A stretch of DNA of 64,000 nt from a virus: the IMG/VR virus record IMGVR_UViG_3300047445_000186, positions 255,829-319,828 of that record; one strand, 5' to 3'. The notes under the pieces were generated by a model. The model was not told the DNA's origin, did no database searches, and was given only the letters and a program-made list of their open reading frames with translations. Position numbers and translations under genes: made by a program. Positions 1 through 64,000 of the stretch are shown piece by piece; within the stretch, counting starts at the first letter, position 1, and every line of letters begins with the position of its first letter.

Positions 1-21
1 TGAGGCTCACCAGAAGCAACC

Positions 22-41
22 GAGGGACCCTAGGGTCCCTC
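22..41. terminator. Bidirectional terminator, perfect 20-nt palindrome
   Basis: GAGGGACCCTAGGGTCCCTC is fully self-complementary and is followed by CTTTTG on the plus strand. It lies just past the 3' end of the minus-strand phoH gene, and the window opens with TGA at 1-3, which may be the stop of an upstream plus-strand gene. It would therefore end transcription from both sides. The same 20 bases recur at 14734-14753. Confidence 0.75.
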
Positions 42-81
42 TTTTGTTTAGCTATACACCCAGCGCACCGGGTGTCTCTCG

Positions 82-861
82 TTAAGCTCTACGAACTCCA
101 TCCTGACGGACGCCGTCGCTGAAGGAATGACGAGTTGCGGTTGGCTTCGCGTCTGGGCTGTCCAGGTGGCGGAGCAGTTCAGCAACGAGTGGCGAACGCT
201 GAATGTCGCTGTAGCTGAACTCAACCACGTTGACCATGTTCGTTCGACCAGCGAGCTTACGGCAGATCCACTCAAGGCCGTTCTCAGTGACACCGCGAAG
301 ATCGCACTGCGATGCGTCACCGTTCACAACGAATGTCGAATAGTTACCAGCACGAGTGACGAACAGTTTGATCTGATCGATTGTCGTGTTCTGTGCTTCA
401 TCAAGAATCACGTACGAGTTGTTGAATGTTCGACCGCGCATGTACGCGAGTGGAGCGAATTCAACCTTGCCAGTATCAAGCAGCTTCTTGGCCATCGTGA
501 CGCCAACCAGTTCTTCCATGGCGTCGAGCAGAGGACGCAGGTAAGGGCTGATCTTTTCTTCGAATGTACCAGGAAGGAAGCCAAGGTTTTCACCTGCTTC
601 GCAGATTGGACGAGTAAGAACGATCTTCGAAACTTCATTTGCGAGAAGCTTCTCAATCCCGACGGCCATACAGAGGAATGACTTACCAGATCCAGCAGGA
701 CCGGTGCCAATCGTGAGTGGAGCTGTTCTGAGAGACTCAAGATAGAAACCTTGAGCAGCAGTACGAGCTTGTGGCTGGAATTTCAGACGGATAACCTTTT
801 GGCTTTCTTGGCTAATTGGTTGTGGATACTTCTGACGTGTGGTAGCGAGCTTACGACCCAT
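82..861 (-). CDS. phoH: PhoH-like P-loop ATPase
   Basis: The 259-residue protein has a Walker A motif TGPAGSGKS at residues 53-61 and a Walker B-type ILDEAQNTT with D154-E155, both typical of PhoH. The stretch LTRPICEAGENLGFLPG is also a PhoH signature. PhoH proteins are cytosolic ATPases, related to the helicase part of RNA-processing complexes and common in T4-like phages; their phage role is unsettled. A strong AGGAGG-type site (TCCTCC on the plus strand at 865-870) precedes the ATG. A late-type motif lies 215 nt upstream at 1077-1082. Family assignment is firm, function is not. Confidence 0.93.
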   Translation of the reverse strand: MGRKLATTRQKYPQPISQESQKVIRLKFQPQARTAAQGFYLESLRTAPLTIGTGPAGSGKSFLCMAVGIEKLLANEVSKIVLTRPICEAGENLGFLPGTFEEKISPYLRPLLDAMEELVGVTMAKKLLDTGKVEFAPLAYMRGRTFNNSYVILDEAQNTTIDQIKLFVTRAGNYSTFVVNGDASQCDLRGVTENGLEWICRKLAGRTNMVNVVEFSYSDIQRSPLVAELLRHLDSPDAKPTATRHSFSDGVRQDGVRRA

Positions 862-1076
862 TTGATCCTCCTACAGGACTGGGTGTGGTTGTGGAACGTC
901 TGCCGATTGGAGACGCACGGTAACGATCAGAGGGGCATGTGAAAACCGCTGCAAAGCACATAAGCACTTGCCGATAGTAGGATTTGCCCTTGACGTTCTC
1001 AAGAACACTGCAGACGTGATGCTGCACTGTAGAGACTGGAAACTTAAGATGCACGTTGCAACTTCGTTGTATTCGG

Positions 1077-1082
1077 TATTTA
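1077..1082 (-). promoter_or_regulatory. Late promoter core (TAAATA)
   Basis: The minus strand reads CCTAAATACC. The nearest minus-strand start is phoH at 861, 215 nt away, much farther than at other copies of the motif, so this is the least certain of the set. Confidence 0.4.
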
Positions 1083-1130
1083 GGCGGCCGGCGCCTATAA
1101 GTATCTTTGTAACATCAAATGGAGTACACA

Positions 1131-1346
1131 ATGTCCGGAGTATGGGTTGACGAGAAAGTCGTCGAAATTGCACCGCCAGATACTTGGCCATCACTTGGGT
1201 TGGATTCGTTGTTCGTTGTAAAGAATCAGCTGCTCGATAAACTCTTCCTGTCGCGCGGTATGCCTGCTTATCAGGTCCCGTTGAATCGCGCACTTGCACA
1301 GGTCGAAGTCTTTATTTCGCAGAAGATGGGCTCTTCCGCTTTTTAG
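1131..1346 (+). CDS. Small hypothetical protein, 71 aa
   Basis: The protein begins MSGVWVDEKVVEIAPPD. A GGAG sits about 7 nt upstream of the ATG (AATGGAGTACACAATG). Its last 35 nt overlap the end of the convergent ClpP-like gene. I recognise no domain and see no membrane segment. Short length and convergent overlap lower confidence, but start context and coherent composition favour a real gene. Confidence 0.55.
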   Translation: MSGVWVDEKVVEIAPPDTWPSLGLDSLFVVKNQLLDKLFLSRGMPAYQVPLNRALAQVEVFISQKMGSSAF

Positions 1347-1971
1347 CTGCTGGTTTTTTAGCTGGAGCTTCGATCACAGGTGGCTGATCGAAGTAGTCCA
1401 CAACCTGGTCAATCAGGCCGAACTTCTTGCATTCTGCCGGAGTGAGATAGCGATCAGATGGCGCGAACAAGATATCGCGGATCTGCTTCTCAGTCATGGT
1501 AGTGTGATTCAGGAAGTGCCTAATGAAGCGGCGCTCGAGCATCAGATTCGATTCATGCGCTGCGACCAACTCATGCATCTTGCCGTACGTCTGGCCGGCG
1601 AATTGATGCGCCATCACTTCGGTGTTCTTCGTCATCGTGCGAAGACCCTTGTATCCGGCTGACACGAGAAGAACGCCCATCGACATCACAGCACCGATAC
1701 CGACCGTTGCGATCGGGAGGCGTGATGTCTCCATCAAGTCAATCACTGCGAAACCTTCGGTGCAATCGCCACCAACGGAGTTCACGAACATCGTGAGCGG
1801 CATGATTTCACCCTGTGAAGTCAGATTCGACTTCAAGATGAAATCACATGCAGCGTGCGATGTATCAACATCGACTTCGCCGAAGAACATGTGGCAACCC
1901 ATCGACTCAAGGCTGCTCATGTCGTATCCGAGACCGCCTCCATCAAGAAGGGCTTCAGAGATTTTACGCAT
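1312..1971 (-). CDS. ClpP-like serine protease
   Basis: The 219-residue protein has the ClpP/crotonase fold signatures in order: NSVGGDCTEGFAVID, the nucleophile region GAVMSMG with Ser97, the histidine region VMAHQFAGQTYG with His122, and a C-terminal LTPAECKKFGLID. The tail is Lys/Ala-rich and disordered. I chose ATG 1971 over an in-frame ATG at 1995 because AGGAG lies 6 nt upstream of it and because a late promoter core at 1997-2002 would leave the longer form without a leader. ClpP proteins are cytosolic serine peptidases; some phages use relatives for prohead maturation. Late expression makes a capsid role possible, but this is inference. Confidence 0.88.
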   Translation of the reverse strand: MRKISEALLDGGGLGYDMSSLESMGCHMFFGEVDVDTSHAACDFILKSNLTSQGEIMPLTMFVNSVGGDCTEGFAVIDLMETSRLPIATVGIGAVMSMGVLLVSAGYKGLRTMTKNTEVMAHQFAGQTYGKMHELVAAHESNLMLERRFIRHFLNHTTMTEKQIRDILFAPSDRYLTPAECKKFGLIDQVVDYFDQPPVIEAPAKKPAAKKRKSPSSAK

Positions 1972-1996
1972 GATGAACTCCTGTATCTCGAACAAG

Positions 1997-2002
1997 TATT
2001 TA
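1997..2002 (-). promoter_or_regulatory. Late promoter core (TAAATA) for the ClpP-like gene
   Basis: The minus strand reads TCTAAATACT, with the ClpP-like ATG 25 nt downstream. It is back to back with a plus-strand copy at 2042-2047, making a divergent late promoter pair. Confidence 0.7.
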
Positions 2003-2041
2003 GAGACCGGCCGGTCCCCTTCGCTGAACTCCGAAATCTGA

Positions 2042-2047
2042 TAAATA
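2042..2047 (+). promoter_or_regulatory. Late promoter core (TAAATA) for the 698-aa virion protein
   Basis: The sequence GATAAATACC lies 70 nt before the start at 2118. The leader between them contains inverted copies of GCTAGC (2069-2074 and 2094-2099) and CATCT/AGATG arms. Confidence 0.68.
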
Positions 2048-2117
2048 CCGGTACGCCATCTTTAGATAGCTAGCAGATGTCGTATTTCTTTCAGCTAGCG
2101 GAAACCAGGAGACTTCA

Positions 2118-4214
2118 ATGTCGTACAGCTTGCAGTGGCGCTCGCCAGCGCTGCCTTATGTCCAGAAACAAACAGCGATCACGGTTCCAGCCGGCGCTAC
2201 AGTTTCGAACGCCGCTTCGTTGACCTTCACCGGTAAGGGTGCAGCGAACTATGGCAAAATCCAACAAGAGAATCAGCTTCGTCTGCTTGAGAACTTCGCA
2301 GGCGATACCGCTCCAGCGTATGCAACGGTCGGCCAAACATGGTACGACACTTCTGCAGGCGCTCTGAAGGTCTGTATCTCGACTCCTCCATCAGCCCTGC
2401 TCTGGCGCGCTCTGAACGCAACCCAGATTACAGACATCGGTGAAGGTCCTCCAAGCCCAGCATCGCTTGGTGACAGCTGGTTCTCGCGCACTGGTTCACA
2501 GTCCGGTATTCTGTACGTGTACACTGGCCTGGGTCGCTTCCCAGAACAGAACTGGGATGCTGAAGGCGCTGCGTACTATCCAGCAGAATCGACTGCTCTT
2601 GCGCTGATCCCAAATCAAGCTTCGTTCGCAGGTGCTCCTAACTTCGGTGAAGCATACCTGCACGGCTACATCAGCGGCACGGCTGCAGATGTGAACGGTT
2701 CTATCCTGTTCGACGGTGCTCCAACAACCGCTCCTAAGGGCGCACTGTACACCTCAATGCCGGTCTCGAACGGCTACATCCTGTGGGACTCGAGCGCTTC
2801 GCTTGTCTCGGCTGCTCCAGGCACCGTGTACTTCAGCGTTCGCCAATTGATCGACGGCCGTTGGCAGTTCGACGATAACGTGACTTGGAGAGACTTCGAA
2901 CCAACATCGCAGATGTACGCAATCGGTACGCTCGATGTTGCTGAGCAAGATGATGGTGACGGCCCAGGTATCTCGGCTAGCACGCTCTGGGAATCGGCTA
3001 TCGTTCTGAGCAAGCTCGCTCAAGTTCCACTCGAAGCGGCTGATGGCGCGATCGGTGGTTGGAAGCAAGTGTGGCCTACAGTTGAAGTTGCTGGTGGTCG
3101 TGAAGAGTACGACTACGTTGCGGGCCTCGTCGCTCAACTGATTGGTGATCCAATCGGCTTCGGCGGTTCTGGCGCTCTCGGCAAGTCGGTTGATTACCTC
3201 CCAACGATGCAAACGTTGGATGCATCGCTACGTCTTGCATGGCTTGGCGGTGGTCCAGTTGACGCAACTGTGCTGAACAACGCTGCAAATCTCGGTCTCC
3301 TGAAGATTGAGCCGACATCGAACGACTGGGACAAGCTCCTCGCTGCTGCAAAGTACGCGATCGATCGCCTTGAACTTCCAGTTGATGCATGGACTGACGT
3401 GTCTGAACTTCCTTTCGTCCAAGATGGTCGCGAAGCTCCAGCAGTTCTGCTTGCAAAGGATGCTGACGATGTGCAGTACCCATCAGCTCGCCGGACCTCT
3501 AGCACGAAGGCGGGTTCGATCACAATGGGACGTCTGTATCAAGAGACAGTGAACGTGCTGAACGCCGCGATCGGTAATCGGTATGCGCTGAAGGGTATCC
3601 TCGGTCTGTCTGGTTCGAACACCGTGTTCAACTCGATCGTTCACGTTGTCGAGCACAAGACTGTCTTGAACAGCGATCCAGTAGACACGTTCGCAACTTC
3701 GCAAACATCTGGTATGGACTTCAACTTCGATTTCACTGAGCCAGAACTCGAGCGCTTCTTCTCGAGTGGCCAAGCGATCGAGCTGATTGTTCGGCACGCA
3801 CCAGGTTCCGAGCCTTCGGCTGCTGACATGAACTTGAAGACGGTTTGCGACGGTTATGGCCGCTTCCGCATTACTGCTGATGGTGTGTACGTGATGGACA
3901 GCTCGGTTCTGCCAACGCTCGCGCAATCCCCAGGCGCTGTTGGTGTAAACAATCTGACAAGTGTCGGTTCGACGCTCGCATCCGCTGTATCTGGCGGTGC
4001 TTCGCTGGTTCTGCGCGGTGTTCGTCAAGGTGGAAACGTTCTGCGTATCCTGATTGACATCAATGCCGGTGGCGAGATTTCCGGTGAACTGACAGCAGTG
4101 TGGAACCTGATCGTCGACACTGAGACGTACACGGGTGGTCGCGTTTATCCGCTTCCGCTCGACTACAATGCAGCCGACCTGATTGGTACATCGCTCGCAG
4201 GAGAGTTGTTCTAA
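2118..4214 (+). CDS. Virion structural protein, 698 aa
   Basis: The N-terminal 130 residues contain VGQTWYDTSAGALKVCI and LGDSWFSR, tryptophan-centred repeats of the 'GdtWyDt..LkvW' type found in fibre or neck proteins of T4-like cyanophages. The rest is Ala/Gly/Ser-rich and probably beta-rich, without a signal peptide or membrane segment. CAGGAGACTTCAATG gives a good ribosome site. The gene stands alone behind a divergent late promoter. A fibre or head decoration role is likely but not proved by sequence. Confidence 0.75.
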   Translation: MSYSLQWRSPALPYVQKQTAITVPAGATVSNAASLTFTGKGAANYGKIQQENQLRLLENFAGDTAPAYATVGQTWYDTSAGALKVCISTPPSALLWRALNATQITDIGEGPPSPASLGDSWFSRTGSQSGILYVYTGLGRFPEQNWDAEGAAYYPAESTALALIPNQASFAGAPNFGEAYLHGYISGTAADVNGSILFDGAPTTAPKGALYTSMPVSNGYILWDSSASLVSAAPGTVYFSVRQLIDGRWQFDDNVTWRDFEPTSQMYAIGTLDVAEQDDGDGPGISASTLWESAIVLSKLAQVPLEAADGAIGGWKQVWPTVEVAGGREEYDYVAGLVAQLIGDPIGFGGSGALGKSVDYLPTMQTLDASLRLAWLGGGPVDATVLNNAANLGLLKIEPTSNDWDKLLAAAKYAIDRLELPVDAWTDVSELPFVQDGREAPAVLLAKDADDVQYPSARRTSSTKAGSITMGRLYQETVNVLNAAIGNRYALKGILGLSGSNTVFNSIVHVVEHKTVLNSDPVDTFATSQTSGMDFNFDFTEPELERFFSSGQAIELIVRHAPGSEPSAADMNLKTVCDGYGRFRITADGVYVMDSSVLPTLAQSPGAVGVNNLTSVGSTLASAVSGGASLVLRGVRQGGNVLRILIDINAGGEISGELTAVWNLIVDTETYTGGRVYPLPLDYNAADLIGTSLAGELF

Positions 4215-4234
4215 TCGTGAACCCAAATTCCGGG

Positions 4235-4264
4235 TTGTACACGCGGTGAGCATTTCGCTAGAAT
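4235..4264 (+). promoter_or_regulatory. Sigma70-type promoter
   Basis: TTGTAC (4235-4240) and TAGAAT (4259-4264) are separated by 18 nt. The predicted start near 4271 would give a short leader for the gene at 4298. The AACCC/GGGTT inverted repeat at 4220-4236 may end the preceding structural transcript. Confidence 0.5.
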
Positions 4265-4297
4265 TACTCATCTGCTAACGTTCAACCTTGGAATTTC

Positions 4298-4609
4298 ATG
4301 AAGCGTACCCCCATCATCTCCGCCGGCCAAGTCTATCTGCACACCGACATGAACGAGTATCTCGTGGTCACCAAGTCGACCCGAGGCGAAATTCAGTTCA
4401 AGGGACCTGGTATCGGCGGTCAGCACGAAGCTGATCTGTTCCTGAATCGCTTCGGTCCCGTGGACCCGGCCGATCTGGACGCAGACGAGCAAGCACTGCT
4501 GATCGCACTGCTGGACAAGCCAGGCGTCGCTCTGTCGACTGGCTGGGTCTGCACGGAAGATGATGAGGACTTCGCCGACGCCGAGCTCGAAATGGAGCTC
4601 GAAGCTTAA
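4298..4609 (+). CDS. Hypothetical acidic protein, 103 aa
   Basis: The protein starts MKRTPIISAGQVYLHTDMNEYLVV and ends with a very acidic tail (EDDEDFADAELEMELEA). It lacks cysteine clusters, membrane segments or a motif I recognise. It follows a sigma70-type promoter, so early expression is likely. The next gene starts 19 nt downstream, suggesting a two-gene operon. Confidence 0.7.
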   Translation: MKRTPIISAGQVYLHTDMNEYLVVTKSTRGEIQFKGPGIGGQHEADLFLNRFGPVDPADLDADEQALLIALLDKPGVALSTGWVCTEDDEDFADAELEMELEA

Positions 4610-4627
4610 TTGACTTGGTGAGGACTT

Positions 4628-5116
4628 ATGGCTGGAAAATTTATTAGCTCTCGTGTAGACGAGAAAACTGACGAACTTGAAAGGCTGCAAAGCCTTCTGT
4701 TCGTCTGTCTCGACACTCTTGGTGACGACACAGATATTCCAGCGGAGCGTCCAGAACTTCTGGATGCCCTCGATGACTCGGTACTCGAACTTGCGGACGA
4801 GTACAACGAGACGCTCGCGGTGAACGGAGCGATGGCTGGTGATTTGATTTCGTTGAGCGTCTCGAACGTCAATCTTGGCGTTGAACTTTCGAGGGCTGCG
4901 AACGTGATCGCTGGTCTTACGAGCGATCCAAGCGTGCCAAGCTCAGTGAACACCAAGATTCTTGATCGCTCGCTCGAGCTTTTCCTGAAGGAAAGCTTGG
5001 CTGATCTCTCAGGGAATGCGATCCAAGTGTACAGCGCTGAACAATTGAAAGAAGGCCTGATCGCTGCTATCGGGTATTACAACAACGAACTGGCCGATCA
5101 CCTCATTGGGCCTTGA
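4628..5116 (+). CDS. Hypothetical helical protein, 162 aa
   Basis: The sequence is predominantly helical and acidic (ELERLQSLLFVCLDTLGDD near the N-terminus) with no recognised domain. GTGAGGACTTATG provides a ribosome site. Its 3' end overlaps the convergent gene at 5103-5573 by 14 nt, so transcripts from both strands meet here. Confidence 0.7.
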   Translation: MAGKFISSRVDEKTDELERLQSLLFVCLDTLGDDTDIPAERPELLDALDDSVLELADEYNETLAVNGAMAGDLISLSVSNVNLGVELSRAANVIAGLTSDPSVPSSVNTKILDRSLELFLKESLADLSGNAIQVYSAEQLKEGLIAAIGYYNNELADHLIGP

Positions 5117-5573
5117 TCTTCTTTCCTCTAGGCCGCGTTAAGACGGCTTCACTTCCATGAAGGCGCTCCAGTTCTGCTGAGAGCGCCTTTTCTGCATTCT
5201 TCGCGGCCTCAAGTGTGAATCCACCTTCGTGGACTTCGAACTTGATATTGATCGCGTTCACGTCGGTCATGTACTTCCGACTGTACAGTTGGCTCTTGCC
5301 AATCCTGGTCGTGGTCTTGCAGTTCTTCAGTTCGGATTTATGCAGAGACGCCCGCGTTCGTGGTTGCCCACTCTGGCCTGCGTAATACATCGTGTGTCGC
5401 ACGACCTCGTCCCCCATGAAATCCATGGCTGCTACGTAGGTTGATGTGCTGCCGTCAACGTGCTTTGAAACGTCGATCGTCATTGTGATCTTGATGTTCT
5501 TTTCGATATGAGCGCGCCATTGATCGGCGACTCCATCAAGATCTGGTGGGAGTTCTAAAATTGCTTCGGTCAT
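5103..5573 (-). CDS. Hypothetical protein, 156 aa
   Basis: The protein begins MTEAILELPPDLDGVADQW and ends in a basic tail RPRGKKIKAQ. The centre alternates beta-like and charged segments; the C-terminal part (LEAAKNAEKALSAELERL) looks coiled-coil. I do not recognise a family. A minus-strand CGTTACAAT promoter lies 32 nt upstream of the ATG, so it is probably an early gene in an otherwise plus-strand region. Confidence 0.65.
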   Translation of the reverse strand: MTEAILELPPDLDGVADQWRAHIEKNIKITMTIDVSKHVDGSTSTYVAAMDFMGDEVVRHTMYYAGQSGQPRTRASLHKSELKNCKTTTRIGKSQLYSRKYMTDVNAINIKFEVHEGGFTLEAAKNAEKALSAELERLHGSEAVLTRPRGKKIKAQ

Positions 5574-5605
5574 TTGCCGTCTTATGAGTTGGACGGCATG
5601 ACTAC

Positions 5606-5614
5606 ATTGTAACG
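5606..5614 (-). promoter_or_regulatory. Early promoter motif CGTTACAAT
   Basis: The minus strand reads CTCGTTACAATG. The TACAAT element lies 32 nt upstream of the ATG at 5573. It is the only clear minus-strand copy of this motif. Confidence 0.6.
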
Positions 5615-5701
5615 AGACCTTTTCAAAAACCGTTACTGAATTCGAGTTCAGGTCGGGGAACTCCGAATTAAAATCGAGTCATGGGATCAAGATAATGAGA
5701 C

Positions 5702-5730
5702 GTAATACAAACGTATTACTTTGGATATAA
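5702..5730 (+). promoter_or_regulatory. Operator-like palindrome next to a -10 element
   Basis: GTAATAC (5702-5708) and GTATTAC (5713-5719) form an inverted repeat with a 4-nt spacer (AAAC), followed by TATAAA at 5725-5730. The spacing suits a dimeric repressor overlapping the promoter of the gene at 5757. I see no second copy in the window. Confidence 0.4.
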
Positions 5731-5756
5731 ATTTTCACCTTCCTTGAGGGATCGAA

Positions 5757-6143
5757 ATGGATGTTCTAATTCGCCGTCGAGAGATAGACACAACCACCCA
5801 CGTAGTTGAAGTTCATCTGAACGATGAATGGCTTGAATTCGCGAGGGCTACTGCTGAAGAGCCCGATCACCGCGAAGCTCATCTCTCGCATGCAGAGCGT
5901 GAAGCGTTATCTCGAATGGAGGAACTCGTTCAAGGTCCTCCCGTTCCATTCTTTGTAGGCCCAGTCCTCTGCTGTGCTTATCATCTGTCTCCCACGATGT
6001 TGAAGCATGATCTCGACATGCACGGGGCGGATGGGTTCGCCACGCGACACAATCTACTGATCCACGAGTCAGGCAGAGAGTTCGAAGAACAATTCAAAGC
6101 TTGGTACGACGAGCTCTCTGCGGGGACGTATGGCGGCGCGTAA
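5757..6143 (+). CDS. Hypothetical protein, 128 aa
   Basis: The protein begins MDVLIRRREIDTTTHVVEV; the middle contains a His/Glu-rich helix (DHREAHLSHAEREALSRMEEL). No known motif was recognised. TTGAGGGATCGAAATG gives a ribosome site. It overlaps the next gene by 14 nt and lies behind a palindrome-flanked promoter, so it opens an early operon. Confidence 0.65.
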   Translation: MDVLIRRREIDTTTHVVEVHLNDEWLEFARATAEEPDHREAHLSHAEREALSRMEELVQGPPVPFFVGPVLCCAYHLSPTMLKHDLDMHGADGFATRHNLLIHESGREFEEQFKAWYDELSAGTYGGA

Positions 6144-6351
6144 AGAGCCGCGACCCCCACCCACACCTGAGGAACTCGTGATCATGAAGATCGAGATTCA
6201 AGCGCGTACTGACGCCCTCATGATAGTGGCTACCAGATTGTCTGGTGTGCACACGCTACCAGGCAACGGCCTGGCCGGCCAATTGATCACCTCGGCCGAG
6301 CCACTTGTCAAATTCATCCTCACAGGAGATAAACCTATCGAACGGCACTGA
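6130..6351 (+). CDS. Small hypothetical protein, 73 aa
   Basis: It starts with a proline-rich stretch (KEPRPPPTPEEL) and continues as a helical region. It overlaps the preceding gene by 14 nt in another frame, which suggests translational coupling. No domain was recognised. Confidence 0.55.
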   Translation: MAARKEPRPPPTPEELVIMKIEIQARTDALMIVATRLSGVHTLPGNGLAGQLITSAEPLVKFILTGDKPIERH

Positions 6352-6393
6352 CAGAACTCAACTTTCGAAAATCAACATGTTGAAAGGGTATTG

Positions 6394-6621
6394 ATGACAG
6401 CGACCCCCGTAGAGCAATTTACTGTGAATTGCACACAAGCACTCGCGATTCGATTCGTAGACACGTTCCACACGGGTGACGAGATCGAGAAAGAAGTCGC
6501 GAAGACTGAGTTTACGAGACTCACGAAAGCCATGTACGCCGATGGCACCGCTTGCGCAGTTCAATGCAAGGTGCTCTTGCGTACGATGCAGGACGCGCTG
6601 CACGGGAACTGGCCAAGTTGA
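6394..6621 (+). CDS. Small hypothetical protein, 75 aa
   Basis: The protein starts MTATPVEQFTVNCTQALA. ATG 6394 was preferred to TTG 6391; AAAGGG lies about 10 nt upstream. It carries three cysteines but not in a zinc pattern. It ends 20 nt before a terminator-like hairpin at 6642, and so probably closes the small operon starting at 5757. Confidence 0.6.
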   Translation: MTATPVEQFTVNCTQALAIRFVDTFHTGDEIEKEVAKTEFTRLTKAMYADGTACAVQCKVLLRTMQDALHGNWPS

Positions 6622-6641
6622 CTGCTCGTTGTAAGGTGAAC

Positions 6642-6667
6642 GCGGCCGGCGAAAGTCGGCCGCTTCT
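6642..6667 (+). terminator. Hairpin terminator
   Basis: GCGGCCG (6642-6648) and CGGCCGC (6657-6663) form a 7-bp stem with an 8-nt loop, followed by TTCT. It separates the small early genes from the AAA+ ATPase operon. Confidence 0.6.
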
Positions 6668-6692
6668 ATATGCGAGACACGAAACCGGTGCT

Positions 6693-6702
6693 CGTTACAA
6701 TT
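6693..6702 (+). promoter_or_regulatory. Early promoter motif CGTTACAATT
   Basis: This is a full match to the early motif, right after a terminator hairpin and 86 nt before the AAA+ ATPase start. A second possible -10 (TATAGT, near 6753) lies closer to the gene. Confidence 0.55.
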
Positions 6703-6787
6703 CTCTGGCAGACCGTTACCGTTTTCTGGTTTTTCTGGCCGCGACCGGGTTATAGTTCACCTATCGCAACGAGAAACGGAAAAACAA

Positions 6788-7795
6788 ATGTCGAATGTCT
6801 GCATCGGTCAATACAACGCTGGCGCTGAACGTTGGGAAGCAATCTACCGCGGTCGCACGATCGCGACGAGCAAGGACCTGAACGGCGGCCCCGAGTACCT
6901 GAAGAAGGTCATCGAAGGCGGCTTCAGCCAGAAGGCCCAAGCGCTCGGCGTCACGAAGATCGAGATCATCGCAATCGGCGGAAGCGCAGCGAATGAAGAT
7001 GGTGTCGCCGGCGAGTACATCCCGGCCGCCGACATGCCGAGCGTCGAGAAGGAATTCTCGATCAACGAGCGTTTCGAGATCATGGAGTCGTACGTCGAGA
7101 TGGTCGCAGCGCGAGAAATTGCGTCGACGGTCGTGACAGGCGAAGGCGGTCTCGGGAAGTCGTTCACGGTTCTGCGGACCCTGAAGGCCGCCGGCCTCCA
7201 AGACATCTCCCTGATGGAGATCGGTGCTCGACACGCCGGCAAGCAAGGTTTCGTCACGATCAAGGGTTTCAGCACTCCCAAAGGTCTGTTCCGTACGCTG
7301 TACGAGAATCGGAACCAGATCGTGATGTTCGACGACTGCGACCAAGTTCTGCGTGATCCGAACTCGGTGAACATCCTGAAGGCGGCGCTCGACTCGTACG
7401 ACACTCGCCTCGTCACGTGGAACTCGGAAGGCGGCTTCGGCGGCGAAGATGATCTGCCGAAGACGTTCGAATTCACGGGCGGCGTGATCTTCGTCTCGAA
7501 CATGCCGAAGTCCAAGGTCCCGCAAGCGATTCGCTCGCGAGCCATGAGCGCTGACGTCTCGATGACGCGAGATGAAGTCGTCGAACGGATGCGAGTGATC
7601 GTGAGCTCTGACGAGTTCATGCCTGACTACGAAATGACGGCGAAGCTCGAGTCGCTCGAGTTCGTCGCTCAACATGCTCACAACCCACTGATCACCGAGC
7701 TGAACCTCCGGTCGCTCGTGAACGTCGTGAAGACCCGGACGGCCAAGCCCGAAAAGTGGACTCGCATCGGTCTGTACGCAATGGCGAACTCCTGA
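6788..7795 (+). CDS. AAA+ ATPase, 335 aa
   Basis: A P-loop VVTGEGGLGKSFTVLRTL follows a 110-residue N-terminal domain, and a Walker B motif NQIVMFDDCDQVL follows about 60 residues later. ISNMPKSKVPQAIRSRA-like text (VSNMPKS) fits sensor 1 and an arginine-finger helix. Proteins of this form occur in many large phages, usually without a known role. It leads an operon of four genes and is preceded by an early motif. GC content and codon use are slightly higher than in the late genes. Confidence 0.85.
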   Translation: MSNVCIGQYNAGAERWEAIYRGRTIATSKDLNGGPEYLKKVIEGGFSQKAQALGVTKIEIIAIGGSAANEDGVAGEYIPAADMPSVEKEFSINERFEIMESYVEMVAAREIASTVVTGEGGLGKSFTVLRTLKAAGLQDISLMEIGARHAGKQGFVTIKGFSTPKGLFRTLYENRNQIVMFDDCDQVLRDPNSVNILKAALDSYDTRLVTWNSEGGFGGEDDLPKTFEFTGGVIFVSNMPKSKVPQAIRSRAMSADVSMTRDEVVERMRVIVSSDEFMPDYEMTAKLESLEFVAQHAHNPLITELNLRSLVNVVKTRTAKPEKWTRIGLYAMANS

Positions 7796-7811
7796 TCAAG
7801 GAGTTTCGAAA

Positions 7812-8240
7812 ATGAAACACACACTTCCTCCCGGCACCTACTTCATCGGCGACCCTGGGAACGTGCTTGAACAGAGTTGGGACTCGATCCTCGTGTCGAC
7901 GAACTTCTTCAGCGAGCCCGACCCAATCCAAATCCAGGGCCGCTCGATCTGGGGACACCGAACCCTGAACGGCAACGGCCGTTTCACCGATCAGAACGGG
8001 ATCGAGTACAAGGTCGCGGACCAAGTGCTCGGCGCAGTGAACATCGAGCTGATCGAGAATCCCGAAGGCGAGACACTTGGGACGGTCCTGATCGCCCCGA
8101 ACGGTCTGGACGTCGAGTTCTTGAACGGAGTGTTCACGTTCAACTCGATCGTGATCGACTCGAACGACCCGGCCGAGACGGACTTCGGCGACATCGACGG
8201 CGGGTACGATCTCGACTTGAACGGCGACACATTCCTATGA
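7812..8240 (+). CDS. Hypothetical acidic protein, 142 aa
   Basis: The start MKHTLPPGTYFIGDPGNVL resembles a common phage family opening 'LPsGtYyiGDP', whose function is unknown. The chain is beta-rich and ends in an acidic tail (DFGDIDGGYDLDLNGD). It is 16 nt after the ATPase and overlaps the next start by 4 nt (ATGA). Confidence 0.75.
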   Translation: MKHTLPPGTYFIGDPGNVLEQSWDSILVSTNFFSEPDPIQIQGRSIWGHRTLNGNGRFTDQNGIEYKVADQVLGAVNIELIENPEGETLGTVLIAPNGLDVEFLNGVFTFNSIVIDSNDPAETDFGDIDGGYDLDLNGDTFL

Positions 8241-8575
8241 GCACCAAATCTCTACTCCAGCGCGCGCTGGAAGGACTGATCGCGACGGGTGCACTTGACG
8301 GCCAGGTGCAGAGCTACAGCGGCCGAGCGATGTACGGTCAGGAATGCGTCGGATTCTCGACTGACGACGCAGATCAGGTTTCGCTTGGTGTTCTCCTCGC
8401 TCGCTGGGTCGCGACTCCCGGGAACTTCAAGATGTACGACCCGGACGAGTACATCGACGACAAGCTCGCGCTTCTGCTTGTTGAAACCAAAGGCACGCGT
8501 CGAGACTCCCTCGGTCTGGGCGTGATCCTGTACTGGCCGAACATCGAATTCTCAAACGACTCCGACAAAGGATAA
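8237..8575 (+). CDS. Hypothetical protein, 112 aa
   Basis: The start codon overlaps the preceding stop as ATGA, which indicates translational coupling. The protein begins MSTKSLLQRALEGLIATGALDG and has a C-terminal beta-rich part. No family was recognised. Confidence 0.7.
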   Translation: MSTKSLLQRALEGLIATGALDGQVQSYSGRAMYGQECVGFSTDDADQVSLGVLLARWVATPGNFKMYDPDEYIDDKLALLLVETKGTRRDSLGLGVILYWPNIEFSNDSDKG

Positions 8576-8578
8576 GTC

Positions 8579-8917
8579 ATGCGCTCACGCTGCCATCTGC
8601 ACTTCAATCAGCTCGAAGCTTTCCGCGAATTCCTCGTCTCTCGAGGCTGGGTCGAGGAACAGGCGAAGGGCCAGTACGAGAAGCTGCGGATGCGGCACAA
8701 GCGCGAGAAGGATCCTCTGATCCTGCACGTTCGTGAAGGCGCGAAGGAGCACTTCACGACTTGGGGTCTGAGCGAGAAGATGGCGAGCGCCTTCCTCCAT
8801 CGTCGACAGGAACCGACCTCGGCCGAGATAGCGTCGGTCCTGCATGACGAGCAGTTCCACCTAGCTGCCGCTGGCGACCACGAGGTGTCGCCGGTTGCAC
8901 CGAATTTAGAGCGGTAG
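8579..8917 (+). CDS. Hypothetical basic protein, 112 aa
   Basis: The protein is rich in His, Arg and Lys (MRSRCHLHFNQLEAF at the start; RMRHKREKD in the middle), which would suit nucleic-acid binding, but there is no identifiable domain. It is the last gene of the ATPase operon and ends at a hairpin. Confidence 0.65.
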   Translation: MRSRCHLHFNQLEAFREFLVSRGWVEEQAKGQYEKLRMRHKREKDPLILHVREGAKEHFTTWGLSEKMASAFLHRRQEPTSAEIASVLHDEQFHLAAAGDHEVSPVAPNLER

Positions 8918-8933
8918 CTGGTACTACACCGCT
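8910..8933 (+). terminator. Hairpin at the end of the ATPase operon
   Basis: AGCGGT (8910-8915) pairs with ACCGCT (8928-8933) around a 12-nt loop. It overlaps the stop codon of the preceding gene. There is no clear U-tract, so termination efficiency is uncertain. Confidence 0.4.
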
Positions 8934-8946
8934 CAAGGAAACGATC

Positions 8947-9390
8947 ATGCGACGTCTGCAGCGACAAGCAGTAAATAGACCAAACACACGGTCTACTATG
9001 TCGCCTACTCAAACCCGAGCGGTTCTAATTCGTCAAGCTGCGTGCGCCGTCCAGGCGCTAGACGCGGATCTGAACCATCTTCTCGACGCGTACGATTTCT
9101 ACGTGCAGCGTTTCCCAGATGACAAGGAACTCGCCGATCTGAACGTTTCGATCGACGCTCTCGGCTCGCTTCCCCTGATCGTTGCGCATCAGCTCACGCA
9201 CTGGGCGCAGAACGAAAAGTCAGAACTCTCGAGAGATGCTTTCGAGATTGGCGTACTGAACGAATTCTCGCTCCACATGTTCGCGCTCACGAACTTCATG
9301 GAGCGGAAGAACGTTGATGTTCAAGATGTCGTGCCTGAGAAAGTGGCCGACGCTTTCAACGCGCTGAAACTCACGAACACAATCCTATGA
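8947..9390 (+). CDS. Hypothetical helical protein heading the effector cassette
   Basis: From ATG 8947 (AAGGAAACGATCATG, good ribosome site) the product is 147 aa. An in-frame ATG at 8998 gives 130 aa and is only 20 nt after a late promoter core at 8972-8977, so the late transcript probably uses the shorter start. The body is helical (AACAVQALDADLNHLLDAYD) with no recognised domain. Its stop overlaps the next start (ATGA), linking it to the cassette at 9387-11535. Confidence 0.7.
   Translation: MRRLQRQAVNRPNTRSTMSPTQTRAVLIRQAACAVQALDADLNHLLDAYDFYVQRFPDDKELADLNVSIDALGSLPLIVAHQLTHWAQNEKSELSRDAFEIGVLNEFSLHMFALTNFMERKNVDVQDVVPEKVADAFNALKLTNTIL
8972..8977 (+). promoter_or_regulatory. Late promoter core (TAAATA) of the effector cassette
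   Basis: The sequence AGTAAATAGA is followed at once by a TAGACC/GGTCTA stem (8976-8981 with 8990-8995). It is the nearest promoter-like site upstream of the four overlapping genes ending at 11535. Confidence 0.65.
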
Positions 9391-9752
9391 AAGTCACCGA
9401 ACTGCTTGAGAGCGGCGGTGACCTGCGCGCGAAACTGATCGACAAGATGCGACTCCAGTTCGAGAGGAACGGGAAGTACATCAATTGTCGCCTTGCTGTG
9501 CAGCTCACGGTCGATGTTCCAAAGCTCGAAGAACTGCCGAAAGTGAAGCCGAAAGAGATGATTCTCGGCGACATTCTCGCTTGGGGAATCGCGCACTTCG
9601 CGATCTACCTCGGGAACGGCGAAGTTCTCGAAGTCCCAGGCTGGGGCGATCAAGTACAAATCACGCCTTTGAAGGCCGTTGAAGCGGATTACGACAAGGT
9701 CCGCACTGTTTACCGAGTTCCTGCAGATCAACTGCAGAAAGCCCTACAATGA
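9387..9752 (+). CDS. NlpC/P60-like papain-fold protein with capsid-type leader
   Basis: The 121-residue protein starts MKVTELLESGGDLRAKL, a leader shared in part with the next gene. The body fits an NlpC/P60-type or LRAT-type fold: NCRLAV with a candidate nucleophile Cys34, then GDILAWGIAHFAIYLGNGEV with His70, and a closing VYRVP strand. Such enzymes hydrolyse amide bonds in peptidoglycan or act on lipids and proteins. The third catalytic residue is not clear. It overlaps both neighbours by 4 nt and is under a late promoter, which would fit packaging into the head. Fold moderately likely, activity unknown. Confidence 0.6.
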   Translation: MKVTELLESGGDLRAKLIDKMRLQFERNGKYINCRLAVQLTVDVPKLEELPKVKPKEMILGDILAWGIAHFAIYLGNGEVLEVPGWGDQVQITPLKAVEADYDKVRTVYRVPADQLQKALQ

Positions 9753-10282
9753 AACTACAAGAACTAGCTAGCGCAGAGCGCTTTAATTCCACCACGCTGC
9801 TTGAAAGCGGCAACGCAGCCCTGCGCGCGAAACTCACTGATGATGAGTGCTTAGTTCTTGCGTTATTGATTCATGATAAGGGGCACATCATGGCCCGCGG
9901 TAATCATGACAGCGATTTAGATAGCGCGATCAGCAAGCTAAAGATGAAGTCTACTATCCCACTTTATCGTGGCGTGTCTGATAAGGAGTTAGCAGAGATT
10001 ATCGCTGGTGAAGCTGATCACTATCTCTCCTTCTCAGAAGATCGAAATGTTGCAAAGGGTTTTGGCGCGAATGTGATTACGCTAAAGCCTGGGGCTGTGG
10101 GTCTCTGTTACTGGAAATGGGGAATCGCAGATAATAAAGCGCTCGCGAAAAAGTATGGCAAGCAATGGGCTGAGGACCAGGATATTCAGTACATGATCGA
10201 TTCATTTGAGGAAGAGAAAGAGTGGGTGTTCCCGTTTGAGACACGGTTCACCCAAGTCGGACCTCTAGAGTTCAAGCAATGA
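9749..10282 (+). CDS. Mono-ADP-ribosyltransferase (R-S-E class)
   Basis: The 177-residue protein carries the ordered R-S-E motifs of arginine-specific ADP-ribosyltransferases: PLYRG with Arg74, YLSFSED with Ser94-Phe-Ser96, and EEEKEW with Glu156-Lys-Glu158. Such enzymes move ADP-ribose from NAD+ to target proteins; T4 Alt, ModA and ModB modify host RNA polymerase and other proteins this way. The N-terminus MKLQELASAERFNSTT is nearly identical to that of the next gene, then LLESG..ALRAKL repeats the leader of the previous gene. ATGA overlaps on both sides show one operon. Late expression and leader suggest injection with the DNA. Confidence 0.75.
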   Translation: MKLQELASAERFNSTTLLESGNAALRAKLTDDECLVLALLIHDKGHIMARGNHDSDLDSAISKLKMKSTIPLYRGVSDKELAEIIAGEADHYLSFSEDRNVAKGFGANVITLKPGAVGLCYWKWGIADNKALAKKYGKQWAEDQDIQYMIDSFEEEKEWVFPFETRFTQVGPLEFKQ

Positions 10283-11535
10283 AACTACAAGAACTAGCTG
10301 GTGCAAAGCGCTTTAATTCCACTGAGGGCGGTGGGATCACCGACGCTCTCGATCTTCTTCAAGCCGAATTCGAAGCTGGCAGAACGTCGCTTCGCATTCT
10401 CGGCACTGGCGCGAACGGCGTTGCCCTGACGAATGGCACGAGCGTTTTCAAGTTCTGGCATCGCGATAGCTCGTACGAGAAGTTCGTGAATTTCTGCCAC
10501 GAAAACAACAGCCCATTCCTGCCGAAGTTCACGTCAAAGATCAAGAACCTTTCTCCTCGCGTTTTCTATACAGCGACTGCTGATGAAGACGGCGAGAACA
10601 TCGTGAAGGGCGTGAAGTACGTGAAGATGGAACTCCTGAAGCCGTACAAGGGCCAAGGCGGTTGCGAGGTCTGGGCGGACAAGAACATCCAAAAGGCGAT
10701 CGGTGTTGACGACCCTGAGCTGGATGAGTACGGTGTCGTGAACTTCATGTCGTACGAAGACATCTGGAATTGCTCAGGTATGTCACGCACTCCTCGCGGC
10801 GCATTGATGGAGCTCTTGAGTCATCATGCCTTCCTGAATGATCATCTCGAGTACGAAGAACTGGTTCCATATCTCGAGAAGATGAACCGCGAGATCATCG
10901 ACATGGTCGGTGTTCTCGTGAAGCTTCATACGGTCTTTGGCAAGGAAGATCGACTGGATTTCGGCCCTCGGAACATGGCGCTTCGTGGAGACCAAGTCGT
11001 GATTCTCGATCCTATCGTGAACGACAATGACATCATCGTGAACAACATGATCATGGACTTGTCGAAGTACCGGACGCCGCCGAAGATCCAAGAGAGTACC
11101 GACACCGATGCCGAGCGTGAAGCTGTCGATGAGTGGATTGAAGCCGCTTATCTTGACGAGCCAGTGATGCGGAAGTTCCTGATGAAGGGGCTCCCTTCGT
11201 TTGGCGAGAAATGCTATCGAGCAGAGTTCGGCTCGAAGGCCAAGAAGTTCAAGGCGCTTCCGATTGGTGAGGACGTGGACATGTCATACAAGTCGGCTTC
11301 GGCGTCGATGGCTGCGCTCAATAACGGCGTGATCGAGCCGAACGGTGGTGAGCACTGGCTGCTCGAGCTTCGTATTCCAAGCGGGCTGCGCTGCGGTCGA
11401 GACATCAAGCACAGCGATCCCGAGCATCCCGAGAACGTGCAAGAGGAATTCTTGATCGGCCCGGGTGTGAAGTTCAAGATCATGAAGCAGCTCGCGGATC
11501 GAACGATTCTCGTTGCACAGAACTCCATGCACTAA
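10279..11535 (+). CDS. Protein kinase-like / ADP-ribosyltransferase fusion
   Basis: Residues about 36-270 have kinase-fold marks: glycine loop GTGANG at 42-47, Lys58 in VFKFW, catalytic loop DFGPRN with Asp227 and Asn232 spaced as in HRDxxxxN, and ILDP with Asp244 at the DFG position. Residues about 300-415 resemble the catalytic half of T4 Alt: CYRAE with Arg314, YKSASAS at 337-343, and QEEFLIGPGVKFKI at 388-401, where Gln388 replaces the first Glu of ExE. A variant Q-x-E motif is known in C3-type enzymes. The start MKLQELAGAKRFNST copies the preceding gene. The combination in one late phage protein is unusual; both activities are inferred. Confidence 0.7.
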   Translation: MKLQELAGAKRFNSTEGGGITDALDLLQAEFEAGRTSLRILGTGANGVALTNGTSVFKFWHRDSSYEKFVNFCHENNSPFLPKFTSKIKNLSPRVFYTATADEDGENIVKGVKYVKMELLKPYKGQGGCEVWADKNIQKAIGVDDPELDEYGVVNFMSYEDIWNCSGMSRTPRGALMELLSHHAFLNDHLEYEELVPYLEKMNREIIDMVGVLVKLHTVFGKEDRLDFGPRNMALRGDQVVILDPIVNDNDIIVNNMIMDLSKYRTPPKIQESTDTDAEREAVDEWIEAAYLDEPVMRKFLMKGLPSFGEKCYRAEFGSKAKKFKALPIGEDVDMSYKSASASMAALNNGVIEPNGGEHWLLELRIPSGLRCGRDIKHSDPEHPENVQEEFLIGPGVKFKIMKQLADRTILVAQNSMH

Positions 11536-11538
11536 ATA
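11533..11538 (+). promoter_or_regulatory. Late promoter core (TAAATA) overlapping a stop codon
   Basis: ACTAAATAGA contains the TAA stop of the kinase-ADP-ribosyltransferase gene. The next start is 23 nt downstream at 11562. Confidence 0.7.
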
Positions 11539-11561
11539 GAGTTCGAACACGAGAACCGATC

Positions 11562-12851
11562 ATGAAAGTCAACGAACTATTTGAAGCCCGTCAGCTCCGT
11601 GAAGGATCCTGGTACGACGACTTCCGCCCAGAAGATACCGTCCCGTCCCAAAAAGACAAGGGATGGACGGGTCGTCATAAGGTGAAGGAAGACGACGGAG
11701 AGACGTACGAAGACCTGAAGTATGAAGGTCGAATTCTTCTCCATTACGATGCTCCTATCAAGACGCATGGTCTTGATCAAGCAGCCGTTAAAGAGGCCTA
11801 TGAGAAAGCGAAGGCTAAATTCTTGGAAATTCGTGCCGCGCATCCAACGCAGCTTCGCTTTAAGACTTCCGTTGAAGCCACAAAGTACATGAAGACGATG
11901 GAGTACCCTGGTTGGACTCTCGTCGTGCAGTATGCAAGGCTGAACTGGGGATCCGGAGGATACAAGTACGCACAAGACCTCGAGTACAAGACGCCTCGCA
12001 AGGTTAAGACGCTCGACTTGCCAAAGCAAGAGTTCAAACCAAAACACGCCGAGAACGCGATCAATGCGGAAATGGACGGCGATAAGGTCAAGCTCAGCAT
12101 TGACGTGAAGGTCGGTCCTCTGATGTCTGCATTCATCACGACGGTTTATAACGTCGGCGATAAAATGAAGGCAAAGATTCTTAACGTTAAGGGCAAGGTC
12201 CTTGACTATGATGATCTCTATCGCTCACGCCCACAGAAAGTTTGGGTGACCACTACTGATCTGGATCGTGTGAAGGCGATCATCGCGAAGAAGCATGCTG
12301 ACCGCGTTGAGGATGAGAAGGCAGATCACGACAAACTGCAGAACGCTTTGACTGACCGCAAAGAAACCAGCAAATGGCGAGCTGACGATCAGAAGCAGCG
12401 AAAGGCTAAACTCCACGCAACATACGGTAAGGAAATCGTCGATCGTGTGAAGATCAAGTCTATGAGCATGGAAGGTGATGATGGTTATCAATGGGCTCTG
12501 TTCGTTGATGGACGGCGCAAGAAGTCAGGTCTGACTAAGTATCAAGCAGAGGGTGAGCAGCGTATCATGTGGCGCTGGCTGAAAGAGTACGAGGACATGA
12601 CTCCTGAGCAGCGGCTGCAGCACGCTCAAGAACTTGAAGGTATTCGCCTGTACTTCATGATGGACGCGATTGAGAAGTCAGTTGGCGCGCAACTTCCACA
12701 GTATCTGAACGCGATCAAGAAGAATGCGAAGGACTTCGTTGATGCGAAGCAGGCAACTAAGGACGCGATCGAAACTTCGAAGGTCTCTGACGCTCAAGCA
12801 AAGAGCATCTTTAATGACCTGATGAAGCGCATGGGCGACAAGCTGGACTGA
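11562..12851 (+). CDS. Highly charged late protein with Alt-like N-terminus, 429 aa
   Basis: The start MKVNELFEARQ resembles the start of T4 Alt (MELITELFDE), with LFE as a candidate prohead-protease site. The rest is Lys/Glu/Asp-rich and largely helical, with likely coiled coil at about 240-300 and 345-425, and a central beta-rich region. I recognise no catalytic motif. It has its own late promoter and GAGAACCGATCATG upstream. Size, charge and leader fit an internal head protein that could be injected; the function is unknown. Confidence 0.75.
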   Translation: MKVNELFEARQLREGSWYDDFRPEDTVPSQKDKGWTGRHKVKEDDGETYEDLKYEGRILLHYDAPIKTHGLDQAAVKEAYEKAKAKFLEIRAAHPTQLRFKTSVEATKYMKTMEYPGWTLVVQYARLNWGSGGYKYAQDLEYKTPRKVKTLDLPKQEFKPKHAENAINAEMDGDKVKLSIDVKVGPLMSAFITTVYNVGDKMKAKILNVKGKVLDYDDLYRSRPQKVWVTTTDLDRVKAIIAKKHADRVEDEKADHDKLQNALTDRKETSKWRADDQKQRKAKLHATYGKEIVDRVKIKSMSMEGDDGYQWALFVDGRRKKSGLTKYQAEGEQRIMWRWLKEYEDMTPEQRLQHAQELEGIRLYFMMDAIEKSVGAQLPQYLNAIKKNAKDFVDAKQATKDAIETSKVSDAQAKSIFNDLMKRMGDKLD

Positions 12852-12887
12852 TCCCGAAATCCGAGTGCACTCGGACTCCTCCGTGAT

Positions 12888-12925
12888 TAAATAAGAACTG
12901 GTGCTGATGAGGCACCTTTTCTTTT
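12888..12925 (+). promoter_or_regulatory. Late promoter core followed by a hairpin
   Basis: TTAAATAA at 12887-12894 is followed by GGTGC (12900-12904) and GCACC (12912-12916) and a T-rich run. The hairpin could be a terminator for the preceding transcript, or the 5' end of a new transcript toward the Thg1-like gene, as at other late sites. A second palindrome CCGAGTGCACTCGG lies at 12861-12874. Confidence 0.45.
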
Positions 12926-12969
12926 ACCTGCGAACAGTGGGTACCTATCACAACCTCGGAGTACGAGAC

Positions 12970-13785
12970 ATGTCAGACCGCACCACCATCGGTGATCGGA
13001 TGAAGAGCTACGAAGCGCCTTCAACGACCCGCAAAGCTTTCAAGGGCCAGCCCCTCATTGTCCGCCTGGACGGAAGCTCATTCCACAAATTCACCAAGGG
13101 CATGAAGCGCCCATTCGATCTGGTTCTGAGCCAGCTCATGATCGACACCATGAAGTCCATGGTCGAGCGATACAACGCGAACATCGGGTACACGCAATCG
13201 GACGAGATCACGCTCGCCTGGTACATGGAGCCATTCGAATCTCGCGAGCTCGAGTTCGGTGGCCGCTTCCAGAAGTTCGAAAGCGAACTTGCTGCATGGT
13301 GTTCTGTGAAGTTCAACTCGCTCCTTCGCGAAACCGAGTACGCCAAGAAGGCAGAGATGCTGCCGTACTTCGATGCTCGCGCGTTCGTCGTGCCGAACTT
13401 GACCGAAGCGATGCACTGCTTCCTGTGGCGCCAGCAAGATTGCACGAAGAACGCGATCAGCATGGCCGCTCAGTCGATGTTCTCGCACAAGGAACTGCAA
13501 GGGAAACATGGGCCTGAGATGCAGGAGATGATGTTCCAGAAGTTCAACGTGAACTTCAACGACTACCCTTCGCACTTCAAGCGTGGCACGTTCGCTCGAC
13601 GCGTGAAGCGCGAGTGGTTCCCGTCCGATGCAGAGATCGAAGCGATTCCGGAGAAATACCGGCCAAGTGGGCCAATCCTCCGCTCGTTCGTGCAGACCGA
13701 AGACATCTGGCTATCGAAGCAACCGAGCGGAACGCAAGCTCTGTTCGGTGACGCACCGATCGTTACAAATGTTACGGTGTCATGA
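12970..13785 (+). CDS. Thg1-like 3'-5' RNA polymerase
   Basis: The 271-residue protein has the Thg1 signatures LIVRLDGSSFHKFTKGM with metal-binding Asp34 and NIGYTQSDEI with Asp78-Glu79. Thg1 adds nucleotides to the 5' end of tRNA; bacterial and phage Thg1-like proteins repair 5'-truncated tRNAs with templated 3'-5' synthesis. ATG 12970 was chosen because GGAG lies 9 nt upstream and the family normally starts close to this point. No tRNA gene is seen in this window, so host or distant phage tRNAs would be substrates. Confidence 0.88.
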   Translation: MSDRTTIGDRMKSYEAPSTTRKAFKGQPLIVRLDGSSFHKFTKGMKRPFDLVLSQLMIDTMKSMVERYNANIGYTQSDEITLAWYMEPFESRELEFGGRFQKFESELAAWCSVKFNSLLRETEYAKKAEMLPYFDARAFVVPNLTEAMHCFLWRQQDCTKNAISMAAQSMFSHKELQGKHGPEMQEMMFQKFNVNFNDYPSHFKRGTFARRVKREWFPSDAEIEAIPEKYRPSGPILRSFVQTEDIWLSKQPSGTQALFGDAPIVTNVTVS

Positions 13786-13787
13786 GA

Positions 13788-13793
13788 TACAAT
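13788..13793 (+). promoter_or_regulatory. Early-type -10 element TACAAT
   Basis: TACAAT is followed 6 nt later by an ATG at 13800 that opens a 19-codon frame. A CGTTACAAAT variant lies 27 nt upstream at 13761-13770. It probably drives the two tiny genes at 13823 and 13912. Confidence 0.4.
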
Positions 13794-13822
13794 CTGAGCA
13801 TGAACACCCACAAGGAAACTTC

Positions 13823-13912
13823 ATGCTCAACATTGCACGCCTTGCAGGCGAGCTGCTAGCCATCAAGGCAAAGCTCGCCTGGAATTCGGTCCAGATCTGT
13901 TGGTACTCGTGA
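13823..13912 (+). CDS. Tiny hypothetical protein, 29 aa
   Basis: AAGGAAACTTCATG gives a good ribosome site. The product MLNIARLAGELLAIKAKLAW... could form an amphipathic helix. Its stop overlaps the start of the next small gene (TGATG). Function unknown, and it may serve mainly to couple translation. Confidence 0.4.
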   Translation: MLNIARLAGELLAIKAKLAWNSVQICWYS

Positions 13913-14055
13913 TGGACGACCCAGACATCCTGTTCGCGATCGTGATCCTCGTGATCGTGGCGATCGTGAACAGTTTGCACTTGGATCACTGCGATCAGGA
14001 CCGCCGCGGCTCAGATGGTCCGCTGTGTACAAAAGACGAGAACGGGTTAGAATAG
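13912..14055 (+). CDS. Small single-pass membrane protein, 47 aa
   Basis: The N-terminus MDDPDILFAIVILVIVAIVN has a strongly hydrophobic stretch of about 15 residues, followed by a polar, charged tail. The start overlaps the previous stop as TGATG. Small phage membrane peptides of this kind are often host-interference or lysis-timing factors, but no family was recognised. Confidence 0.5.
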   Translation: MDDPDILFAIVILVIVAIVNSLHLDHCDQDRRGSDGPLCTKDENGLE

Positions 14056-14109
14056 CTCTGTCCACACGGACACGTCGGGCAATTTCGCCTGATGAAACGG
14101 AGCACATCC

Positions 14110-14469
14110 ATGTCAGCATCAACTGCCCCTATTCGCGGGCGCATCTTCACGTTCTTAATTCGCAAAGCAGTGCTACGTGAAACCGCAACCTACGAGGAAA
14201 TCGCACTTCGGTTCGATCTTCCGAGTTCTGGAAGCCAACTCGCCGTCGTACTCTCGCCGCTTCTCGGCGATCTGTTCAAGTGGTGTGAACGTTCCGGTCT
14301 GCCAAAAATCACCTCGCTCGTCGTGCGCAAATCCGGCGCCGAAGAAGGCCTGCCTGGCCGAGGGTTCTGGACTCTGCTCGATCTCGATCTGCTCGACACG
14401 AGCGCGAAGCGCGTTGTGCTGAAGACACTCCAGAACGAAGTGTACACATTCTACTCGGCCCTTCGATGA
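14110..14469 (+). CDS. Putative winged-helix protein (MGMT-like DNA-binding fold), 119 aa
   Basis: ATATYEEIALRFDLPSSG followed by helices and ITSLVVRKSG...GLPGRGFW resembles the DNA-binding half of alkyltransferase-like proteins and related phage wHTH proteins. The active-site PCHR motif of alkyltransferases is absent. GGAG lies 7 nt before ATG 14110, preferred over ATG 14092. It overlaps the next gene by 4 nt. The fold call is tentative. Confidence 0.6.
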   Translation: MSASTAPIRGRIFTFLIRKAVLRETATYEEIALRFDLPSSGSQLAVVLSPLLGDLFKWCERSGLPKITSLVVRKSGAEEGLPGRGFWTLLDLDLLDTSAKRVVLKTLQNEVYTFYSALR

Positions 14470-14711
14470 AATTCTTCTGTGACGATGGACGGCACTTGAT
14501 CTGCGTGCCGTACTCGATCGAGAATCTGCACGCGATGGCCGAGGAACTTGGTATCAAGCGCTGCTGGTTCCACAACATGAAGTACCATCATTACGACATT
14601 CCGAAACGTCGTATCGCCGAAATCCAGGCGAAGTGCACCGTCGTCTCGGATCGTGAGATTCTGACGATCATCAAGGCAGCTCAACAGGAGCTCGCAGAGA
14701 CCACCGAATAG
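14466..14711 (+). CDS. DUF4031 family protein, 81 aa
   Basis: FFCDDGRHLICVPYSIENLH, GIKRCWFHNMKYHHYDIPKRR match the DUF4031 pattern 'DD....W.HL.a....ELH...iG....WFh....HYDi...R'. The family is common in phages and bacteria, with unknown biochemistry. It overlaps the preceding gene (ATGA) and ends 22 nt before a bidirectional terminator. Confidence 0.75.
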   Translation: MKFFCDDGRHLICVPYSIENLHAMAEELGIKRCWFHNMKYHHYDIPKRRIAEIQAKCTVVSDREILTIIKAAQQELAETTE

Positions 14712-14733
14712 CACGGTGTAGCGCTAACCAAAC

Positions 14734-14753
14734 GAGGGACCCTAGGGTCCCTC
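14734..14753. terminator. Bidirectional terminator, second copy of the 20-nt palindrome
   Basis: This is base-for-base identical to the palindrome at 22-41 and sits between convergent genes ending at 14711 (plus) and 14777 (minus). Confidence 0.75.
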
Positions 14754-14776
14754 GGCTGTTTCTGGTGGTCCGAGCC

Positions 14777-15433
14777 TTAGCCGCGGCTGATATCGATGAT
14801 TGCGTCCTTCGCTGCATCGGCACCGAGCGTGGTACGGATGAACGAGCGGATTGCCGAGTCTTGCAGAGCACCCTTGGTCGGGAGCAGAACTGCGTGGACT
14901 GAAGAGCCCATGCCAGCAGAACCCTTCTTGACCTTGTTGTGCACGTTGTTACCGAGCGAGCCGGCGAACTTCTTCTGGATCGCAGCAAGGAGAGCTTGAG
15001 CGGCGGTGCGGTCAAGGTTCTGAACTTCGATCGAGAACGATGGACCTTCGTGGAAAGCTTCTTCCAGAGCTTCGTAAGCGCGGCGGCCAGTCTGATTCTT
15101 TGCCTTCAGGTCGTTCACCTTGTCTTGCTTTGCGAGAACCTTGCGATCGCGCGAATCAAGAACATCATCCCAATCTGCATCGTCGTTCGCACCAGCGGCC
15201 TTAGCTGCAGGGGTGACCTTCTTCTTGTCGCCAGCGGCCCAAGCAGCCAGAGCTGCGTCGAGCTCTTTCTTCTTCTCTGAGCTCATGCCCTTCAGACGTT
15301 CGCGTTCCTTCTTGAGCTTGTCAAGCTTGGCGTTATTGCGGAACAACCCGAAGATTTCGTTGATCTGTTCGTCAGAGAGTTCATCGCCGGTCTCGACGAA
15401 TTCGTTGAACTTCTTGAAGGAAACTTTTGACAT
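14777..15433 (-). CDS. Late charged helical protein, candidate internal head protein, 218 aa
   Basis: The N-terminus MSKVSFKKFNEFVETGDEL loosely resembles the T4 capsid-targeting start MKTYQEFIAE (FNEFVE against YQEFIAE). Residues 35-120 are strongly Lys/Glu/Asp-rich and likely coiled coil; the C-terminal 90 residues look globular. It is a single minus-strand gene with a late promoter 34 nt upstream. This profile suits an internal head or core protein, but there is no diagnostic motif. Confidence 0.7.
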   Translation of the reverse strand: MSKVSFKKFNEFVETGDELSDEQINEIFGLFRNNAKLDKLKKERERLKGMSSEKKKELDAALAAWAAGDKKKVTPAAKAAGANDDADWDDVLDSRDRKVLAKQDKVNDLKAKNQTGRRAYEALEEAFHEGPSFSIEVQNLDRTAAQALLAAIQKKFAGSLGNNVHNKVKKGSAGMGSSVHAVLLPTKGALQDSAIRSFIRTTLGADAAKDAIIDISRG

Positions 15434-15467
15434 ACCCGTGATCCTGTGATCGTTGTAATTTGAGATT

Positions 15468-15473
15468 TATTTA
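15468..15473 (-). promoter_or_regulatory. Late promoter core (TAAATA)
   Basis: The minus strand reads GTCTAAATAAAT, close to the T4 late consensus, 34 nt upstream of the start at 15433. Confidence 0.7.
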
Positions 15474-15523
15474 GACCCGGTAGCCAGAAGATCCCAATGT
15501 CCAGGTGCATACGAAGGCACGAT

Positions 15524-15533
15524 CGTTACAATT
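15524..15533 (+). promoter_or_regulatory. Early promoter motif CGTTACAATT
   Basis: The TACAAT element ends 7 nt before ATG 15540, so transcription could start at that ATG. It heads a long operon (15588 to 18867). Confidence 0.6.
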
Positions 15534-15587
15534 GTTCTCATGTTCCATCCTGTTCTGTGGCGATGGCACAACCACCAAGGGATCAAC

Positions 15588-15905
15588 ATGAGACGTTTTA
15601 TTCTGGTTACGGCTACGCAGTCGGAACCGGCCGGGGTGAAGACACACTCTGGCATCAAGAAGCTCAAGCGAGGAGTCGGGATCGTTGACTTCATGAGCGA
15701 GTACCTCGAGCAATTCGCAGGTCAAAAGGAAATCTACGCACGTGGCGAAACGCAGGTCGCGTTCGCTCGCGAAGATAACAAGTCCATTCAATGGGCATTC
15801 ACCGAGTTCGCAGAAGACGAGCTCATTCGGGCCGTGTCGAACCTGACCCGTGAAGAACTCCTTCGCGATCTGAAAGAACTGCTCCCGCTGAAGGCTGCGC
15901 TGTGA
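15588..15905 (+). CDS. Hypothetical protein, 105 aa
   Basis: The start ATG 15588 has AAGGGATCAACATG upstream. An in-frame ATG at 15540 is placed at the predicted transcript start and would add 16 residues; it has no ribosome site. The protein begins MRRFILVTATQSEPAG and ends in helices (FAEDELIRAVSNLTREELL). No family recognised. Its stop overlaps a GTG start of the next gene. Confidence 0.65.
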   Translation: MRRFILVTATQSEPAGVKTHSGIKKLKRGVGIVDFMSEYLEQFAGQKEIYARGETQVAFAREDNKSIQWAFTEFAEDELIRAVSNLTREELLRDLKELLPLKAAL

Positions 15906-16543
15906 GTACCTTAGTTGGTTTGAGTGGCGCCCAGGGCGGTGGAAAGTCCAGTCTCCTGAAAGAGCTGGCAAAGCGGGGTTGGCACGTCGATGACTACCGA
16001 GTTAGTCGTGCAGTTCAAGATGCTTTGGGATGGGACTCCCTCGATCGAGTTCTAGATTCATTCGAGACGATGCAGTCCTTCCAAGAAGAAGTGTACAAGC
16101 AGAAGTTCAATCGTGAGATGTACTTGAAGCGCCAAGTCGGCGCGATTCTGACTGAGCGGACATTCGCTGATTTGGCCGCGTACACTCAGTCGTGGACATG
16201 GAAGTTCTTTCCTGTCGACTCGATGATTCCGCGCTCAGCACTTCGGTGGCTGACTGACTACATCAAGAACTGCCAGCTCGCGCAGAATGAACTGTACGAT
16301 GGTGTGCTTCTTCTGCCACTCATGGATCATGTCGTATTCGAAGATGATCCGCATCGCGCAAAGAAGGAAGACGCAGAGGAGGTGTACAACTTCATCGGGG
16401 CGCTTTCCGCAATGACTGACATGCCAAAATTGGTGATCACTCAAGAGTCGATCGAAGACCGCGCGACTGAAGTTGAAGACTTTTTGAAGGACAAGCTGAA
16501 CACCGTGCTTGTTCGCAGACATTACAACTTGGAAGAAAACTGA
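15902..16543 (+). CDS. P-loop nucleoside/nucleotide kinase-like protein, 213 aa
   Basis: The start is GTG in GTGAGTACC, overlapping the previous TGA. LVGLSGAQGGGKSSLLKELAK is a Walker A motif at the very N-terminus, and ILTERTFADLAAYTQSW resembles the substrate region of NadR/AAA_28-type kinases. LVITQESIEDR near the end fits the last core strand. A nucleotide or nicotinamide-riboside kinase role is possible; substrate cannot be read from sequence. Confidence 0.75.
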   Translation: MSTLVGLSGAQGGGKSSLLKELAKRGWHVDDYRVSRAVQDALGWDSLDRVLDSFETMQSFQEEVYKQKFNREMYLKRQVGAILTERTFADLAAYTQSWTWKFFPVDSMIPRSALRWLTDYIKNCQLAQNELYDGVLLLPLMDHVVFEDDPHRAKKEDAEEVYNFIGALSAMTDMPKLVITQESIEDRATEVEDFLKDKLNTVLVRRHYNLEEN

Positions 16544-17151
16544 TGGCATACGTTAAGGGGTATTCAAAGGCCCACCCAGGCTCGAAGGGCTTGCTCCTCG
16601 ACTGGGAAACAACTGGATCGAATTTCGGCGGTGACAGCTCGATCGATTATCAGGGTATCACGTTCGGTGGTGTTGTGTTCGACACGACCACGTACGAAGA
16701 ACTTGACTCGATCTACTGTGAACTGCAGTTCGACGACACGAAGTACAAGTGGACCGACGGCGCTGAGAAGATTCACGGGAAATCGCGTGAATACCTTGCT
16801 GAGCATGGGATCCCTCGTGAAGAAGGTCTGGCGCAACTGCTTGAGCTCTTGCTGAAGCACTGGGCTCCAGGCTCGAAAATCCTGATGGCAGGTCACAACG
16901 TCGGATTCGACAACGACTTCACCGCTCAGCTCTTCCGCGATCACGACATGGAAGGCGAGTTCCGTCCTCATCACGTGGTTGTTGACACGAGCGGTATTGC
17001 ATTTGTTCTGACTGGCGAGTACAAGTCTGACATCGTGTTCGAGCTGCTTGGTGGTCTTGGCGAGCGCAAGGAGCATAACGCTCTTGAAGATGCTCGTGCA
17101 ACTCTGGCTGTTCTTCGGAACGTGCGTCAGATTTTCGAAGGCAATCTGTGA
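16543..17151 (+). CDS. DEDDh 3'-5' exonuclease (DnaQ/RNase T-like), 202 aa
   Basis: Exo I is LLLDWETTG (Asp20, Glu22), Exo II is AGHNVGFDNDF, and Exo III is HNALEDARATL with the His-x4-Asp of the DEDDh class. The protein is stand-alone, so it could act in repair, RNA trimming or proofreading; the phage polymerase already has its own exonuclease domain. The start overlaps the previous stop by one nt (TGATGG). Confidence 0.88.
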   Translation: MAYVKGYSKAHPGSKGLLLDWETTGSNFGGDSSIDYQGITFGGVVFDTTTYEELDSIYCELQFDDTKYKWTDGAEKIHGKSREYLAEHGIPREEGLAQLLELLLKHWAPGSKILMAGHNVGFDNDFTAQLFRDHDMEGEFRPHHVVVDTSGIAFVLTGEYKSDIVFELLGGLGERKEHNALEDARATLAVLRNVRQIFEGNL

Positions 17152-17327
17152 TCTCGTTCGATCGAACTGGGGAAACTTACATCCCCCTTCAATTGACTGG
17201 TGAGTTCCAGAAGGACTGTGATGTCACTCTGGAAACCAGGTATGGCAAGCGCCGCGTCGTCGTTCGCGATTGCAAGATCGTGTTCGAAGAGTATTTCAAC
17301 AACAAACCAGAGAATTTTCCATCATGA
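17148..17327 (+). CDS. Small hypothetical protein, 59 aa
   Basis: It uses GTG (GTGATCTCG), overlapping the exonuclease stop, and its own stop overlaps the next ATG (ATGA). The product MISFDRTGETYIPLQLTGEF... is beta-rich with basic C-terminal half. Double coupling in the operon supports a real gene. Confidence 0.55.
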   Translation: MISFDRTGETYIPLQLTGEFQKDCDVTLETRYGKRRVVVRDCKIVFEEYFNNKPENFPS

Positions 17328-17692
17328 GCAGAAACGTTTACTACATTGATGTCGGCAATTACGGCCGAAAGCAAGTCGAAGAATACATCGCCGCGGTGCG
17401 TGAAGGAATCCAAAACCGAGAAGCACCTACTCTCGAAGAACTCGAGCGCAATGTGTGGGGTCCTGCTGATGAAGCTGAGCACGGCATCAAGCTCACGCCG
17501 AAGTCGCACAACATGTACGCGGGCGTGAACCTCGGTCCAGGTAGTGTGAACTACCGATTCACGTTCCTGATGCGTGAGCTCGAGAATCGCTTCCCGAATC
17601 CAGCACCGTACCGCTCTGATCGGATGCCAGAACAGGCATACCTCGAAGCGATCGACGCGCTCCTCGCTGACACGTACAATCGAACCCGCTAA
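17324..17692 (+). CDS. Hypothetical protein, 122 aa
   Basis: ATG 17324 (MSRNVYYIDVGNYGRKQVEEYI) was chosen because it overlaps the previous stop as ATGA; longer in-frame starts would overlap the preceding gene. The protein resembles short phage proteins of the form 'YYIDVGn.....a...i' annotated as portal- or neck-associated in T4-like phages, but I cannot confirm a role. Confidence 0.65.
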   Translation: MSRNVYYIDVGNYGRKQVEEYIAAVREGIQNREAPTLEELERNVWGPADEAEHGIKLTPKSHNMYAGVNLGPGSVNYRFTFLMRELENRFPNPAPYRSDRMPEQAYLEAIDALLADTYNRTR

Positions 17693-17719
17693 AGTGCAAC
17701 CCGAGTCTGACCACGTTCT

Positions 17720-17725
17720 TACAAT
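17720..17725 (+). promoter_or_regulatory. Early-type -10 element TACAAT, leaderless
   Basis: The context is CTTACAATGTGGTTATG: six nt separate TACAAT from ATG 17732, so the predicted transcript begins at the start codon. There is no Shine-Dalgarno sequence. Confidence 0.5.
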
Positions 17726-17731
17726 GTGGTT

Positions 17732-18046
17732 ATGACTTGGAAACTCTTCCTCGACGACTTGAGAGCGCCGCCCGATCAAACTTGGGTGGTAGCTCGGTCC
17801 GTCCCTGCCGCGATTCTGTACATCACAGAGTACGGCTTCCCTTACGAGATGAGCCTTGATCACGATCTCGGCACTGGAACAGATGCGCCGCAGCTTCTGC
17901 TCTGGATTCTCGAAGAGCTCATGGATGAGCACATCCACCCCTCAGCTTTGAAGGTCAAATTCGGCGTTCATTCGGCGAATCCTGTCGGGGCGCTCAATCT
18001 GAACAATCTCTGGAAACACATTCTCCGATATGACAACATTCTCTGA
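17732..18046 (+). CDS. Cyclic-phosphate processing receiver-domain protein, 104 aa
   Basis: MTWKLFLDDLRAPPDQTW, SLDHDLGTGTDA and FGVHSANPVGALN match the predicted cyclic-phosphate processing receiver family (DDlR.P, SLDHDLG, HSaNP). Comparative studies predict such domains act on cyclic-phosphate ends or cyclic nucleotides; this has not been shown for the phage forms, so the activity here is inference. The gene is close to the Thg1-like gene, which would fit RNA repair. Its predicted mRNA is leaderless. Confidence 0.7.
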   Translation: MTWKLFLDDLRAPPDQTWVVARSVPAAILYITEYGFPYEMSLDHDLGTGTDAPQLLLWILEELMDEHIHPSALKVKFGVHSANPVGALNLNNLWKHILRYDNIL

Positions 18047-18218
18047 AGACAAAACGTACGTGTACGACGGCGCGGAAGTGAAGCTCACGGGCCGGAAAGC
18101 CAAGAAGCCGAACATGGCCGGCACGCAGTTCGAACTGGTCGAAGTGACGCCAGTTGACGAAGACAACGGCACCTGGAAGAAGTGGGTGCCACGCCAAGGA
18201 CTGTTCGAGATCCAATGA
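18030..18218 (+). CDS. Small hypothetical protein, 62 aa
   Basis: The start overlaps the preceding gene by 17 nt; the stop overlaps the Nudix ATG (ATGA). The protein MTTFSEDKTYVYDGAEVKL... looks like a small beta-barrel ending KKWVPRQGLFEI. No family recognised. Confidence 0.6.
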   Translation: MTTFSEDKTYVYDGAEVKLTGRKAKKPNMAGTQFELVEVTPVDEDNGTWKKWVPRQGLFEIQ

Positions 18219-18622
18219 AAACTGCTGTCTGTCTCCTCTGCCCTCGCGGCGACAAGTACCTCTCGATCTCTCGTCGGAATGATCCCACACAGTGGGGAAT
18301 GCCTGGTGGCAAGGTCGATCCGTACGAATCGAACGTTGAAGCAGTTCAACGCGAAGTCGGCGAAGAAACCGGAATCCTGGCAAGCGCAGTCTCGTACGAA
18401 CCGCTTCTGAGCTCGCACTGCCCAGGTGAAGTCGACTTCTGGGTCACGACGTACCTCTGGGTTGACGAGTTCGCGATCAATGACTGCGAGCTGGTCGCCG
18501 AAGAAGGGATGACCCTTGACTGGAAGACGGAAGAAGAGCTCTGTGATCCTGCAGTTTCTCCGTTCGCCGAGTACAACAAGCGAGTGTTCAAGGCGCTCCG
18601 TGAATACCGTCAGGAGACCTAA
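18215..18622 (+). CDS. Nudix hydrolase, 135 aa
   Basis: The full Nudix box is present: GG at 31-32, Glu38, then REVGEETGI with Arg46, Glu47, Glu50 and Glu51. Nudix enzymes cleave nucleoside diphosphates linked to another group, such as oxidised dNTPs, NADH, dinucleoside polyphosphates or mRNA caps. T4 has NudE, which acts on ADP-ribose and Ap3A. Here it lies in an accessory operon. ATG 18215 overlaps the previous stop and matches the family start. Confidence 0.92.
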   Translation: MKTAVCLLCPRGDKYLSISRRNDPTQWGMPGGKVDPYESNVEAVQREVGEETGILASAVSYEPLLSSHCPGEVDFWVTTYLWVDEFAINDCELVAEEGMTLDWKTEEELCDPAVSPFAEYNKRVFKALREYRQET

Positions 18623-18867
18623 TGCGATACTCAATCATCTCGAATTTCCAACTGTTCTGGATGTCGATCGTGATCGGCTTGATTGCCGGGATCGGTCCAG
18701 TCGTCGGGAACATGTACCACGACTATCGGCTGCTTCCAGTTGTCTCAGTCACACCGAACGATCAGTGTGTGAAGGTCACGAACTACGAGAACGGTCATGC
18801 GTTCACTTGTCCTGACGTTGACGTCCTCCTGCGTAGGTACAAAAAGGTGATCGTCTCGGCTTCGTAA
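18622..18867 (+). CDS. Small inner-membrane protein with periplasmic domain, 81 aa
   Basis: One hydrophobic segment (FQLFWMSIVIGLIAGIGPVV, residues 9-28) is followed by a 50-residue polar domain with two cysteines (QCVKV and FTCPD) that could form a disulfide outside the cytoplasm. The positive N-terminus predicts N-in topology. It may be a lysis or superinfection-control factor, but no family was recognised. Its TAA stop is the first half of a late promoter core. Confidence 0.65.
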   Translation: MRYSIISNFQLFWMSIVIGLIAGIGPVVGNMYHDYRLLPVVSVTPNDQCVKVTNYENGHAFTCPDVDVLLRRYKKVIVSAS

Positions 18868-18870
18868 ATA
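18865..18870 (+). promoter_or_regulatory. Late promoter core (TAAATA) overlapping a stop codon
   Basis: CGTAAATACG includes the stop of the preceding gene. GACTG/CAGTC arms (18872-18876 and 18888-18892) with an inner CCT/AGG stem form a hairpin at the predicted transcript start, 26 nt before the TTG at 18897. Confidence 0.7.
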
Positions 18871-18896
18871 CGACTGTCCTCCACAGGCAGTCCAAA

Positions 18897-20072
18897 TTGA
18901 AACGATACACGACCCTTCAGTGCAACACTTGCTCCCGCAAGAAAGATGAACTAATCGATCTGACGCATTACGCGCCGGACCGATGCACAATCACGCTCGG
19001 CTGCGAAGGCCGTCTAACTCCTGTTGGGTACACCAGCGAAGGAAGCACCATTCTCGGTGTGCCTCCTGCTGGTCTCACGAACTGGGCTCCTCGCGGATCT
19101 ACCGTCACTGGTACGGTAGCGCTGAAGGCCGACCCGATGTACGACACATCGACTGGAACCAAGAAGCAGATCGTTCTTGCTGTGGCGAACGACACACTCG
19201 GCTTCGTCCCATCTGACACCGCTGTCGTCACTCTGAATTTTGTCACTGAGCAACAGTCCGCAAAGGACTACCGCCAGTACACATACCGCCGCTCGAACTC
19301 GTTCACGATCGTGAACGGCATCGAAGACAATCAGGCCAAGAAGGTTCTGCGGTACAACATCTCTGGCGGGTCCGCCGATCAGGTCGATGTGTATGTGAAC
19401 GGCGTGAAGCGCGAACGCGGCACAGCGGCAGATCAGTACCAGTTGTACGACGGTGTTGGCTCGGTGGTTCCGCCCAATTCTGTGTTGTTCAACACAACGA
19501 TTACCGGTGGGTCCACTCAGGTGGACGTCGTGGTTTCTAAGGCAGCTGCAGTGTCGACTGCCTCTCTGAATTTCGTCCGAGCAATCGATGACGAAGCTCG
19601 TGTGAACACTGGTGCCTGGGAAGGCGTTCACTCAGTGAACTCTCCTGCGCATGGTGGTTTGTACTCGCTGTTCGTCTGCGATTTCTCTGAGAACCACGCG
19701 CTCGCTCTCGATGTGAAACTCCGTGTCGATCCCCAGATCCCATCGATCGTGGTTGATGTTCCAGGCGGTTCGCCGTTCATCATCACGAACGCAGCGATCC
19801 TGCTTTCACGCGCGAAGTCGTTCACTCAGATTGATCGTCAACGAGCAAAGTGGGTTCCACTTACGAAGCTGAACTCTGAAACAGAGTACATGGTCGTGAA
19901 ACTTGTTGATAACGCACGTGCACTGTTCATCACTGAAGCTTCGACTGTGAATCTTTTCCCAGTGATCGAAGCTGTTCGATTCGGTTCGCCAAAGCTGCAA
20001 ACTCAAAATCTGCTTGGTGATCCTGATGCGGCCGAGTTGGACAACGATCTGATCTCTGGGCCTGACGCATGA
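18897..20072 (+). CDS. Virion structural protein with N-terminal zinc ribbon, 391 aa
   Basis: The start is TTG, since there is no ATG in frame for about 80 codons. The product opens MKRYTTLQCNTCSRKKDEL with Cys9 and Cys12 and a second pair in DRCTITLGCEG, a likely zinc ribbon. The rest is beta-rich (NSFTIVNGIEDNQ, ADQVDVYVNGVKRERG) like neck or baseplate proteins. It is the first of three overlapping genes behind a late promoter. Confidence 0.75.
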   Translation: MKRYTTLQCNTCSRKKDELIDLTHYAPDRCTITLGCEGRLTPVGYTSEGSTILGVPPAGLTNWAPRGSTVTGTVALKADPMYDTSTGTKKQIVLAVANDTLGFVPSDTAVVTLNFVTEQQSAKDYRQYTYRRSNSFTIVNGIEDNQAKKVLRYNISGGSADQVDVYVNGVKRERGTAADQYQLYDGVGSVVPPNSVLFNTTITGGSTQVDVVVSKAAAVSTASLNFVRAIDDEARVNTGAWEGVHSVNSPAHGGLYSLFVCDFSENHALALDVKLRVDPQIPSIVVDVPGGSPFIITNAAILLSRAKSFTQIDRQRAKWVPLTKLNSETEYMVVKLVDNARALFITEASTVNLFPVIEAVRFGSPKLQTQNLLGDPDAAELDNDLISGPDA

Positions 20073-20545
20073 TCACTCCTCCGCTGCACGCACCTGTTTT
20101 CTACAGCGCAATTCTCGAGGGTGATGCCGCGAATTTCCTCACAAGCCTGCTCACTGATACGTTCGCAAAGTCAGGCGACATCCAGAAGGTGATGATCACC
20201 TCGCAGGATTTCACGTCTGATATCGCGGCTGCGAATGAGCTCCATGAAGGCACTCGTGAAATCGCTTCGCACATCACTGCGTTCGATGAAGAAGTAGACA
20301 CCGTCACTCGATACAATCCGATGTTGCTGCCGAAAGAGAATGCGATCTTCGATCTGGCCGAGCTCGATCATGATGGCGACATTCTGACAGTTGACGGATT
20401 CGCCTCGCCGTACGTGATGCTCACTACGAAGATCAGCACAACATCCCATCCAGAGGTCATTGACGGTAAAGTCGTGTTCAAGCAGTTCGAAATCTCGGAG
20501 CTGAACAAGGGTCTGGAACGAACAACGGGTCACTATCTGTCATGA
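20069..20545 (+). CDS. Hypothetical structural-operon protein, 158 aa
   Basis: The start overlaps the previous stop (ATGA) and its own stop overlaps the next start. It begins MITPPLHAPVFYSAILEGD. No recognised domain; position behind a late promoter suggests a virion or assembly protein. Confidence 0.7.
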   Translation: MITPPLHAPVFYSAILEGDAANFLTSLLTDTFAKSGDIQKVMITSQDFTSDIAAANELHEGTREIASHITAFDEEVDTVTRYNPMLLPKENAIFDLAELDHDGDILTVDGFASPYVMLTTKISTTSHPEVIDGKVVFKQFEISELNKGLERTTGHYLS

Positions 20546-20946
20546 GCTACTTCACACAACCAAAGAAATTCAAGTACGGGCTGAGTGTAAAGCTGCATCT
20601 CTTGAAGGCGAACACTGCGGTGAACTCCGTGTTCCCACGTGTTGAAGACTTTGTTCTGAGCTCGAAGCAATTCGATGATCTGGAAACGGCGATTCAGTCA
20701 GTGAACATTTTGACAACTGAGCTCACATACACTCTGAACAAGGCGATCGATCAAGAGAAGTTCGGGATCATTAGTGAAAGTCGGGAGGATGAAACCCCAT
20801 TGACACATGAATGGGACGAAACTGCCGTCGCAAAGATCTGGATTGTCGACAAGGAAGCTCAGGCCGCGAATAAGACGGGCGGTGTCCGAGCAATCGGGAT
20901 GGCGCAGATTGTTCATGTGCTCGAAGATCCCATATATCTGAACTGA
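20542..20946 (+). CDS. Hypothetical structural-operon protein, 134 aa
   Basis: It begins MSYFTQPKKFKYGLSVKLHL and is coupled to the preceding gene by ATGA. There is no recognised motif. It is the last gene of the late operon that starts at 18897; an AGGGA/TCCCT hairpin follows at 20955-20970. Confidence 0.7.
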   Translation: MSYFTQPKKFKYGLSVKLHLLKANTAVNSVFPRVEDFVLSSKQFDDLETAIQSVNILTTELTYTLNKAIDQEKFGIISESREDETPLTHEWDETAVAKIWIVDKEAQAANKTGGVRAIGMAQIVHVLEDPIYLN

Positions 20947-20954
20947 CCCAGTTC

Positions 20955-20970
20955 AGGGACGCTGCTCCCT
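20955..20970 (+). terminator. Weak terminator hairpin
   Basis: AGGGA and TCCCT form a 5-bp stem around CGCTGC, without a T-run. It separates the structural operon from the replication promoter. Confidence 0.35.
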
Positions 20971-20978
20971 CCATGAAT

Positions 20979-20988
20979 CGTTACAATT
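20979..20988 (+). promoter_or_regulatory. Early promoter motif CGTTACAATT for the replication operon
   Basis: A full match to the motif, 35 nt before the DsbA-like gene. It heads a run of coupled genes including DNA polymerase. Confidence 0.6.
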
Positions 20989-21023
20989 GAACATCCAATC
21001 GTAACACTCAATGGAGTCAAATT

Positions 21024-21368
21024 TTGAACATGCTTGTAAATGCTGAAGCAAAGTCCAGCAAATTCCGGAACATCGAAGACATCCTGAAGGACCCCGCCCT
21101 GAAGGCGCGTCTGAACAATCTCGTCGATGAAGCCGTCCGCGCTAAGCTGAAGATTCAGCTCGAGCAAACCACGATCAAGGATCTGCGCGATGTCGCGAAG
21201 AATGATCTGAGCCTGAATCCGAAGTTGTTCAACTACTACGTTGGCATGGTCTTCAACAACGACTACGCGATGCGCAAGGACAATCTCGATCAACTCACGT
21301 CTCTGATCGACGCAGTGATGGCCCTTCTGCCGGCCGACAACTCGAACTTCGTTGGCGACGATGATTGA
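21024..21368 (+). CDS. dsbA: DsbA-like dsDNA-binding protein
   Basis: The central part, LKIQLEQTTIKDLRDVAKND followed by LSLNPKLFNYYVGMVFNND, resembles T4 DsbA, which has LKI..NELIKDIRIRAKDELGVDGKMFN. T4 DsbA is a small dsDNA-binding protein that binds near late promoters. The product is 114 aa from TTG 21024, or 112 aa from ATG 21030; GGAG at 21013-21016 is 7 nt from the TTG and 13 nt from the ATG, so the TTG is the better-placed start. The comparison is from memory and moderate. Confidence 0.65.
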   Translation: MNMLVNAEAKSSKFRNIEDILKDPALKARLNNLVDEAVRAKLKIQLEQTTIKDLRDVAKNDLSLNPKLFNYYVGMVFNNDYAMRKDNLDQLTSLIDAVMALLPADNSNFVGDDD

Positions 21369-21597
21369 GGAAGTGCACGCCCAAGTTCTTGGCGCGTTGC
21401 AAGCTCAGTACGATCTAGCACACGACGCGAACGGGTTCGAATTCCACGCGCTTGTGCGGAAAGACAAGAAGATCTCGCATGTTCTCAAGGGCGTCGCGGA
21501 AACTCCACAAGATGCGTTGTTCATGCTGGCGAGCGCAGGCTCGTTTATGTATGAGACGTCACACACTATTTTGCCAATCGTAAATGTCAGCAGCTAA
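21361..21597 (+). CDS. Small hypothetical protein, 78 aa
   Basis: The start overlaps the DsbA-like stop (ATGATTGA) and its end overlaps the polymerase start by 14 nt. The product MIEEVHAQVLGALQAQYD... is mostly helical. Tight linkage suggests a replication-associated role, but no family was recognised. Confidence 0.65.
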   Translation: MIEEVHAQVLGALQAQYDLAHDANGFEFHALVRKDKKISHVLKGVAETPQDALFMLASAGSFMYETSHTILPIVNVSS

Positions 21598-24388
21598 CTC
21601 ATACATCAGCGCCGTTCAAGACTACGACTCAGATAAGATCCTTATCTGGGAGCGTCCGATTGAGGGCGGGGATCGAGTTCTGCGGATGATCGATCCACCA
21701 CGGTACTTCTACGTTCCAGACGAGAACGGGTCGTACACGGGGATCGATGGTGTGAAACTGAAGAAGCTCGTGTTCGACTCTGAAGACGAGATGAACGCGG
21801 CAATCAAGAGCAATTACAAACGATACGAGAGCGACGTGCGTCCTCTCGCTCGTGCTCTGATGGACGAGTATTACGGTCGGCCAACGCCGATCATTCACTT
21901 CGCGTTCCTCGACATTGAAGTCGATTACTCGTCGAAGCTCGGCTTCAGCTCACCAGAAAATCCGTACGCACCGATCAACGCAATCACGATCTATCAGTCG
22001 TGGACTCAGAAATATCTGACGTACGCGGTCCCTCCAAAGGGTTACAAGGACCAAGAGAACTTCCAAGCGAAGATCAAGGCGATGTGGGAAGAGCACAAGC
22101 TTGGCTTCGAGCCGAACGTGGTGCTCTGCAACAGCGAACGCGATCTGCTTCTGTACATGCTCGGCGATCTGGAAGATGCCGACATCATCAGCGGTTGGAA
22201 CTCCGAGTTCTTCGACTTGCCGTACATTGTGAAGCGCCTTGAGCGAGTCCTCGGCAAGAAGGCGCCTGCGCATCTGTGCTTCAAGGGTGCTGGTGCGCCT
22301 AGAGAACGGCAAGTGAATCGTTTCGGTTCGCCTGCGATCGTGTTCCAACTGAAGGGCCGCTCGCATCTGGACTACTTGGATCTGTTCAAGAAGTTCACGT
22401 TCGAAGGCCGGACCTCGTATTCCTTGGGGAACATTGCAGCAGAAGAACTTGACGTTCCGAAGCTGGATTACGACGGCACTCTCGAGCAGTTGTACAACAA
22501 CGACTTCGTTCACTTCGTCACGTACAACGCACGAGACGTTGAAGTGCTTGTGAAGCTCGACGTGAAGTACAAATTCATGCAGCTCGTGAATCAGATGGCG
22601 CATGAGAACACCGTGCCATTCGAAGCGATTCTCGGCACGGTGCGATACGTTGAGACTGGGATCATGAACCGTGCGCACCACGTGCATAATCTGATCGCCA
22701 CGAACAAGGTGAACGTCCAGAAGGACAATGAGAAGGTCGAAGGAGCGATCGTGATGACCCCACTCGCGGGTCTGTGGGAATGGTTGGCATCAGTGGACAT
22801 CACGTCACTGTACCCGTCCGTTATCCGCGCGCTGAACATGTCGATCGAAACGTTCATTGGTCAGTTCTACGACGAAGAGCGTGCATGGCGTGGTATCACG
22901 AACATGGACGACAACGTCTGGTCGCTCGCGAGTCGAGACGGCGATCTGGAAATGACTGGTGCCCAGTGGCACGCTCTGATCCGTCAGAAGAACTGGGCGC
23001 TCTCGGCGTTCGGCACTGTGTTCGATCAGTCGAAGCCAGGGATGGTCGCTGATACCCTCACGTTCTGGTTTGCTGAACGTAAGCGTCTCCAAGCAGAGAA
23101 GAAGAAGTACGGTAAGCTTGCAAAGGCCGAGACCGATCCAGTGAAGAAGCTCGAGTACGAGAAGCTCGAGGAACAGTACGACCTGTTGCAGCTCACGAAG
23201 AAGATTCAGTTGAACTCGACTTATGGTGCCTTGCTGAACGAAGCATTCCGCTTTGGCCGGCGAGAAATCGGTGCATCAGTTACGGGTACGGGCCGTCAGA
23301 TCACTCTGCACATGGCGCAGACTATCGGTGAGTTGATCACTGGCGCTCCAGTGAAGATGGAGAAGCGGTACGCTGCGACTAAGGCTGGAAAGCACGTCGC
23401 TGGTGAACTGATTTCGAGAGCGCGCCGCGATTCGAACTGGGCGTTCCTTGAGGAACTCTCAGAGAAGCCAGTGACGTTCCTTGACAAGAACGACGAAGAT
23501 GCTGAAGTGTCGGGTGCAGTGTACTGGACGCAAACGCCAGAGATCATTTACGGCGACACTGACTCGTGTTACTTCATGACGAACGGCACGGATTACGACT
23601 CGGCTGTAGAGCTCGCAGACGCGATCGCATCGGAAACGAATGCGTCGTTCCCAGAGTTCATGGCTCGCTCGTTCAATTGCACTGATGGTCGTGAAACACT
23701 GATCAAGGCAGCTCGTGAAGTCGTCGCTGAGCGTGGAGTGTTCTTGCTTGCAAAGAAGAAGTACACGTTGAAGGTCGTGAATCTCGAGGGTGCCGATCTG
23801 CGCGAGAAGCCGAAGCAGAAGTCGATGGGTTCTGAAATCAAGAAGGCCGACACACCGAAGCCGGTGCAGGAATTCTTGAAGAACATGATGAACCTTGTGC
23901 TTGACGGCAAGGAGTACGCAGAGCTTGAGACGTACGTGAACGCGCATCGTGGTTCTCTGATCCACAAGACGAATGACCTATTGGCTCTTGGTTCCGCGAA
24001 GCAGATCAACAACTTGGATGCGCTGTACGCCGAATGGCAGCGCACAGAGAAGATCGGTCGCGGTAAGTGCAAGCTTCCAGGTCACGTGCGAGCAGCGGTG
24101 AACTACAACGAGCTTATCCTCGCGTACGACGAAGGCGCAAAGAGTCTTCGAGCTGGTGACAAGGGCGTGATCTTCTATCTGCGGAAGAACCCGTACAACT
24201 TCAATTCGATCGCGTTCCCAGCAGATGCGATGCGTCTTCCTGAATGGTTCGTTGAGAACTTCCAGGTTGACATGAAGAAGACTGAAGAGAAGCTGATTGA
24301 CAACAAGATCGAGGGTATCTTTGATGCACTTGGTTTTGATCTCCCAACCCCGCAGACTGCGTTCTTGAACACGGTTTTCACGTTCTGA
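21584..24388 (+). CDS. 43: Family B DNA polymerase (gp43-like), 934 aa
   Basis: The 3'-5' exonuclease site FLDIEVD (Asp110, Glu112) is followed by the polymerase motifs: A, DITSLYPSV with Asp405; B, KKIQLNSTYGALLNEAF; C, YGDTDS with Asp658 and Asp660. KLK-type text near the end fits the thumb, and the extreme C-terminus TPQTAFLNTVFTF is a hydrophobic tail typical of clamp binding. It replicates phage DNA with the clamp encoded downstream. No intein or split is seen, although some T4-like relatives split this gene. All key residues are intact. Confidence 0.97.
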   Translation: MSAANSYISAVQDYDSDKILIWERPIEGGDRVLRMIDPPRYFYVPDENGSYTGIDGVKLKKLVFDSEDEMNAAIKSNYKRYESDVRPLARALMDEYYGRPTPIIHFAFLDIEVDYSSKLGFSSPENPYAPINAITIYQSWTQKYLTYAVPPKGYKDQENFQAKIKAMWEEHKLGFEPNVVLCNSERDLLLYMLGDLEDADIISGWNSEFFDLPYIVKRLERVLGKKAPAHLCFKGAGAPRERQVNRFGSPAIVFQLKGRSHLDYLDLFKKFTFEGRTSYSLGNIAAEELDVPKLDYDGTLEQLYNNDFVHFVTYNARDVEVLVKLDVKYKFMQLVNQMAHENTVPFEAILGTVRYVETGIMNRAHHVHNLIATNKVNVQKDNEKVEGAIVMTPLAGLWEWLASVDITSLYPSVIRALNMSIETFIGQFYDEERAWRGITNMDDNVWSLASRDGDLEMTGAQWHALIRQKNWALSAFGTVFDQSKPGMVADTLTFWFAERKRLQAEKKKYGKLAKAETDPVKKLEYEKLEEQYDLLQLTKKIQLNSTYGALLNEAFRFGRREIGASVTGTGRQITLHMAQTIGELITGAPVKMEKRYAATKAGKHVAGELISRARRDSNWAFLEELSEKPVTFLDKNDEDAEVSGAVYWTQTPEIIYGDTDSCYFMTNGTDYDSAVELADAIASETNASFPEFMARSFNCTDGRETLIKAAREVVAERGVFLLAKKKYTLKVVNLEGADLREKPKQKSMGSEIKKADTPKPVQEFLKNMMNLVLDGKEYAELETYVNAHRGSLIHKTNDLLALGSAKQINNLDALYAEWQRTEKIGRGKCKLPGHVRAAVNYNELILAYDEGAKSLRAGDKGVIFYLRKNPYNFNSIAFPADAMRLPEWFVENFQVDMKKTEEKLIDNKIEGIFDALGFDLPTPQTAFLNTVFTF

Positions 24389-24401
24389 TCTGCACAATTT
24401 T

Positions 24402-24411
24402 CGTTACAATT
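24402..24411 (+). promoter_or_regulatory. Early promoter motif CGTTACAATT, leaderless
   Basis: TACAAT (24405-24410) is 6 nt before ATG 24417, so the predicted transcript begins at the ATG. No Shine-Dalgarno sequence is present. Confidence 0.6.
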
Positions 24412-24416
24412 AGACT

Positions 24417-24713
24417 ATGAAATTTATTGCCACTTTGTCTGACGGGACAACTCACGAGGTTGAGTTCGTGAATGAGCCCGGAATCACGTTCGAGTCGGTC
24501 GAAATCGTGACTCCAAACGGAATTGGGTACATCGCAGGTGCCCAGACATGGAACAAGCTCCAATCGCTCGTGCCTCTCGACGCGCTGATCAACGGACTGC
24601 CATTCACCTTGGCTACCGCTGCTGGCGAGACGAAGCACTTCCTGTTGGAAGACTGCTATGTTCTCGCTGACAAGCTCACGGTGTACGTGCGGTTCGGTAA
24701 GCAGGTGTTCTGA
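24417..24713 (+). CDS. Hypothetical protein, 98 aa
   Basis: The protein begins MKFIATLSDGTTHEVEFVNE and looks like a compact beta-barrel with no known motif. It lies between polymerase and clamp genes and its stop overlaps the clamp start by one nt. Its own promoter predicts a leaderless mRNA. Confidence 0.7.
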   Translation: MKFIATLSDGTTHEVEFVNEPGITFESVEIVTPNGIGYIAGAQTWNKLQSLVPLDALINGLPFTLATAAGETKHFLLEDCYVLADKLTVYVRFGKQVF

Positions 24714-25441
24714 TGCGACTCACAGGAACTGATGTTCAAAAGCTGCGATCGGCTATGCAGGCCTGCCGTCTGGCTGACATCGATCTTGCTGTGATCTCCG
24801 AAGGGAAGATCCGCGGTCTGAGCGAAAGCAAGAACGCCGCGATCTTCTCCGAGCTTGAGCTCTCAATCGACGCAGATATCAAGATGGGCATCACCCGTCT
24901 GTCTGAGTTCGAGAAGCGGCTCTCGCTGTTCGGCGATGACATCCTGATCGAAGGCGAGCTGAACGCCGACAAGAAGGTCAAGAAGCTCACGATCAAGGGC
25001 AAGGCCGGCAAGATCGAATTCCGCTGCACCGACATCGCGCTGCTGGAACGCAAGTACCCGAAGACGCACAACGAAGAAGTCGGCACGGTCATTACGATCT
25101 CGAAGCCTGAAGTCTCGTTGATCTCAAAGGGTGTGAAGACTCTGGGTGCAGAGCAAGTCACGCTCCAAGTGAAGCGCGATGGACACGTGCACGTTGAAGG
25201 TATTGACAGCTCGAACGATCGGTTCGAGACTGAACTGGAAACGGCTGCTGAGTTCGTCGATGAGGATCCGCTACCGTCTGTGAACTCGTACGCGAGCACG
25301 ACTTCAGGCGTGTTCCTGAAGGTCCTTGATCACTCTGTTCGCGATGCAGACAGTGTGCAACTCATGATGATGAAGTCGGGTAACCTTGGCATGAAAGCCT
25401 ATGGTCACGATCTTCTGATCATTCCACGAATCGAAATTTAA
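24713..25441 (+). CDS. 45: Candidate sliding clamp (gp45-like), 242 aa
   Basis: Length (T4 gp45 has 228 residues), position next to the polymerase and a repeated beta-alpha pattern fit a gp45-type clamp. It begins MRLTGTDVQKLRSAMQA and closes with SVQLMMMKSGNLGMKAYGHD and LLIIPRIEI, comparable with the end of T4 gp45. The clamp encircles DNA as a trimer, tethers the polymerase and, in T4, activates late transcription. The sequence is divergent, so this call rests on layout and general resemblance. Confidence 0.65.
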   Translation: MRLTGTDVQKLRSAMQACRLADIDLAVISEGKIRGLSESKNAAIFSELELSIDADIKMGITRLSEFEKRLSLFGDDILIEGELNADKKVKKLTIKGKAGKIEFRCTDIALLERKYPKTHNEEVGTVITISKPEVSLISKGVKTLGAEQVTLQVKRDGHVHVEGIDSSNDRFETELETAAEFVDEDPLPSVNSYASTTSGVFLKVLDHSVRDADSVQLMMMKSGNLGMKAYGHDLLIIPRIEI

Positions 25442-25452
25442 GAGGTACACAA

Positions 25453-25815
25453 ATGGATGATATTGAAAAGGGCCGCGTCTCGTACGTGCAAGAGCTGGAA
25501 GTGAAGATGAAGCACCTCCAAGCAGAACACGATCGATTCAAGCGGATCGCCGACAAGTGGGAACCGCGTCTGACCGTCGTGATCGATCCGAAGACGCAGA
25601 AGACCACGTTCGGTCTGGCGTTCGGCGGGAAGAAGATGCAAGCGACTGTCGGCTCTGACTTCCTTGCGCAGATGGACGCCACCGGTATCACCACGCAACT
25701 CGCTGACACGTTCTACGAGAACCTGGTCTCTGAACATCTGAAGACGATCATTCGCCCAGAAGTCGAGCGCGTTCAGAAGGGTGCGATCTCGGTTGAAGGT
25801 GCAGGCAAATGGTGA
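25453..25815 (+). CDS. Hypothetical protein, 120 aa
   Basis: The first 35 residues (MDDIEKGRVSYVQELEVKMK onward) are likely coiled coil; the rest alternates beta and helix. It follows the clamp gene after 11 nt with AGAGGTACACAAATG and overlaps the next gene by 7 nt. Clamp-loader components might be expected here, but I see no AAA+ motifs. Confidence 0.7.
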   Translation: MDDIEKGRVSYVQELEVKMKHLQAEHDRFKRIADKWEPRLTVVIDPKTQKTTFGLAFGGKKMQATVGSDFLAQMDATGITTQLADTFYENLVSEHLKTIIRPEVERVQKGAISVEGAGKW

Positions 25816-26165
25816 AATGGCTGAAGAGCCTTTTCGGCTCTAAGCCCGCTGAGGTCGAGGTCTTTGCTGAGCGACACAAGTTCGTCGAAGAGCAACAGGC
25901 CTTGAGCACACCGTGGGCGATGTTCGAGGTCACTGGCTTCGAAGATGACGGGCGTGTAAAGGTTGAATTCAATTGGAACAAGCCGTTCATCAATGTGATG
26001 GACCAGCTCGGCTTCACGGCCGAGACTGAAGAAGACACGGTTCAACTGTTCTTCTACGCCAGCCAAATGAAGCCGACGTCGCTAGAGCTCGCCGGTGGTG
26101 ACGAAACTGTTCAGTCAGAAGATCTACCACAGCTCAGCGCGAACACAAACCGGATGGTGTCCTGA
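25809..26165 (+). CDS. Hypothetical protein, 118 aa
   Basis: It begins MVKWLKSLFGSKPAEVEVF, where the first 10 residues form an amphipathic helix. It contains a central acidic region. No recognised domain. It sits between replication genes and overlaps the preceding gene by 7 nt. Confidence 0.7.
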   Translation: MVKWLKSLFGSKPAEVEVFAERHKFVEEQQALSTPWAMFEVTGFEDDGRVKVEFNWNKPFINVMDQLGFTAETEEDTVQLFFYASQMKPTSLELAGGDETVQSEDLPQLSANTNRMVS

Positions 26166-26176
26166 GGACCTGACCT

Positions 26177-27220
26177 ATGAAACAGAAGCGACTCGTCGTA
26201 GACATTGGAAATCTTTTCTGGAGGTCCGTCTCTGCTCAGCAGAAATACGGTCCAGCAGACGCAAGTGACAGCGCAGGTCTCGGCCTGCACATGAGCCTGA
26301 TGTCGCTCCGCAAGCACTACAACAACATCAAGCCGCAGAAGATTGCGGTCGTGTTCGAAGGTAAGGCGAACTGGCGTAAAGAGTACACGAAGTCCGAGGA
26401 ATGTTACTCGAAGCGTCTGTACAAAGGCAATCGAGTTGCTGACCCGAAGATGGCTGTTCTGTTCGACGTGATCAAGTCGTTCGAAGACCTGGCCAGGAAT
26501 CACACGAGCCTGACGACTCTGTCGCATCCAAAGCTCGAAGGCGATGACCTGATCAGTGGGTACGCTCGGCACTTTGCCGCTCAAGGCGATGAAGTCGTGA
26601 TCCTCTCGGGTGACAAGGACTTCGTGCAGGATCTTGACGATCCATTGATCACACTCCTGAACCCTGACACTGGCAAGCCACGCACTCTGACTGACGTCTG
26701 TGGTGTCGATGATGCAGGGTACTTCATGTTCGAGAAGGCATTCCGCGGCGACGGTGGTGACAACGTTCTGCCAGCATTCCCTCGCGTTCGAAAGACTCGA
26801 CTGCACAAGGCGTACGGTGTGAAGGACGGCAAGGTTGACGCAGCTCTGGCTGATGCGTTCGAACTGAGCAATCTGTTCGGCAGCACTTGGGACTTCCTTG
26901 ACCCTGACACTGGTGACAAGCGAGTGATGTCGGTCGAGAAGATGTTCGAAGAGAACAATCTTCTGATGAACCTTCGCATGCAGCCTGATTACGTTCGTGA
27001 TCTGATCACGGAAACGATCACGCATGAGAGTGAGAATCACGGGCAGTTCAACTTCTTCAAGTTCAATGCTTTCCTCGGGAAGTACAAGCTGGTTGAGATT
27101 GCTGAACGCGCATCTGACTTCGTTGGTCTGTTCAGTGGTAAGGGGTTCGCAGCTCATGACCCAACTGTTCAGGTAGCAGCACAAAAGCCTGTACGTTCGC
27201 TCGGCGGACTGCAGTTCTGA
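26177..27220 (+). CDS. rnh: RNase H / FEN-type 5'-3' nuclease, 347 aa
   Basis: LVVDIGNLFWRSV with Asp9, KLEGDDLISGYARHF, and VVILSGDKDFVQDL are the metal-site motifs of the FEN/T4 RNase H family. GDGGDNVLPAFPRVR fits the helix-hairpin-helix region. T4 RNase H removes RNA primers from Okazaki fragments. The length is a little above T4 RNase H (305 aa). It belongs to the replication block. Confidence 0.88.
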   Translation: MKQKRLVVDIGNLFWRSVSAQQKYGPADASDSAGLGLHMSLMSLRKHYNNIKPQKIAVVFEGKANWRKEYTKSEECYSKRLYKGNRVADPKMAVLFDVIKSFEDLARNHTSLTTLSHPKLEGDDLISGYARHFAAQGDEVVILSGDKDFVQDLDDPLITLLNPDTGKPRTLTDVCGVDDAGYFMFEKAFRGDGGDNVLPAFPRVRKTRLHKAYGVKDGKVDAALADAFELSNLFGSTWDFLDPDTGDKRVMSVEKMFEENNLLMNLRMQPDYVRDLITETITHESENHGQFNFFKFNAFLGKYKLVEIAERASDFVGLFSGKGFAAHDPTVQVAAQKPVRSLGGLQF

Positions 27221-27222
27221 TC

Positions 27223-27483
27223 ATGGAAATCCTAATCGAATCTCTTGGTTGGTTGGGATCTCTATTCCTTGCGATCTGTGGCTTCCCACAAGCGTGGATG
27301 TCATTCAAGCAAGGACACTCGGACGGAGTGAGTAATGGTCTGCTGTTCTTCTGGGGCGGCGGAGAATTGCTCACTCTGTTCTACGTGCTATCCCTCGGGA
27401 ACGCACCACTGATCATGAACTACGTTTGCAACATGGTCTCCATGAGTGTGATTATCTGGTACAAGTTTAGGCCGAGAAAATGA
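27223..27483 (+). CDS. SemiSWEET/PQ-loop family membrane protein, 86 aa
   Basis: Three hydrophobic segments are seen, with GWLGSLFLAICGFPQAWMSF in the first, carrying the PQ-loop (FPQAW) and GxxG-type packing. GVSNGLLFFWGGGELLTLF fits the second and third. SemiSWEETs are 3-helix sugar transporters that act as dimers; PQ-loop proteins also occur in some phages with unknown role. A membrane function such as altering host transport is inference. It overlaps the next gene by 4 nt. Confidence 0.75.
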   Translation: MEILIESLGWLGSLFLAICGFPQAWMSFKQGHSDGVSNGLLFFWGGGELLTLFYVLSLGNAPLIMNYVCNMVSMSVIIWYKFRPRK

Positions 27484-27857
27484 TTGCAGTTGGCGATAAA
27501 GTAATTGCGAAGATCGACATCACGCAAGGTGCTGATGAAGACGGGCCTGCCCAAGTGTTCGCCACGAAGGGCACGCCTCTCGTGGTCAGGCGAATCGGTC
27601 AGCAGTGTCTGCACGTATCGCACGAGGACATTACTGATCAGTCGTTCAGGGTGTTCGACGGCGAAGTGATTGATTTTCTGCCTGATGGGAAACTTACATA
27701 CGCAGTCACGGTCCAGAAGTGGGAACGAGTTGCGAAGATCATTCGCGAATTCAAGAAGAAGAAACACGTTGGATACTTCCTGGACGTGGAAGAGCTGCCA
27801 TCATCGGTGTCTCCTGAGTTCGCTTATTACCGGGTCTGGGTGTACAAGGAAGCGTAA
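27480..27857 (+). CDS. Hypothetical protein, 125 aa
   Basis: The beta-rich N-terminal 70 residues (MIAVGDKVIAKIDITQGADE) look like a small SH3/KOW-like barrel, followed by a basic helix (VAKIIREFKKKKHVGYF). No family assignment. It is coupled to the PQ-loop gene by ATGA, and its TAA stop overlaps a late promoter core. Confidence 0.65.
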   Translation: MIAVGDKVIAKIDITQGADEDGPAQVFATKGTPLVVRRIGQQCLHVSHEDITDQSFRVFDGEVIDFLPDGKLTYAVTVQKWERVAKIIREFKKKKHVGYFLDVEELPSSVSPEFAYYRVWVYKEA

Positions 27858-27860
27858 ATA
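27855..27860 (+). promoter_or_regulatory. Late promoter core (TAAATA) overlapping a stop codon
   Basis: CGTAAATACA contains the preceding stop. CAATC (27861-27865) and GATTG (27877-27881) form a hairpin with extra TT/AA pairs at the predicted transcript start, ending 2 nt before ATG 27884. Confidence 0.7.
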
Positions 27861-27883
27861 CAATCTTGAACTGAAGGATTGTT

Positions 27884-28768
27884 ATGCGTCTCGACGAACT
27901 CGCCGGTGTAAAGAAATTCCAGCGACTACAGTGGCATCAAATCACGCGTCTGCTTGATCGGAAATTCGGCATCAAATACATTGGTGGCGGAAAGTACGGT
28001 CAGGTTTTCACGCACCCGGGCTGGGACTACGTCGTGAAGATCATGGAGCGCGAGGACCCGAACTATCTGGAGTTCGTTGACTTCGCGCTGAAGCATCCAG
28101 ACAAGCATTATCCGAAGATCATCAAGAAGCCTTTCATGATGCACGCTTTTCACAAGCGTGAACGCAGCCAGAAGTACCAACGTCTGACTGTCCTGAAGAT
28201 CGAGAAGCTTCTCCCGATCGAGAAGAACAAGCTTGACTTCATTGTTCAGAACCTGGATCAATACGCCAGCATCGTCACTCGGTACAAGAACAACGAGTAC
28301 AAGCACGAGAAGAACCAAGAGGCGTACACGCAAAAGCATCCACACCACACGAAGGTCTTGCCTGACGGCACAAGTGAACAGAACCTGTCGTACAAGGACA
28401 TCTTCGATCGGTACCCATGGTTCGAGGATCTGTGCTGGGCATTCCGCCGGATCATGGACAACTCGGAGTACGGGTCGGCCGATATCCATGGTGGGAACTT
28501 CATGGAGCGGAAAGACGGCACCGTCGTGATCATCGATCCGCTGTGGGAAGGATACAACTTCGAAGCTGCTGCATGGCAGGCCGAGATGGCTGAACGCGGC
28601 GACTACTGGGGCGACTACGAAGAGCACATCCCAATGGTCAGCGGCCCCGGGTATGACAGTGCACGCAAGCGTGAAGAACAAGAAGCGCTCGAGAAGAAGG
28701 AAGCCGAAAAGGCGGCCAGGATTGCTGGCGTGTTCGCGCACAATTTCGACGACGATATTCCGTTCTGA
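27884..28768 (+). CDS. Protein kinase-like protein with capsid-type leader, 294 aa
   Basis: After the leader MRLDELAGVKKFQ the protein shows a glycine loop YIGGGKYGQVF (residues 32-42), Lys52 in YVVKIM, catalytic loop ADIHGGNF with Asp200 and Asn205, and IIDP with Asp218. This is the order of the kinase fold; phage-encoded kinases such as T7 gp0.7 phosphorylate host proteins. The last 45 residues are Glu/Lys-rich coiled coil. The leader matches those of the cassette at 9387-12851 and expression is late, so packaging and injection are plausible. Confidence 0.7.
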   Translation: MRLDELAGVKKFQRLQWHQITRLLDRKFGIKYIGGGKYGQVFTHPGWDYVVKIMEREDPNYLEFVDFALKHPDKHYPKIIKKPFMMHAFHKRERSQKYQRLTVLKIEKLLPIEKNKLDFIVQNLDQYASIVTRYKNNEYKHEKNQEAYTQKHPHHTKVLPDGTSEQNLSYKDIFDRYPWFEDLCWAFRRIMDNSEYGSADIHGGNFMERKDGTVVIIDPLWEGYNFEAAAWQAEMAERGDYWGDYEEHIPMVSGPGYDSARKREEQEALEKKEAEKAARIAGVFAHNFDDDIPF

Positions 28769-28782
28769 CCGGCCGGAACTGC

Positions 28783-28788
28783 TAAATA
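28783..28788 (+). promoter_or_regulatory. Late promoter core (TAAATA) with hairpin
   Basis: GCTAAATACT is followed by CGCAC/GTGCG arms (28796-28800, 28805-28809) at the predicted 5' end of the transcript for the gene at 28890. Confidence 0.65.
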
Positions 28789-28889
28789 CTTTGCACGCAC
28801 CTCTGTGCGTTCTAAAGGGTTCGGAGAAGCATTCAGCTTATCCGGTAAATCGTTGAACGATTACCCACATGCCTAGTAAGGAGATTCAC

Positions 28890-29318
28890 ATGGCAGCAGC
28901 AAAGATTGAAAAGCGCGGTACCGACCTCAAGCACGTGTTCCTGATTGACTGGAACGACGATGGTATCTTGAAGGAAATCGCCGTTGTAAACGAACAGGCA
29001 GATGGCACTCTCTTCGGTATCGAAGTTGACCGACTCCATCCAATCGACAAAGCCCGCCTGAAGAAGGTCATCACATCCGTTCACGCTGACAAGTACGCCC
29101 TCTGGGAACTTCTGTCGCAAGGTCGTCTGAACAACGGCATGAACGCTCTGGACTTCTTCCACGCGAACTATGTCAAGGTCAAGCGTCCAAAGGGTGCGAT
29201 GATCGGTGGTGGTCTTGCTTCGATCGAGGTTGATCTCGACGACGGCCGCATGATTGGCTCCAGCTTCTCGAACCCACTGGGTGCGACGGTAGCTAGCGAA
29301 GTGCCAGCAATGCGCTAA
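28890..29318 (+). CDS. Late hypothetical protein, 142 aa
   Basis: TAAGGAGATTCACATGGC fixes the start at 28890 rather than an in-frame ATG at 28869. The protein begins MAAAKIEKRGTDLKHVFLID and is rich in beta strands with a Gly-rich end (GAMIGGGLAS). It is a single gene between a late promoter and a strong terminator, typical of abundant virion proteins such as a head decoration protein. No family was recognised. Confidence 0.75.
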   Translation: MAAAKIEKRGTDLKHVFLIDWNDDGILKEIAVVNEQADGTLFGIEVDRLHPIDKARLKKVITSVHADKYALWELLSQGRLNNGMNALDFFHANYVKVKRPKGAMIGGGLASIEVDLDDGRMIGSSFSNPLGATVASEVPAMR

Positions 29319-29341
29319 CCTGATCCCGAAATCAGGCTAAG

Positions 29342-29371
29342 AAGGGGTCGCTATGCGACCCCTTTGTGTTT
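29342..29371 (+). terminator. Strong hairpin terminator
   Basis: AAGGGGTCGC and GCGACCCCTT form a 10-bp stem with a TAT loop, followed by TTGTGTTTT. Confidence 0.8.
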
Positions 29372-29426
29372 TAGAATCACAGTTCTAACAAACTTAGGAG
29401 ATGCCAGGCAATACACATCGGCTCGT

Positions 29427-29432
29427 ATAATG
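29427..29432 (+). promoter_or_regulatory. Possible -10 element TATAAT
   Basis: CTCGTATAATGAG lies about 55 nt before the transglycosylase start. A matching -35 is not obvious at the usual distance. Confidence 0.35.
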
Positions 29433-29487
29433 AGTCACCACCTGAAACTACGGTGAGCAATCACCCAACTCTAAAGGAGTGCACCAC

Positions 29488-30126
29488 ATGTACAAGACCC
29501 TTGCGGCGCTCGGCGTCGTTCTAGCTCTTGTTTCCTCAGCCGCCTATCAAATGGTCGGCCTTCTCCCTGAGCCAAAGGCCAATACGGTCCTGGCTGAGAA
29601 GTCATCTGTTATCCTCGGTGGTCAGGCCGCCGTTCTAGTCCCCGACAATCTGTCGACGAGTCAGTACCAAGTGCTGAACACGGCGTACCAGATTGCAAAA
29701 GCGGATGGACACAAAAACCCTGAACTTGTTCAGGGGATTCTGCTCCAAGAATCCAAAGCCGGTGCGATGAACTCGTACAAGGTCGCCGGGAATAAAGGCG
29801 ACGAATACTACGGCCTCGGCCAGATCAAGCTTGCGGCCACACGCGACGTGATGGCGACCTTCCCCGCTCTGTGGGCGAAATACAAGTTCCAAACGAAAAC
29901 CGACGACGAGCTGAAAGCGAATCTGATCTTGAACCAGACGTTCAACATCGAGATCACGTCGAAGTACCTTAAGATGTTACAGGAGCGATACGGTCTTTCC
30001 GGCCGGCAACTCGTGAATGCTTATAATCGTGGTCCAGGCGGCGTGAAGAACGTGGACTCCTCGTTCCATTACGCCATTGGTGTCGAAAAGAACATCGCGA
30101 ACATGCGAAAGAAGAAGGACAGTTAA
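29488..30126 (+). CDS. Lytic transglycosylase (SLT fold) with signal anchor, 212 aa
   Basis: AAAGGAG lies 8 nt before ATG 29488. Residues 5-25 (LAALGVVLALVSSAAYQMVG) form a signal or signal-anchor segment. GILLQESKAGAMNSY contains the catalytic Glu, followed by YYGLGQIKLAAT and a final AYNRGPGGV, the usual order in SLT transglycosylases, which cleave the glycan strand of peptidoglycan. A signal-anchor endolysin is one option. The next gene overlaps its stop by 1 nt. Confidence 0.85.
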   Translation: MYKTLAALGVVLALVSSAAYQMVGLLPEPKANTVLAEKSSVILGGQAAVLVPDNLSTSQYQVLNTAYQIAKADGHKNPELVQGILLQESKAGAMNSYKVAGNKGDEYYGLGQIKLAATRDVMATFPALWAKYKFQTKTDDELKANLILNQTFNIEITSKYLKMLQERYGLSGRQLVNAYNRGPGGVKNVDSSFHYAIGVEKNIANMRKKKDS

Positions 30127-30560
30127 TGCCAGCAAAACTGAGACCGAGGTTGATCATGCAGGACTCGTGCTGCGTTTGCGGCAGCGAGAACATCGAGACG
30201 GTCGTGAGCGATCGCTCGTCATGGGGAAAGGTTCGCCTCGGTTGCCAGCACACTCGGTGCAACGACTGCGGCTTTGAAGCTACGAGCGGCGAGCAGAGCG
30301 CGTACAACGATAAGTGCGAGGTCGTTGAGATCTGCGGACCGTTCAAGCCGATCGAGATCGGCACCGTGCACAACGCGAACGCGTACTTCGATTGGAGCTG
30401 GTTAGGATGCGGCTTCGGCCAGCTCTCGTTCAGCAAGGACAAGGAAACTGGCGAGCTAACATGCATGAACGAGTGCATGGGTCGCGAGGCGGTCCGGAAG
30501 CTGCTGCACGCGTTCGCTGATCACTTGGCAGACAACGTTCGTCTTCTCGACGAGCGGTGA
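30126..30560 (+). CDS. Zinc-ribbon protein, 144 aa
   Basis: CCVCGSENIE and RCNDCGFEATSG give two CxxC pairs, a classic zinc ribbon in the first 55 residues. The C-terminal part contains two more cysteines (LTCMNECMG). Zinc-ribbon proteins of this size are common in phages with unknown targets. The gene overlaps the transglycosylase stop. Confidence 0.7.
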   Translation: MPAKLRPRLIMQDSCCVCGSENIETVVSDRSSWGKVRLGCQHTRCNDCGFEATSGEQSAYNDKCEVVEICGPFKPIEIGTVHNANAYFDWSWLGCGFGQLSFSKDKETGELTCMNECMGREAVRKLLHAFADHLADNVRLLDER

Positions 30561-30575
30561 ATATAGAGGCATTAG

Positions 30576-30677
30576 ATGGCAAATAGCGCGCACAAAGTTC
30601 CTGGGGACGTTCTGACCCGCGTCCTCGTTGCAGTGGTGATCGGTATCTGGTGCTTCGTGCTCTACCGAGCTTTGTAA
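30576..30677 (+). CDS. Tiny single-pass membrane protein, 33 aa
   Basis: The product MANSAHKVPGDVLTRVLVAV... has one hydrophobic segment (VLVAVVIGIWCFVLYRAL) and a polar N-terminus. AGAGGCATTAGATG gives a ribosome site. Its location near the transglycosylase might suggest a lysis helper, which is speculation. Confidence 0.45.
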   Translation: MANSAHKVPGDVLTRVLVAVVIGIWCFVLYRAL

Positions 30678-30691
30678 CAGATTCCTGCGCC

Positions 30692-30723
30692 GTTACAGAT
30701 TGACCCGGCGGATGTTGTACAAT
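30692..30723 (+). promoter_or_regulatory. Early promoter with GTTACAGATT box
   Basis: GTTACAGATT (30692-30701) lies 26 nt upstream of TACAAT (30718-30723), start to start. The leader (ATCGACAacGAAACGgag) matches that of the promoter at 50950-50991, so the two are paralogous. A related GTAACAGATT lies at 30674-30683. Confidence 0.55.
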
Positions 30724-30752
30724 CACCCATCGACAACGAAACGGAGTACAGC

Positions 30753-30971
30753 ATGAACGGAACCGCAGCAAAGTTTGTTCGCTTCGAGCGCAAGAACGGG
30801 AAGCTCGCCCTCGTGTACGATGTGATGAACAAGACCGGTGAATATGTGATGGCACAGTTCACCACGTCCCCGCAGTTCCGCTCGATCGGAGCAGCTCGGA
30901 AAGCGATCGTCCGCGTCGATGCAGCGCTCGCCAAGACCGGCGCTTTCCCGAACTGCTGCGCCTGGTTCTGA
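30753..30971 (+). CDS. Small hypothetical early protein, 72 aa
   Basis: ACGGAGTACAGCATG provides the ribosome site. The protein begins MNGTAAKFVRFERKNGKLAL and is beta-alpha with a Cys-Cys near its end. Its promoter is a paralogue of that at 50950, so it probably belongs to the host-takeover set. Confidence 0.65.
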   Translation: MNGTAAKFVRFERKNGKLALVYDVMNKTGEYVMAQFTTSPQFRSIGAARKAIVRVDAALAKTGAFPNCCAWF

Positions 30972-30972
30972 A

Positions 30973-31335
30973 ATGACAGCACGATACGTTGAAGTCGATC
31001 GTGCTGCTTTCCGCGCAGCACTCGAATCCGCCGGGTTCACGCCCGACCCCGAAGCAGTCGGAGAGCTGGTGTACGTTCGCCAGCACCACAAGGATCCGAC
31101 GATGTTCGTGAAGATCTTCACGTCGCTTCCGCTGAACGCCGGGAACGCTCGCCCACCGGGTGCCGACGCGATTCGCGTCCTGCTGATCTTCAAGAACAGC
31201 CAGACCGGAAAGTCTGGCTGCCTATACAAGACCTCCCGCGTGTACCGGACTGGTTCCCAAGAAGCCGTCATTCGTCGCACGATCGATCGCGCTCGCGAAG
31301 CGTACGGCGAAGGCAATCGTCGAGCCAATCGCTGA
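30973..31335 (+). CDS. Hypothetical early protein, 120 aa
   Basis: It starts one nt after the previous stop (TGAAATG). The sequence MTARYVEVDRAAFRAALESA continues in an alpha-beta pattern with a basic C-terminus (REAYGEGNRRANR). No family recognised. It ends 22 nt before a terminator. Confidence 0.7.
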   Translation: MTARYVEVDRAAFRAALESAGFTPDPEAVGELVYVRQHHKDPTMFVKIFTSLPLNAGNARPPGADAIRVLLIFKNSQTGKSGCLYKTSRVYRTGSQEAVIRRTIDRAREAYGEGNRRANR

Positions 31336-31357
31336 TCACTCCTCGGCGACACCAGAG

Positions 31358-31385
31358 AAGCCCGGTTCATCCGGGCTTTTTGGGC
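31358..31385 (+). terminator. Hairpin terminator
   Basis: AAGCCCGG and CCGGGCTT form an 8-bp stem with a TTCAT loop, followed by TTTTTGGGCTTT. Confidence 0.8.
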
Positions 31386-31408
31386 TTTAGAGTCATACTT
31401 CTCGCTGC

Positions 31409-31448
31409 TAAATAGTCCTCAGAGGGCCACGTCGTGGCCGCAGAGGAC
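31409..31448 (+). promoter_or_regulatory. Late promoter core plus ribosome-site hairpin
   Basis: TAAATA (31409-31414) is followed by a long hairpin: GTCCTC (31415-31420) with GAGGAC (31443-31448) and GGCCAC (31425-31430) with GTGGCC (31434-31439). The GAGGA of the 3' arm is the ribosome site of the gene at 31452, so the hairpin would hide it. Confidence 0.6.
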
Positions 31449-31451
31449 TCC

Positions 31452-32675
31452 ATGACATCTCCGGTCGATACATCCGTCAAATCTTTCGATAGCACCATGC
31501 TCGGTGCTCCAGCCCTGAGTGGTACTGCTGGCACCACAATTGGCGTGCTTGATGCTTGCTTGGTGAACGGGTTCGACACACGTGCTGCTTCATCTATCGT
31601 TGTTTCAGGTGGTGTGGCTACGGTGAGCTACTCGGGTGCAGTGCACTCAGCTCGGTTGAACAGCGTTATTCTCGTGTCTGGCGTGACTGACATCACGTCG
31701 TTGAATGGTGAACAGAAGATCACGGCAGTCGGTTCTGGCTTCGTGAAGTTCGCGACAGCGGCCTCGCCAGGTACCGCAACCGGCACGATCTCGTTTAAGA
31801 TGGCTCCACTCGGATGGGTGAAGCCCTTCAATGGTACCAATATCGGCGTGTACCAGTCGAGTGACATCACGTCAACAAAGTGCTACCTTCGCGTTGACGA
31901 TACTGGTACCCAGACATGCCGCGTTATGGGGTACGAAACCATGACTGACGTGAACACTGGACTTGGTGGATTCCCGCTGTCTGGTCAGATTCTTGGTCCT
32001 GTCACAGGTGGTGGTTGGTGGTACAAGAGCGCTCAGGTCAACTCGACCCCAGTTGTGTGGTCTATTCACGGTGACGGCAAGATCTTCTACATCAACATTC
32101 AGATGGGAACTAGCACGAACGCCTCGTATCAAATGACGTCTGGGCGTGTGTTCGGTGATCCAATTCCGTACAGACCTGGCGGCGATCCATACTGCTGCAT
32201 TTTGAACTATGCCACTGCATCTGGTGGTATGGCCGGTGGTGTTGGAAATACGTACAGCTCATCTGCAAATTGCTCATTCGCGACACCTCGCGATTTCACT
32301 GGAATTGGATCCGCAGTTGGGAACTTCTTGATGCAGTTCGGAATCCCAGTAGGCTCTAACTCAAATTCAGGAATTACGAACTTGGCTGGGGCATTCCCAT
32401 CGTACATCGATGGAAGTCTTTGGTTGTTCCAGAAATTTCTTGCCGCAACTTCAACTGGCATGCCGCGGGCGCTCATGCCAGGTCTTTATATTTGCGGGCA
32501 GTCTAGCATCTATAACAACTTTAAGCAGGGCGATACGACCCCAGGCACAGGTGCTCTTGCTGGTCGATGGCTACGTGCAGCAACGTCAAATGATGATGCA
32601 ACCGTGCCGAACACGGCAAGCACAACGGCGAACACAGGTATCATTTTCTTTGATGACACTGGGCCGTGGAGATAA
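31452..32675 (+). CDS. Tail fibre/adhesin-associated protein A1, 407 aa
   Basis: The protein begins MTSPVDTSVKSFDSTMLGAP and is one of three paralogues (also 34942 and 49108). All share VDDTGT, VGYESMTDVNTG-type text, FYLNVQ, FGDxIPxKPGGDPYxCxxNY and DFTGxGS motifs, and a conserved end GIIFFDDTGPWR. I recognise it as a common phage structural family without a named domain. It starts at ATG 31452 to match its paralogues. The following gene encodes a modular adhesin only 3 nt later, so the two are probably assembled together. Confidence 0.78.
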   Translation: MTSPVDTSVKSFDSTMLGAPALSGTAGTTIGVLDACLVNGFDTRAASSIVVSGGVATVSYSGAVHSARLNSVILVSGVTDITSLNGEQKITAVGSGFVKFATAASPGTATGTISFKMAPLGWVKPFNGTNIGVYQSSDITSTKCYLRVDDTGTQTCRVMGYETMTDVNTGLGGFPLSGQILGPVTGGGWWYKSAQVNSTPVVWSIHGDGKIFYINIQMGTSTNASYQMTSGRVFGDPIPYRPGGDPYCCILNYATASGGMAGGVGNTYSSSANCSFATPRDFTGIGSAVGNFLMQFGIPVGSNSNSGITNLAGAFPSYIDGSLWLFQKFLAATSTGMPRALMPGLYICGQSSIYNNFKQGDTTPGTGALAGRWLRAATSNDDATVPNTASTTANTGIIFFDDTGPWR

Positions 32676-32678
32676 ACA

Positions 32679-34892
32679 ATGGCTGCGCATCGATACTGGC
32701 GCATCACTGGTCTTGAGGCCTTTGCAGGTGCAGATCTTGAACTGAGTGAATTTCAGCTCCTGAACGGTGCCACTCGCGTTGATGCGTCTGCAACGCTCAC
32801 ATGCTCAAACTCACCAGCAATTGGCGCAGTTGCGAACATCCAAGATAACAATCTGAGCACGTCTGCGTACTGGCAAAAGGCATCTCTTGTCGGGCTTACG
32901 CTGAACTGGGACTTTGGTGGATCGCCGACTCAGGTGAATGATATTCGGATTGCTGGTGGTGACAGCGCACTGACGTTCCCGCTGTATGCTCGGCTAGAGT
33001 ACTCGGACGATAACGTTGCGTGGATCGTGCAGTACACGTACGGTGGTATCACCTGGCCAGGCCCGCGCACGCTGACTTCATCTGGGACATTCTTGACTAA
33101 TGGCGGGGTATGCACCTGCTTGTTGCACTTCGACGGTGTGAACGGTGCTACCACAACAACTGACAGCAGCTCAATCGGGGCGACCGTCACGTTCAACGCG
33201 ATGGCAATTTCCACGACCTTGTCGATCTATGGTGGCTCTTCACTGTCTCAAACTGGAGCTCGCGGGTACATTAGTCTACCAGCTAATACTGCGTACGTGC
33301 CAGCGGGCGATTTCTGTATCCAGGGCTGGTTCCGAAATGCTGCAGCGGGTGGCGGCAGTACCCTTGTTTTGTACGTCAAGGGATCAATTTCGGTCTATTC
33401 TTACTTGGTATTTGTGAATGGCAACGGGTATCTGCAGGCCAACATCTTCGGCACCGGCGGCAGCGTTGCGCTGCTCGCCCCTTCACTATGGGCAACAAAT
33501 ACCTGGTGTCATGTTGCGGTGACTAGACAAGGTAACGTTTTTAGACTGTTCGTGAATGGTTTAATTGTAAGCATAATCACGGCGCCGAGTTCATTTGGCG
33601 CCTTAGTCGCTAGCGCAGGTCCCCTCAGTCTCGCTAATGACACGGCGGGGACATATGGTTGGGGCGCTGTTCCTGGCTATATCGACGAATTTCAAATCAT
33701 TAATGGCGCGGCAATTTACACGCAGGCCTTTACTCCGCCAGCCGCCCCCTCAACTGCTACCGCAATTGACCAAGTTCAAGGTATTCTTCAGAACCTCGGC
33801 GGTGGCCGCGTAGCGAGCGGGAACAATCTCGTTCTCCCAAGCGTGATTGGGAGTTCCCTGGCGTCATATGGCGCGAGCAGTCAACCGCCGAGCGCGTTCA
33901 TTCGTGGTCGAAGAGACTACGTGTACAACGCGAATGGATACCAAGGTCTCATTGACGGGATCGTCGATTACAAGGCGACCCCGTTTAATGTGCCTGTCTC
34001 GCGGCGCGTCCGGCTTCACCGACAGGCAGATGGTTTGTTGATCCGCGAAGTGTTCAGTGATCCAATCACTGGCGAGTACAAGTTTGATTACATTGACGAG
34101 ACACAGAAATACTTTGTGTGCAGTCTCGATCACACTGGCGCTTTCCGTGCCGTGATCAGCGATAATCTGACACCGACAATTATGAGTGGTGCACCGATCG
34201 CGTATCCACCTGCGCACTACAGAAGCGTCGGTCCTGTGGCAACGTACCAGGCCGGGCCGGGCACTACAGTTGTCCCTAGCACTCCTACTGGGATGACTGT
34301 TGGTGATCTCATGATTGCCAGCATTGCGAACATGATCTGTACCGTGACGCCTCCAGTAGGATGGACATTGGTGAATTCGTACAGCATGAATAATGGCGCA
34401 AACACCCAACAGGTTATGCTAAGTGTGTACAGCAAGTATGCGACCTCTGCAGACGTTGCTATTGCGGCGCATACTTTCAGTTTCAGCGCCACGAGTACAC
34501 AGGGCGCAACTGGAGTTATCACCGCGTTCTACAACCCAGCAGGGCTTCCAGTTGTTGTTGACACGTCTGCAGTGAACGGGTATTTGGTCGGGAATGCATC
34601 CACCCCACCACAGCAGTCGCAGACGATGATTTTCACGCCAATGCGAGTAACGAACAATAATTCGCACATCATGCTCGTTACCGCTCAAGCGTTCATGGGT
34701 ACAACGTTCAATGCAGGCACAGGTCTGATTCTCAGAGCAGGAAGTACAGCAGGCGGGATCGGTGTCTGCACAGGTACCAGCAATCTGCAAAGCGGGTATG
34801 AGAACGGCGTTGGGTACAATGGGTACATGATGACATGGAATAACGTCGCGACGCAGCCGGCGATCGGCATTGGTCTGATTTTGACGACATAA
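32679..34892 (+). CDS. Modular tail adhesin B1 (discoidin-like, LamG-like), 737 aa
   Basis: Residues 1-145 resemble a discoidin/F5-8C domain (MAAHRYWRITGLEAFAGADL). Residues about 150-355 resemble a LamG/concanavalin-like domain (LLHFDGVNGATT, GYIDEFQIINGAAIYT). A carboxypeptidase-regulatory-like segment with VSRRVRLHRQADGLLIREVF follows, then a C-terminal beta-sandwich. Such domains bind sugars, so this is probably a receptor-binding tail fibre part. It is paralogous to the protein at 36151. The stop of A1 and GGAGATAAACAATG provide the ribosome site. Confidence 0.78.
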   Translation: MAAHRYWRITGLEAFAGADLELSEFQLLNGATRVDASATLTCSNSPAIGAVANIQDNNLSTSAYWQKASLVGLTLNWDFGGSPTQVNDIRIAGGDSALTFPLYARLEYSDDNVAWIVQYTYGGITWPGPRTLTSSGTFLTNGGVCTCLLHFDGVNGATTTTDSSSIGATVTFNAMAISTTLSIYGGSSLSQTGARGYISLPANTAYVPAGDFCIQGWFRNAAAGGGSTLVLYVKGSISVYSYLVFVNGNGYLQANIFGTGGSVALLAPSLWATNTWCHVAVTRQGNVFRLFVNGLIVSIITAPSSFGALVASAGPLSLANDTAGTYGWGAVPGYIDEFQIINGAAIYTQAFTPPAAPSTATAIDQVQGILQNLGGGRVASGNNLVLPSVIGSSLASYGASSQPPSAFIRGRRDYVYNANGYQGLIDGIVDYKATPFNVPVSRRVRLHRQADGLLIREVFSDPITGEYKFDYIDETQKYFVCSLDHTGAFRAVISDNLTPTIMSGAPIAYPPAHYRSVGPVATYQAGPGTTVVPSTPTGMTVGDLMIASIANMICTVTPPVGWTLVNSYSMNNGANTQQVMLSVYSKYATSADVAIAAHTFSFSATSTQGATGVITAFYNPAGLPVVVDTSAVNGYLVGNASTPPQQSQTMIFTPMRVTNNNSHIMLVTAQAFMGTTFNAGTGLILRAGSTAGGIGVCTGTSNLQSGYENGVGYNGYMMTWNNVATQPAIGIGLILTT

Positions 34893-34901
34893 CGGGAGGG
34901 C

Positions 34902-34935
34902 TAAATAGTCCTCAGAGACCACTGCAGGTCTGAGG
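34902..34935 (+). promoter_or_regulatory. Late promoter core plus ribosome-site hairpin
   Basis: TAAATAGTCCTCAGAG is identical to the sequence at 31409. CCTCA (34910-34914) pairs with TGAGG (34931-34935), and GACC with GGTC inside. The TGAGG arm is the ribosome site of the gene at 34942. The pairing is kept although the loop differs from the copy at 31409. Confidence 0.6.
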
Positions 34936-34941
34936 CTATTC

Positions 34942-36147
34942 ATGACATCTCCAGTAGATACATCCGTAAAATCATTCGACTACTCAATGTTGGGAGCGGC
35001 TGCCCTGAGCGGCACGGTCGGCTCGTTGTTGCCAATTCTTGACCAATGCCTGGTGAATGGGTTTGACACTCGAGCAGCGTCAAGCATTGTCGTTTTTGGC
35101 GGGATCGCGACAGTAAGCTACACCGGCATTACGCACTCTGCGCGTTTGAACTCGGTTATTCTCGTGACTGGTGTGACTGACCTTACGGCCCTGAACGGAG
35201 AACAGAAGGTCACCGCCGTCGGCTTCGGTTTCATTAAGTTCGCAACCAGTGTTGCGAACGGTACCGCGACCGGTACGATCTCGTTCAAGATGGCTCCACT
35301 TGGATGGGCGATTGCGCAGACAGGTACTAATCTTCGCGCGTACAAATCGACCGATGTTACATCGACCGGCTGCATTCTTCGTGTCGACGACACCGTTGCC
35401 ACGTCGTGCCGTGTCGTTGGATACGAAAGTATGACCGACATCAATACTGGTCTTGGCGCATTCCCGACTGCTTCGCAACAGCCTGGCGGCGGGTACTGGG
35501 TGAAGAGCATTACGGCCTCGGCGGGTACTGTCCTCTGGTCTATCCATGGGGATGGGAAGGTGTTCTACCTGAATGTTCAGCCTGGTAGCGTTTCTGGCGC
35601 AGGTTTTCAGATCACTTCTAATCGTATGTTCGGAGACATTATTCCGTTCAAACCGGGTGGTGATCCTTATGCGTGCGTAATGAACTACTCGATCACGTCA
35701 ACGATTGGCGCGATGCACGACGCCGGTGTTGGTGGGTCGGCTGTCACTCAGTTCGCTCAACCACGCGACTTCACGGGGCTTGGATCAGCGGTGATCTCGT
35801 TTATCTACCCGTACAACGGCACGACTCTGAACACAATTTCCGGCATTACCTCGATTGCAGGTCCATTCCCATCTCAGGTAGATGGTGGCATTTGGTTGAG
35901 CTCAAAGTATCTGAACACCACCACCAGCGTTGGCATGCGTGGTCAGCTTCCAGGCGTATTGCACTGTGGTCAGAGCGGGGTATGGGCCTCGTTTAAAATG
36001 GGTGACACGACGCCCGGCTCTGGCCCCCTCGCCGGGCGTTCGCTGCGCGCTACAACAGCAGGGCACGATACGACAGGTAGTAACACCACCTCGTCAACTG
36101 CAAACACCGGGATCATGTTCTTCGACGACACTGGGCCTTGGCGATAA
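34942..36147 (+). CDS. Tail fibre/adhesin-associated protein A2, 401 aa
   Basis: This is a close paralogue of A1 (start MTSPVDTSVKSFDYSMLGAA; end FFDDTGPWR) with the shared VDDT, DPYAC and DFTGLGSAV motifs. The region between residues 200 and 330 differs most, as expected for host-range diversification. It is followed after 3 nt by adhesin B2, repeating the A-B order. Confidence 0.78.
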   Translation: MTSPVDTSVKSFDYSMLGAAALSGTVGSLLPILDQCLVNGFDTRAASSIVVFGGIATVSYTGITHSARLNSVILVTGVTDLTALNGEQKVTAVGFGFIKFATSVANGTATGTISFKMAPLGWAIAQTGTNLRAYKSTDVTSTGCILRVDDTVATSCRVVGYESMTDINTGLGAFPTASQQPGGGYWVKSITASAGTVLWSIHGDGKVFYLNVQPGSVSGAGFQITSNRMFGDIIPFKPGGDPYACVMNYSITSTIGAMHDAGVGGSAVTQFAQPRDFTGLGSAVISFIYPYNGTTLNTISGITSIAGPFPSQVDGGIWLSSKYLNTTTSVGMRGQLPGVLHCGQSGVWASFKMGDTTPGSGPLAGRSLRATTAGHDTTGSNTTSSTANTGIMFFDDTGPWR

Positions 36148-36150
36148 GCA

Positions 36151-39100
36151 ATGGCTACGCACAGATATTGGCGCGCTAAAAATCTTCAGGCGTACGGCGC
36201 AACCGGCCTAGACATCACTGAGTACCAGCTTTTTGTTGGCAGCACACGTGTTGACGGCCCGGCGACGCTCACCTCCAACATCGCGCCATCAACTGGTTCA
36301 TTGTCATATCTGCAGGACGGGCTAGCTACGAACAGCGCAATCTGGCTAGCAGCTGATGTTCCCAAACTCGTGCTCTCGTGGGACTTTGGTTCGACATCCG
36401 GTAACTGGGTTGATGTGAATGACATTCAGCTCGGTGGTGGCGCGCTTCGGCAGAATTTTCTGGCGTTCTCCACTCTTCAGTACTCGGATGATGCCAGCAC
36501 TTGGACAGATGCATTCATTAGCACTACGAACGGCTATGTTGCGGGTGCGTACGCGTGGCCTGGAAGTTTTACGGCCACCACGAGTAGACCATTCTCGTAC
36601 AATAGTCTGACAGTGTTGCTTCACGGTGATGGTACTGACGGTGGGACCACGTTCACGGATAGCTCAACGAACGCATTCACGGTCACCCCCACAGCTACAA
36701 CAACAAGTGCAACGCAGAAAAAGTTTGGTACGACTGCGCTTTCGTTCAATGGCGCGACCTGTAAGCTGTTGATCGCGCACAACAATGCGTTGGTTCCGAG
36801 TGGAGATTTCTGCATTCAGTGTTACGTATGGGTTGCTTCTGCGACGGCTGCGACTCATCGATTCATCGTGAACAAATCGATCTCAAGTGGAGTCTGTCCA
36901 TACGCATTTGCTGTGATGTCGACAGGTGTGTTGTCTGCTAATTCATACAACGCGGCTGGCACGTCGATGGTGAACTTCACCGCGACTCAGTTAATCACAG
37001 CTCAGACTTGGACACACGTAGCGTTCACACGTCAGGGCTTGATTTACCGTATTTTCATGAATGGTCAAATCGTTGCGCAGGCAACGGCGCCATCAACTGG
37101 CGCGCTGTACAACAACAATACGCACCCGATGTGTATTGGGAACGTGTCAGACAGCATTTACCCTATGTTTGGAACAGGTGGTACCGGGTACATTGACGAG
37201 TTCTCATTTGATGCGAACAACGCTGTGTACACTGCGCCATTCATTCCACCTGCGGCTCCAGGCTCAGGTGGTGGAATCGTGCTTACGAACAATTTCGCGA
37301 TCTCATCTCCGACTGAGCCGTCTACGGTAGGAAATGGTGTATCATCGTATGGCGTATCAGCGGTGTCAATTGCGCCGGAAACGGTCGCAGATGTTATCGC
37401 CATGTCAGCGCCAACAGTGTACGGTGTAGCTCCACCTCCAGTTTTCTTTGGTGTCAGCACGACATTGATGCTCTCATATGGTGCTGGACTGCGAGCGCCT
37501 AATAACACGCGTGGTCGAAATGATTTCGTCACTGGTGTTCTCGGCTCTGGCGTCGGACGAATCGACGGTGTTGTGCAAGTTCCTGGTACGCCAAATCAGC
37601 CAGTGAAGCGTCGTGTTCGTCTGTACAGGCAAGAAGACGGATACCTTGTGCGCGAGGCCTGGAGTGATTCAAGCACTGGGGCGTTCTCATTTGACTACGT
37701 TGACGAGAAACAGCTGTACTACATCTGCGCATTTGACCACACGAATGCGTTCGTTGGGCTGATCGCTGACAACTTAACGCCATCCCTGCTTGAAACTTCT
37801 ACTGTTGACGCATACGCAGGTGCTCTGAAGAGACTGATCACGATCACTGGCGCAGGTGGTGCAGGTACAGGATACGCTATGTTGTTCAAGATTGGGGAGA
37901 GCAGCGGTTCTGCCGGCTCCGATTTCAACCTTGAAGCTGTTACAACGACGTTCCCACTTGATAAGAACATCCCTGGCGATGTGCAGTTCACTGACGTCAG
38001 TGGAAGCCCGCTTCCACAGTGGGTCGAGCAAGTCACCGGGACGGCACCGAATCGTGTTGCATGGTTCTGGGTTAAAGTTTCGGCCGATCTGAGTACAACG
38101 CAGTCGATTTACTGCACGTACCGGAATGGTATGAGCACCGCAAGCAATGGCAATACCGTGTTCCTGTTGTTCGATGACTTCGATGACGGCACGCTCGATA
38201 CTGGAAAGTGGTCGAACGTCACTGGATCAGGCAGTTATGTAATCTCCGGTTCTGAATTCGTACTCACCGGTACTGGTGTTGGTCGCGCGCTTTATTCGGC
38301 CACGACGTTCGGTGATGGAATGGAAGTGGTTGGTAAGGTCGGACCATCGGCTACCTCGCTGAGCTACAACGGTAAGTTCGGTTTCGAAACGCAGTACATC
38401 TTCCAAAATGACTGGGACAGCCAAGGATCATCGGAAGTTGTAGTTGGCCCATCGACTAAGACACAACTTGACGCGCGCTATCAGACCACGTATTACAGAA
38501 TGCGAATCCGGCGTGCGGGTGGCGCAGGTAGCATGTTGGTCAATGACGTGGTGAAGCATACACAAGGTTCTGGGATTGGGACTTCATCTGTGCCAGTTTG
38601 GCTGATGAACGTGTATGACGCCACTGTTGCCGGTAAGGTTGATTGGATCGCAGTCAAGAAGTACATGCTCACCGAGCCTACGTACTACTCGGCCGACACC
38701 TCCATTCCTGCGGCGACTACCGTGATCAACATGACTTTCGATACCGGGAACGGTTCGACTACGTTCACGGATACTGGTTCACAAGCATCAAGTTGGCAGA
38801 TCGGTACGGGCGCGGTTCAGTGTTCGACGACAGCGGTTCTTGAAGGCGTTTCATCGCTCTTTGTTCCTGGTGGTGGCTTCGCCTATCTGTACACTACAGC
38901 GTACTCCGCGAACATGCTTCCAGCTACCTCAGACTTCTCGCTGAAATTCAAGGCGCGTTCGTCGTCATGGCTGCGCTTTGACGCTTCTGGGTGCTATTTG
39001 ATCTCGATTCAGGGCGCGGTAGGAAATGGAGCAGACACGCAATTCGCGATCGCAACGAATCTGAATACATATCTGGCATTCGCGTATAGTGACGGCACGA

Positions 39101-39342
39101 CGCGTTCAGCAGTGACTGGGACTACTCCTGTCCCGGTGAATGTGACCGTGTCATTCGAGTTCAAGCGAGTAGGCAGTACACTCTCATTGCTGATGAACGG
39201 CGTGCTTCAATGTTCTGCTACTCTGTCTGGCGCGTTGAACGTGCCGTCTGGTCAGCAGTGGCGAATCGGTGCACCGGCCGGTGCACAAGGCGGTGCATTT
39301 AACGGGATGTATTTCGACTCGCTCTCGCTTACTGTTGGTTAA
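36151..39342 (+). CDS. Modular tail adhesin B2 (discoidin, LamG, DUF2341-like), 1063 aa
   Basis: The first 530 residues are paralogous to adhesin B1: discoidin-like (MATHRYWRAKNLQAYGATGL), LamG-like (VLLHGDGTDGGTTFTDSS, TGYIDEFSFDANNAVY) and a regulatory-like segment (VKRRVRLYRQEDGYLVREAW). After about residue 550 comes a DUF2341-like domain (DVQFTDVSGSPLPQWVEQ; FDDFDDGTLDTGKWS), then a second and third LamG-like sandwich. It is 326 residues longer than B1, by addition of C-terminal carbohydrate-binding modules. Confidence 0.8.
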   Translation: MATHRYWRAKNLQAYGATGLDITEYQLFVGSTRVDGPATLTSNIAPSTGSLSYLQDGLATNSAIWLAADVPKLVLSWDFGSTSGNWVDVNDIQLGGGALRQNFLAFSTLQYSDDASTWTDAFISTTNGYVAGAYAWPGSFTATTSRPFSYNSLTVLLHGDGTDGGTTFTDSSTNAFTVTPTATTTSATQKKFGTTALSFNGATCKLLIAHNNALVPSGDFCIQCYVWVASATAATHRFIVNKSISSGVCPYAFAVMSTGVLSANSYNAAGTSMVNFTATQLITAQTWTHVAFTRQGLIYRIFMNGQIVAQATAPSTGALYNNNTHPMCIGNVSDSIYPMFGTGGTGYIDEFSFDANNAVYTAPFIPPAAPGSGGGIVLTNNFAISSPTEPSTVGNGVSSYGVSAVSIAPETVADVIAMSAPTVYGVAPPPVFFGVSTTLMLSYGAGLRAPNNTRGRNDFVTGVLGSGVGRIDGVVQVPGTPNQPVKRRVRLYRQEDGYLVREAWSDSSTGAFSFDYVDEKQLYYICAFDHTNAFVGLIADNLTPSLLETSTVDAYAGALKRLITITGAGGAGTGYAMLFKIGESSGSAGSDFNLEAVTTTFPLDKNIPGDVQFTDVSGSPLPQWVEQVTGTAPNRVAWFWVKVSADLSTTQSIYCTYRNGMSTASNGNTVFLLFDDFDDGTLDTGKWSNVTGSGSYVISGSEFVLTGTGVGRALYSATTFGDGMEVVGKVGPSATSLSYNGKFGFETQYIFQNDWDSQGSSEVVVGPSTKTQLDARYQTTYYRMRIRRAGGAGSMLVNDVVKHTQGSGIGTSSVPVWLMNVYDATVAGKVDWIAVKKYMLTEPTYYSADTSIPAATTVINMTFDTGNGSTTFTDTGSQASSWQIGTGAVQCSTTAVLEGVSSLFVPGGGFAYLYTTAYSANMLPATSDFSLKFKARSSSWLRFDASGCYLISIQGAVGNGADTQFAIATNLNTYLAFAYSDGTTRSAVTGTTPVPVNVTVSFEFKRVGSTLSLLMNGVLQCSATLSGALNVPSGQQWRIGAPAGAQGGAFNGMYFDSLSLTVG

Positions 39343-39381
39343 CCCGAGCCCATTGCTGGGACGCTCTGCAGTTGTACACTC

Positions 39382-39390
39382 GTTACAATT
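39382..39390 (+). promoter_or_regulatory. Early promoter motif CGTTACAATT, leaderless
   Basis: TACAAT (39384-39389) lies 6 nt before ATG 39396; the primase transcript is predicted to begin at its start codon. There is no Shine-Dalgarno sequence. Confidence 0.6.
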
Positions 39391-39395
39391 GACAG

Positions 39396-40430
39396 ATGCA
39401 GCAGAAGCTACTTCGGGATCTCATTGAAACGCAAGTCCATCTCGGTCAGGAATCCTCGACCGGGTTCAGGGCCGTGCGATGCGCGAGCTGCAATGACCAC
39501 AGTGAAAGAGCGGGGTTCAAGTTCGACGGTGAGACTGTCGGGTACTCTTGCTTCAACTGCGCGGCAAAGTTCAGGTACGAGGAAGGGAGTGGCAAGCTCG
39601 GGCGATCAGCGAAGCGGATCCTTGAGGCGTTCGGTATCTCTCAGAATCAACTGAATGAAGTCACTGGCTCAAGCTTCTTCAACAAGAGTCAAGAGCCGAA
39701 AGAGATCACTTTGGAGTCAATGGCTCCGAAAGTCAGGCTGTTCACGCCTGAAGTCGCGCTCCCTCCGAAATCGCATCCGCTAGGTTCACCATTCGCTGAT
39801 GAGCTTCAGGCTCCGATCATTGAGTACCTGATGAAGCGAAAGATCGATCCACTGGAGGTCCAAGCACATTTCAGTCTCGATCCGAAATTCCTGTACCGAG
39901 TGATCATGCCTTGCATGAGAGAAGGTAAGGTCATTTACTGGCAGGCTCGGACGATTCTGGATGGCGTGAAGCCGCGGTACATGTCGCCTGGGATCAACAA
40001 AGACGCGGTTCTCTGGGGGTACGACAATCTCTGGCGCGATCACGATCAGCCGCTGTTCTGCACTGAAGGTATCTTCGATGCAGCAGCCCTGAACGGTGTT
40101 GCGTTACTGGGATCGAAGTTGAACGAATCGAAGCTCGAGGTTCTGAATCGGTGCAGGCGACGGAAGATCGTTGTAGTCGATCGCGATGATAATGGTGGAG
40201 AGCTTGCGCAACTCGCGCTTGAGAACAAGTGGGAGATTACGTTCCCACCCGCTGGTGTCGATGACGTGAACAAGAGTGTCCAGAAGTACGGACGACTGCT
40301 GACAATCTGGACCCTACTAAAGAACGCTACAGTCCCACAAGGGCTGAAGGCCGCCGATGGTCTGGCCGTACAATCAAAGCTTGCTCTCGGAATGGAGCTA
40401 GCACTCGCAAAATTATCTAGAAGGAAATAA
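39396..40430 (+). CDS. 61: DNA primase (gp61-like), 344 aa
   Basis: An N-terminal zinc ribbon has Cys29, Cys32, Cys52 and Cys55 (RCASCNDHSERAG and YSCFNCAAKF). A TOPRIM-type core follows, with LFCTEGIFDAAAL carrying the conserved Glu and KIVVVDRDDNGGE carrying the DxD. Primase makes RNA primers on the lagging strand with the helicase encoded two genes downstream. Its length matches T4 gp61 (342 aa). The mRNA is predicted leaderless. Confidence 0.92.
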   Translation: MQQKLLRDLIETQVHLGQESSTGFRAVRCASCNDHSERAGFKFDGETVGYSCFNCAAKFRYEEGSGKLGRSAKRILEAFGISQNQLNEVTGSSFFNKSQEPKEITLESMAPKVRLFTPEVALPPKSHPLGSPFADELQAPIIEYLMKRKIDPLEVQAHFSLDPKFLYRVIMPCMREGKVIYWQARTILDGVKPRYMSPGINKDAVLWGYDNLWRDHDQPLFCTEGIFDAAALNGVALLGSKLNESKLEVLNRCRRRKIVVVDRDDNGGELAQLALENKWEITFPPAGVDDVNKSVQKYGRLLTIWTLLKNATVPQGLKAADGLAVQSKLALGMELALAKLSRRK

Positions 40431-40597
40431 TGGCAACATTCAACATTGCAATCAGCTTCGAAGTCGAAGTTGGAACCTATGACGCGGCCCATGAGATGGC
40501 GGCCACGATCTTGGAAGAAGTGGATCACTTCAGCGCAGGCACAATTACTGGCGTCGTGATCGATGTCGAACACGCAAGCGGAGACCTGGATGAGTGA
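40430..40597 (+). CDS. Small hypothetical protein between primase and helicase, 55 aa
   Basis: The start overlaps the primase stop by one nt (TAATG) with AAGGAA upstream. The product MATFNIAISFEVEVGTYDAA is a short beta-alpha protein. Its end overlaps the helicase start by 8 nt. Coupling on both sides supports a real gene. Confidence 0.6.
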   Translation: MATFNIAISFEVEVGTYDAAHEMAATILEEVDHFSAGTITGVVIDVEHASGDLDE

Positions 40598-41978
40598 TGT
40601 CATGATCGACGACATGGCGCAGAAGCTATATGTCTCGAGCATGCTGGGGAATCCCGCGCTGTTCGCGCGTGTTCAACATCTTCTGAAGCCGTCGTACTTC
40701 GACGCGCACTTGCAGGACGGAGTTTCGTTCATGCAAGAGTTCTATCAAAAGCATCGCGGTGTGCCGAGTCAACCAGTTTTTCACGCCAGTACAAAGCTCG
40801 TAATTGAGCCAACAAGCTTGCCCGCGCAAGACCTGCAGTTCGTGGCTGAACAGATCGCATCGTTCTGCCAGATCAGAGCCGTCACTGAGGCTGTTCTGCA
40901 GTCTCCAGCTCTGATCGAGAAAGGCGATTTCGGTAAGATGGTTCAACAGATCAAGCTCGCAGCTCAGGTGCAGCTTCACAGCGATCTGGGTGTCGAGTAC
41001 TTTGCAGACCCGGTTGGTCGACTCGAAGAGAGCGAATCGTCTGAAGTGCTGATCCCTACGGGTTGGGATACGGTCGATGAGATGATCGGTGGCGGTGTTG
41101 GCCGACAGGAGCTCGTGCTGTTCACTGCGAACTCTGGTGGTGGTAAGTCTGTTGCGATGCTGAACATGGGGTACAACCTCCTGAAGTCAGGTCTGCACGG
41201 CGTGTACATCTCGCTGGAAATGCGTGACAAGGTCGTGGCAAAGCGTCTTGACTCGATGATCTCTCGGATCGCGGGTAAGAACATCTTCGCGAACAAGCTC
41301 AAGGTCGGACAAGAAGTTGAGCTCGCTCGTGAAAAGGGTTTCGGCCGGTTCTTCATCAAGCGAATGCGCGAAGGTTCGACCACAGCCGATCACATCATCT
41401 CGTACCTCCGAGAGCTCGAAGCAGTTCATGGCTTCAAGCCAGACTTCGTGATCGTGGACTACATCGACTTGATGGCCTCGGTGCAGAAGACGAGTGGAGA
41501 CAACATGTTCACGAAGGACAAGTACGTCACTGAAGAAGTTCGAGCGATCGGCTTTGACTTTGATTGCTTGATGATCTCGGCTTCTCAGCTTGGACGTGGC
41601 GCGATCGAAGCGACTCAAGAGCAGAAGAGCATCGGCCAGAACCACATTCAAGGTGGTATCTCGAAGATCAACACTTCGGACTTGGTGATTGCACTGGTGA
41701 AGGACGAAGCGATGGACGCGGCTGGTGAATACCGGTTCGAGTTCCTGAAGTCGCGGAACTCGAACGCCGTGAACAAGAAGCTCACGATGCGGTGGAACCA
41801 CGAGGCTCTGCTGATCACCGATGCTGGTCTGAATTTCGTGTCAGCGGCGGTTCGCCCGGCTCTCGGCAAGACACCAGACAAGAAGGGTCCGCGTCAAGTG
41901 CTTCAGATGGGTGATGCAGTTCCAGGTCAGTCAGCAGGCGGATTGGATGACCTGATCCGGAACATCAGAAAACCGTGA
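40590..41978 (+). CDS. 41: Replicative DNA helicase (gp41/DnaB-like), 462 aa
   Basis: The RecA-like core shows a Walker A motif TANSGGGKS with Lys186, and DFVIVDYIDLM as Walker B. ISASQLGRGAIE fits motif H3/H4 of DnaB-type helicases. It unwinds DNA at the replication fork as a hexamer and partners with the primase. ATG 40590 (GGAG 6 nt upstream) was preferred to ATG 40563, which lies inside the previous gene. Its length is close to T4 gp41 (475 aa). Confidence 0.94.
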   Translation: MSDVMIDDMAQKLYVSSMLGNPALFARVQHLLKPSYFDAHLQDGVSFMQEFYQKHRGVPSQPVFHASTKLVIEPTSLPAQDLQFVAEQIASFCQIRAVTEAVLQSPALIEKGDFGKMVQQIKLAAQVQLHSDLGVEYFADPVGRLEESESSEVLIPTGWDTVDEMIGGGVGRQELVLFTANSGGGKSVAMLNMGYNLLKSGLHGVYISLEMRDKVVAKRLDSMISRIAGKNIFANKLKVGQEVELAREKGFGRFFIKRMREGSTTADHIISYLRELEAVHGFKPDFVIVDYIDLMASVQKTSGDNMFTKDKYVTEEVRAIGFDFDCLMISASQLGRGAIEATQEQKSIGQNHIQGGISKINTSDLVIALVKDEAMDAAGEYRFEFLKSRNSNAVNKKLTMRWNHEALLITDAGLNFVSAAVRPALGKTPDKKGPRQVLQMGDAVPGQSAGGLDDLIRNIRKP

Positions 41979-41991
41979 CAACCTGCCCCCG

Positions 41992-41997
41992 TAAATA
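41992..41997 (+). promoter_or_regulatory. Late promoter core (TAAATA)
   Basis: CGTAAATAGT lies 14 nt after the helicase stop and 28 nt before the small gene at 42026. Confidence 0.65.
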
Positions 41998-42025
41998 GTC
42001 AGTTCATACACATAGGAGAATCCTC

Positions 42026-42280
42026 ATGGATCAAGCCCGTTCAATCACGATTGACGGCATCAGCTACGATGCCGGTCAGTTCAGCCCCGCAGTTCAACAA
42101 GCCGTTCAGATCTACAACGTGTTCAGCGCCGATCTTCAAAAGGCACAACTCGACGTGATCAAGAACCAAGCCGCTATTCAGTCTGTTGGCGCTCAGATCG
42201 GCGAAGCCGTGAAGAAGGAACTTGCTGATAAGCAAGCCGAAGCGAACGCACTTCCTGAAGCAGCGAACGACCAGGTCTAA
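42026..42280 (+). CDS. Small conserved late protein, 84 aa
   Basis: The start MDQARSITIDGISYDAGQFS followed by a long helix (VFSADLQKAQLDVIKNQAAI) resembles a small protein family seen in T4-like cyanophages, without a known function. ATAGGAGAATCCTCATG provides the ribosome site. It is a monocistronic late unit between a promoter and a terminator, which suggests high expression. Confidence 0.75.
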   Translation: MDQARSITIDGISYDAGQFSPAVQQAVQIYNVFSADLQKAQLDVIKNQAAIQSVGAQIGEAVKKELADKQAEANALPEAANDQV

Positions 42281-42298
42281 GCCAAGATGCTTGACCCT

Positions 42299-42331
42299 CC
42301 GAAGCCGTCCTCGTGGCGGCTTCGGTTGTTT
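42299..42331 (+). terminator. Hairpin terminator
   Basis: CCGAAGCCG and CGGCTTCGG form a 9-bp stem with a 9-nt loop, followed by TTGTTT. Confidence 0.8.
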
Positions 42332-42347
42332 CCGGATCAGGATGACC

Positions 42348-42353
42348 TAAATA
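42348..42353 (+). promoter_or_regulatory. Late promoter core (TAAATA)
   Basis: CCTAAATAGA is 24 nt before ATG 42378. A short GACT/AGTC stem (42356-42359, 42363-42366) follows. Confidence 0.7.
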
Positions 42354-42377
42354 GAGACTTCTAGTCAGAGAATTCAA

Positions 42378-44702
42378 ATGCGAATTATTAGCGAAGGTGC
42401 TGGGATTACCCACATCGAAGACCTCCCTGTTGGCGAGTTCATCCGAGTCCTGCGGAACATGCCACTCATGACTGCGCAGGAAAAGCTCGATGGTGCTCAG
42501 CTCTGGGTCGGTGTCGACGAGGCCGGGAAGCTCTTCGCTTCCCGTGAAGGTAAGCGTTCCGGTTCGGACCGTAAGTACTCACCGGACGACTGGAACCTGG
42601 TCTCCGCGAACAATCAATTCCGCGCTGCTCATGCTGCTCTCGTAGCAGTGCAAGACAAGATCCTTTCGGTACTGCAGCCTGGCGACACGGTTGAGGCCGA
42701 GGTGTTGTTCGGGCGCCAACCTAATAGTGTCACTTACGGTGCTGGTGGAAAGTCCTACATCGCGTTCCTGCGTGGTGTCCTCGAGACCGAAGACTCGGTC
42801 GCTGAACGGCTCGGTGCCGCGCTGAAGGGGCAGGAAGCCGAAGCGAAGGTTCAAGTGGTTGACACCGAAGACGGCGAGACCCTGAACGACGTCGAAGAAT
42901 CGTACCCGTTCATGTTCACGACACCCCAGCGCGTCGATCCAGAGAAGCTGAAGCAAGCGGCTCAAGTTGAGAAGCTCCTGAAGAAGCTCGAAGCTTTCCT
43001 GCAAGAGCCAAGTGGTACCGAAGGTCTGTCGAACAACGAACTGCTGAACACCAATCTGCAAAAGATTCCGACTGATAAGCGACCAGCAGTGAAGGAAGCA
43101 CGGAAGGCTCTGATGGAACTCGTGATGAACGAGTACAAGATGCCAATCAAGAACGCGCTCCTTGACAATGTGGTTCGCAAGATCCGCTCTGGCCTGAGTG
43201 ATGAGGACAAAGGCACCGGGGCCGACATTGGCATCGAAGGAATTGTGCTGCGTGATCAGCAAACCGGTGAACAGATCAAGATTGTCGACAAGGACATCTT
43301 CACGGCGATCAACACGTTCAATCAGTCCATTCGTCAGACTGTTCAATCATCTCTGACTACCGTCGATCCAGACTCTCCGCTCGAGCAGCGTGGTGGTCTC
43401 GTTGGTGAGCTCCGTATTCGGATCGCTGAGCTGTTCGGTAATCGCGAAATGGCGAAAGCTTCGAACACCCGCAAGGTTCTTGAGCCACTGAAGGGCAAGT
43501 CGCCTGAAGAAGCAATTGAGAACATGGCGAAGTCGATGGGCGCAATTGAGGACCACGAAGCGATCAAGAAGAAGATTCTCGCAATGGTCTCTGATACGGC
43601 CAGCCAGTTGAAGTCGAAGCTTGAAGAGTTCAAGGCGAATCAGAAGAACTACAAGCTTCAGCTTACGAACGGCAAGGAAATCAGCCTGAGCGACGACACG
43701 ATCAAGCGTACTCTGTTGACGTTCGCTGAAGCCCGCAAGAACCTGTTGATTATGTTCGAGCACCTGAAGGCAACAACGACTCTGGCGCAGATCCTCGCGG
43801 TCCTGTATGGCGGTCAGGCAAAGGCTGTTCACGCACCGAAGATCGACGAAGGCTTGCTCCTTGAGAAGAAGGTGAAGCGGAAGACGACACAGGCTCAGGA
43901 CGTTGATCGTCATGAGTACGACAAGCGTGATGTGTTCCAGCTCGTGAACTCGTACCTCGCTACGGTGTTCATGACGATGTTGGTCTGGCACGAAGATGAC
44001 AAGCCAGGTATGCGGATCCTTCGTGACCGTAAGAACATGGGTCTGAAGAATTGGTCGAGCGACATGAGCCCGTTCAATCACTGGGGCTATGTCATCTGGC
44101 GAAATAACAAGCCTGACTTGAAGAAGCAACTGTCGAAGAAGGTTCAGCACGAGCTGTTCGCTACTACCCGTCAGATCCAAGCTCCACGCTGGCGCTTCCT
44201 GCACATTGACTTCTCGACGAATCGGGATGTGAAGGTTGACTGGGCCGATCACCGGAAGACTCTGCAACGCCTGATTGATCTTACCCGGCTGCGTTCAGAT
44301 CGACTAAATACGCTACTCGACAAACTGATCCGTTTCCCTGATCTGTCGCATGATGAGAAGCTCTCGGCCGTGAAGAAGCTGCATACGTTCGCGATGCAAT
44401 TTGTTCCACGCTCGGTTATGCTCTCTCGGCTGAAGATCATTGAACGGGCACTCACGAACGGAAAAGACGACCAAATGGTGACTGAAAGTAAACTGCTGAA
44501 GTCAATCAGTGCTCTCGCTGAAGACGAAGGTGGCGAAGGCGTGTACACACAGCCTGTCAGCGTTGCCGGAACCACATCTGCCGCAATTGCGCCAGTTCAA
44601 TCACGCGTAGCCCGGGAAGCAACGATCATCAAGCGTAAACGGAATCCTTCCGTGAAGCGTCTGACGATGAAGTTCCCTGATCCACGCAAGGAAAACGAAT
44701 GA
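42378..44702 (+). CDS. Late protein with ligase-like nucleotidyltransferase core, 774 aa
   Basis: The first 310 residues contain the ligase/capping motifs in order: I, EKLDG with Lys36; Ia, ASREGK with Arg56; III, EAEVLFG at 106-112; IV, EGIVLR at 287-292; V, QIKIVDK with Lys301. These define covalent nucleotidyltransferases that seal DNA or RNA. The spacing between III and IV (about 175 residues) is longer than in T4 ligases. Residues 310-774 are helical and charged. The leader MRIISEGAG contains I-x-E, and expression is late, so a head-associated or injected ligase is possible. Activity is unproven. Confidence 0.68.
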   Translation: MRIISEGAGITHIEDLPVGEFIRVLRNMPLMTAQEKLDGAQLWVGVDEAGKLFASREGKRSGSDRKYSPDDWNLVSANNQFRAAHAALVAVQDKILSVLQPGDTVEAEVLFGRQPNSVTYGAGGKSYIAFLRGVLETEDSVAERLGAALKGQEAEAKVQVVDTEDGETLNDVEESYPFMFTTPQRVDPEKLKQAAQVEKLLKKLEAFLQEPSGTEGLSNNELLNTNLQKIPTDKRPAVKEARKALMELVMNEYKMPIKNALLDNVVRKIRSGLSDEDKGTGADIGIEGIVLRDQQTGEQIKIVDKDIFTAINTFNQSIRQTVQSSLTTVDPDSPLEQRGGLVGELRIRIAELFGNREMAKASNTRKVLEPLKGKSPEEAIENMAKSMGAIEDHEAIKKKILAMVSDTASQLKSKLEEFKANQKNYKLQLTNGKEISLSDDTIKRTLLTFAEARKNLLIMFEHLKATTTLAQILAVLYGGQAKAVHAPKIDEGLLLEKKVKRKTTQAQDVDRHEYDKRDVFQLVNSYLATVFMTMLVWHEDDKPGMRILRDRKNMGLKNWSSDMSPFNHWGYVIWRNNKPDLKKQLSKKVQHELFATTRQIQAPRWRFLHIDFSTNRDVKVDWADHRKTLQRLIDLTRLRSDRLNTLLDKLIRFPDLSHDEKLSAVKKLHTFAMQFVPRSVMLSRLKIIERALTNGKDDQMVTESKLLKSISALAEDEGGEGVYTQPVSVAGTTSAAIAPVQSRVAREATIIKRKRNPSVKRLTMKFPDPRKENE

Positions 44703-46966
44703 ACCTCCTCAAAGAATTCTCCAAGGGCGACGTCCAGCAGAATCTGAAAACCAGCGATCAGTCCGATGCTGGTACGACTGACACTGCAGCGAAAGCTGTT
44801 GACGTGAAGTTCTCGCTTATGCGGAACGCGATCAACACCGACAATAATGAAATCACCGGTTCCGACGTGAACGATTACCTTGAGCGTGCTCAGGATCTGA
44901 ACGACGAAGTTGAATCCGTTGGTTTCGCGATCGAGACCGATGACGGTTCCTTGATCAAAATCTACGTGAACGCTGAACAAGCCGACGCGTTCAGCGAAGA
45001 GCTCGCAAAGGTGCTCGGCCTTGACGATGACGCTGAAGTAGCGATCAACAATCTTGCTCAGAAGTACGACATTGTTGACGTGGTATGGCCAGACTCTGGT
45101 GATGTAAATGCACTCGGCTCGGGTGATGAAGATGAATTCCAATTGGACGGACCAGGAGAGCCTGGAGACAATGACGGAGACGTTTCTATTGACGACGATC
45201 TGTCTGACTTTATGGGTGGTGATGATCACGCTGCTGAACCAACCGCAACTGACGCTGCGTCTGATGAGACTGCTGATGCCCTTCCAGCCGATGACGAATC
45301 TGCTGACGGTGATGTACCTCCGGAATCGGGTGAAGACGATGGTGATCTGTCCAAGGATGATTCCGATGGCGATAAGGCTGATGGCGATAAGCCTAAGAAG
45401 AAGCCTAAGAAGTCTCTGATGAAAGACGTCGCTGGTGGCGACGATGCTGAAGACGACAAGGGCGAAGAAGAAGGTGGCAAGCCTGAAGGCGCTGATGGTG
45501 AAGAAGGCGGCCCAGAAACAATCGATGACGGTGAAGATGAAGGCGACGCTGATGTCGATCCAGATGCTGAGCCAGACGCCGGCGAAGAATCCGATGAGCT
45601 TGACGATGAAGGCAAGCCAAAGAAGAAGTCGAAGAAGAAAGACAAAGAAGTAACGGAAGAAGGTATGAAACTTAGCAAACTCGAATCGATGGCGAAGGCC
45701 CTCACAGAAGACCAGCTCGACGAAGCTGGTGGCACTGATCTGAAACTCGACACGCAGTGGACTGGCCTTCGTAGCCGTCTGAAGCGCCCGTACGAGAAGA
45801 AGATTGTTGAGCTGTTCTCAATGCTCGGCGTTCCAGGTCGTTATGTTGTCGCTGAAGAAGGTGTTGAAGACCTGATTCGCGGTGCAGCAGACGTTATCCG
45901 TCGCCCAGGTCGTAAGCAAACGACGTTCAATGAGTTCTATTCGCAAGTGAAGGCAAGCACAGCTACCACGAACGAAAAGAAGCGTGGTGGTCGTCTGCAA
46001 AAGGTTCTCGAAACCGTGATGATTGAACTCGGCTTCCCAGCATCGCTGGTCAGCACTGAGTCTGGTCCAGGCGCTCTTGGTACCGTTCTTGGCCGTGCAG
46101 CGAACAAGATCGAAGCAAGCCAATCGCTTGAATCCGCTCTGATCGCATTCGCTAAGGCAATGGGTATCACGTCCGCTCAAGTGAACGAAGCAAAGACGAT
46201 CAAGGTCAAGGAACCAGGTTGGTACGTTGTTGACCACATGGACAAGGCAGTTGCTGGTCCAATGCAAGAACGTGGTGCACACGAACTCTGCGATGAGATG
46301 AATGCTGGCAAGACTGGTGGCGACATCAAGGCTTTTGACGTTACGTACTTCACGGATTACGAAATCCGCCGCATGAACGAAGCTGTTGTTACCGAAGCAG
46401 TTGACGTTGGGAACGACGAGTTCTTCCAGAAGGTTGTTCAACTTGCGGTGTCCCTCGGTATTCCAGAACGCAATCTGCAGTACGGTCGCCCAGCACTGGT
46501 GAAGTCCCTGCGCGACAAGAAGATGTCCCTCTCGAACCGTGGCATGATCGAAGCACGTGTTGATCAACTGCTCGCTATCATCGAGAAGGCAACTCGCCAA
46601 GCTCCAGCGACTGCACAAGCTACGAATGAAGGCATGCTTGCTGAAGCATTCGACGCGCTTGAAGCTATCCCACAAGAGATGTACCAACGTTTCAATGTGC
46701 AAGAACCTTCGACCGGTCCAGTGATGATGGCTGGTTACGTTGGTGACACTGACGCGCATTCTGAGACTGTTCTGGTTCTTGGCGTTGACCCAGAAGCAGA
46801 AGGTCGGAACACTCTCCGCGTTGGCGTTGACAACCCATGGAGCGGCTCTGTTCAATCGAAGTATTTCCCAGACACGCGCGAAGGTTACCGTGACGCACTG
46901 CGTTACGCGAAGATGCTCCGCACGCTGAACCTGAAGACTGGCGGTCGTCCAGCTGAAGTGAAGTAA
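44699..46966 (+). CDS. Late head-associated protein with acidic low-complexity region, 755 aa
   Basis: Residues 1-135 are a small folded domain (ITGSDVNDYLERAQDLNDEV). Residues about 135-320 are a long Asp/Glu/Gly-rich stretch with Lys clusters (KKKPKKSLMK), unusual in this genome. Residues 320-755 include several separate alpha-beta units (EPGWYVVDHMDKAVAGPMQ). The start MNLLKEFSKG has L-K-E, and EEGMKLSKLES at about 320 repeats a leader-like pattern. It is coupled to the preceding gene by ATGA. A scaffold or internal head role is inferred. Confidence 0.72.
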   Translation: MNLLKEFSKGDVQQNLKTSDQSDAGTTDTAAKAVDVKFSLMRNAINTDNNEITGSDVNDYLERAQDLNDEVESVGFAIETDDGSLIKIYVNAEQADAFSEELAKVLGLDDDAEVAINNLAQKYDIVDVVWPDSGDVNALGSGDEDEFQLDGPGEPGDNDGDVSIDDDLSDFMGGDDHAAEPTATDAASDETADALPADDESADGDVPPESGEDDGDLSKDDSDGDKADGDKPKKKPKKSLMKDVAGGDDAEDDKGEEEGGKPEGADGEEGGPETIDDGEDEGDADVDPDAEPDAGEESDELDDEGKPKKKSKKKDKEVTEEGMKLSKLESMAKALTEDQLDEAGGTDLKLDTQWTGLRSRLKRPYEKKIVELFSMLGVPGRYVVAEEGVEDLIRGAADVIRRPGRKQTTFNEFYSQVKASTATTNEKKRGGRLQKVLETVMIELGFPASLVSTESGPGALGTVLGRAANKIEASQSLESALIAFAKAMGITSAQVNEAKTIKVKEPGWYVVDHMDKAVAGPMQERGAHELCDEMNAGKTGGDIKAFDVTYFTDYEIRRMNEAVVTEAVDVGNDEFFQKVVQLAVSLGIPERNLQYGRPALVKSLRDKKMSLSNRGMIEARVDQLLAIIEKATRQAPATAQATNEGMLAEAFDALEAIPQEMYQRFNVQEPSTGPVMMAGYVGDTDAHSETVLVLGVDPEAEGRNTLRVGVDNPWSGSVQSKYFPDTREGYRDALRYAKMLRTLNLKTGGRPAEVK

Positions 46967-46981
46967 ACGTGAACCTAGTTT

Positions 46982-47004
46982 GAAAGGGCCTTCGGGCCCT
47001 TTCT
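46982..47004 (+). terminator. Hairpin terminator
   Basis: AAAGGGCC and GGCCCTTT form an 8-bp stem with a short TTC loop and a following TTCTT. An early promoter begins 2 nt later. Confidence 0.75.
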
Positions 47005-47005
47005 T

Positions 47006-47015
47006 CGTTACAATT
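47006..47015 (+). promoter_or_regulatory. Early promoter motif CGTTACAATT
   Basis: A full match directly behind a terminator. The TACAAT element ends 10 nt before ATG 47025, leaving a leader of only about 4 nt. Confidence 0.6.
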
Positions 47016-47024
47016 GAAACTTCT

Positions 47025-47699
47025 ATGAAATTCAACTACCAAGACTATCAGACGACGAGTGAGCTCGGCCTTCGGTGGTATCACACACCAGATGGCGCGT
47101 TCCCCTCGATCACGACAGTCCTTGGTGTGTCTGAACCTCCAGAGAAGAAGGCTTCCCTTGTTGCGTGGCAACAATCTCTCGGTGCTGTAAAGGCTGCTGA
47201 AAAATCGAAGGAAGCGACTGATCACGGCACGATGGTTCACCTTTTGGCCGAGCGATTTCTGAAGGGTGAAGAGGTCTTTGCTCCTGTTGACGGGAAGCCA
47301 GTCTCTGATGTTAGCAAAGCCGGGTTCAACGGCTTGAAGCTGAAGCTTCGTCAGATCAACGAGGTCTGGGGTCAGGAAGAATCGATCTACTCGCCGACCC
47401 TCGAGGTTGCTGGTCGCTTTGACTGCATCGGCCTGTACAAGAACAAGCCATCCGTGATTGACTTCAAGACCGCTGGCCGTCTGAAGTCGCGGAAGGACAT
47501 TGAAGATTACGAACTGCAGCTCGCGTTCTACGCTGCTGCGCACAATGAATTGTTCGGCACCGAGATCACTCAAGGTGTCGTGCTGATGAGCTCTGCCGGT
47601 GGAATGCCACAGGAGTTCGTTGTTGATGTCGACTCGAAGCTCGAAGAGCTGGTCGGCCGAATCCAGATCTTCTGGGAAAAGACTCTCTCCAAAGTATGA
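47025..47699 (+). CDS. PD-(D/E)XK nuclease (RecB/Cas4-like), 224 aa
   Basis: The RecB-family motifs appear in order: GTMVHLLAERFLKGE with His72, GRFDCIGLY with Asp133, and VIDFKTAGR with Asp146 and Lys148. Such nucleases process DNA ends in recombination or degrade foreign DNA. The three cysteines of the Cas4 iron-sulfur cluster are absent, so it is a simple PD-(D/E)XK exonuclease. ATG 47025 follows a terminator-promoter pair; longer in-frame starts would lie within the terminator. Confidence 0.85.
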   Translation: MKFNYQDYQTTSELGLRWYHTPDGAFPSITTVLGVSEPPEKKASLVAWQQSLGAVKAAEKSKEATDHGTMVHLLAERFLKGEEVFAPVDGKPVSDVSKAGFNGLKLKLRQINEVWGQEESIYSPTLEVAGRFDCIGLYKNKPSVIDFKTAGRLKSRKDIEDYELQLAFYAAAHNELFGTEITQGVVLMSSAGGMPQEFVVDVDSKLEELVGRIQIFWEKTLSKV

Positions 47700-47872
47700 A
47701 CACCGCTCCGCTGACCGAAGAAGAGAAGGCCCTAATCATCGCTGGTGGTTGGAAGTTCCTGAGTGACGATCACATCTACATTCCGGAAGATTACGACGGA
47801 TGCATGGCGTCCGGAATCGAGCAGATTCGTAAAGTGCTGTTCGCCATAAATAGGTCTCGCAATCGAGACTGA
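47696..47872 (+). CDS. Small hypothetical protein, 58 aa
   Basis: The start overlaps the nuclease stop (ATGA). The product MNTAPLTEEEKALIIAGGWK ends after a basic tail. A late promoter core lies within its last codons (47847-47852), which is unusual. Confidence 0.55.
   Translation: MNTAPLTEEEKALIIAGGWKFLSDDHIYIPEDYDGCMASGIEQIRKVLFAINRSRNRD
47847..47869 (+). promoter_or_regulatory. Late promoter core (TAAATA) with perfect hairpin
   Basis: CATAAATAGG is followed by GTCTCG (47854-47859), CAAT, and CGAGAC (47864-47869): a 6-bp stem with a tetraloop at the predicted transcript start, ending 5 nt before ATG 47875. Confidence 0.7.
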
Positions 47873-47874
47873 AC

Positions 47875-48288
47875 ATGCTCCTGAATGAAATCAAACTTGG
47901 TACCAAATCTGACCCTGAAGCCCTGAAGGCTTTCATGGCTGACATGCGCGCGAACACTGAAGCGCATCCATTCGCTCGTGGAATGGTAATTCATAATGAC
48001 TCCGTCGGGGTTGAGGTATCAATCTTTGACGGCAAGATTCACCTGAGCTCGATCATGAGCTTTGTTCAGAAGAACGCTGGTGAAGCTTCGAAGACTCTGA
48101 AATTCCTGACTGATCTTGCTGACAAGCACCAGGTGATCATGGATCTGGCCGTTTCGCCGATCAAGAACGCCGGCGCTCGTGAAGGTAAGAGCCTTACGAA
48201 GGCGCAGCTCACGGCCTGGTACGGTAGGTACGGTTTCAAGAAGGCACGTGGCGATTACATGGAGCGCCCACCTGGCGCCGCTGCGTAA
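47875..48288 (+). CDS. GNAT-like late protein, 137 aa
   Basis: The C-terminal part, LTKAQLTAWYGRYGFKKARG followed by DYMERPPG, resembles the end of GNAT acetyltransferases (a 'WYxrxGF...ymeRxP' pattern). The central strand region (GVEVSIFDGKIHLSSI) fits the fold, but the acetyl-CoA loop R/Q-x-x-G-x-G/A is not clear. Similar proteins are found in T4-like phages. The start MLLNEIKLG includes L-N-E, a possible prohead-protease site. Confidence 0.6.
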   Translation: MLLNEIKLGTKSDPEALKAFMADMRANTEAHPFARGMVIHNDSVGVEVSIFDGKIHLSSIMSFVQKNAGEASKTLKFLTDLADKHQVIMDLAVSPIKNAGAREGKSLTKAQLTAWYGRYGFKKARGDYMERPPGAAA

Positions 48289-48291
48289 ATA
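48286..48291 (+). promoter_or_regulatory. Late promoter core (TAAATA) overlapping a stop codon
   Basis: CGTAAATAGA includes the stop of the GNAT-like gene and lies 25 nt before ATG 48317. Confidence 0.7.
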
Positions 48292-48316
48292 GAGCTGCAC
48301 AATTAGGAAATTTCAA

Positions 48317-48901
48317 ATGCATCCAGTAGTCATCATGGCTTACGAGCCATCCGACGCGATCGACGCGGCCGTTGCTGCTCTCGGTGAAGCGGGTCTGACA
48401 GCCATCGTCCTGAGCACCGCGAAGGCGAAGCTCGTCGATTTTCTCGGCGCTCTCGCCGCTGACGAAAAACCGGCAGACGACGAAAATATCGATAATTCCG
48501 GCGCCGAAGAAACCGGCGGTGGAGAACCCGCAGCTGATCTGCCTCCTGAGCCAAAGGGCAAGACTGACCCAAAGGTCGAAGAATCCGTGATCGTTGACGG
48601 CGAGAAGATCGCAGTCAAGATCGTTGAAGGCATGACTGCTGAACTCTTCCCAAGCGGCCTGATGGTCGGTACGAAGACCGCGTACGCTCTGAACGAATCG
48701 CACTTCGCTTTCTGGCCGGCCGGTTCCGAAGGCATGTTCGATCTGACGCATGACATCCAAATCGAGCGCAATGGCCGTGCTATGTTCACGGCTGCTACGA
48801 TCAAGGAAGCGGTCGCAGTACCATTCCTGAACCTTGGCATCGAGCTCTGGAAGAAGCTCAATGAGGTCGAACAAGAAACTGAACTCACAACGGACGTCTA
48901 A
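48317..48901 (+). CDS. Late hypothetical protein, 194 aa
   Basis: The N-terminal 55 residues are helical (DAIDAAVAALGEAGLTAIVL); residues 55-95 are an acidic linker (PADDENIDNSGAEETGGGE), and the rest is a beta-rich domain (GEKIAVKIVEGMTAELFPSG). The layout is like phage capsid-associated or scaffolding proteins, but no family was recognised. Its stop overlaps the next start (TAATG). Confidence 0.72.
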   Translation: MHPVVIMAYEPSDAIDAAVAALGEAGLTAIVLSTAKAKLVDFLGALAADEKPADDENIDNSGAEETGGGEPAADLPPEPKGKTDPKVEESVIVDGEKIAVKIVEGMTAELFPSGLMVGTKTAYALNESHFAFWPAGSEGMFDLTHDIQIERNGRAMFTAATIKEAVAVPFLNLGIELWKKLNEVEQETELTTDV

Positions 48902-49104
48902 TGCTCGTTCAATATACACAGATCAGTGCTCTCACGCCTGACCAGAAGCAACGTCTGAAGGCGACTTTCCGAGGCGCCGTGCTTGAAGGTATGCCGCACG
49001 TTCAGTTCGAAGGCCTGACTCTCAGCGTTGCTGAGCTGGCCTCTTTCCAACGCATGTGGGAAGCTGAACAGCGCCAAGGTGGTCGTCAGACCTTGTTCGG
49101 ATAA
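48901..49104 (+). CDS. Small late protein, 67 aa
   Basis: The protein MLVQYTQISALTPDQKQRLK is helical with a basic character. It is coupled to the preceding gene and followed by tail paralogue A3 after 3 nt. No domain recognised. Confidence 0.65.
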   Translation: MLVQYTQISALTPDQKQRLKATFRGAVLEGMPHVQFEGLTLSVAELASFQRMWEAEQRQGGRQTLFG

Positions 49105-49107
49105 TAA

Positions 49108-50310
49108 ATGACATCTCCAGTCGATACCTCAGTTAAGTATTTCAGCTCGAATATGCCGAACGCTCCAGTGCTGAGCGGCACTGCCGGCGCGCTGATTGCA
49201 TTGCTGGACGCTTGTCTCAAGGACGGCTTCAACTCGATTACACCGACATCGATTGTGGTCGCTGGAGGTATCGCTACTTTGAGCTGGGCCTCTGGTACGT
49301 TCGCGGCACTGCCAGACTCGGTAGTGCTGATTGCTGGCGTGACCGACAAGACCGGCCTGAACGGTGAGCAGAAAGTGCTCACCAAGAGCGCGCTGTCAAT
49401 CACGTTCGCAACTGCTGAGACTGCTGGCACTGCAACGCTCTCCGCTGCCACGGTGAAGATCGCGCCGCTTGGATGGCTGAAGCCTCAATCAGGTACCAAC
49501 CTTGCAGCGTACCAATCAAGTGATTCACTGTCTACCAAGATGCTACTGCGTGTTGATGACACCGGAACCACGATGGCCCGCGTTGTCGGATACGAGTCCA
49601 TGACCGATGTGAACACTGGAGTGAACCCATTCCCTTCAGCGGCTCAGATGTCAGGTGGCGGTTATTGGTCGAAGAGCGTGAATGCGAGCGCCGCTACCGT
49701 GAATTGGTCCTTGCATGGCGATGGAAGAATCTTCTATCTTAACGTTCAGCCAGGATCGTCGAACGCTTTGGTGAATCAAATTTGTTCAGGCAAGGTCTTT
49801 GGAGACGTGATTCCGACCAAGCCGGGCGGAGACCCTTATGCCTGCTGCCTGAACTACGCCCAGACCGCAACGATTGGTAACCAGACCGATGGCGCGTTCG
49901 GCGCGTCTGGCGACTTCAAGTTCGCCATGCCTCGCGATTTCACAGGATTGGGGTCTTCAGTGATGTACGGCGCGTGGACTTTGACTGGAAATGGCGGAGT
50001 TTCAGGTCTAGCGAACGCCCTTGGCTCGTTCCCTTCCCCAATTGACGGCGGCCTTTGGCTGTGCAAGAAGTTCCTGTACACTTCTATTCTCAGTTCCCCT
50101 CGTGCCATTTTCCCAGGCCTCCTGAACGTCGTCCAGTCTGGCGTTTGGAATTCCTTCAAGCAAGGAGACTCAGTGCCGGGGTCTGGGATTTACGCGGGTA
50201 AGAACCTGATGGCGGCAACGACATCTGACAACTCGACGGCGTTCACCACAGCTTCTACTGCAGCTAACACTGGCATCATCTTTTTCGACGTCACAGGCCC
50301 TTGGAGATAA
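49108..50310 (+). CDS. Tail fibre/adhesin-associated protein A3, 400 aa
   Basis: The third paralogue of the A family (MTSPVDTSVKYFSSNMPNAP, VDDTGTTMARVVGYESMTDV, and end FFDVTGPWR). It is the most divergent of the three and lacks a B-type adhesin behind it; a 2OG-oxygenase-like gene takes that place. It has no promoter of its own close by and probably shares the late transcript from 48286. Confidence 0.78.
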   Translation: MTSPVDTSVKYFSSNMPNAPVLSGTAGALIALLDACLKDGFNSITPTSIVVAGGIATLSWASGTFAALPDSVVLIAGVTDKTGLNGEQKVLTKSALSITFATAETAGTATLSAATVKIAPLGWLKPQSGTNLAAYQSSDSLSTKMLLRVDDTGTTMARVVGYESMTDVNTGVNPFPSAAQMSGGGYWSKSVNASAATVNWSLHGDGRIFYLNVQPGSSNALVNQICSGKVFGDVIPTKPGGDPYACCLNYAQTATIGNQTDGAFGASGDFKFAMPRDFTGLGSSVMYGAWTLTGNGGVSGLANALGSFPSPIDGGLWLCKKFLYTSILSSPRAIFPGLLNVVQSGVWNSFKQGDSVPGSGIYAGKNLMAATTSDNSTAFTTASTAANTGIIFFDVTGPWR

Positions 50311-50311
50311 G

Positions 50312-50938
50312 TTGATCCACAGTCCGTTCCATACCGTTGAGAACTTCATCTCTCCACTGCAATGTGAAATCATTGCAGATCGCCTGAAGCTGAATGTTCC
50401 AAGCTACGCTGAAGATGGTCAGCCTCTGAAGTACGAATGCCGTGTTCCCGTTGAACTGGCAGGAAATATCGCATCAGAGCTGGACGCCCTGTCACCGCTG
50501 CTTGAGCGACGTTATGGTGCTCAGATTTCCGCTGAACCAGCGCTGTTGTTCCAGCAGTACTGGGAGAACGCGAAAGCTCCAGCAGAACAGATCGGCTGCG
50601 AGAACTCAAAGTTCTCACGGAAGAAGTGGATCAAGACGAAGGACGTCGATCTGGTCGGATTTATCTGGCTGAAGTCGTTCCACAACTCGGTTCCGCTCGA
50701 TCCTCGCCACGAGGTCTATGGCGGCAAGCTCGAATTTCCTGGGTACAACTTCAGCCTGACGCCGGTCCGCGGCACGCTGGTAATCTTCCCAGCTACTCCG
50801 CACTTCATCACGGCCACGTCGCACGTGATGCTCGGTTCTCTTGAGCAAATCAAGCTGAACATCAAGCTCAAGGACTGGCAGTACCAGCCTGAGAGTTTTC
50901 CAGGCACGTACCAAGAGTGGTTCTTCCCTGAAGAGTAA
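50312..50938 (+). CDS. 2OG-Fe(II) oxygenase-like protein, 208 aa
   Basis: The start is TTG in GGAGATAAGTTGATC, with the ribosome site inside the end of A3. YGGKLEFPGYNFSLTPVRGT followed by LVIFPATPHFITATSHVM resembles the double-stranded beta-helix of prolyl-hydroxylase-like enzymes. A canonical HxD pair is not evident (TKDVDLVGFIW at that place), so iron binding may be altered. T4-like cyanophages often carry such genes near fibre genes. The enzyme might modify a fibre or be a structural relict. Confidence 0.65.
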   Translation: MIHSPFHTVENFISPLQCEIIADRLKLNVPSYAEDGQPLKYECRVPVELAGNIASELDALSPLLERRYGAQISAEPALLFQQYWENAKAPAEQIGCENSKFSRKKWIKTKDVDLVGFIWLKSFHNSVPLDPRHEVYGGKLEFPGYNFSLTPVRGTLVIFPATPHFITATSHVMLGSLEQIKLNIKLKDWQYQPESFPGTYQEWFFPEE

Positions 50939-50991
50939 TCTGTAACGGCGTTACAGATTCGTTTACACGCATTCCCAGGATGCTGTACAAT
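50937..50991 (+). promoter_or_regulatory. Early promoter with palindromic GTTACAGATT box
   Basis: AATCTGTAAC (50937-50946) and GTTACAGATT (50950-50959) are perfect inverted repeats with a 3-nt spacer, overlapping the preceding stop. TACAAT is at 50986-50991, with TTTACA 18 nt upstream (50962-50967). The box is 36 nt before TACAAT, ten more than in its paralogue at 30692. The palindrome may also act as a terminator. Confidence 0.6.
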
Positions 50992-51011
50992 TCACCATCG
51001 ACACTGAAACG

Positions 51012-51338
51012 ATGATGAACATGAAAAATCCCGCCCTCGCAAATCTCACGCCGGTCAGCTCCGAATCGCTGAGCTGCTCGATGGCGCGGAAACTGCTCCT
51101 GGGCGATATCAGCGATCTGAACGTCCGTCGCTTCGAACACATCTACAACGACCCCCGCCCGCACGTCGGTCTTGCTCTGAAGGGCAAGGAAGGGAACGTC
51201 ACGGTCTGGGCCCTCACGAAGGAACTCCGCGACGAACGCGAGAACGAGCTGATCGGTTGGGAACTCACGCCGATTCGCGAAACCATCGAAGCTCAGCCGT
51301 CGCTCGCCGGCTGGACCCTCCGTTTGCTGAACGACTAA
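51012..51338 (+). CDS. Early hypothetical protein, 108 aa
   Basis: The first of six closely spaced small genes. The start could be ATG 51012, 51015 or 51021; GAAACG lies just upstream. The sequence ends with a beta-alpha-beta pattern (GNVTVWALTKELRDERE). No family recognised. The promoter is related to the one of the genes at 30753. Confidence 0.65.
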   Translation: MMNMKNPALANLTPVSSESLSCSMARKLLLGDISDLNVRRFEHIYNDPRPHVGLALKGKEGNVTVWALTKELRDERENELIGWELTPIRETIEAQPSLAGWTLRLLND

Positions 51339-51350
51339 GAAGGAAAAATC

Positions 51351-51629
51351 ATGGCAAGCTTCAACGACTTCCCGGCGAACTGGCGCGAAATCACGCAAGA
51401 GGTGTTCGCCAAGAGCCGGCACTTCACGTTCGCGCCGGTGAACATCGAGTTCCGGCAGATGATCGATCGGAATGATCGCTCCAAGCCGCCGCTGAATGCC
51501 AGGCTCGAGTGGCAAGCCGACGGCACCGGGTACTCGATCGTGAACGACTACTGGGCCGGGACCGTGAAGCTCTTCGCGTTCGGCGAGCGTACGCCCGGTC
51601 TGGTCGAAAACTTCGATTCTTCGGACTGA
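51351..51629 (+). CDS. Early hypothetical protein, 92 aa
   Basis: AAGGAAAAATCATG gives a good ribosome site. The product MASFNDFPANWREITQEVFA is a small alpha-beta protein with an acidic end. It is 12 nt after the previous gene and 2 nt before the next. Confidence 0.65.
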   Translation: MASFNDFPANWREITQEVFAKSRHFTFAPVNIEFRQMIDRNDRSKPPLNARLEWQADGTGYSIVNDYWAGTVKLFAFGERTPGLVENFDSSD

Positions 51630-51631
51630 TC

Positions 51632-51937
51632 ATGTCGATCTCCATCGTCGCCGGCGGCGACCTGTACAAGCGGCTCCAGCAGGAGATGCTGATCAACGTT
51701 CCGCGCCAGACCACCCTGACCGGGTTTCAAGAGCGGATTGCTGACCGCGGCTTTCGCGGCGCTGAGCTGATCGAAGGTGCGCATGGTTGGTGCCTTCGGT
51801 ACGACTCTGGTCTGCAGGGTTTCGACATCATCAAGGTCGACGGTCTTCCGGGCACGTTCTTCACGGCATGCAAGAAGGCCACGGCCTGGGTCGCCGAAGA
51901 CCCACTTCATCGGTACGCTTTTGTGAGGACAGTATGA
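51632..51937 (+). CDS. Early hypothetical protein, 101 aa
   Basis: The start ATG 51632 follows the previous stop by 2 nt. MSISIVAGGDLYKRLQQEML continues as an alpha-beta protein. No family was recognised. Its stop overlaps the next start (ATGA). Confidence 0.65.
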   Translation: MSISIVAGGDLYKRLQQEMLINVPRQTTLTGFQERIADRGFRGAELIEGAHGWCLRYDSGLQGFDIIKVDGLPGTFFTACKKATAWVAEDPLHRYAFVRTV

Positions 51938-52248
51938 GAGCACATCTCTGTTTCATCGGTGGCGGCGATCGCATCGAACGGTACTGCCCGGGCTGCATCG
52001 ACGAAAGGCGAGCCATGAAAATGAACATCGTGTACTGCCATGTCGGGTACGACCAAGCGTCGGCCCACTCCAGAATCAAGCCGAACATGCCTGACAACAT
52101 GAGGCTCACGTTCAATGACGCTGGCGTGCTGATCCGCGCCGATGTCCTGTCGCCGATCGAGCGGCGGGTGAAAGCCATGCGCGCGGCCGATGTGGAACAA
52201 TCCGATCGCGAATACATTCTGTCTACTCAACGTAAGGGGAAAATCTGA
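51934..52248 (+). CDS. Early hypothetical protein, 104 aa
   Basis: The product MRAHLCFIGGGDRIERYCPG has Cys6, Cys18 and Cys21 (CPGC) that could bind a metal, and an inner Met-rich stretch (MKMNIVYCHVGYD) that could be a second start. Coupled to neighbours by ATGA on one side and a 1-nt overlap on the other. Confidence 0.6.
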   Translation: MRAHLCFIGGGDRIERYCPGCIDERRAMKMNIVYCHVGYDQASAHSRIKPNMPDNMRLTFNDAGVLIRADVLSPIERRVKAMRAADVEQSDREYILSTQRKGKI

Positions 52249-52487
52249 TGTGGGAAAACCGTCGCAATGCTGGCTCGGCGAGCTGGACCGGAGTTGACAA
52301 GAAGAAGGTCGACGCGGCCAAGAAGAAGGAATGGCTCCAGAAGCTGAACCAAGGCAAGCGCGGCCAGAAGGGGTTCACGCTGATCGAGCTCATGATCGTG
52401 CTCGCGATGGTCACGATCGTTCTCGCCATGGTCGGCCCCGGCATGTGGGGTTACCTTGGTGAACTTTTCGCGGTCGTGTCGAAATGA
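52248..52487 (+). CDS. Type IV prepilin-like protein, 79 aa
   Basis: RGQKGFTLIELMIVLAMVTI is a perfect class III signal: Gly42, Phe43 at +1, Glu47 at +5, and a following hydrophobic helix to about residue 63. In pilins the PilD peptidase cleaves after the Gly and methylates the Phe, and Glu5 guides assembly. The leader here is basic and long (42 residues), and the mature part would have only 37 residues, with no pilin head. It lies in an early operon of small genes. A decoy that blocks host pilus assembly, or excludes other phages, is an inference; chance resemblance is unlikely at this length. Confidence 0.75.
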   Translation: MWENRRNAGSASWTGVDKKKVDAAKKKEWLQKLNQGKRGQKGFTLIELMIVLAMVTIVLAMVGPGMWGYLGELFAVVSK

Positions 52488-52735
52488 GCGACGCAATGAA
52501 TGAGCTGTTCGCAGCGACTGAAAAGCGGCGCGCTGAAATCCAACTCGAGCACATCGAGAAGATGATCGAGATGTCAAATCAGATCGCCAAAGATCTGCTG
52601 AACGGAATCGGCTTTGAGGAGCGGCCGAAGCTCAGCGATCATAAGATGCAGCTCATCTTGCTGAACAACATGGCGAACAAGCTTCAGCGCCGTGTGATCA
52701 TGATGCTGGCTGCGGCCGGTCAAGACGGCACGTAA
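52484..52735 (+). CDS. Early helical protein, 83 aa
   Basis: The protein MSDAMNELFAATEKRRAEIQ is predicted helical throughout, possibly a coiled coil. It overlaps the prepilin-like gene by 4 nt and the convergent repeat gene by 16 nt. It may be a partner of the prepilin-like protein because they are translationally coupled. Confidence 0.65.
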   Translation: MSDAMNELFAATEKRRAEIQLEHIEKMIEMSNQIAKDLLNGIGFEERPKLSDHKMQLILLNNMANKLQRRVIMMLAAAGQDGT

Positions 52736-55134
52736 TCCTGCCAAGACCCGATGTTCTGACTTGGTCCTACCCAGTGGTAGACCTTGTTCAGAACGCCTAG
52801 ATCGCCAGTGTCGAGCTCGGCGTAATTCATGTGAATCAAGACTCGCTTCGGTCCAGTGTTCAGGACTGCAGGCGAGATTGGCAGGCCATCGCCTCCCGTG
52901 AGAGTCATTGGCTCGAACGCTGACAGAAGCTTCTCGTCTCCCTTGTCGTCTTGCGAGTCCTCGTTCTTTTTGGACGAGGACGGTCCGCTTCCGGAATCCC
53001 CACCAGCACTTGTTCCAACAATCGCGCCTGGAGTACCTTCAGGTCGATCTGGCATGTACACCCACGTGTCGCCATTCAGGGAGGCCCGGAGCTCTCCAAT
53101 GTCCCAGCCTGTTGTACTACTTGTACTGCCAGAGCCGGTGTCTCCGGTGTCGCCTGAAGAGCCCGAGTCGCCTCCTGCCGAGGTGTCTCCACCAGCAGAA
53201 GTATCTTCTGGCGTGATCGTCTTCAGGACGAGATCGTATGTGCGAACCCGAGGGCGAATGTACAGGACCCCGTTCGTCGGCCACACGACGGACCCGAGCT
53301 TGAACGAGACTGCAGGGTTGCTGAACAATTTGCCTGGGGTGACAGTTCCGAGATCCTTCACAAGGGTCCCGACGTCGTCGGCTATTTGCCAACTAATGCC
53401 GTATAAACTCGCCCCTAACGAGCCATTCGGCGCCTTTTGAATTCTGATCTCTTGGTCCCAGTCGAGTTTCAAGCTAAGCAGATCAATGTCGGGGATCGAC
53501 ATATTCTGCACGCTCAATGACTCGTCTGGAGCGAGAGCTGTGTGCTGGATTACGCAGAGACCTTCACTGAGATCGTCGTTCTCGACGACACTGATCCTAA
53601 TCAAATTGGCTGCTTGACCACGTTCAACTGATCTAAAATAGGTACCACCTGCCCACAGTCGCGCGCGGGTGCTTGATGACGTCTTCAGGAACACTGGCCC
53701 CTGCATCGTCGGCTTGAACTCGCCCTTAACCGGCGCTTGTTGCGCAGCAATCTTAACGACATCCAGTGTCGCGGGTCTGCCAGTGATCTTGAACGTGCCA
53801 GCCGTCGCCCGTACAATCGGAGCAATCTTAGCGGTCGATGGGTAACCAGTGACAGTGAACGCGCCTGTTCCAAGGAACATTGGCCGATCAATGAGCCGCC
53901 AGACCGTGAAGTTCGCGCCATTGCTGCCGATCGTGAACGCACCAATACTTGGTGAGAGCTTGTACGAGAGCTTGCTCTCAATCGACGTGCTGCCGATAAT
54001 GAAGTTCGCCGTTCCAGCATTGATCTTCCGCTGGAACAGGTACTTGGTGTCGCGACCCTGAACGGCGTACGCACCTGTCGCTCCAGCTGGAACGTGGTTG
54101 TACACCCAGCGCATGCTTGGCGCACTGATTGTGAACGTACCCGCCAAGAACCCAGCGCCAGTAGACGAAATTAGCGCTGTAGATCCGTCAATCGAGAATG
54201 CGCCAACGGCTGGCGACCACTGATGTCCGCGCCAGATCTTTGCCGAGCGGGTCCCAATGCTGAACGAACCTGTTCCTGCTCGAATCGCGCGACCAAGCGA
54301 TGTCGTGGAAAGAACACCGGTGATGTTGAACGCAGCGGGATCAACTCGCCAGGCGGTGTTGTTCTTCGTGAACGCAGCTGGAGGCGTATCAATCGTGAAT
54401 GCCTGCGGAACAGGCACGTTGATACGACGGGATCTAATGTAAGACGCCGCTGGGTAATCAATCGTGAACGTGCTGGTCGATGTGAACCACTTACGTCCAG
54501 TGAACTTGAACAGGACATCGCGACCAGTGATCGTGTACGCACCAGTCGTCTCACCCCATGCTCGCGTTCTTGCAATTCGGCCATTTGATCCAACGACCGT
54601 GAATGACGATGGTGGCAGGAACCACTCAAGATCTGCGCGTTGGAAGAACGCCAGATAGCTGTTGTCGATCGTAAAGACGCCTGGCTGCGTTCTAAGCTTG
54701 TGCGCTACCGACGGCTGAACAGTTGCCCCAGTGTACGTGAATACGCCAGGTGATACAGGGAACTTATGGGCGAACGTGATTTTGGCTGGGAAGCCAACTA
54801 CGTTGAACGCGCCAGTCGGCGCTGGCATTGTGCGCGTGAGCGATTGCCGTGCCGAATTTCCAGAGTAATTGAACGTGCCTGGTGCTAGCGACCAGAACAC
54901 CGATGTCGAAATCGCCGCCGACGACGGCGTGATCGAGAACGCCCCTGGCGTTGCATCGAAGGAATATGAGTTCGCGGTTCCAACAGAACCGAATAGCAGG
55001 GTAACCGAGGACGCCCCTGCAGTAGGAACGCCCGCGAACGTCAGGTGGGCCGCAGACGACATCGGCGTCAACGACCCAGAGACGGTACTTACGGCGAAAG
55101 AGCTAGGTGTACAACTGAGGAGATAGTCAGCCAC
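52720..55134 (-). CDS. Tail protein with about 18 tandem 23-residue repeats, 804 aa
   Basis: Residues about 60-480 consist of roughly 18 repeats with the core G-(A/T/V)-F-(T/S)-I-(T/D)-G, for example PGAFSITPSSA, TGAYTITGRDV, AGTFKITGRPA, each about 23 residues. The unit suits a beta-solenoid or stacked beta-strand fibre shaft. Residues 655-690 are Gly/Asp/Ser-rich (DTSAGGDTSAGG), followed by a compact end (VYHWVGPSQN). It lies in the minus-strand tail operon and its last 16 nt overlap the convergent early gene. Probably a tail fibre or spike. Confidence 0.8.
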   Translation of the reverse strand: MADYLLSCTPSSFAVSTVSGSLTPMSSAAHLTFAGVPTAGASSVTLLFGSVGTANSYSFDATPGAFSITPSSAAISTSVFWSLAPGTFNYSGNSARQSLTRTMPAPTGAFNVVGFPAKITFAHKFPVSPGVFTYTGATVQPSVAHKLRTQPGVFTIDNSYLAFFQRADLEWFLPPSSFTVVGSNGRIARTRAWGETTGAYTITGRDVLFKFTGRKWFTSTSTFTIDYPAASYIRSRRINVPVPQAFTIDTPPAAFTKNNTAWRVDPAAFNITGVLSTTSLGRAIRAGTGSFSIGTRSAKIWRGHQWSPAVGAFSIDGSTALISSTGAGFLAGTFTISAPSMRWVYNHVPAGATGAYAVQGRDTKYLFQRKINAGTANFIIGSTSIESKLSYKLSPSIGAFTIGSNGANFTVWRLIDRPMFLGTGAFTVTGYPSTAKIAPIVRATAGTFKITGRPATLDVVKIAAQQAPVKGEFKPTMQGPVFLKTSSSTRARLWAGGTYFRSVERGQAANLIRISVVENDDLSEGLCVIQHTALAPDESLSVQNMSIPDIDLLSLKLDWDQEIRIQKAPNGSLGASLYGISWQIADDVGTLVKDLGTVTPGKLFSNPAVSFKLGSVVWPTNGVLYIRPRVRTYDLVLKTITPEDTSAGGDTSAGGDSGSSGDTGDTGSGSTSSTTGWDIGELRASLNGDTWVYMPDRPEGTPGAIVGTSAGGDSGSGPSSSKKNEDSQDDKGDEKLLSAFEPMTLTGGDGLPISPAVLNTGPKRVLIHMNYAELDTGDLGVLNKVYHWVGPSQNIGSWQDYVPS

Positions 55135-55155
55135 GTAACGGCACCGTTAGGCCGA

Positions 55156-55599
55156 TTACGTCAGCGTCAGAATCGTACCTGGCGTAGCCGAGTTGAACTG
55201 AATCGTGACCGTTTCCGTATCGCCCAGCGTAATGCTGGTACCGTAGTCGTACCAGCCAACAACAGCGTCGGCTGGCGACGTTGCGGTGTCATTGTACAGG
55301 ACAGCGTACCGGAATGGACCGATCGAACCACCAGTTGCGGTGAACACAACCTGCGTACCGAGCACCGAGGTAACGCCCGAAGAGACGCTCAGTGTGATCG
55401 TTGTTGCCGAACCACCAGTTGGGTAACCGACGGCCGAAGTTGGCGGCGCGTGTGCGCTGACCAGGTCAAGCGTTGTTTGCGAAGCAATAGGCGCAACGTT
55501 CGTCAGGCAGACCTTGTAAACGTCGGTAGCAAAGTGATGCACACCCTTGATGACCTGCTGCGAGAAGTCATTGAACTTGTTGAATGCTGAAACAGCCAT
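55156..55599 (-). CDS. Conserved tail-associated protein, 147 aa
   Basis: The start MAVSAFNKFNDFSQQVIKGV followed by VYKVCLTNVAPIA resembles a phage structural family with an N-terminal amphipathic helix and an Ig-like beta-sandwich. It has a late promoter 32 nt upstream and precedes the repeat protein by 21 nt, so both are likely in one late transcript. Confidence 0.75.
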   Translation of the reverse strand: MAVSAFNKFNDFSQQVIKGVHHFATDVYKVCLTNVAPIASQTTLDLVSAHAPPTSAVGYPTGGSATTITLSVSSGVTSVLGTQVVFTATGGSIGPFRYAVLYNDTATSPADAVVGWYDYGTSITLGDTETVTIQFNSATPGTILTLT

Positions 55600-55631
55600 G
55601 ATTATCCTTAAGAGGGACTGGAGATACCGGC

Positions 55632-55637
55632 TATTTA
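55632..55637 (-). promoter_or_regulatory. Late promoter core (TAAATA)
   Basis: The minus strand reads GTGTAAATAGCC, 32 nt upstream of the start at 55599. Confidence 0.65.
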
Positions 55638-55661
55638 CACGCTATCTACGCGGTCCAAAAA

Positions 55662-55958
55662 TCACTCTTCGATTGAAACGTCAGGTGAGCCCTGGATCGC
55701 GACACCATCGTGCCAGCGCTTTCCACAGATGTGGAGCATGATCCGCGTCTTGTTCTTCAGAGCGACAGGCTGCTTGTTCACAAAGACCGTGTTCGAAAAG
55801 TTCGAAATGAACACGGACGGTGGGAAGCAGTAATGTCCAGTCGTCATTCGCTGACCCATGTGCGTGATCGGCATTCCGTTCGCGAACACGTTATCAGATC
55901 CCTGAGCACTGAAGTCACCACAGGAAACGCCATCACCGATCCGGACTACGTTCCCCAT
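55662..55958 (-). CDS. PAAR-repeat spike tip protein, 98 aa
   Basis: The PAAR pattern appears three times: GDGVSCGDF..GSDNVFANGM, H....SNFSNTVFVNKQPVA and CGKRWHDGVAIQGSPDVSIE. PAAR proteins form a sharp zinc-bound cone at the tip of phage spikes; in T4 this is gp5.4. Candidate metal ligands are His in GHYCFP and Cys/His in LHICGKRWHD. It overlaps the stop-start of the murein hydrolase by one nt, consistent with assembly in the baseplate hub. Confidence 0.85.
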   Translation of the reverse strand: MGNVVRIGDGVSCGDFSAQGSDNVFANGMPITHMGQRMTTGHYCFPPSVFISNFSNTVFVNKQPVALKNKTRIMLHICGKRWHDGVAIQGSPDVSIEE

Positions 55959-57565
55959 TATGTCAGGCTCTGCACGTACGACATCGACTTCGAAGCACGA
56001 TCAAGCCAACCGTTCTGATACTTCGGATTTCCGATGTTCTTGATGAACTGTACTCGAGCAGCGTTCAGCTTCCGGCAATCTTCAAGTGCCTTATCGGCCG
56101 AGTCACTTGTCGCGCTTGTGATCCCGGCATTCGCGTAGATCGTCCGAGCATTACCACAGCCATGGTGATAATTGATGTCGAACAACATCACCCCAACCTT
56201 CTTTGCCTTGTTCGCACAGGACGAAGAGCTGATCTTCCAGTAGTTGTTGAACCCCATCTGCTTCGCAGCAGCGTAGTCCATTGTCGTGACCTTCACGCTA
56301 GGATTCGGCTTCTGAGCAATCCCGAACTTCGTTTCTCCACCTGGGAAATTCTGCGTGTTCACGTACCCGACCTTGTAGCGTTGCTGCTTCGTCTCAATCA
56401 GACCAGCATCGAGCTCAGAGTCGCCTGGAGAGAATTGCGGAGACGTCATCCAGTGTGGACCGACCTCGCTTTGCATCGTGAACTTCCAAGCCTTTTCGAA
56501 TGGATCGTCTGACTCTGGCGTAGGGTCTGTCGTCTCTGGAGGATCTGCAGCCGGGTATGTTGGGCCGTACGGCTCGCAGCTGTTCTGCTTTGCTTCGGCT
56601 TCCTTCTCGGACATCGAAGCATTCGAATTCTTGGTGCTCAGTGACGATTGATCTGCGTCACCATTCGGCAGAGTCTTATCTGCAACAGTGAGCGAACCAT
56701 TGATCAGCGGTTCTGGATCGACGAACTTGCCGTCAGGGAGCTTCACTTCAAAGTGCAAGTGATTGCCAGTGCTGGAACCAGTCGTACCTTCAAGCGCGAT
56801 CTTTTGGCCAGCCATAACCTTCTGGCCTTGAGTGACGTAGATCTTGTTCAAGTGATTGTACGTGGTCGTACAAAGGTGCTTACCAGACGAAGTGGTGTGC
56901 TTCACCCAGACACGAATGCCGTACCCAGTGCTTGGATTACCGCCGCACATTTGAACTTCACCGTCAGCTGCAGCAACGACGTCCTTCACTGAACGATCAG
57001 AGTACTTCATGTCGATCCCAGTGTGCATCTTCTGCACCTTCTGGATTGGGTGCATCCGCAGTCCGAACTTAGAGTTCACGATTGCGCCAGGCAGTGGAGA
57101 GATCAAACGAATCTCGTCACTCTCACCGCCCTTTGTAGGAGCGATCACGAATGCACGATTGTCAATTGTGCCGTCTGGATCAGAGGCTTCAACTTGGACG
57201 TTGTACGTCTTACCGATTGCTTCATCACTGAACGTGCCAGAGAGCAGACCTTCAGTCGTCATTGTCAGACCTGGAGGAGTCTCAGAGATCGTCCATGACG
57301 TTGCTGTCCGATCAGAGCCAGCAGTAAGCTTGAACTGAGTGTTCGTGCTCACTGCACTGGAAGAACGAGTAAGAGGAACAGAGTTGTTCTCGATCTTGTT
57401 CTTCACGTTATCAGTTGCGTCATCATGCTTGCCAGAGGTGTTCCCACCACGCGCCATGTAGCACTCGATACTTTCGCCTGGACGAATATCGGATTCAGCA
57501 CCGTTCGCTTCATTGAAAGCTCCGCCGACTGATACCGCAGCCGGAGCGCCTGGGCAGCATGACAT
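55958..57565 (-). CDS. Baseplate murein hydrolase: Ig-like, M23 and GH108 domains, 535 aa
   Basis: Residues 63-142 resemble a putative Ig domain. An M23 endopeptidase domain has His181-x3-Asp185 (KMHTGID) and His269-Leu-His271 (HLHFEV). Residues 354-535 resemble GH108 lysozymes: FEKAWKFTMQSEVGPHW with catalytic Glu367, GGETKFGIAQ, and LFDINYHHGCGNA. It would cut both peptide crosslinks and glycan during DNA entry. T4 gp5 has only a lysozyme domain. It is coupled to the PAAR tip, and there is no signal peptide, so a virion role fits better than lysis. Confidence 0.9.
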   Translation of the reverse strand: MSCCPGAPAAVSVGGAFNEANGAESDIRPGESIECYMARGGNTSGKHDDATDNVKNKIENNSVPLTRSSSAVSTNTQFKLTAGSDRTATSWTISETPPGLTMTTEGLLSGTFSDEAIGKTYNVQVEASDPDGTIDNRAFVIAPTKGGESDEIRLISPLPGAIVNSKFGLRMHPIQKVQKMHTGIDMKYSDRSVKDVVAAADGEVQMCGGNPSTGYGIRVWVKHTTSSGKHLCTTTYNHLNKIYVTQGQKVMAGQKIALEGTTGSSTGNHLHFEVKLPDGKFVDPEPLINGSLTVADKTLPNGDADQSSLSTKNSNASMSEKEAEAKQNSCEPYGPTYPAADPPETTDPTPESDDPFEKAWKFTMQSEVGPHWMTSPQFSPGDSELDAGLIETKQQRYKVGYVNTQNFPGGETKFGIAQKPNPSVKVTTMDYAAAKQMGFNNYWKISSSSCANKAKKVGVMLFDINYHHGCGNARTIYANAGITSATSDSADKALEDCRKLNAARVQFIKNIGNPKYQNGWLDRASKSMSYVQSLT

Positions 57566-57855
57566 TACTTCTTCTCTTCCTTAGTGACTGGTTGCTCGTA
57601 GAACGAGATCAACTCTTTGATCAGCGACTCGAGGTCCATCTGACGCTTCTCATTCGCGATGATCCACTGAGCGAGCTCAAGCTGATTTGCCGTTTGAACG
57701 TCAATCGGAGCTGGGTAAACGGGGATCTGCTTCTGAGCAGCCGAGGCAGTACGGACGACGTACTTCGTTTCAGTCACGACGTCTCGCTTTGTCTCGAACG
57801 TGCCAAAGCAGCCAGTCAACATCAGCGCTGCGATAATTGCAACAAGGTATTTCAT
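57565..57855 (-). CDS. Outer-membrane lipoprotein, o-spanin candidate, 96 aa
   Basis: The N-terminus MKYLVAIIAALMLTGCFG is a lipoprotein signal peptide with the lipobox LTGC at 13-16. The mature part is charged with helical stretches. It overlaps the i-spanin candidate by 4 nt, the usual Rz/Rz1 arrangement, but as a separate downstream gene. Spanins fuse inner and outer membranes in the last step of lysis of Gram-negative hosts. Confidence 0.85.
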   Translation of the reverse strand: MKYLVAIIAALMLTGCFGTFETKRDVVTETKYVVRTASAAQKQIPVYPAPIDVQTANQLELAQWIIANEKRQMDLESLIKELISFYEQPVTKEEKK

Positions 57856-58259
57856 TTCACGACCTTTGGAGTGCGTTGAGCCTGAATCCGAGCGATAACT
57901 TCCTGCAGAACAGGGCTGAGCTTCACTTGATTCTCTGGGTTCGAGGCTTGGTTCTTGATCACATCACCGAGAGCGGTGATCACCTTTGCATCACGTTGAC
58001 GAGCAGCTTCCAGATTTGCGAGAGACACTTCAATGTCTTTCTTTTCTTTCTTCATCGCGTCAATCGTCTCGGTGCTGGTCTTGTTCGCAGTGATTGCCGT
58101 ATCAAGAGCGCGTTCAGCAGATTCCTTGGCAGCAACTGCCTCGACCCGAGCCGTGTTCGCTCTTTGGAGCTTCACGTACTGTAGTCCGCCCCAAGCACCA
58201 ACGCTTGCGATCGCGATCGCTGCGAAAATCGCAATGATCTTAGTTGAGATACCGAACAT
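57852..58259 (-). CDS. Inner-membrane spanin (i-spanin) candidate, 135 aa
   Basis: A single N-terminal membrane segment (IIAIFAAIAIASVGAWGGLQ) is followed by a long coiled coil (AVAAKESAERALDTAITANK onward) and a basic C-terminus, as in Rz-like proteins. The complex with the lipoprotein would span the periplasm. The location inside a tail-gene block is a little unusual. Confidence 0.85.
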   Translation of the reverse strand: MFGISTKIIAIFAAIAIASVGAWGGLQYVKLQRANTARVEAVAAKESAERALDTAITANKTSTETIDAMKKEKKDIEVSLANLEAARQRDAKVITALGDVIKNQASNPENQVKLSPVLQEVIARIQAQRTPKVVK

Positions 58260-58279
58260 GGGAGTTATCCTCTAGTATG

Positions 58280-59941
58280 TTAAACACCCATGACCACAAC
58301 TTTGCAGGCGATCGAGGCGTTGAAGGTTACAGTCAATTGGTTCGCGCTATCGAACTTGATCGACTGTGGAATGACTACTTCGTCAATGCTGTCGACGACC
58401 GTCACGTTGCAGTACTTCTGTCCGAGATTATGTGTCACGGTGTGGGTCGTTCCTGCTGTGCTGCCGTTGTACAGGAAGTAGATCTTCTTGTTCACGAAGT
58501 TCGTGCCATTGAACACGAACAGATCACCTGCAGTAGGCGCAGTTACCGAGACGTCTGACAGAGAGTCAGCGTTCTTCGCCACTGCAGAAACGCTTCCGGC
58601 AGTGACTGAGAAATCAGATGAGTTGAATGAAGCAATACCCTTCACGACTGTCGTAGCATCGACACCGCTGAAGGTTACGCTAGATCCAGTAGCCTGAACA
58701 GTGAGACCATTCAGTGCTTCAAAATTTAGATTGCCGCCAAGACCAAGTGACCAAGTCTGAGCGCCAGAGTTCGAACGGATATTGACTGCACCGCTTGAAG
58801 CCAGCATCGTATTCGTAATACCACCAGCTTTGACGCGAAGAATATCAGAGGAAATCTCAATCGATGAGCTATCCACGTTCACGTTCAGCACCAAACCGGC
58901 GTAAGACAGACCCAAGCCCGCTTGCGCTGGTTGAACACCGGCGAACTGCACCCAGGTGATTACGTCTGAACCAACCGTTACTACTTCAGCAGTCTGTGTC
59001 CAACCAGTATCAGCGTTCACTGATCCTTCGCGAACGAACACCGAAGCACTTGCGAATTCATCTGCAGAATCTAGATCCTCAGCCCGCGTAAGCGTGCCGC
59101 TGTTCAGAACGTAAACGCCGTTCTGTGATGCTGTAGTCTGGTTCTTTACAAGAACACGATCACCGCTGAGCAGAATAACACCGTCAATTACGGTGACTGA
59201 ACTGAAGCTCGCAAGATTGACGATCGTCGCTGCGCGAACCGATGCCTTCCAGGCAAGACCATTCAGCGCAGCATCGAACTGAGCTTTGTTGATCGCATCA
59301 GTTCCCGCCGTACCTGGCAACAGACCTGTAAGCTTGTGCGAACCAAGTGAAATGTTCGCAGTAACTGAAGAGGTACCATCGGTCTTGATGTAATCAGTAC
59401 CGATCGACCCGAGGCCGAGAGCAGCTCGCGCTGCACTTGCATCAACAGTATTCAGCAGCGTTCGTGCATAGCTCGTGAGCGGTGTCGTTTGAACAGTCGT
59501 TGGGCTTGTGAAGTACGGGAACGTGTCCGCTGAAGGTGTTAGGGCTGCGATCGCAGTGAGCTTCACATTCAGCGGGACGATCGCTGAATTGATCTGCTGC
59601 AGGACATTCGTCAGACTTGTAGGAGCCGTGACGTTCGCCCAACCAGTGAACGTACCCGGTACGAATACGCCAAGTGAACTGACGGCTGCGCCAATGGAGG
59701 TTTCAAGAGCATCCAGTTCAGCCTGATCAGCACCACCGCTTCCACCACCGCCAGTGCCGCCTTGAATCGTTGTCCAGCCAGAGCTAGCACCGACGTAGAT
59801 CAAATCTTCAGTGGTGTTCCAAAGGAGACGGCCAAGATCAGGCGTTCCGAATGTAGGCAGTGACGCCACCTTTTCAATCCGAAGGTTCTTTGCCTCAGAT
59901 GAACTGGAAGTGTCAAAAATCAGACTGCCCTTGATTCTCAT
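58280..59941 (-). CDS. Tail fibre protein, 553 aa
   Basis: It begins MRIKGSLIFDTSSSSEAKNL; a Gly linker (GGTGGGGSGG) occurs near residue 66. YIKTDGTSSVTANISLGSHK and LTGLLPGTAGTDAINKAQFD resemble shafts of fibre proteins that register beta-strands, and GDRVLVKNQTTASQNGVYVL is a frequent fibre motif. The C-terminal beta-sandwich could bind receptor or chaperone. It is preceded by a small gene at 59951. Confidence 0.82.
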   Translation of the reverse strand: MRIKGSLIFDTSSSSEAKNLRIEKVASLPTFGTPDLGRLLWNTTEDLIYVGASSGWTTIQGGTGGGGSGGADQAELDALETSIGAAVSSLGVFVPGTFTGWANVTAPTSLTNVLQQINSAIVPLNVKLTAIAALTPSADTFPYFTSPTTVQTTPLTSYARTLLNTVDASAARAALGLGSIGTDYIKTDGTSSVTANISLGSHKLTGLLPGTAGTDAINKAQFDAALNGLAWKASVRAATIVNLASFSSVTVIDGVILLSGDRVLVKNQTTASQNGVYVLNSGTLTRAEDLDSADEFASASVFVREGSVNADTGWTQTAEVVTVGSDVITWVQFAGVQPAQAGLGLSYAGLVLNVNVDSSSIEISSDILRVKAGGITNTMLASSGAVNIRSNSGAQTWSLGLGGNLNFEALNGLTVQATGSSVTFSGVDATTVVKGIASFNSSDFSVTAGSVSAVAKNADSLSDVSVTAPTAGDLFVFNGTNFVNKKIYFLYNGSTAGTTHTVTHNLGQKYCNVTVVDSIDEVVIPQSIKFDSANQLTVTFNASIACKVVVMGV

Positions 59942-59950
59942 GACAAGCCT

Positions 59951-60178
59951 TTAGAGGATGCGCTTTGTTGCCGTGGTCAGGGCCTTGATCGCGTTATTCA
60001 GAGCGACTGGTTCGACCAACGATTGGCCGAGATTGAATTCGGTTAGAACTGACGCATCCACTTCAACGAAGCAGAAGATGCCCCGCTTACCGTCTTTCTC
60101 GATGCGATCGAGTCGAAACCCCTTGACCTTAAGGGTCGCAGCGAGCACGATGTCGCTGGTATTTGTCGTCTGGTTCAT
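59951..60178 (-). CDS. Small DUF5659-like protein, 75 aa
   Basis: The core LKVKGFRLDRIEKDGKRGIF followed by CFVEVD fits the small phage/bacterial family DUF5659, of unknown function. It has a late promoter 26 nt upstream and probably shares a transcript with the fibre gene, so it may be a fibre assembly helper. Confidence 0.7.
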   Translation of the reverse strand: MNQTTNTSDIVLAATLKVKGFRLDRIEKDGKRGIFCFVEVDASVLTEFNLGQSLVEPVALNNAIKALTTATKRIL

Positions 60179-60204
60179 TTTGCACTACTTAACTTGGGAC
60201 AGTG

Positions 60205-60210
60205 TATTTA
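60205..60210 (-). promoter_or_regulatory. Late promoter core (TAAATA)
   Basis: The minus strand reads CACTAAATACAC, 26 nt upstream of the start at 60178. Confidence 0.68.
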
Positions 60211-60227
60211 GTGCAGGATGGTCGCGT

Positions 60228-60257
60228 TGGGGCACAACCTTTATCGGCAGTGCCCCA
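60228..60257 (-). terminator. Hairpin behind the 212-aa structural gene
   Basis: TGGGGCAC and GTGCCCCA form an 8-bp stem around a 14-nt loop on the minus strand, 8 nt beyond the stop at 60265. There is no T-run, and the next late promoter follows. Confidence 0.5.
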
Positions 60258-60264
60258 CGAAACA

Positions 60265-60903
60265 TTAGGTCACGGTGATCGTGAGCGTGTAAACCACGGT
60301 CAGTTCACGATTGCCAGTGTGCTCGATTGGCGAGAAGATCAGGTGCGAGAGCATCAGTTCATCGGTTTCGTTCAGCAGATCTGGAGCGCCAGTACCGTGC
60401 GTGAACAGGCCGAGTTCGTCAAAGAAGTACAGACCTTCGGTTGGAGTCGTGTCAACGCCGTCCAGACCACCACCTTCGTCTGTTTCACCGTCAGCACCGT
60501 CAGTAGGACGATTCACGGCTTCATTCGCTGCGACAACGCAGGTAACGATCACGCGAGTGCTCGTCGAAGAAGGAATGTTCGTGTACGTCACGCTGTTACC
60601 AACGCCAACGACTGAGTCGCTGTCATCCACAACTTCAACGTACGTTGGGTTGTACAAGTCAGCGGTCACACCAGTGGTGTTCGGCGGACGGAACACGATC
60701 TGCTGCGACGAGTCAACGTACGTGCCTTGGTTGCCGAGCTTGAGCTTGAAGATCTGGAAGTTGTTCCCGTTCGACAGACCACGAGCAATCGCTGTTGCCA
60801 TATTGCCTGGGTGAATCGCGTTCTTCTTCTCCATGAGCACGTTCCCGAGGCTGTCCTTAACCTGGACGGTGCCTACGATGTGAGTGTTCAGAGTTGCTTT
60901 CAT
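60265..60903 (-). CDS. Virion structural protein, 212 aa
   Basis: The sequence is beta-rich with GTVQVKDSLGNVLMEKKNAI near the start, and an acidic Gly-rich loop (DGADGETDEGGGLDGVD) near residue 140. NAIHPGNMATAIARGLSNGN is a stretch common to T4-like phage structural proteins of baseplate or fibre type. It is between two late promoters on the minus strand. Confidence 0.78.
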   Translation of the reverse strand: MKATLNTHIVGTVQVKDSLGNVLMEKKNAIHPGNMATAIARGLSNGNNFQIFKLKLGNQGTYVDSSQQIVFRPPNTTGVTADLYNPTYVEVVDDSDSVVGVGNSVTYTNIPSSTSTRVIVTCVVAANEAVNRPTDGADGETDEGGGLDGVDTTPTEGLYFFDELGLFTHGTGAPDLLNETDELMLSHLIFSPIEHTGNRELTVVYTLTITVT

Positions 60904-60933
60904 TTCTTTTCCTATTGGAAGGGTTGTACCCGG

Positions 60934-60939
60934 TATTTA
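60934..60939 (-). promoter_or_regulatory. Late promoter core (TAAATA)
   Basis: The minus strand reads ATCTAAATACCG, 30 nt upstream of the start at 60903. The motif overlaps the stop region of the large gene that ends at 60937. A TTCC/GGAA stem follows. Confidence 0.7.
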
Positions 60940-63900
60940 GATAACGATCAGTTTGAGTTCCGAGGCTTGCGCCTGACGGAACCTGAATACGCGATTGTTC
61001 ACGCGTTCAACGACTGGAACTTGTTGTGGTGCTGCATCAGTTGGACGCCACAGGTAGATGGTCGGGATCACAGCAGTCGGTTGGCTGAACGAGATTTCGA
61101 TCAGCTGCGAACCTGGAGCATCAATGACCATTGGAGTGACGAAGTCAGCGTACAGCACGCCACCACCTGGCAATGCGCCGAACGGTCCAGTACCAACCGG
61201 GTACATCATCGTGACGGTGTCTGGAGGAGTGTCCAGGCCGTCAGCATCGTACCCGTACATGCTGTACCCGTTAGTGTCTACTGCTCGAGCCGTGAACGCC
61301 TCAACGATTGCCGTAGCAGCCGAGGCTGTTGGCTCATCCTTCACGCTGATACCCAAGCCAATTGCTGGAATACCGAAGCCGAACCCGGTCGGCGTGTAAT
61401 TGATTGCATCATCGTCAGAGAGACGCTGAACGAATTCTTCCAGCGTCGTTCCGGTGATGTCGCCGTCTGTCAGGTAAGGATTAACCAAACTCGACAGATC
61501 GAGCATCGTGGCTTGCTCTTGCGGAGTCAGATCCACTGGATCCTTCAGCGCGAGCATCTTCGCGGTGATGAAGTGATCAGTCAGAGCTTGGCCAGCATCG
61601 TAGTAGCCGTCTACACCGTCTTCACCATCGTACGGCATGTTGTCGTAACCTGGCAAGAATCCGGTGAATGGGCCGTCGCTCATCACGACGTCCATGACGT
61701 TCGAGTAGTTCGCCTTGATGTAGAACTTGTACGAATCAGTGACCGAGACATGCAGCACGTCTTGGTACATCGAGTCTTCATCCAGACCACCGCCACTGAT
61801 CATGAACGCGATACCTTCGGTCATGTTCACGTGGATGTTCTCGTTCATGCCATTGCCGTACGTGACGATCGTGGCTTCTGCGTTCAGCGGCAGGTACTTC
61901 GACGCGAACACCGAGTCCCAGCTGAAGATCACAGGTTCGTTCAGCGACGTGCCGATCGAGCGAACAGTACCGACCAACTCACCTGTAGTAGCGGCTCGGA
62001 CCACGACGTGCGTCGCAGGGTCACTGAACTCGGCCTGTGTAGTACCATCAAGCTTAGTGATCAGCGTTGGAATCCAGCCTCTCAGGACCCCTGTCTCAGG
62101 GCTCGTGTTCACCAATGGAACGCCAGAACCTGTGGTGTGATCGACGACGCGGAGGTCAGTCGTCTGCAGACCGAGCGGAGCGAACGACGCGAGCTGAACG
62201 GGGTCACGGGAATTGATCGAGATTCGGATGTCGTCTGAGCGAGTCCGGGAGAACAGAACGAAGTCTTCGTTCGTTGGAGCACGACCTGCAGAGGTGCGAA
62301 CGATCGCAAGATCATGCCCCATCGCCAGGTTGTAGTCATCGGAAACGAGATCGACAACGAACGTCTTACCAGCCTCAGCGATTGGCAGACCGAACTGAAC
62401 GAACTTGTCAGAGACGGAGAATTCTCCACCACCAACAACCGCACCGTTCCGGTACAGCGTCCACCAATTGTCGTTCAGCGCCTTGATCGTGTACACGCAC
62501 GAAGTCGTGTCATCACGGAGACGCTGGAGCGTGATCAGACCGATGCTCGATGTCCATGGAGAACCTGCGCCGAGGAGCAGACCATCTTCGAACACGGCCA
62601 CTTCTGGCGTGACGAACTTGAAACCAATCTTGCCGTTCCAGTACCACTCGTTGATCGATGCTGGCTTGTTCCAGCCAGAGACCGAACCGTGCACCAAGAA
62701 CATTGGACGCTTTTCGTACGTCTCGAACAGGAACGCATCAGGAGCGAGCAATCCGGACATGCCTTCATGGATCGTCCAGTGGATGTTCAGCTCAGTGTTG
62801 TAGTACGAGCGACCGTCTGTCGCCATGTTCACGGTGATCGGGGTGCTCAGAACAGGAGAACCGTTGTGAACGCCAGTCGTGTGAACACCTTGAATGGAGT
62901 ACGTACGTGGACCAATCATTTGAACTGTCCACTTTGCAGGAACAGTTTCAAAGAAGTTATCAGCGCGTGGAACCAGGCGTGGAACGCGGTGCGAGACGAT
63001 GCCAGCTGGAGTCGTTTGAACTGGTGGCTGATTCAGAACAGTCCAGCCAATCACGTCACCGCCGTCAGTCACGTCAGTCATGACTTCACCAGCTTCACCG
63101 AGGAGCTGAACGTCTGCGTACGATGTCGGGCACGTTGGGTTCCCCGAGTCAACATTGATGTTCAGCCAACTGATAGTCGCTGGCGGATGATCGCCTGTGA
63201 ACGCTGTTTCTTCGAATACTCCGTTGCTCAGGCGAGTCAAACGAACTGTCGTGTTCCCTGCACCCGCAGCCAGCGTGAACATGGCTTCGTACCATTCACC
63301 ATCGACGAGAGTGTCGGTCGAGATGAATTTTGATTCGGTGCCAATGTATGCTACTGGGCGGCGAGCAGAGTCGAATGCTGCTTCACGGCGTGGATTGATC
63401 GCGATCGTGTCGCCATCAGTCAGGAATTCGAACACCGCAGCATCGTCAAGAAGGGCTTCATCGACCTTGAATTTGATCTTGATCGTCTCAGCGAAGAACG
63501 GATCATCGAGCTCCTTTACGAGAACGGCGTGGATTTCATTGTCTTGTGAATCAACGTTCACACCCTGGCCGTATGGAGTGCTCACGAACGTGAACAGATC
63601 TGGTCCAGATTCGCGAGTCCAAGAAGTGAAGTCCTCAGTGTACAGTGCAGTCGCTGTCTCGCTCCAAGTTGAGCGAGCACGGGCTGCAATGAATGGCTTA
63701 CCAGCTTCTACGAGCTTGAACGAGATACCTTCCTCTTCATTCGAGTACGAATCGCCTACATTGATCGTGTCAACGAGCATCCAAGACGTTTCGTCTTCCG
63801 AGTAGAACTCGAGAGCGAATGAGCTCGAGTACCAAAGTTCCAAGTCAGCGTTCACATCGGTCGATGACTCGTCCATGTGGAACTTCGTAGCGGCATCTGG

Positions 63901-64000
63901 ATTCGTTGGATCCAGCGAAGCAATCAAGTTCACCTTGTTCGTTGGCGTGCTGTTCTGGAGCAGGAGTGGACGCGATTCATCAGCGATCGCACGGAGACGC
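60937..64000 (-). CDS. Large virion structural protein, partial (5' end beyond the window)
   Basis: The frame is open from 60937 to the window edge. A GTG at 63933 gives a 998-residue frame, but 22 further sense codons upstream read coherently (LRAIADESRPLLLQNSTPTN), so the gene very probably starts outside. The protein is beta-rich with repeated sandwich-like units and an acidic collagen-like spacer (YDGEDGVDGYYDAGQ). Its end, FRFRQAQASELKLIVI, is hydrophobic. In this location it is likely a long tail fibre or baseplate protein. Confidence 0.82.
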   Translation of the reverse strand, partial: RLRAIADESRPLLLQNSTPTNKVNLIASLDPTNPDAATKFHMDESSTDVNADLELWYSSSFALEFYSEDETSWMLVDTINVGDSYSNEEEGISFKLVEAGKPFIAARARSTWSETATALYTEDFTSWTRESGPDLFTFVSTPYGQGVNVDSQDNEIHAVLVKELDDPFFAETIKIKFKVDEALLDDAAVFEFLTDGDTIAINPRREAAFDSARRPVAYIGTESKFISTDTLVDGEWYEAMFTLAAGAGNTTVRLTRLSNGVFEETAFTGDHPPATISWLNINVDSGNPTCPTSYADVQLLGEAGEVMTDVTDGGDVIGWTVLNQPPVQTTPAGIVSHRVPRLVPRADNFFETVPAKWTVQMIGPRTYSIQGVHTTGVHNGSPVLSTPITVNMATDGRSYYNTELNIHWTIHEGMSGLLAPDAFLFETYEKRPMFLVHGSVSGWNKPASINEWYWNGKIGFKFVTPEVAVFEDGLLLGAGSPWTSSIGLITLQRLRDDTTSCVYTIKALNDNWWTLYRNGAVVGGGEFSVSDKFVQFGLPIAEAGKTFVVDLVSDDYNLAMGHDLAIVRTSAGRAPTNEDFVLFSRTRSDDIRISINSRDPVQLASFAPLGLQTTDLRVVDHTTGSGVPLVNTSPETGVLRGWIPTLITKLDGTTQAEFSDPATHVVVRAATTGELVGTVRSIGTSLNEPVIFSWDSVFASKYLPLNAEATIVTYGNGMNENIHVNMTEGIAFMISGGGLDEDSMYQDVLHVSVTDSYKFYIKANYSNVMDVVMSDGPFTGFLPGYDNMPYDGEDGVDGYYDAGQALTDHFITAKMLALKDPVDLTPQEQATMLDLSSLVNPYLTDGDITGTTLEEFVQRLSDDDAINYTPTGFGFGIPAIGLGISVKDEPTASAATAIVEAFTARAVDTNGYSMYGYDADGLDTPPDTVTMMYPVGTGPFGALPGGGVLYADFVTPMVIDAPGSQLIEISFSQPTAVIPTIYLWRPTDAAPQQVPVVERVNNRVFRFRQAQASELKLIVI

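Follow-up and report, generated by a model that had tools for sequence, protein, structure and literature searches.

Several phage proteins are known to disable type IV pili (T4P). PfsE, a 30-amino-acid (aa) phage membrane peptide encoded by Pf phage (PA0721), halts T4P through PilC (PMC8764522), and the phage proteins Tip/Aqs1, Zip, and PIT4 are described as binders of PilB, PilZ, or histidine kinases (PMC11656802, PMC10714779). Phage LSL4 has been reported to use T4P as a receptor and to encode the anti-T4P protein PIT4, and a screen of >150 early phage genes in strain PAO1, which may or may not have included a gene of the type described below, yielded only two twitching inhibitors (PMC10714779). 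Prepilin-like genes are likewise known from the annotation of phage genomes. Pilin similarity was already annotated by the depositors of the Aeh1, PX29, and Aes508 genomes, the PHROGs database holds a "pilin" family (phrog_3433), and a 2026 paper mentions one pilin-like open reading frame (ORF) in phage ValKK3, ORF231 (PMC13142089). The "pilin" of cyanophage ACG-2014f and gp11 of Pseudomonas phage F10 also carry class III signals, followed by a long C-terminal part (123 to 210 aa in total). No functional study of short phage prepilin-like proteins was found in the literature searched.

The window analyzed here, a stretch of 64,000 nucleotides, corresponds to positions 255829 to 319828 of a 331,776-bp virus record and contains a small ORF with a prepilin signal, referred to as the mini-prepilin gene. 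Like PfsE, its predicted product would be a very small phage membrane protein with a cytoplasmic N terminus, but PfsE carries a YXWGW motif, and its published description makes no mention of a prepilin-like nature. Tip/Aqs1, Zip, and PIT4 have the role that is proposed below for the mini-prepilin, but their descriptions include no prepilin signal. Neither they nor PfsE came up in the database scans, whose libraries may lack them. The ACG-2014f and F10 proteins share the phage-encoded class III signal but, unlike the mini-prepilin, retain their C-terminal parts. According to the initial annotation of this DNA, the anti-pilus proteins known from phages target assembly ATPases, which does not hold for PfsE (PilC), Zip (PilZ), or PIT4 (PilS/FleS). 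A truncated PilA of Pseudomonas aeruginosa PAO579 was considered as a functional precedent but not adopted, as its effect has been attributed to an FTF motif at the C terminus (PMC3684759) that is missing from the mini-prepilin.

The mini-prepilin gene (positions 52248 to 52487, + strand) encodes 79 aa and begins with an ATG codon, 8 nucleotides downstream of a Shine-Dalgarno-like AAGGGG (52234 to 52239, + strand). Its start overlaps the stop of the preceding ORF (TGATG), and the start of the next ORF overlaps its own stop (ATGA at 52484), so that the arrangement is that of translationally coupled phage genes. Codon usage in this frame scored 0.52 bits per codon, compared to ≤0.06 in the five other frames, which rules out a wrong strand or frame, and the score was the highest of all genes in the surrounding cargo block. 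The translation reads MWENRRNAGSASWTGVDKKKVDAAKKKEWLQKLNQGKRGQKG up to the predicted cleavage position and FTLIELMIVLAMVTIVLAMVGPGMWGYLGELFAVVSK after it. Inspection of the sequence revealed no other possible start codon (ATG, GTG, or TTG) from residue 1 up to the cleavage site.

The mini-prepilin matched the Pfam model PF07963 (N_methyl; E = 1.9e-9, 37.1 bits, cutoff of 21.2) and the NCBIfam model TIGR02532 (IV_pilin_GFxxxE; E = 1.2e-7, 31.3 bits, curated cutoff of 16.3). When the whole 331,776-bp record was searched with the N_methyl profile, it was the sole match (38.1 bits, E = 5e-10). Chance occurrence of the motif was rejected because of these profile scores, far above the cutoff, and the single match in the record. 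No subunit-specific equivalog pilin model matched at its cutoff, and searches for bacterial homologues returned only generic pilin-motif matches, with none at full length. The predicted prepilin peptidase site lies between Gly42 and Phe43 (52371 to 52376, + strand), as judged from the motif and an alignment of 11 phage members. The predicted mature part (52374 to 52484, + strand) consists of 37 residues, with Phe1, Glu5 (Glu47 of the precursor), a hydrophobic helix of 21 residues, Pro22, and 15 further residues that form no C-terminal globular head. These features include those by which class III signals are defined (Gly at −1, a hydrophobic residue at +1, Glu at +5, and about 21 hydrophobic residues), and they agree with the initial annotation, which had listed Gly at −1 (42), Phe at +1 (43), Glu at +5 (47), the hydrophobic helix, and a 37-residue mature part without a globular domain; Pro22 is an addition to that list.

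The predicted leader (52248 to 52373, + strand) is hydrophilic and basic, with a net charge of +8, but at 42 aa it lies outside the 6 to 26 aa published as the leader range of class III signals and used as a criterion for prepilin-like proteins (PMC4471445). The "perfect processing site" of the initial annotation is therefore limited to the cleavage site and the helix, and a leader longer than the range given in that review might block processing of the mini-prepilin. A single-sequence AlphaFold model (mean pLDDT of 72) predicted helices at residues 18 to 38, which fall within the leader, and at residues 45 to 61 and 63 to 77. By its sequence, the gene product is a type IV prepilin-like protein lacking a head, and because it has no head, it is unlikely to be built into filaments as an ordinary subunit.

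The best PDB sequence matches of the mini-prepilin were to Geobacter-type geopilin domain 1 (7tgg and 9egp), a bacterial filament subunit with a pilin chain of 69 to 90 aa and a longer helix, whereas the mini-prepilin retains 37 mature residues. Short pilins that lack their own globular head thus exist in bacteria, which would suit a role in which the stub is coassembled and alters pili (retraction, control of DNA uptake, or adsorption) instead of inhibiting them. This role is very unlikely, given that the mini-prepilin is much shorter than geopilin domain 1 proteins and that no recognizable partner head adjoins it; in the next ORF (52484 to 52735, + strand; 83 aa), visual inspection showed neither a membrane signal nor a secretion signal. 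That ORF had no significant match, including none in the PDB, and was not found beyond this virus. Across the 331,776-bp record, no recognizable prepilin peptidase was found, and no pilus or secretion ATPase and no further pilin or T4P genes scored above the cutoff. The closest named DNA polymerase to that of the virus was that of phage XacN1, at only 33% identity, and no host is claimed for the virus for that reason.

The mini-prepilin gene lies in a cargo block of six small ORFs (51012 to 52735, + strand) that is absent or replaced in relatives of the virus, which were located via two neighboring genes. The left border gene (50312 to 50938, + strand), with weak similarity to 2OG-oxygenases, is kept in relatives at 47 to 69% identity. 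The right border gene (52720 to 55134, − strand) is convergent; it encodes a large protein of tail type, the C-terminal part of which is kept in most relatives, and it is followed by a small gene (55662 to 55958) and an endolysin gene (55958 to 57565), which are also mostly kept. The gap between the left gene and the tail gene measures about 16 bp in relatives L043 and L045, about 90 bp in L080, about 510 bp in L044, and about 640 bp in L078, where it holds two different small ORFs. It is filled by a 220-aa kinase-like ORF in L081, and in the window (50938 to 52720) it spans 1.8 kb with the six small ORFs. These differences in length and content mark the junction as a variable cargo site. No N_methyl gene was found anywhere in the records of L043, L044, and L045, which may be fragments, and a second copy of the mini-prepilin gene occurred only in a contig that shares 10 kb of identical sequence and thus represents the same genotype. 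The neighbors within the block had no match above Pfam cutoffs and none in PHROGs or PADLOC. The kinase-like ORF at this junction in L081 (12351 to 13013) and two kinase-like ORFs of the window (10279 to 11535 and 27884 to 28768, both + strand) have similar N termini by eye (MK/MR...ELA... GGG/GTGA..GVAL/QVF).

The mini-prepilin gene had been placed in an early operon, which its position does not establish. Only one gene follows it in a run of + strand genes that includes both a helicase gene with phage relatives (40563 to 41978) and tail-type genes (49108), and the block ends against the convergent tail and lysis genes. No T4-type late promoter (TATAAATA) was found within the window, and no timing was inferred; scans for sigma-70 promoters and terminators performed no better than shuffled sequences and were uninformative. 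A single-span N-in/C-out holin or antiholin would be a small protein of this kind near lysis genes, and endolysin- and spanin-like genes (55958 to 58259) lie about 3.5 to 5.8 kb away. They are on the opposite strand and in a separate transcription unit, though, the relatives retain the endolysin without a mini-prepilin at the site, and no role in holins is known for the invariant prepilin residues, so that a lysis function is extremely unlikely.

A tblastn search with motif-bearing queries against 50,697 phage records matched 159 to 183 records, and many of those whose genes were read contained complete, very short prepilin-like ORFs of 28 to 107 aa. These included Aeh1p044 (28 aa), PX29 gp038 (31 aa), an ORF of AhP_Mru1 (37 aa), PhiW-14 gp119 (44 aa), KPP10 gp132 (59 aa), KVP40.0030 (66 aa), Aes012_095 (75 aa), 1.081.O_058 (82 aa), an ORF of PhiXhv-16 (99 aa), and Acibel004_97 (107 aa). 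The initial annotation knew of no other pilin mimic of this kind; similar ORFs have in fact been deposited for KVP40, Aeh1, PX29, KPP10, PhiW-14, and others, some of them annotated with a similarity to pilins. Headless prepilins have been in databases for years and, according to the literature found, have apparently been neither grouped nor tested. Two matches were discarded: that of Salmonella phage Munch lacked the Gly/Phe/Glu motif, and that of Acinetobacter "phage" MD-2021a sits among bacterial-type genes (bacterioferritin and LemA) and was left out of the evidence. LSL4 encodes PIT4 and, separately, a mini-prepilin; the possibility that they are the same protein was rejected, as PIT4 is gp67 (131 aa) and the mini-prepilin is gp166.

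Like KVP40.0030, Aeh1p044, PX29 gp038, KPP10 gp132, PhiW-14 gp119, Acibel004_97, and Aes012_095, the window protein has Gly at −1, Phe at +1, Glu at +5, and a hydrophobic helix, and like the short prepilins of other phages, it has little or no head and a single copy per record searched. It differs from them in genomic position, in having no similarity beyond the motif, and in its leader, which is 42 aa compared to about 2 to 7 aa. In the alignment of 11 phage members, G−1, F+1, T+2, L+3, and E+5 were invariant (G42, F43, T44, L45, and E47 in window numbering), and the remainder was largely unrelated. Mature parts of ≤100 aa were found in 20 of 79 closed prepilins on viral contigs and in 2 of 77 bacterial prepilins, both from Gram-positive species (P = 4e-5, with nonindependent samples); three ORFs that ran off a contig end (one viral, two bacterial) and one misread bacterial frame were left out by hand. 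Within the samples taken, short prepilins are thus commoner in viruses than in bacteria. The window protein had the shortest mature part in the 79-ORF viral sample, and Aeh1p044 and PX29 gp038 are shorter still. It falls within an informal group of complete phage ORFs with a class III signal and a mature part of ≤100 aa, of which it is a variant whose leader is unusually long and predicted to be helical in part. This group-level pattern is of more interest than the window gene alone.

The unusual length and predicted helix of the leader could also mean that the prepilin segment is only an anchor or processing signal and that the job, unrelated to pili, lies in the leader helix (residues 18 to 38) or the C-terminal tail. 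The wide variation of C-terminal parts among other phages, some with a small two-cysteine tail, is in keeping with such a delivery role. Aeh1p044 and PX29 gp038, by contrast, consist of the signal and helix alone, and Glu5 and Phe1, not needed for mere anchoring, are invariant in the 11 members; we regard a pure delivery signal as unlikely. Many other viral short prepilins (for example, in L206, L210, L234, L238, L247, L017, L021, L026, and L029, at L066:1501-1824, and at L075:1498-1725) have a tiny tail with two cysteines 10 to 30 residues apart and a Gly soon past the first (C-x2-G... C). This tail looks as if it were a minimal disulfide-closed head; neither the window protein nor the shortest members have it.

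Short prepilins were under purifying selection in both phage groups tested, by simple counting on few sequences. In the KVP40 group, the ratio of nonsynonymous to synonymous changes (dN/dS) was 0.20 overall but about 0.11 for the motif alone; in Nankokuvirus, it stayed near 0.2 throughout. This selection and the recurrence of closed short prepilins argue against passive cargo, that is, a recently captured or decaying 5′ fragment of a pilin gene without function in the window virus. No pilin remnant was found downstream of the mini-prepilin gene, where the overlapping ORF comes next, and the clean, coupled ORF, which has a ribosome site and outscores the rest of the block in codon usage, points the same way. 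The variable site, the absence of the gene in relatives, and its restriction to one genotype are what a functionless fragment would lead one to expect, but this explanation is nonetheless quite unlikely.

The hosts of the carrier phages were Pseudomonas, Vibrio, Aeromonas, Acinetobacter, Delftia, Xanthomonas, and Synechococcus, and carriers infect hosts bearing T4P or type II secretion systems (T2SS), with records counted without phylogenetic correction. No genuine match was found among about 1,345 Escherichia, Klebsiella, Salmonella, Shigella, and Enterobacter records with a T4-like polymerase; of five Salmonella matches, the one that was fully read lacked the motif and another came from a Salmonella strain, as a large draft contig with an annotated prepilin-type protein. 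For Vibrio, Aeromonas, and Acinetobacter combined, there were up to 67 matches, compared to 293 records with a T4-like polymerase, although the records are nonindependent and the matches include some Acinetobacter bacterial DNA and some carriers that are not T4-like, so that the very small P value of this contrast is purely descriptive. The distribution bears on a further alternative, in which the stub poses as accumulated prepilin to a PilS-type sensor kinase and pilin transcription is turned off. Mini-prepilins are present in phages of Vibrio and Aeromonas too, where, to our knowledge, PilSR control of the P. aeruginosa kind is not expected. Cleavage slowed by the long leader would favor signaling mimicry; in P. 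aeruginosa, a buildup of unprocessed pilin represses pilA through PilS and leads to phage resistance (PMC13170266), and PilS is already the target of the phage protein PIT4 (PMC10714779). On balance, this alternative is quite improbable.

For a prepilin-type protein without a head, the most economical idea is that of a pilin mimic in the membrane pool that hampers the biogenesis of type IV filaments in the host, a reading to which we give somewhat less than an even chance. PfsE offers a precedent for a tiny phage membrane protein that halts T4P, and LSL4, reportedly dependent on T4P, combines PIT4 with a mini-prepilin; the long leader and the low yield of twitching inhibitors in the PAO1 screen speak against the reading. 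For the window gene, the motif, the missing head, and the accessory location are directly seen; recurrence, purifying selection, and host distribution are seen in the stubs of other phages. As the motif and prepilin biology suggest, the basic leader would remain cytoplasmic, and the hydrophobic helix would enter the inner membrane, N-in/C-out. The virus has no recognizable peptidase of its own, and hence a host PilD-type prepilin peptidase, if present, would cut after Gly42 and may methylate Phe1. The 37-aa product would join the pilin or pseudopilin pool with Phe1 and Glu5 intact and no head, and there it could disturb the assembly or dynamics of a host type IV filament (T4P, T2SS, or a competence pilus) by occupying the platform, the base of the filament, or the peptidase. 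The likely benefit would be a pilus or secretion portal shut to rival phages or an envelope reshaped during infection. A broader and more doubtful proposal is that headless prepilins form a recurrent counter-host class, captured by or arisen in many unrelated phage lineages, that poisons or switches off host type IV filaments from within the membrane pool by subunit mimicry, with the leader helix of the window protein as a second contact. If so, subunit mimicry would give phages a means of disabling pili, and perhaps T2SS, that is distinct from the known PilB, PilC, PilZ, and PilS binders, and it would account for a set of "hypothetical proteins" that has been overlooked in familiar phages, KVP40 and KPP10 among them.

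Other genes of the window were noted in passing. Three paralogous tail-type genes (31434 to 32675, 34942 to 36147, and 49108 to 50310, all + strand) encode proteins that start with MTSPVDTSVK; the third, of the phrog_9998/9600 family, adjoins the left border gene of the cargo block and appears to be missing between the same neighbors in relatives. The endolysin-like protein (55958 to 57565, − strand; 535 aa) matched no named phage over most of its length, and its middle resembles M23 peptidases from phages of Gram-positive and cyanobacterial hosts. An ORF at 12901 to 13785 (+ strand) resembles tRNA-His guanylyltransferase by eye.
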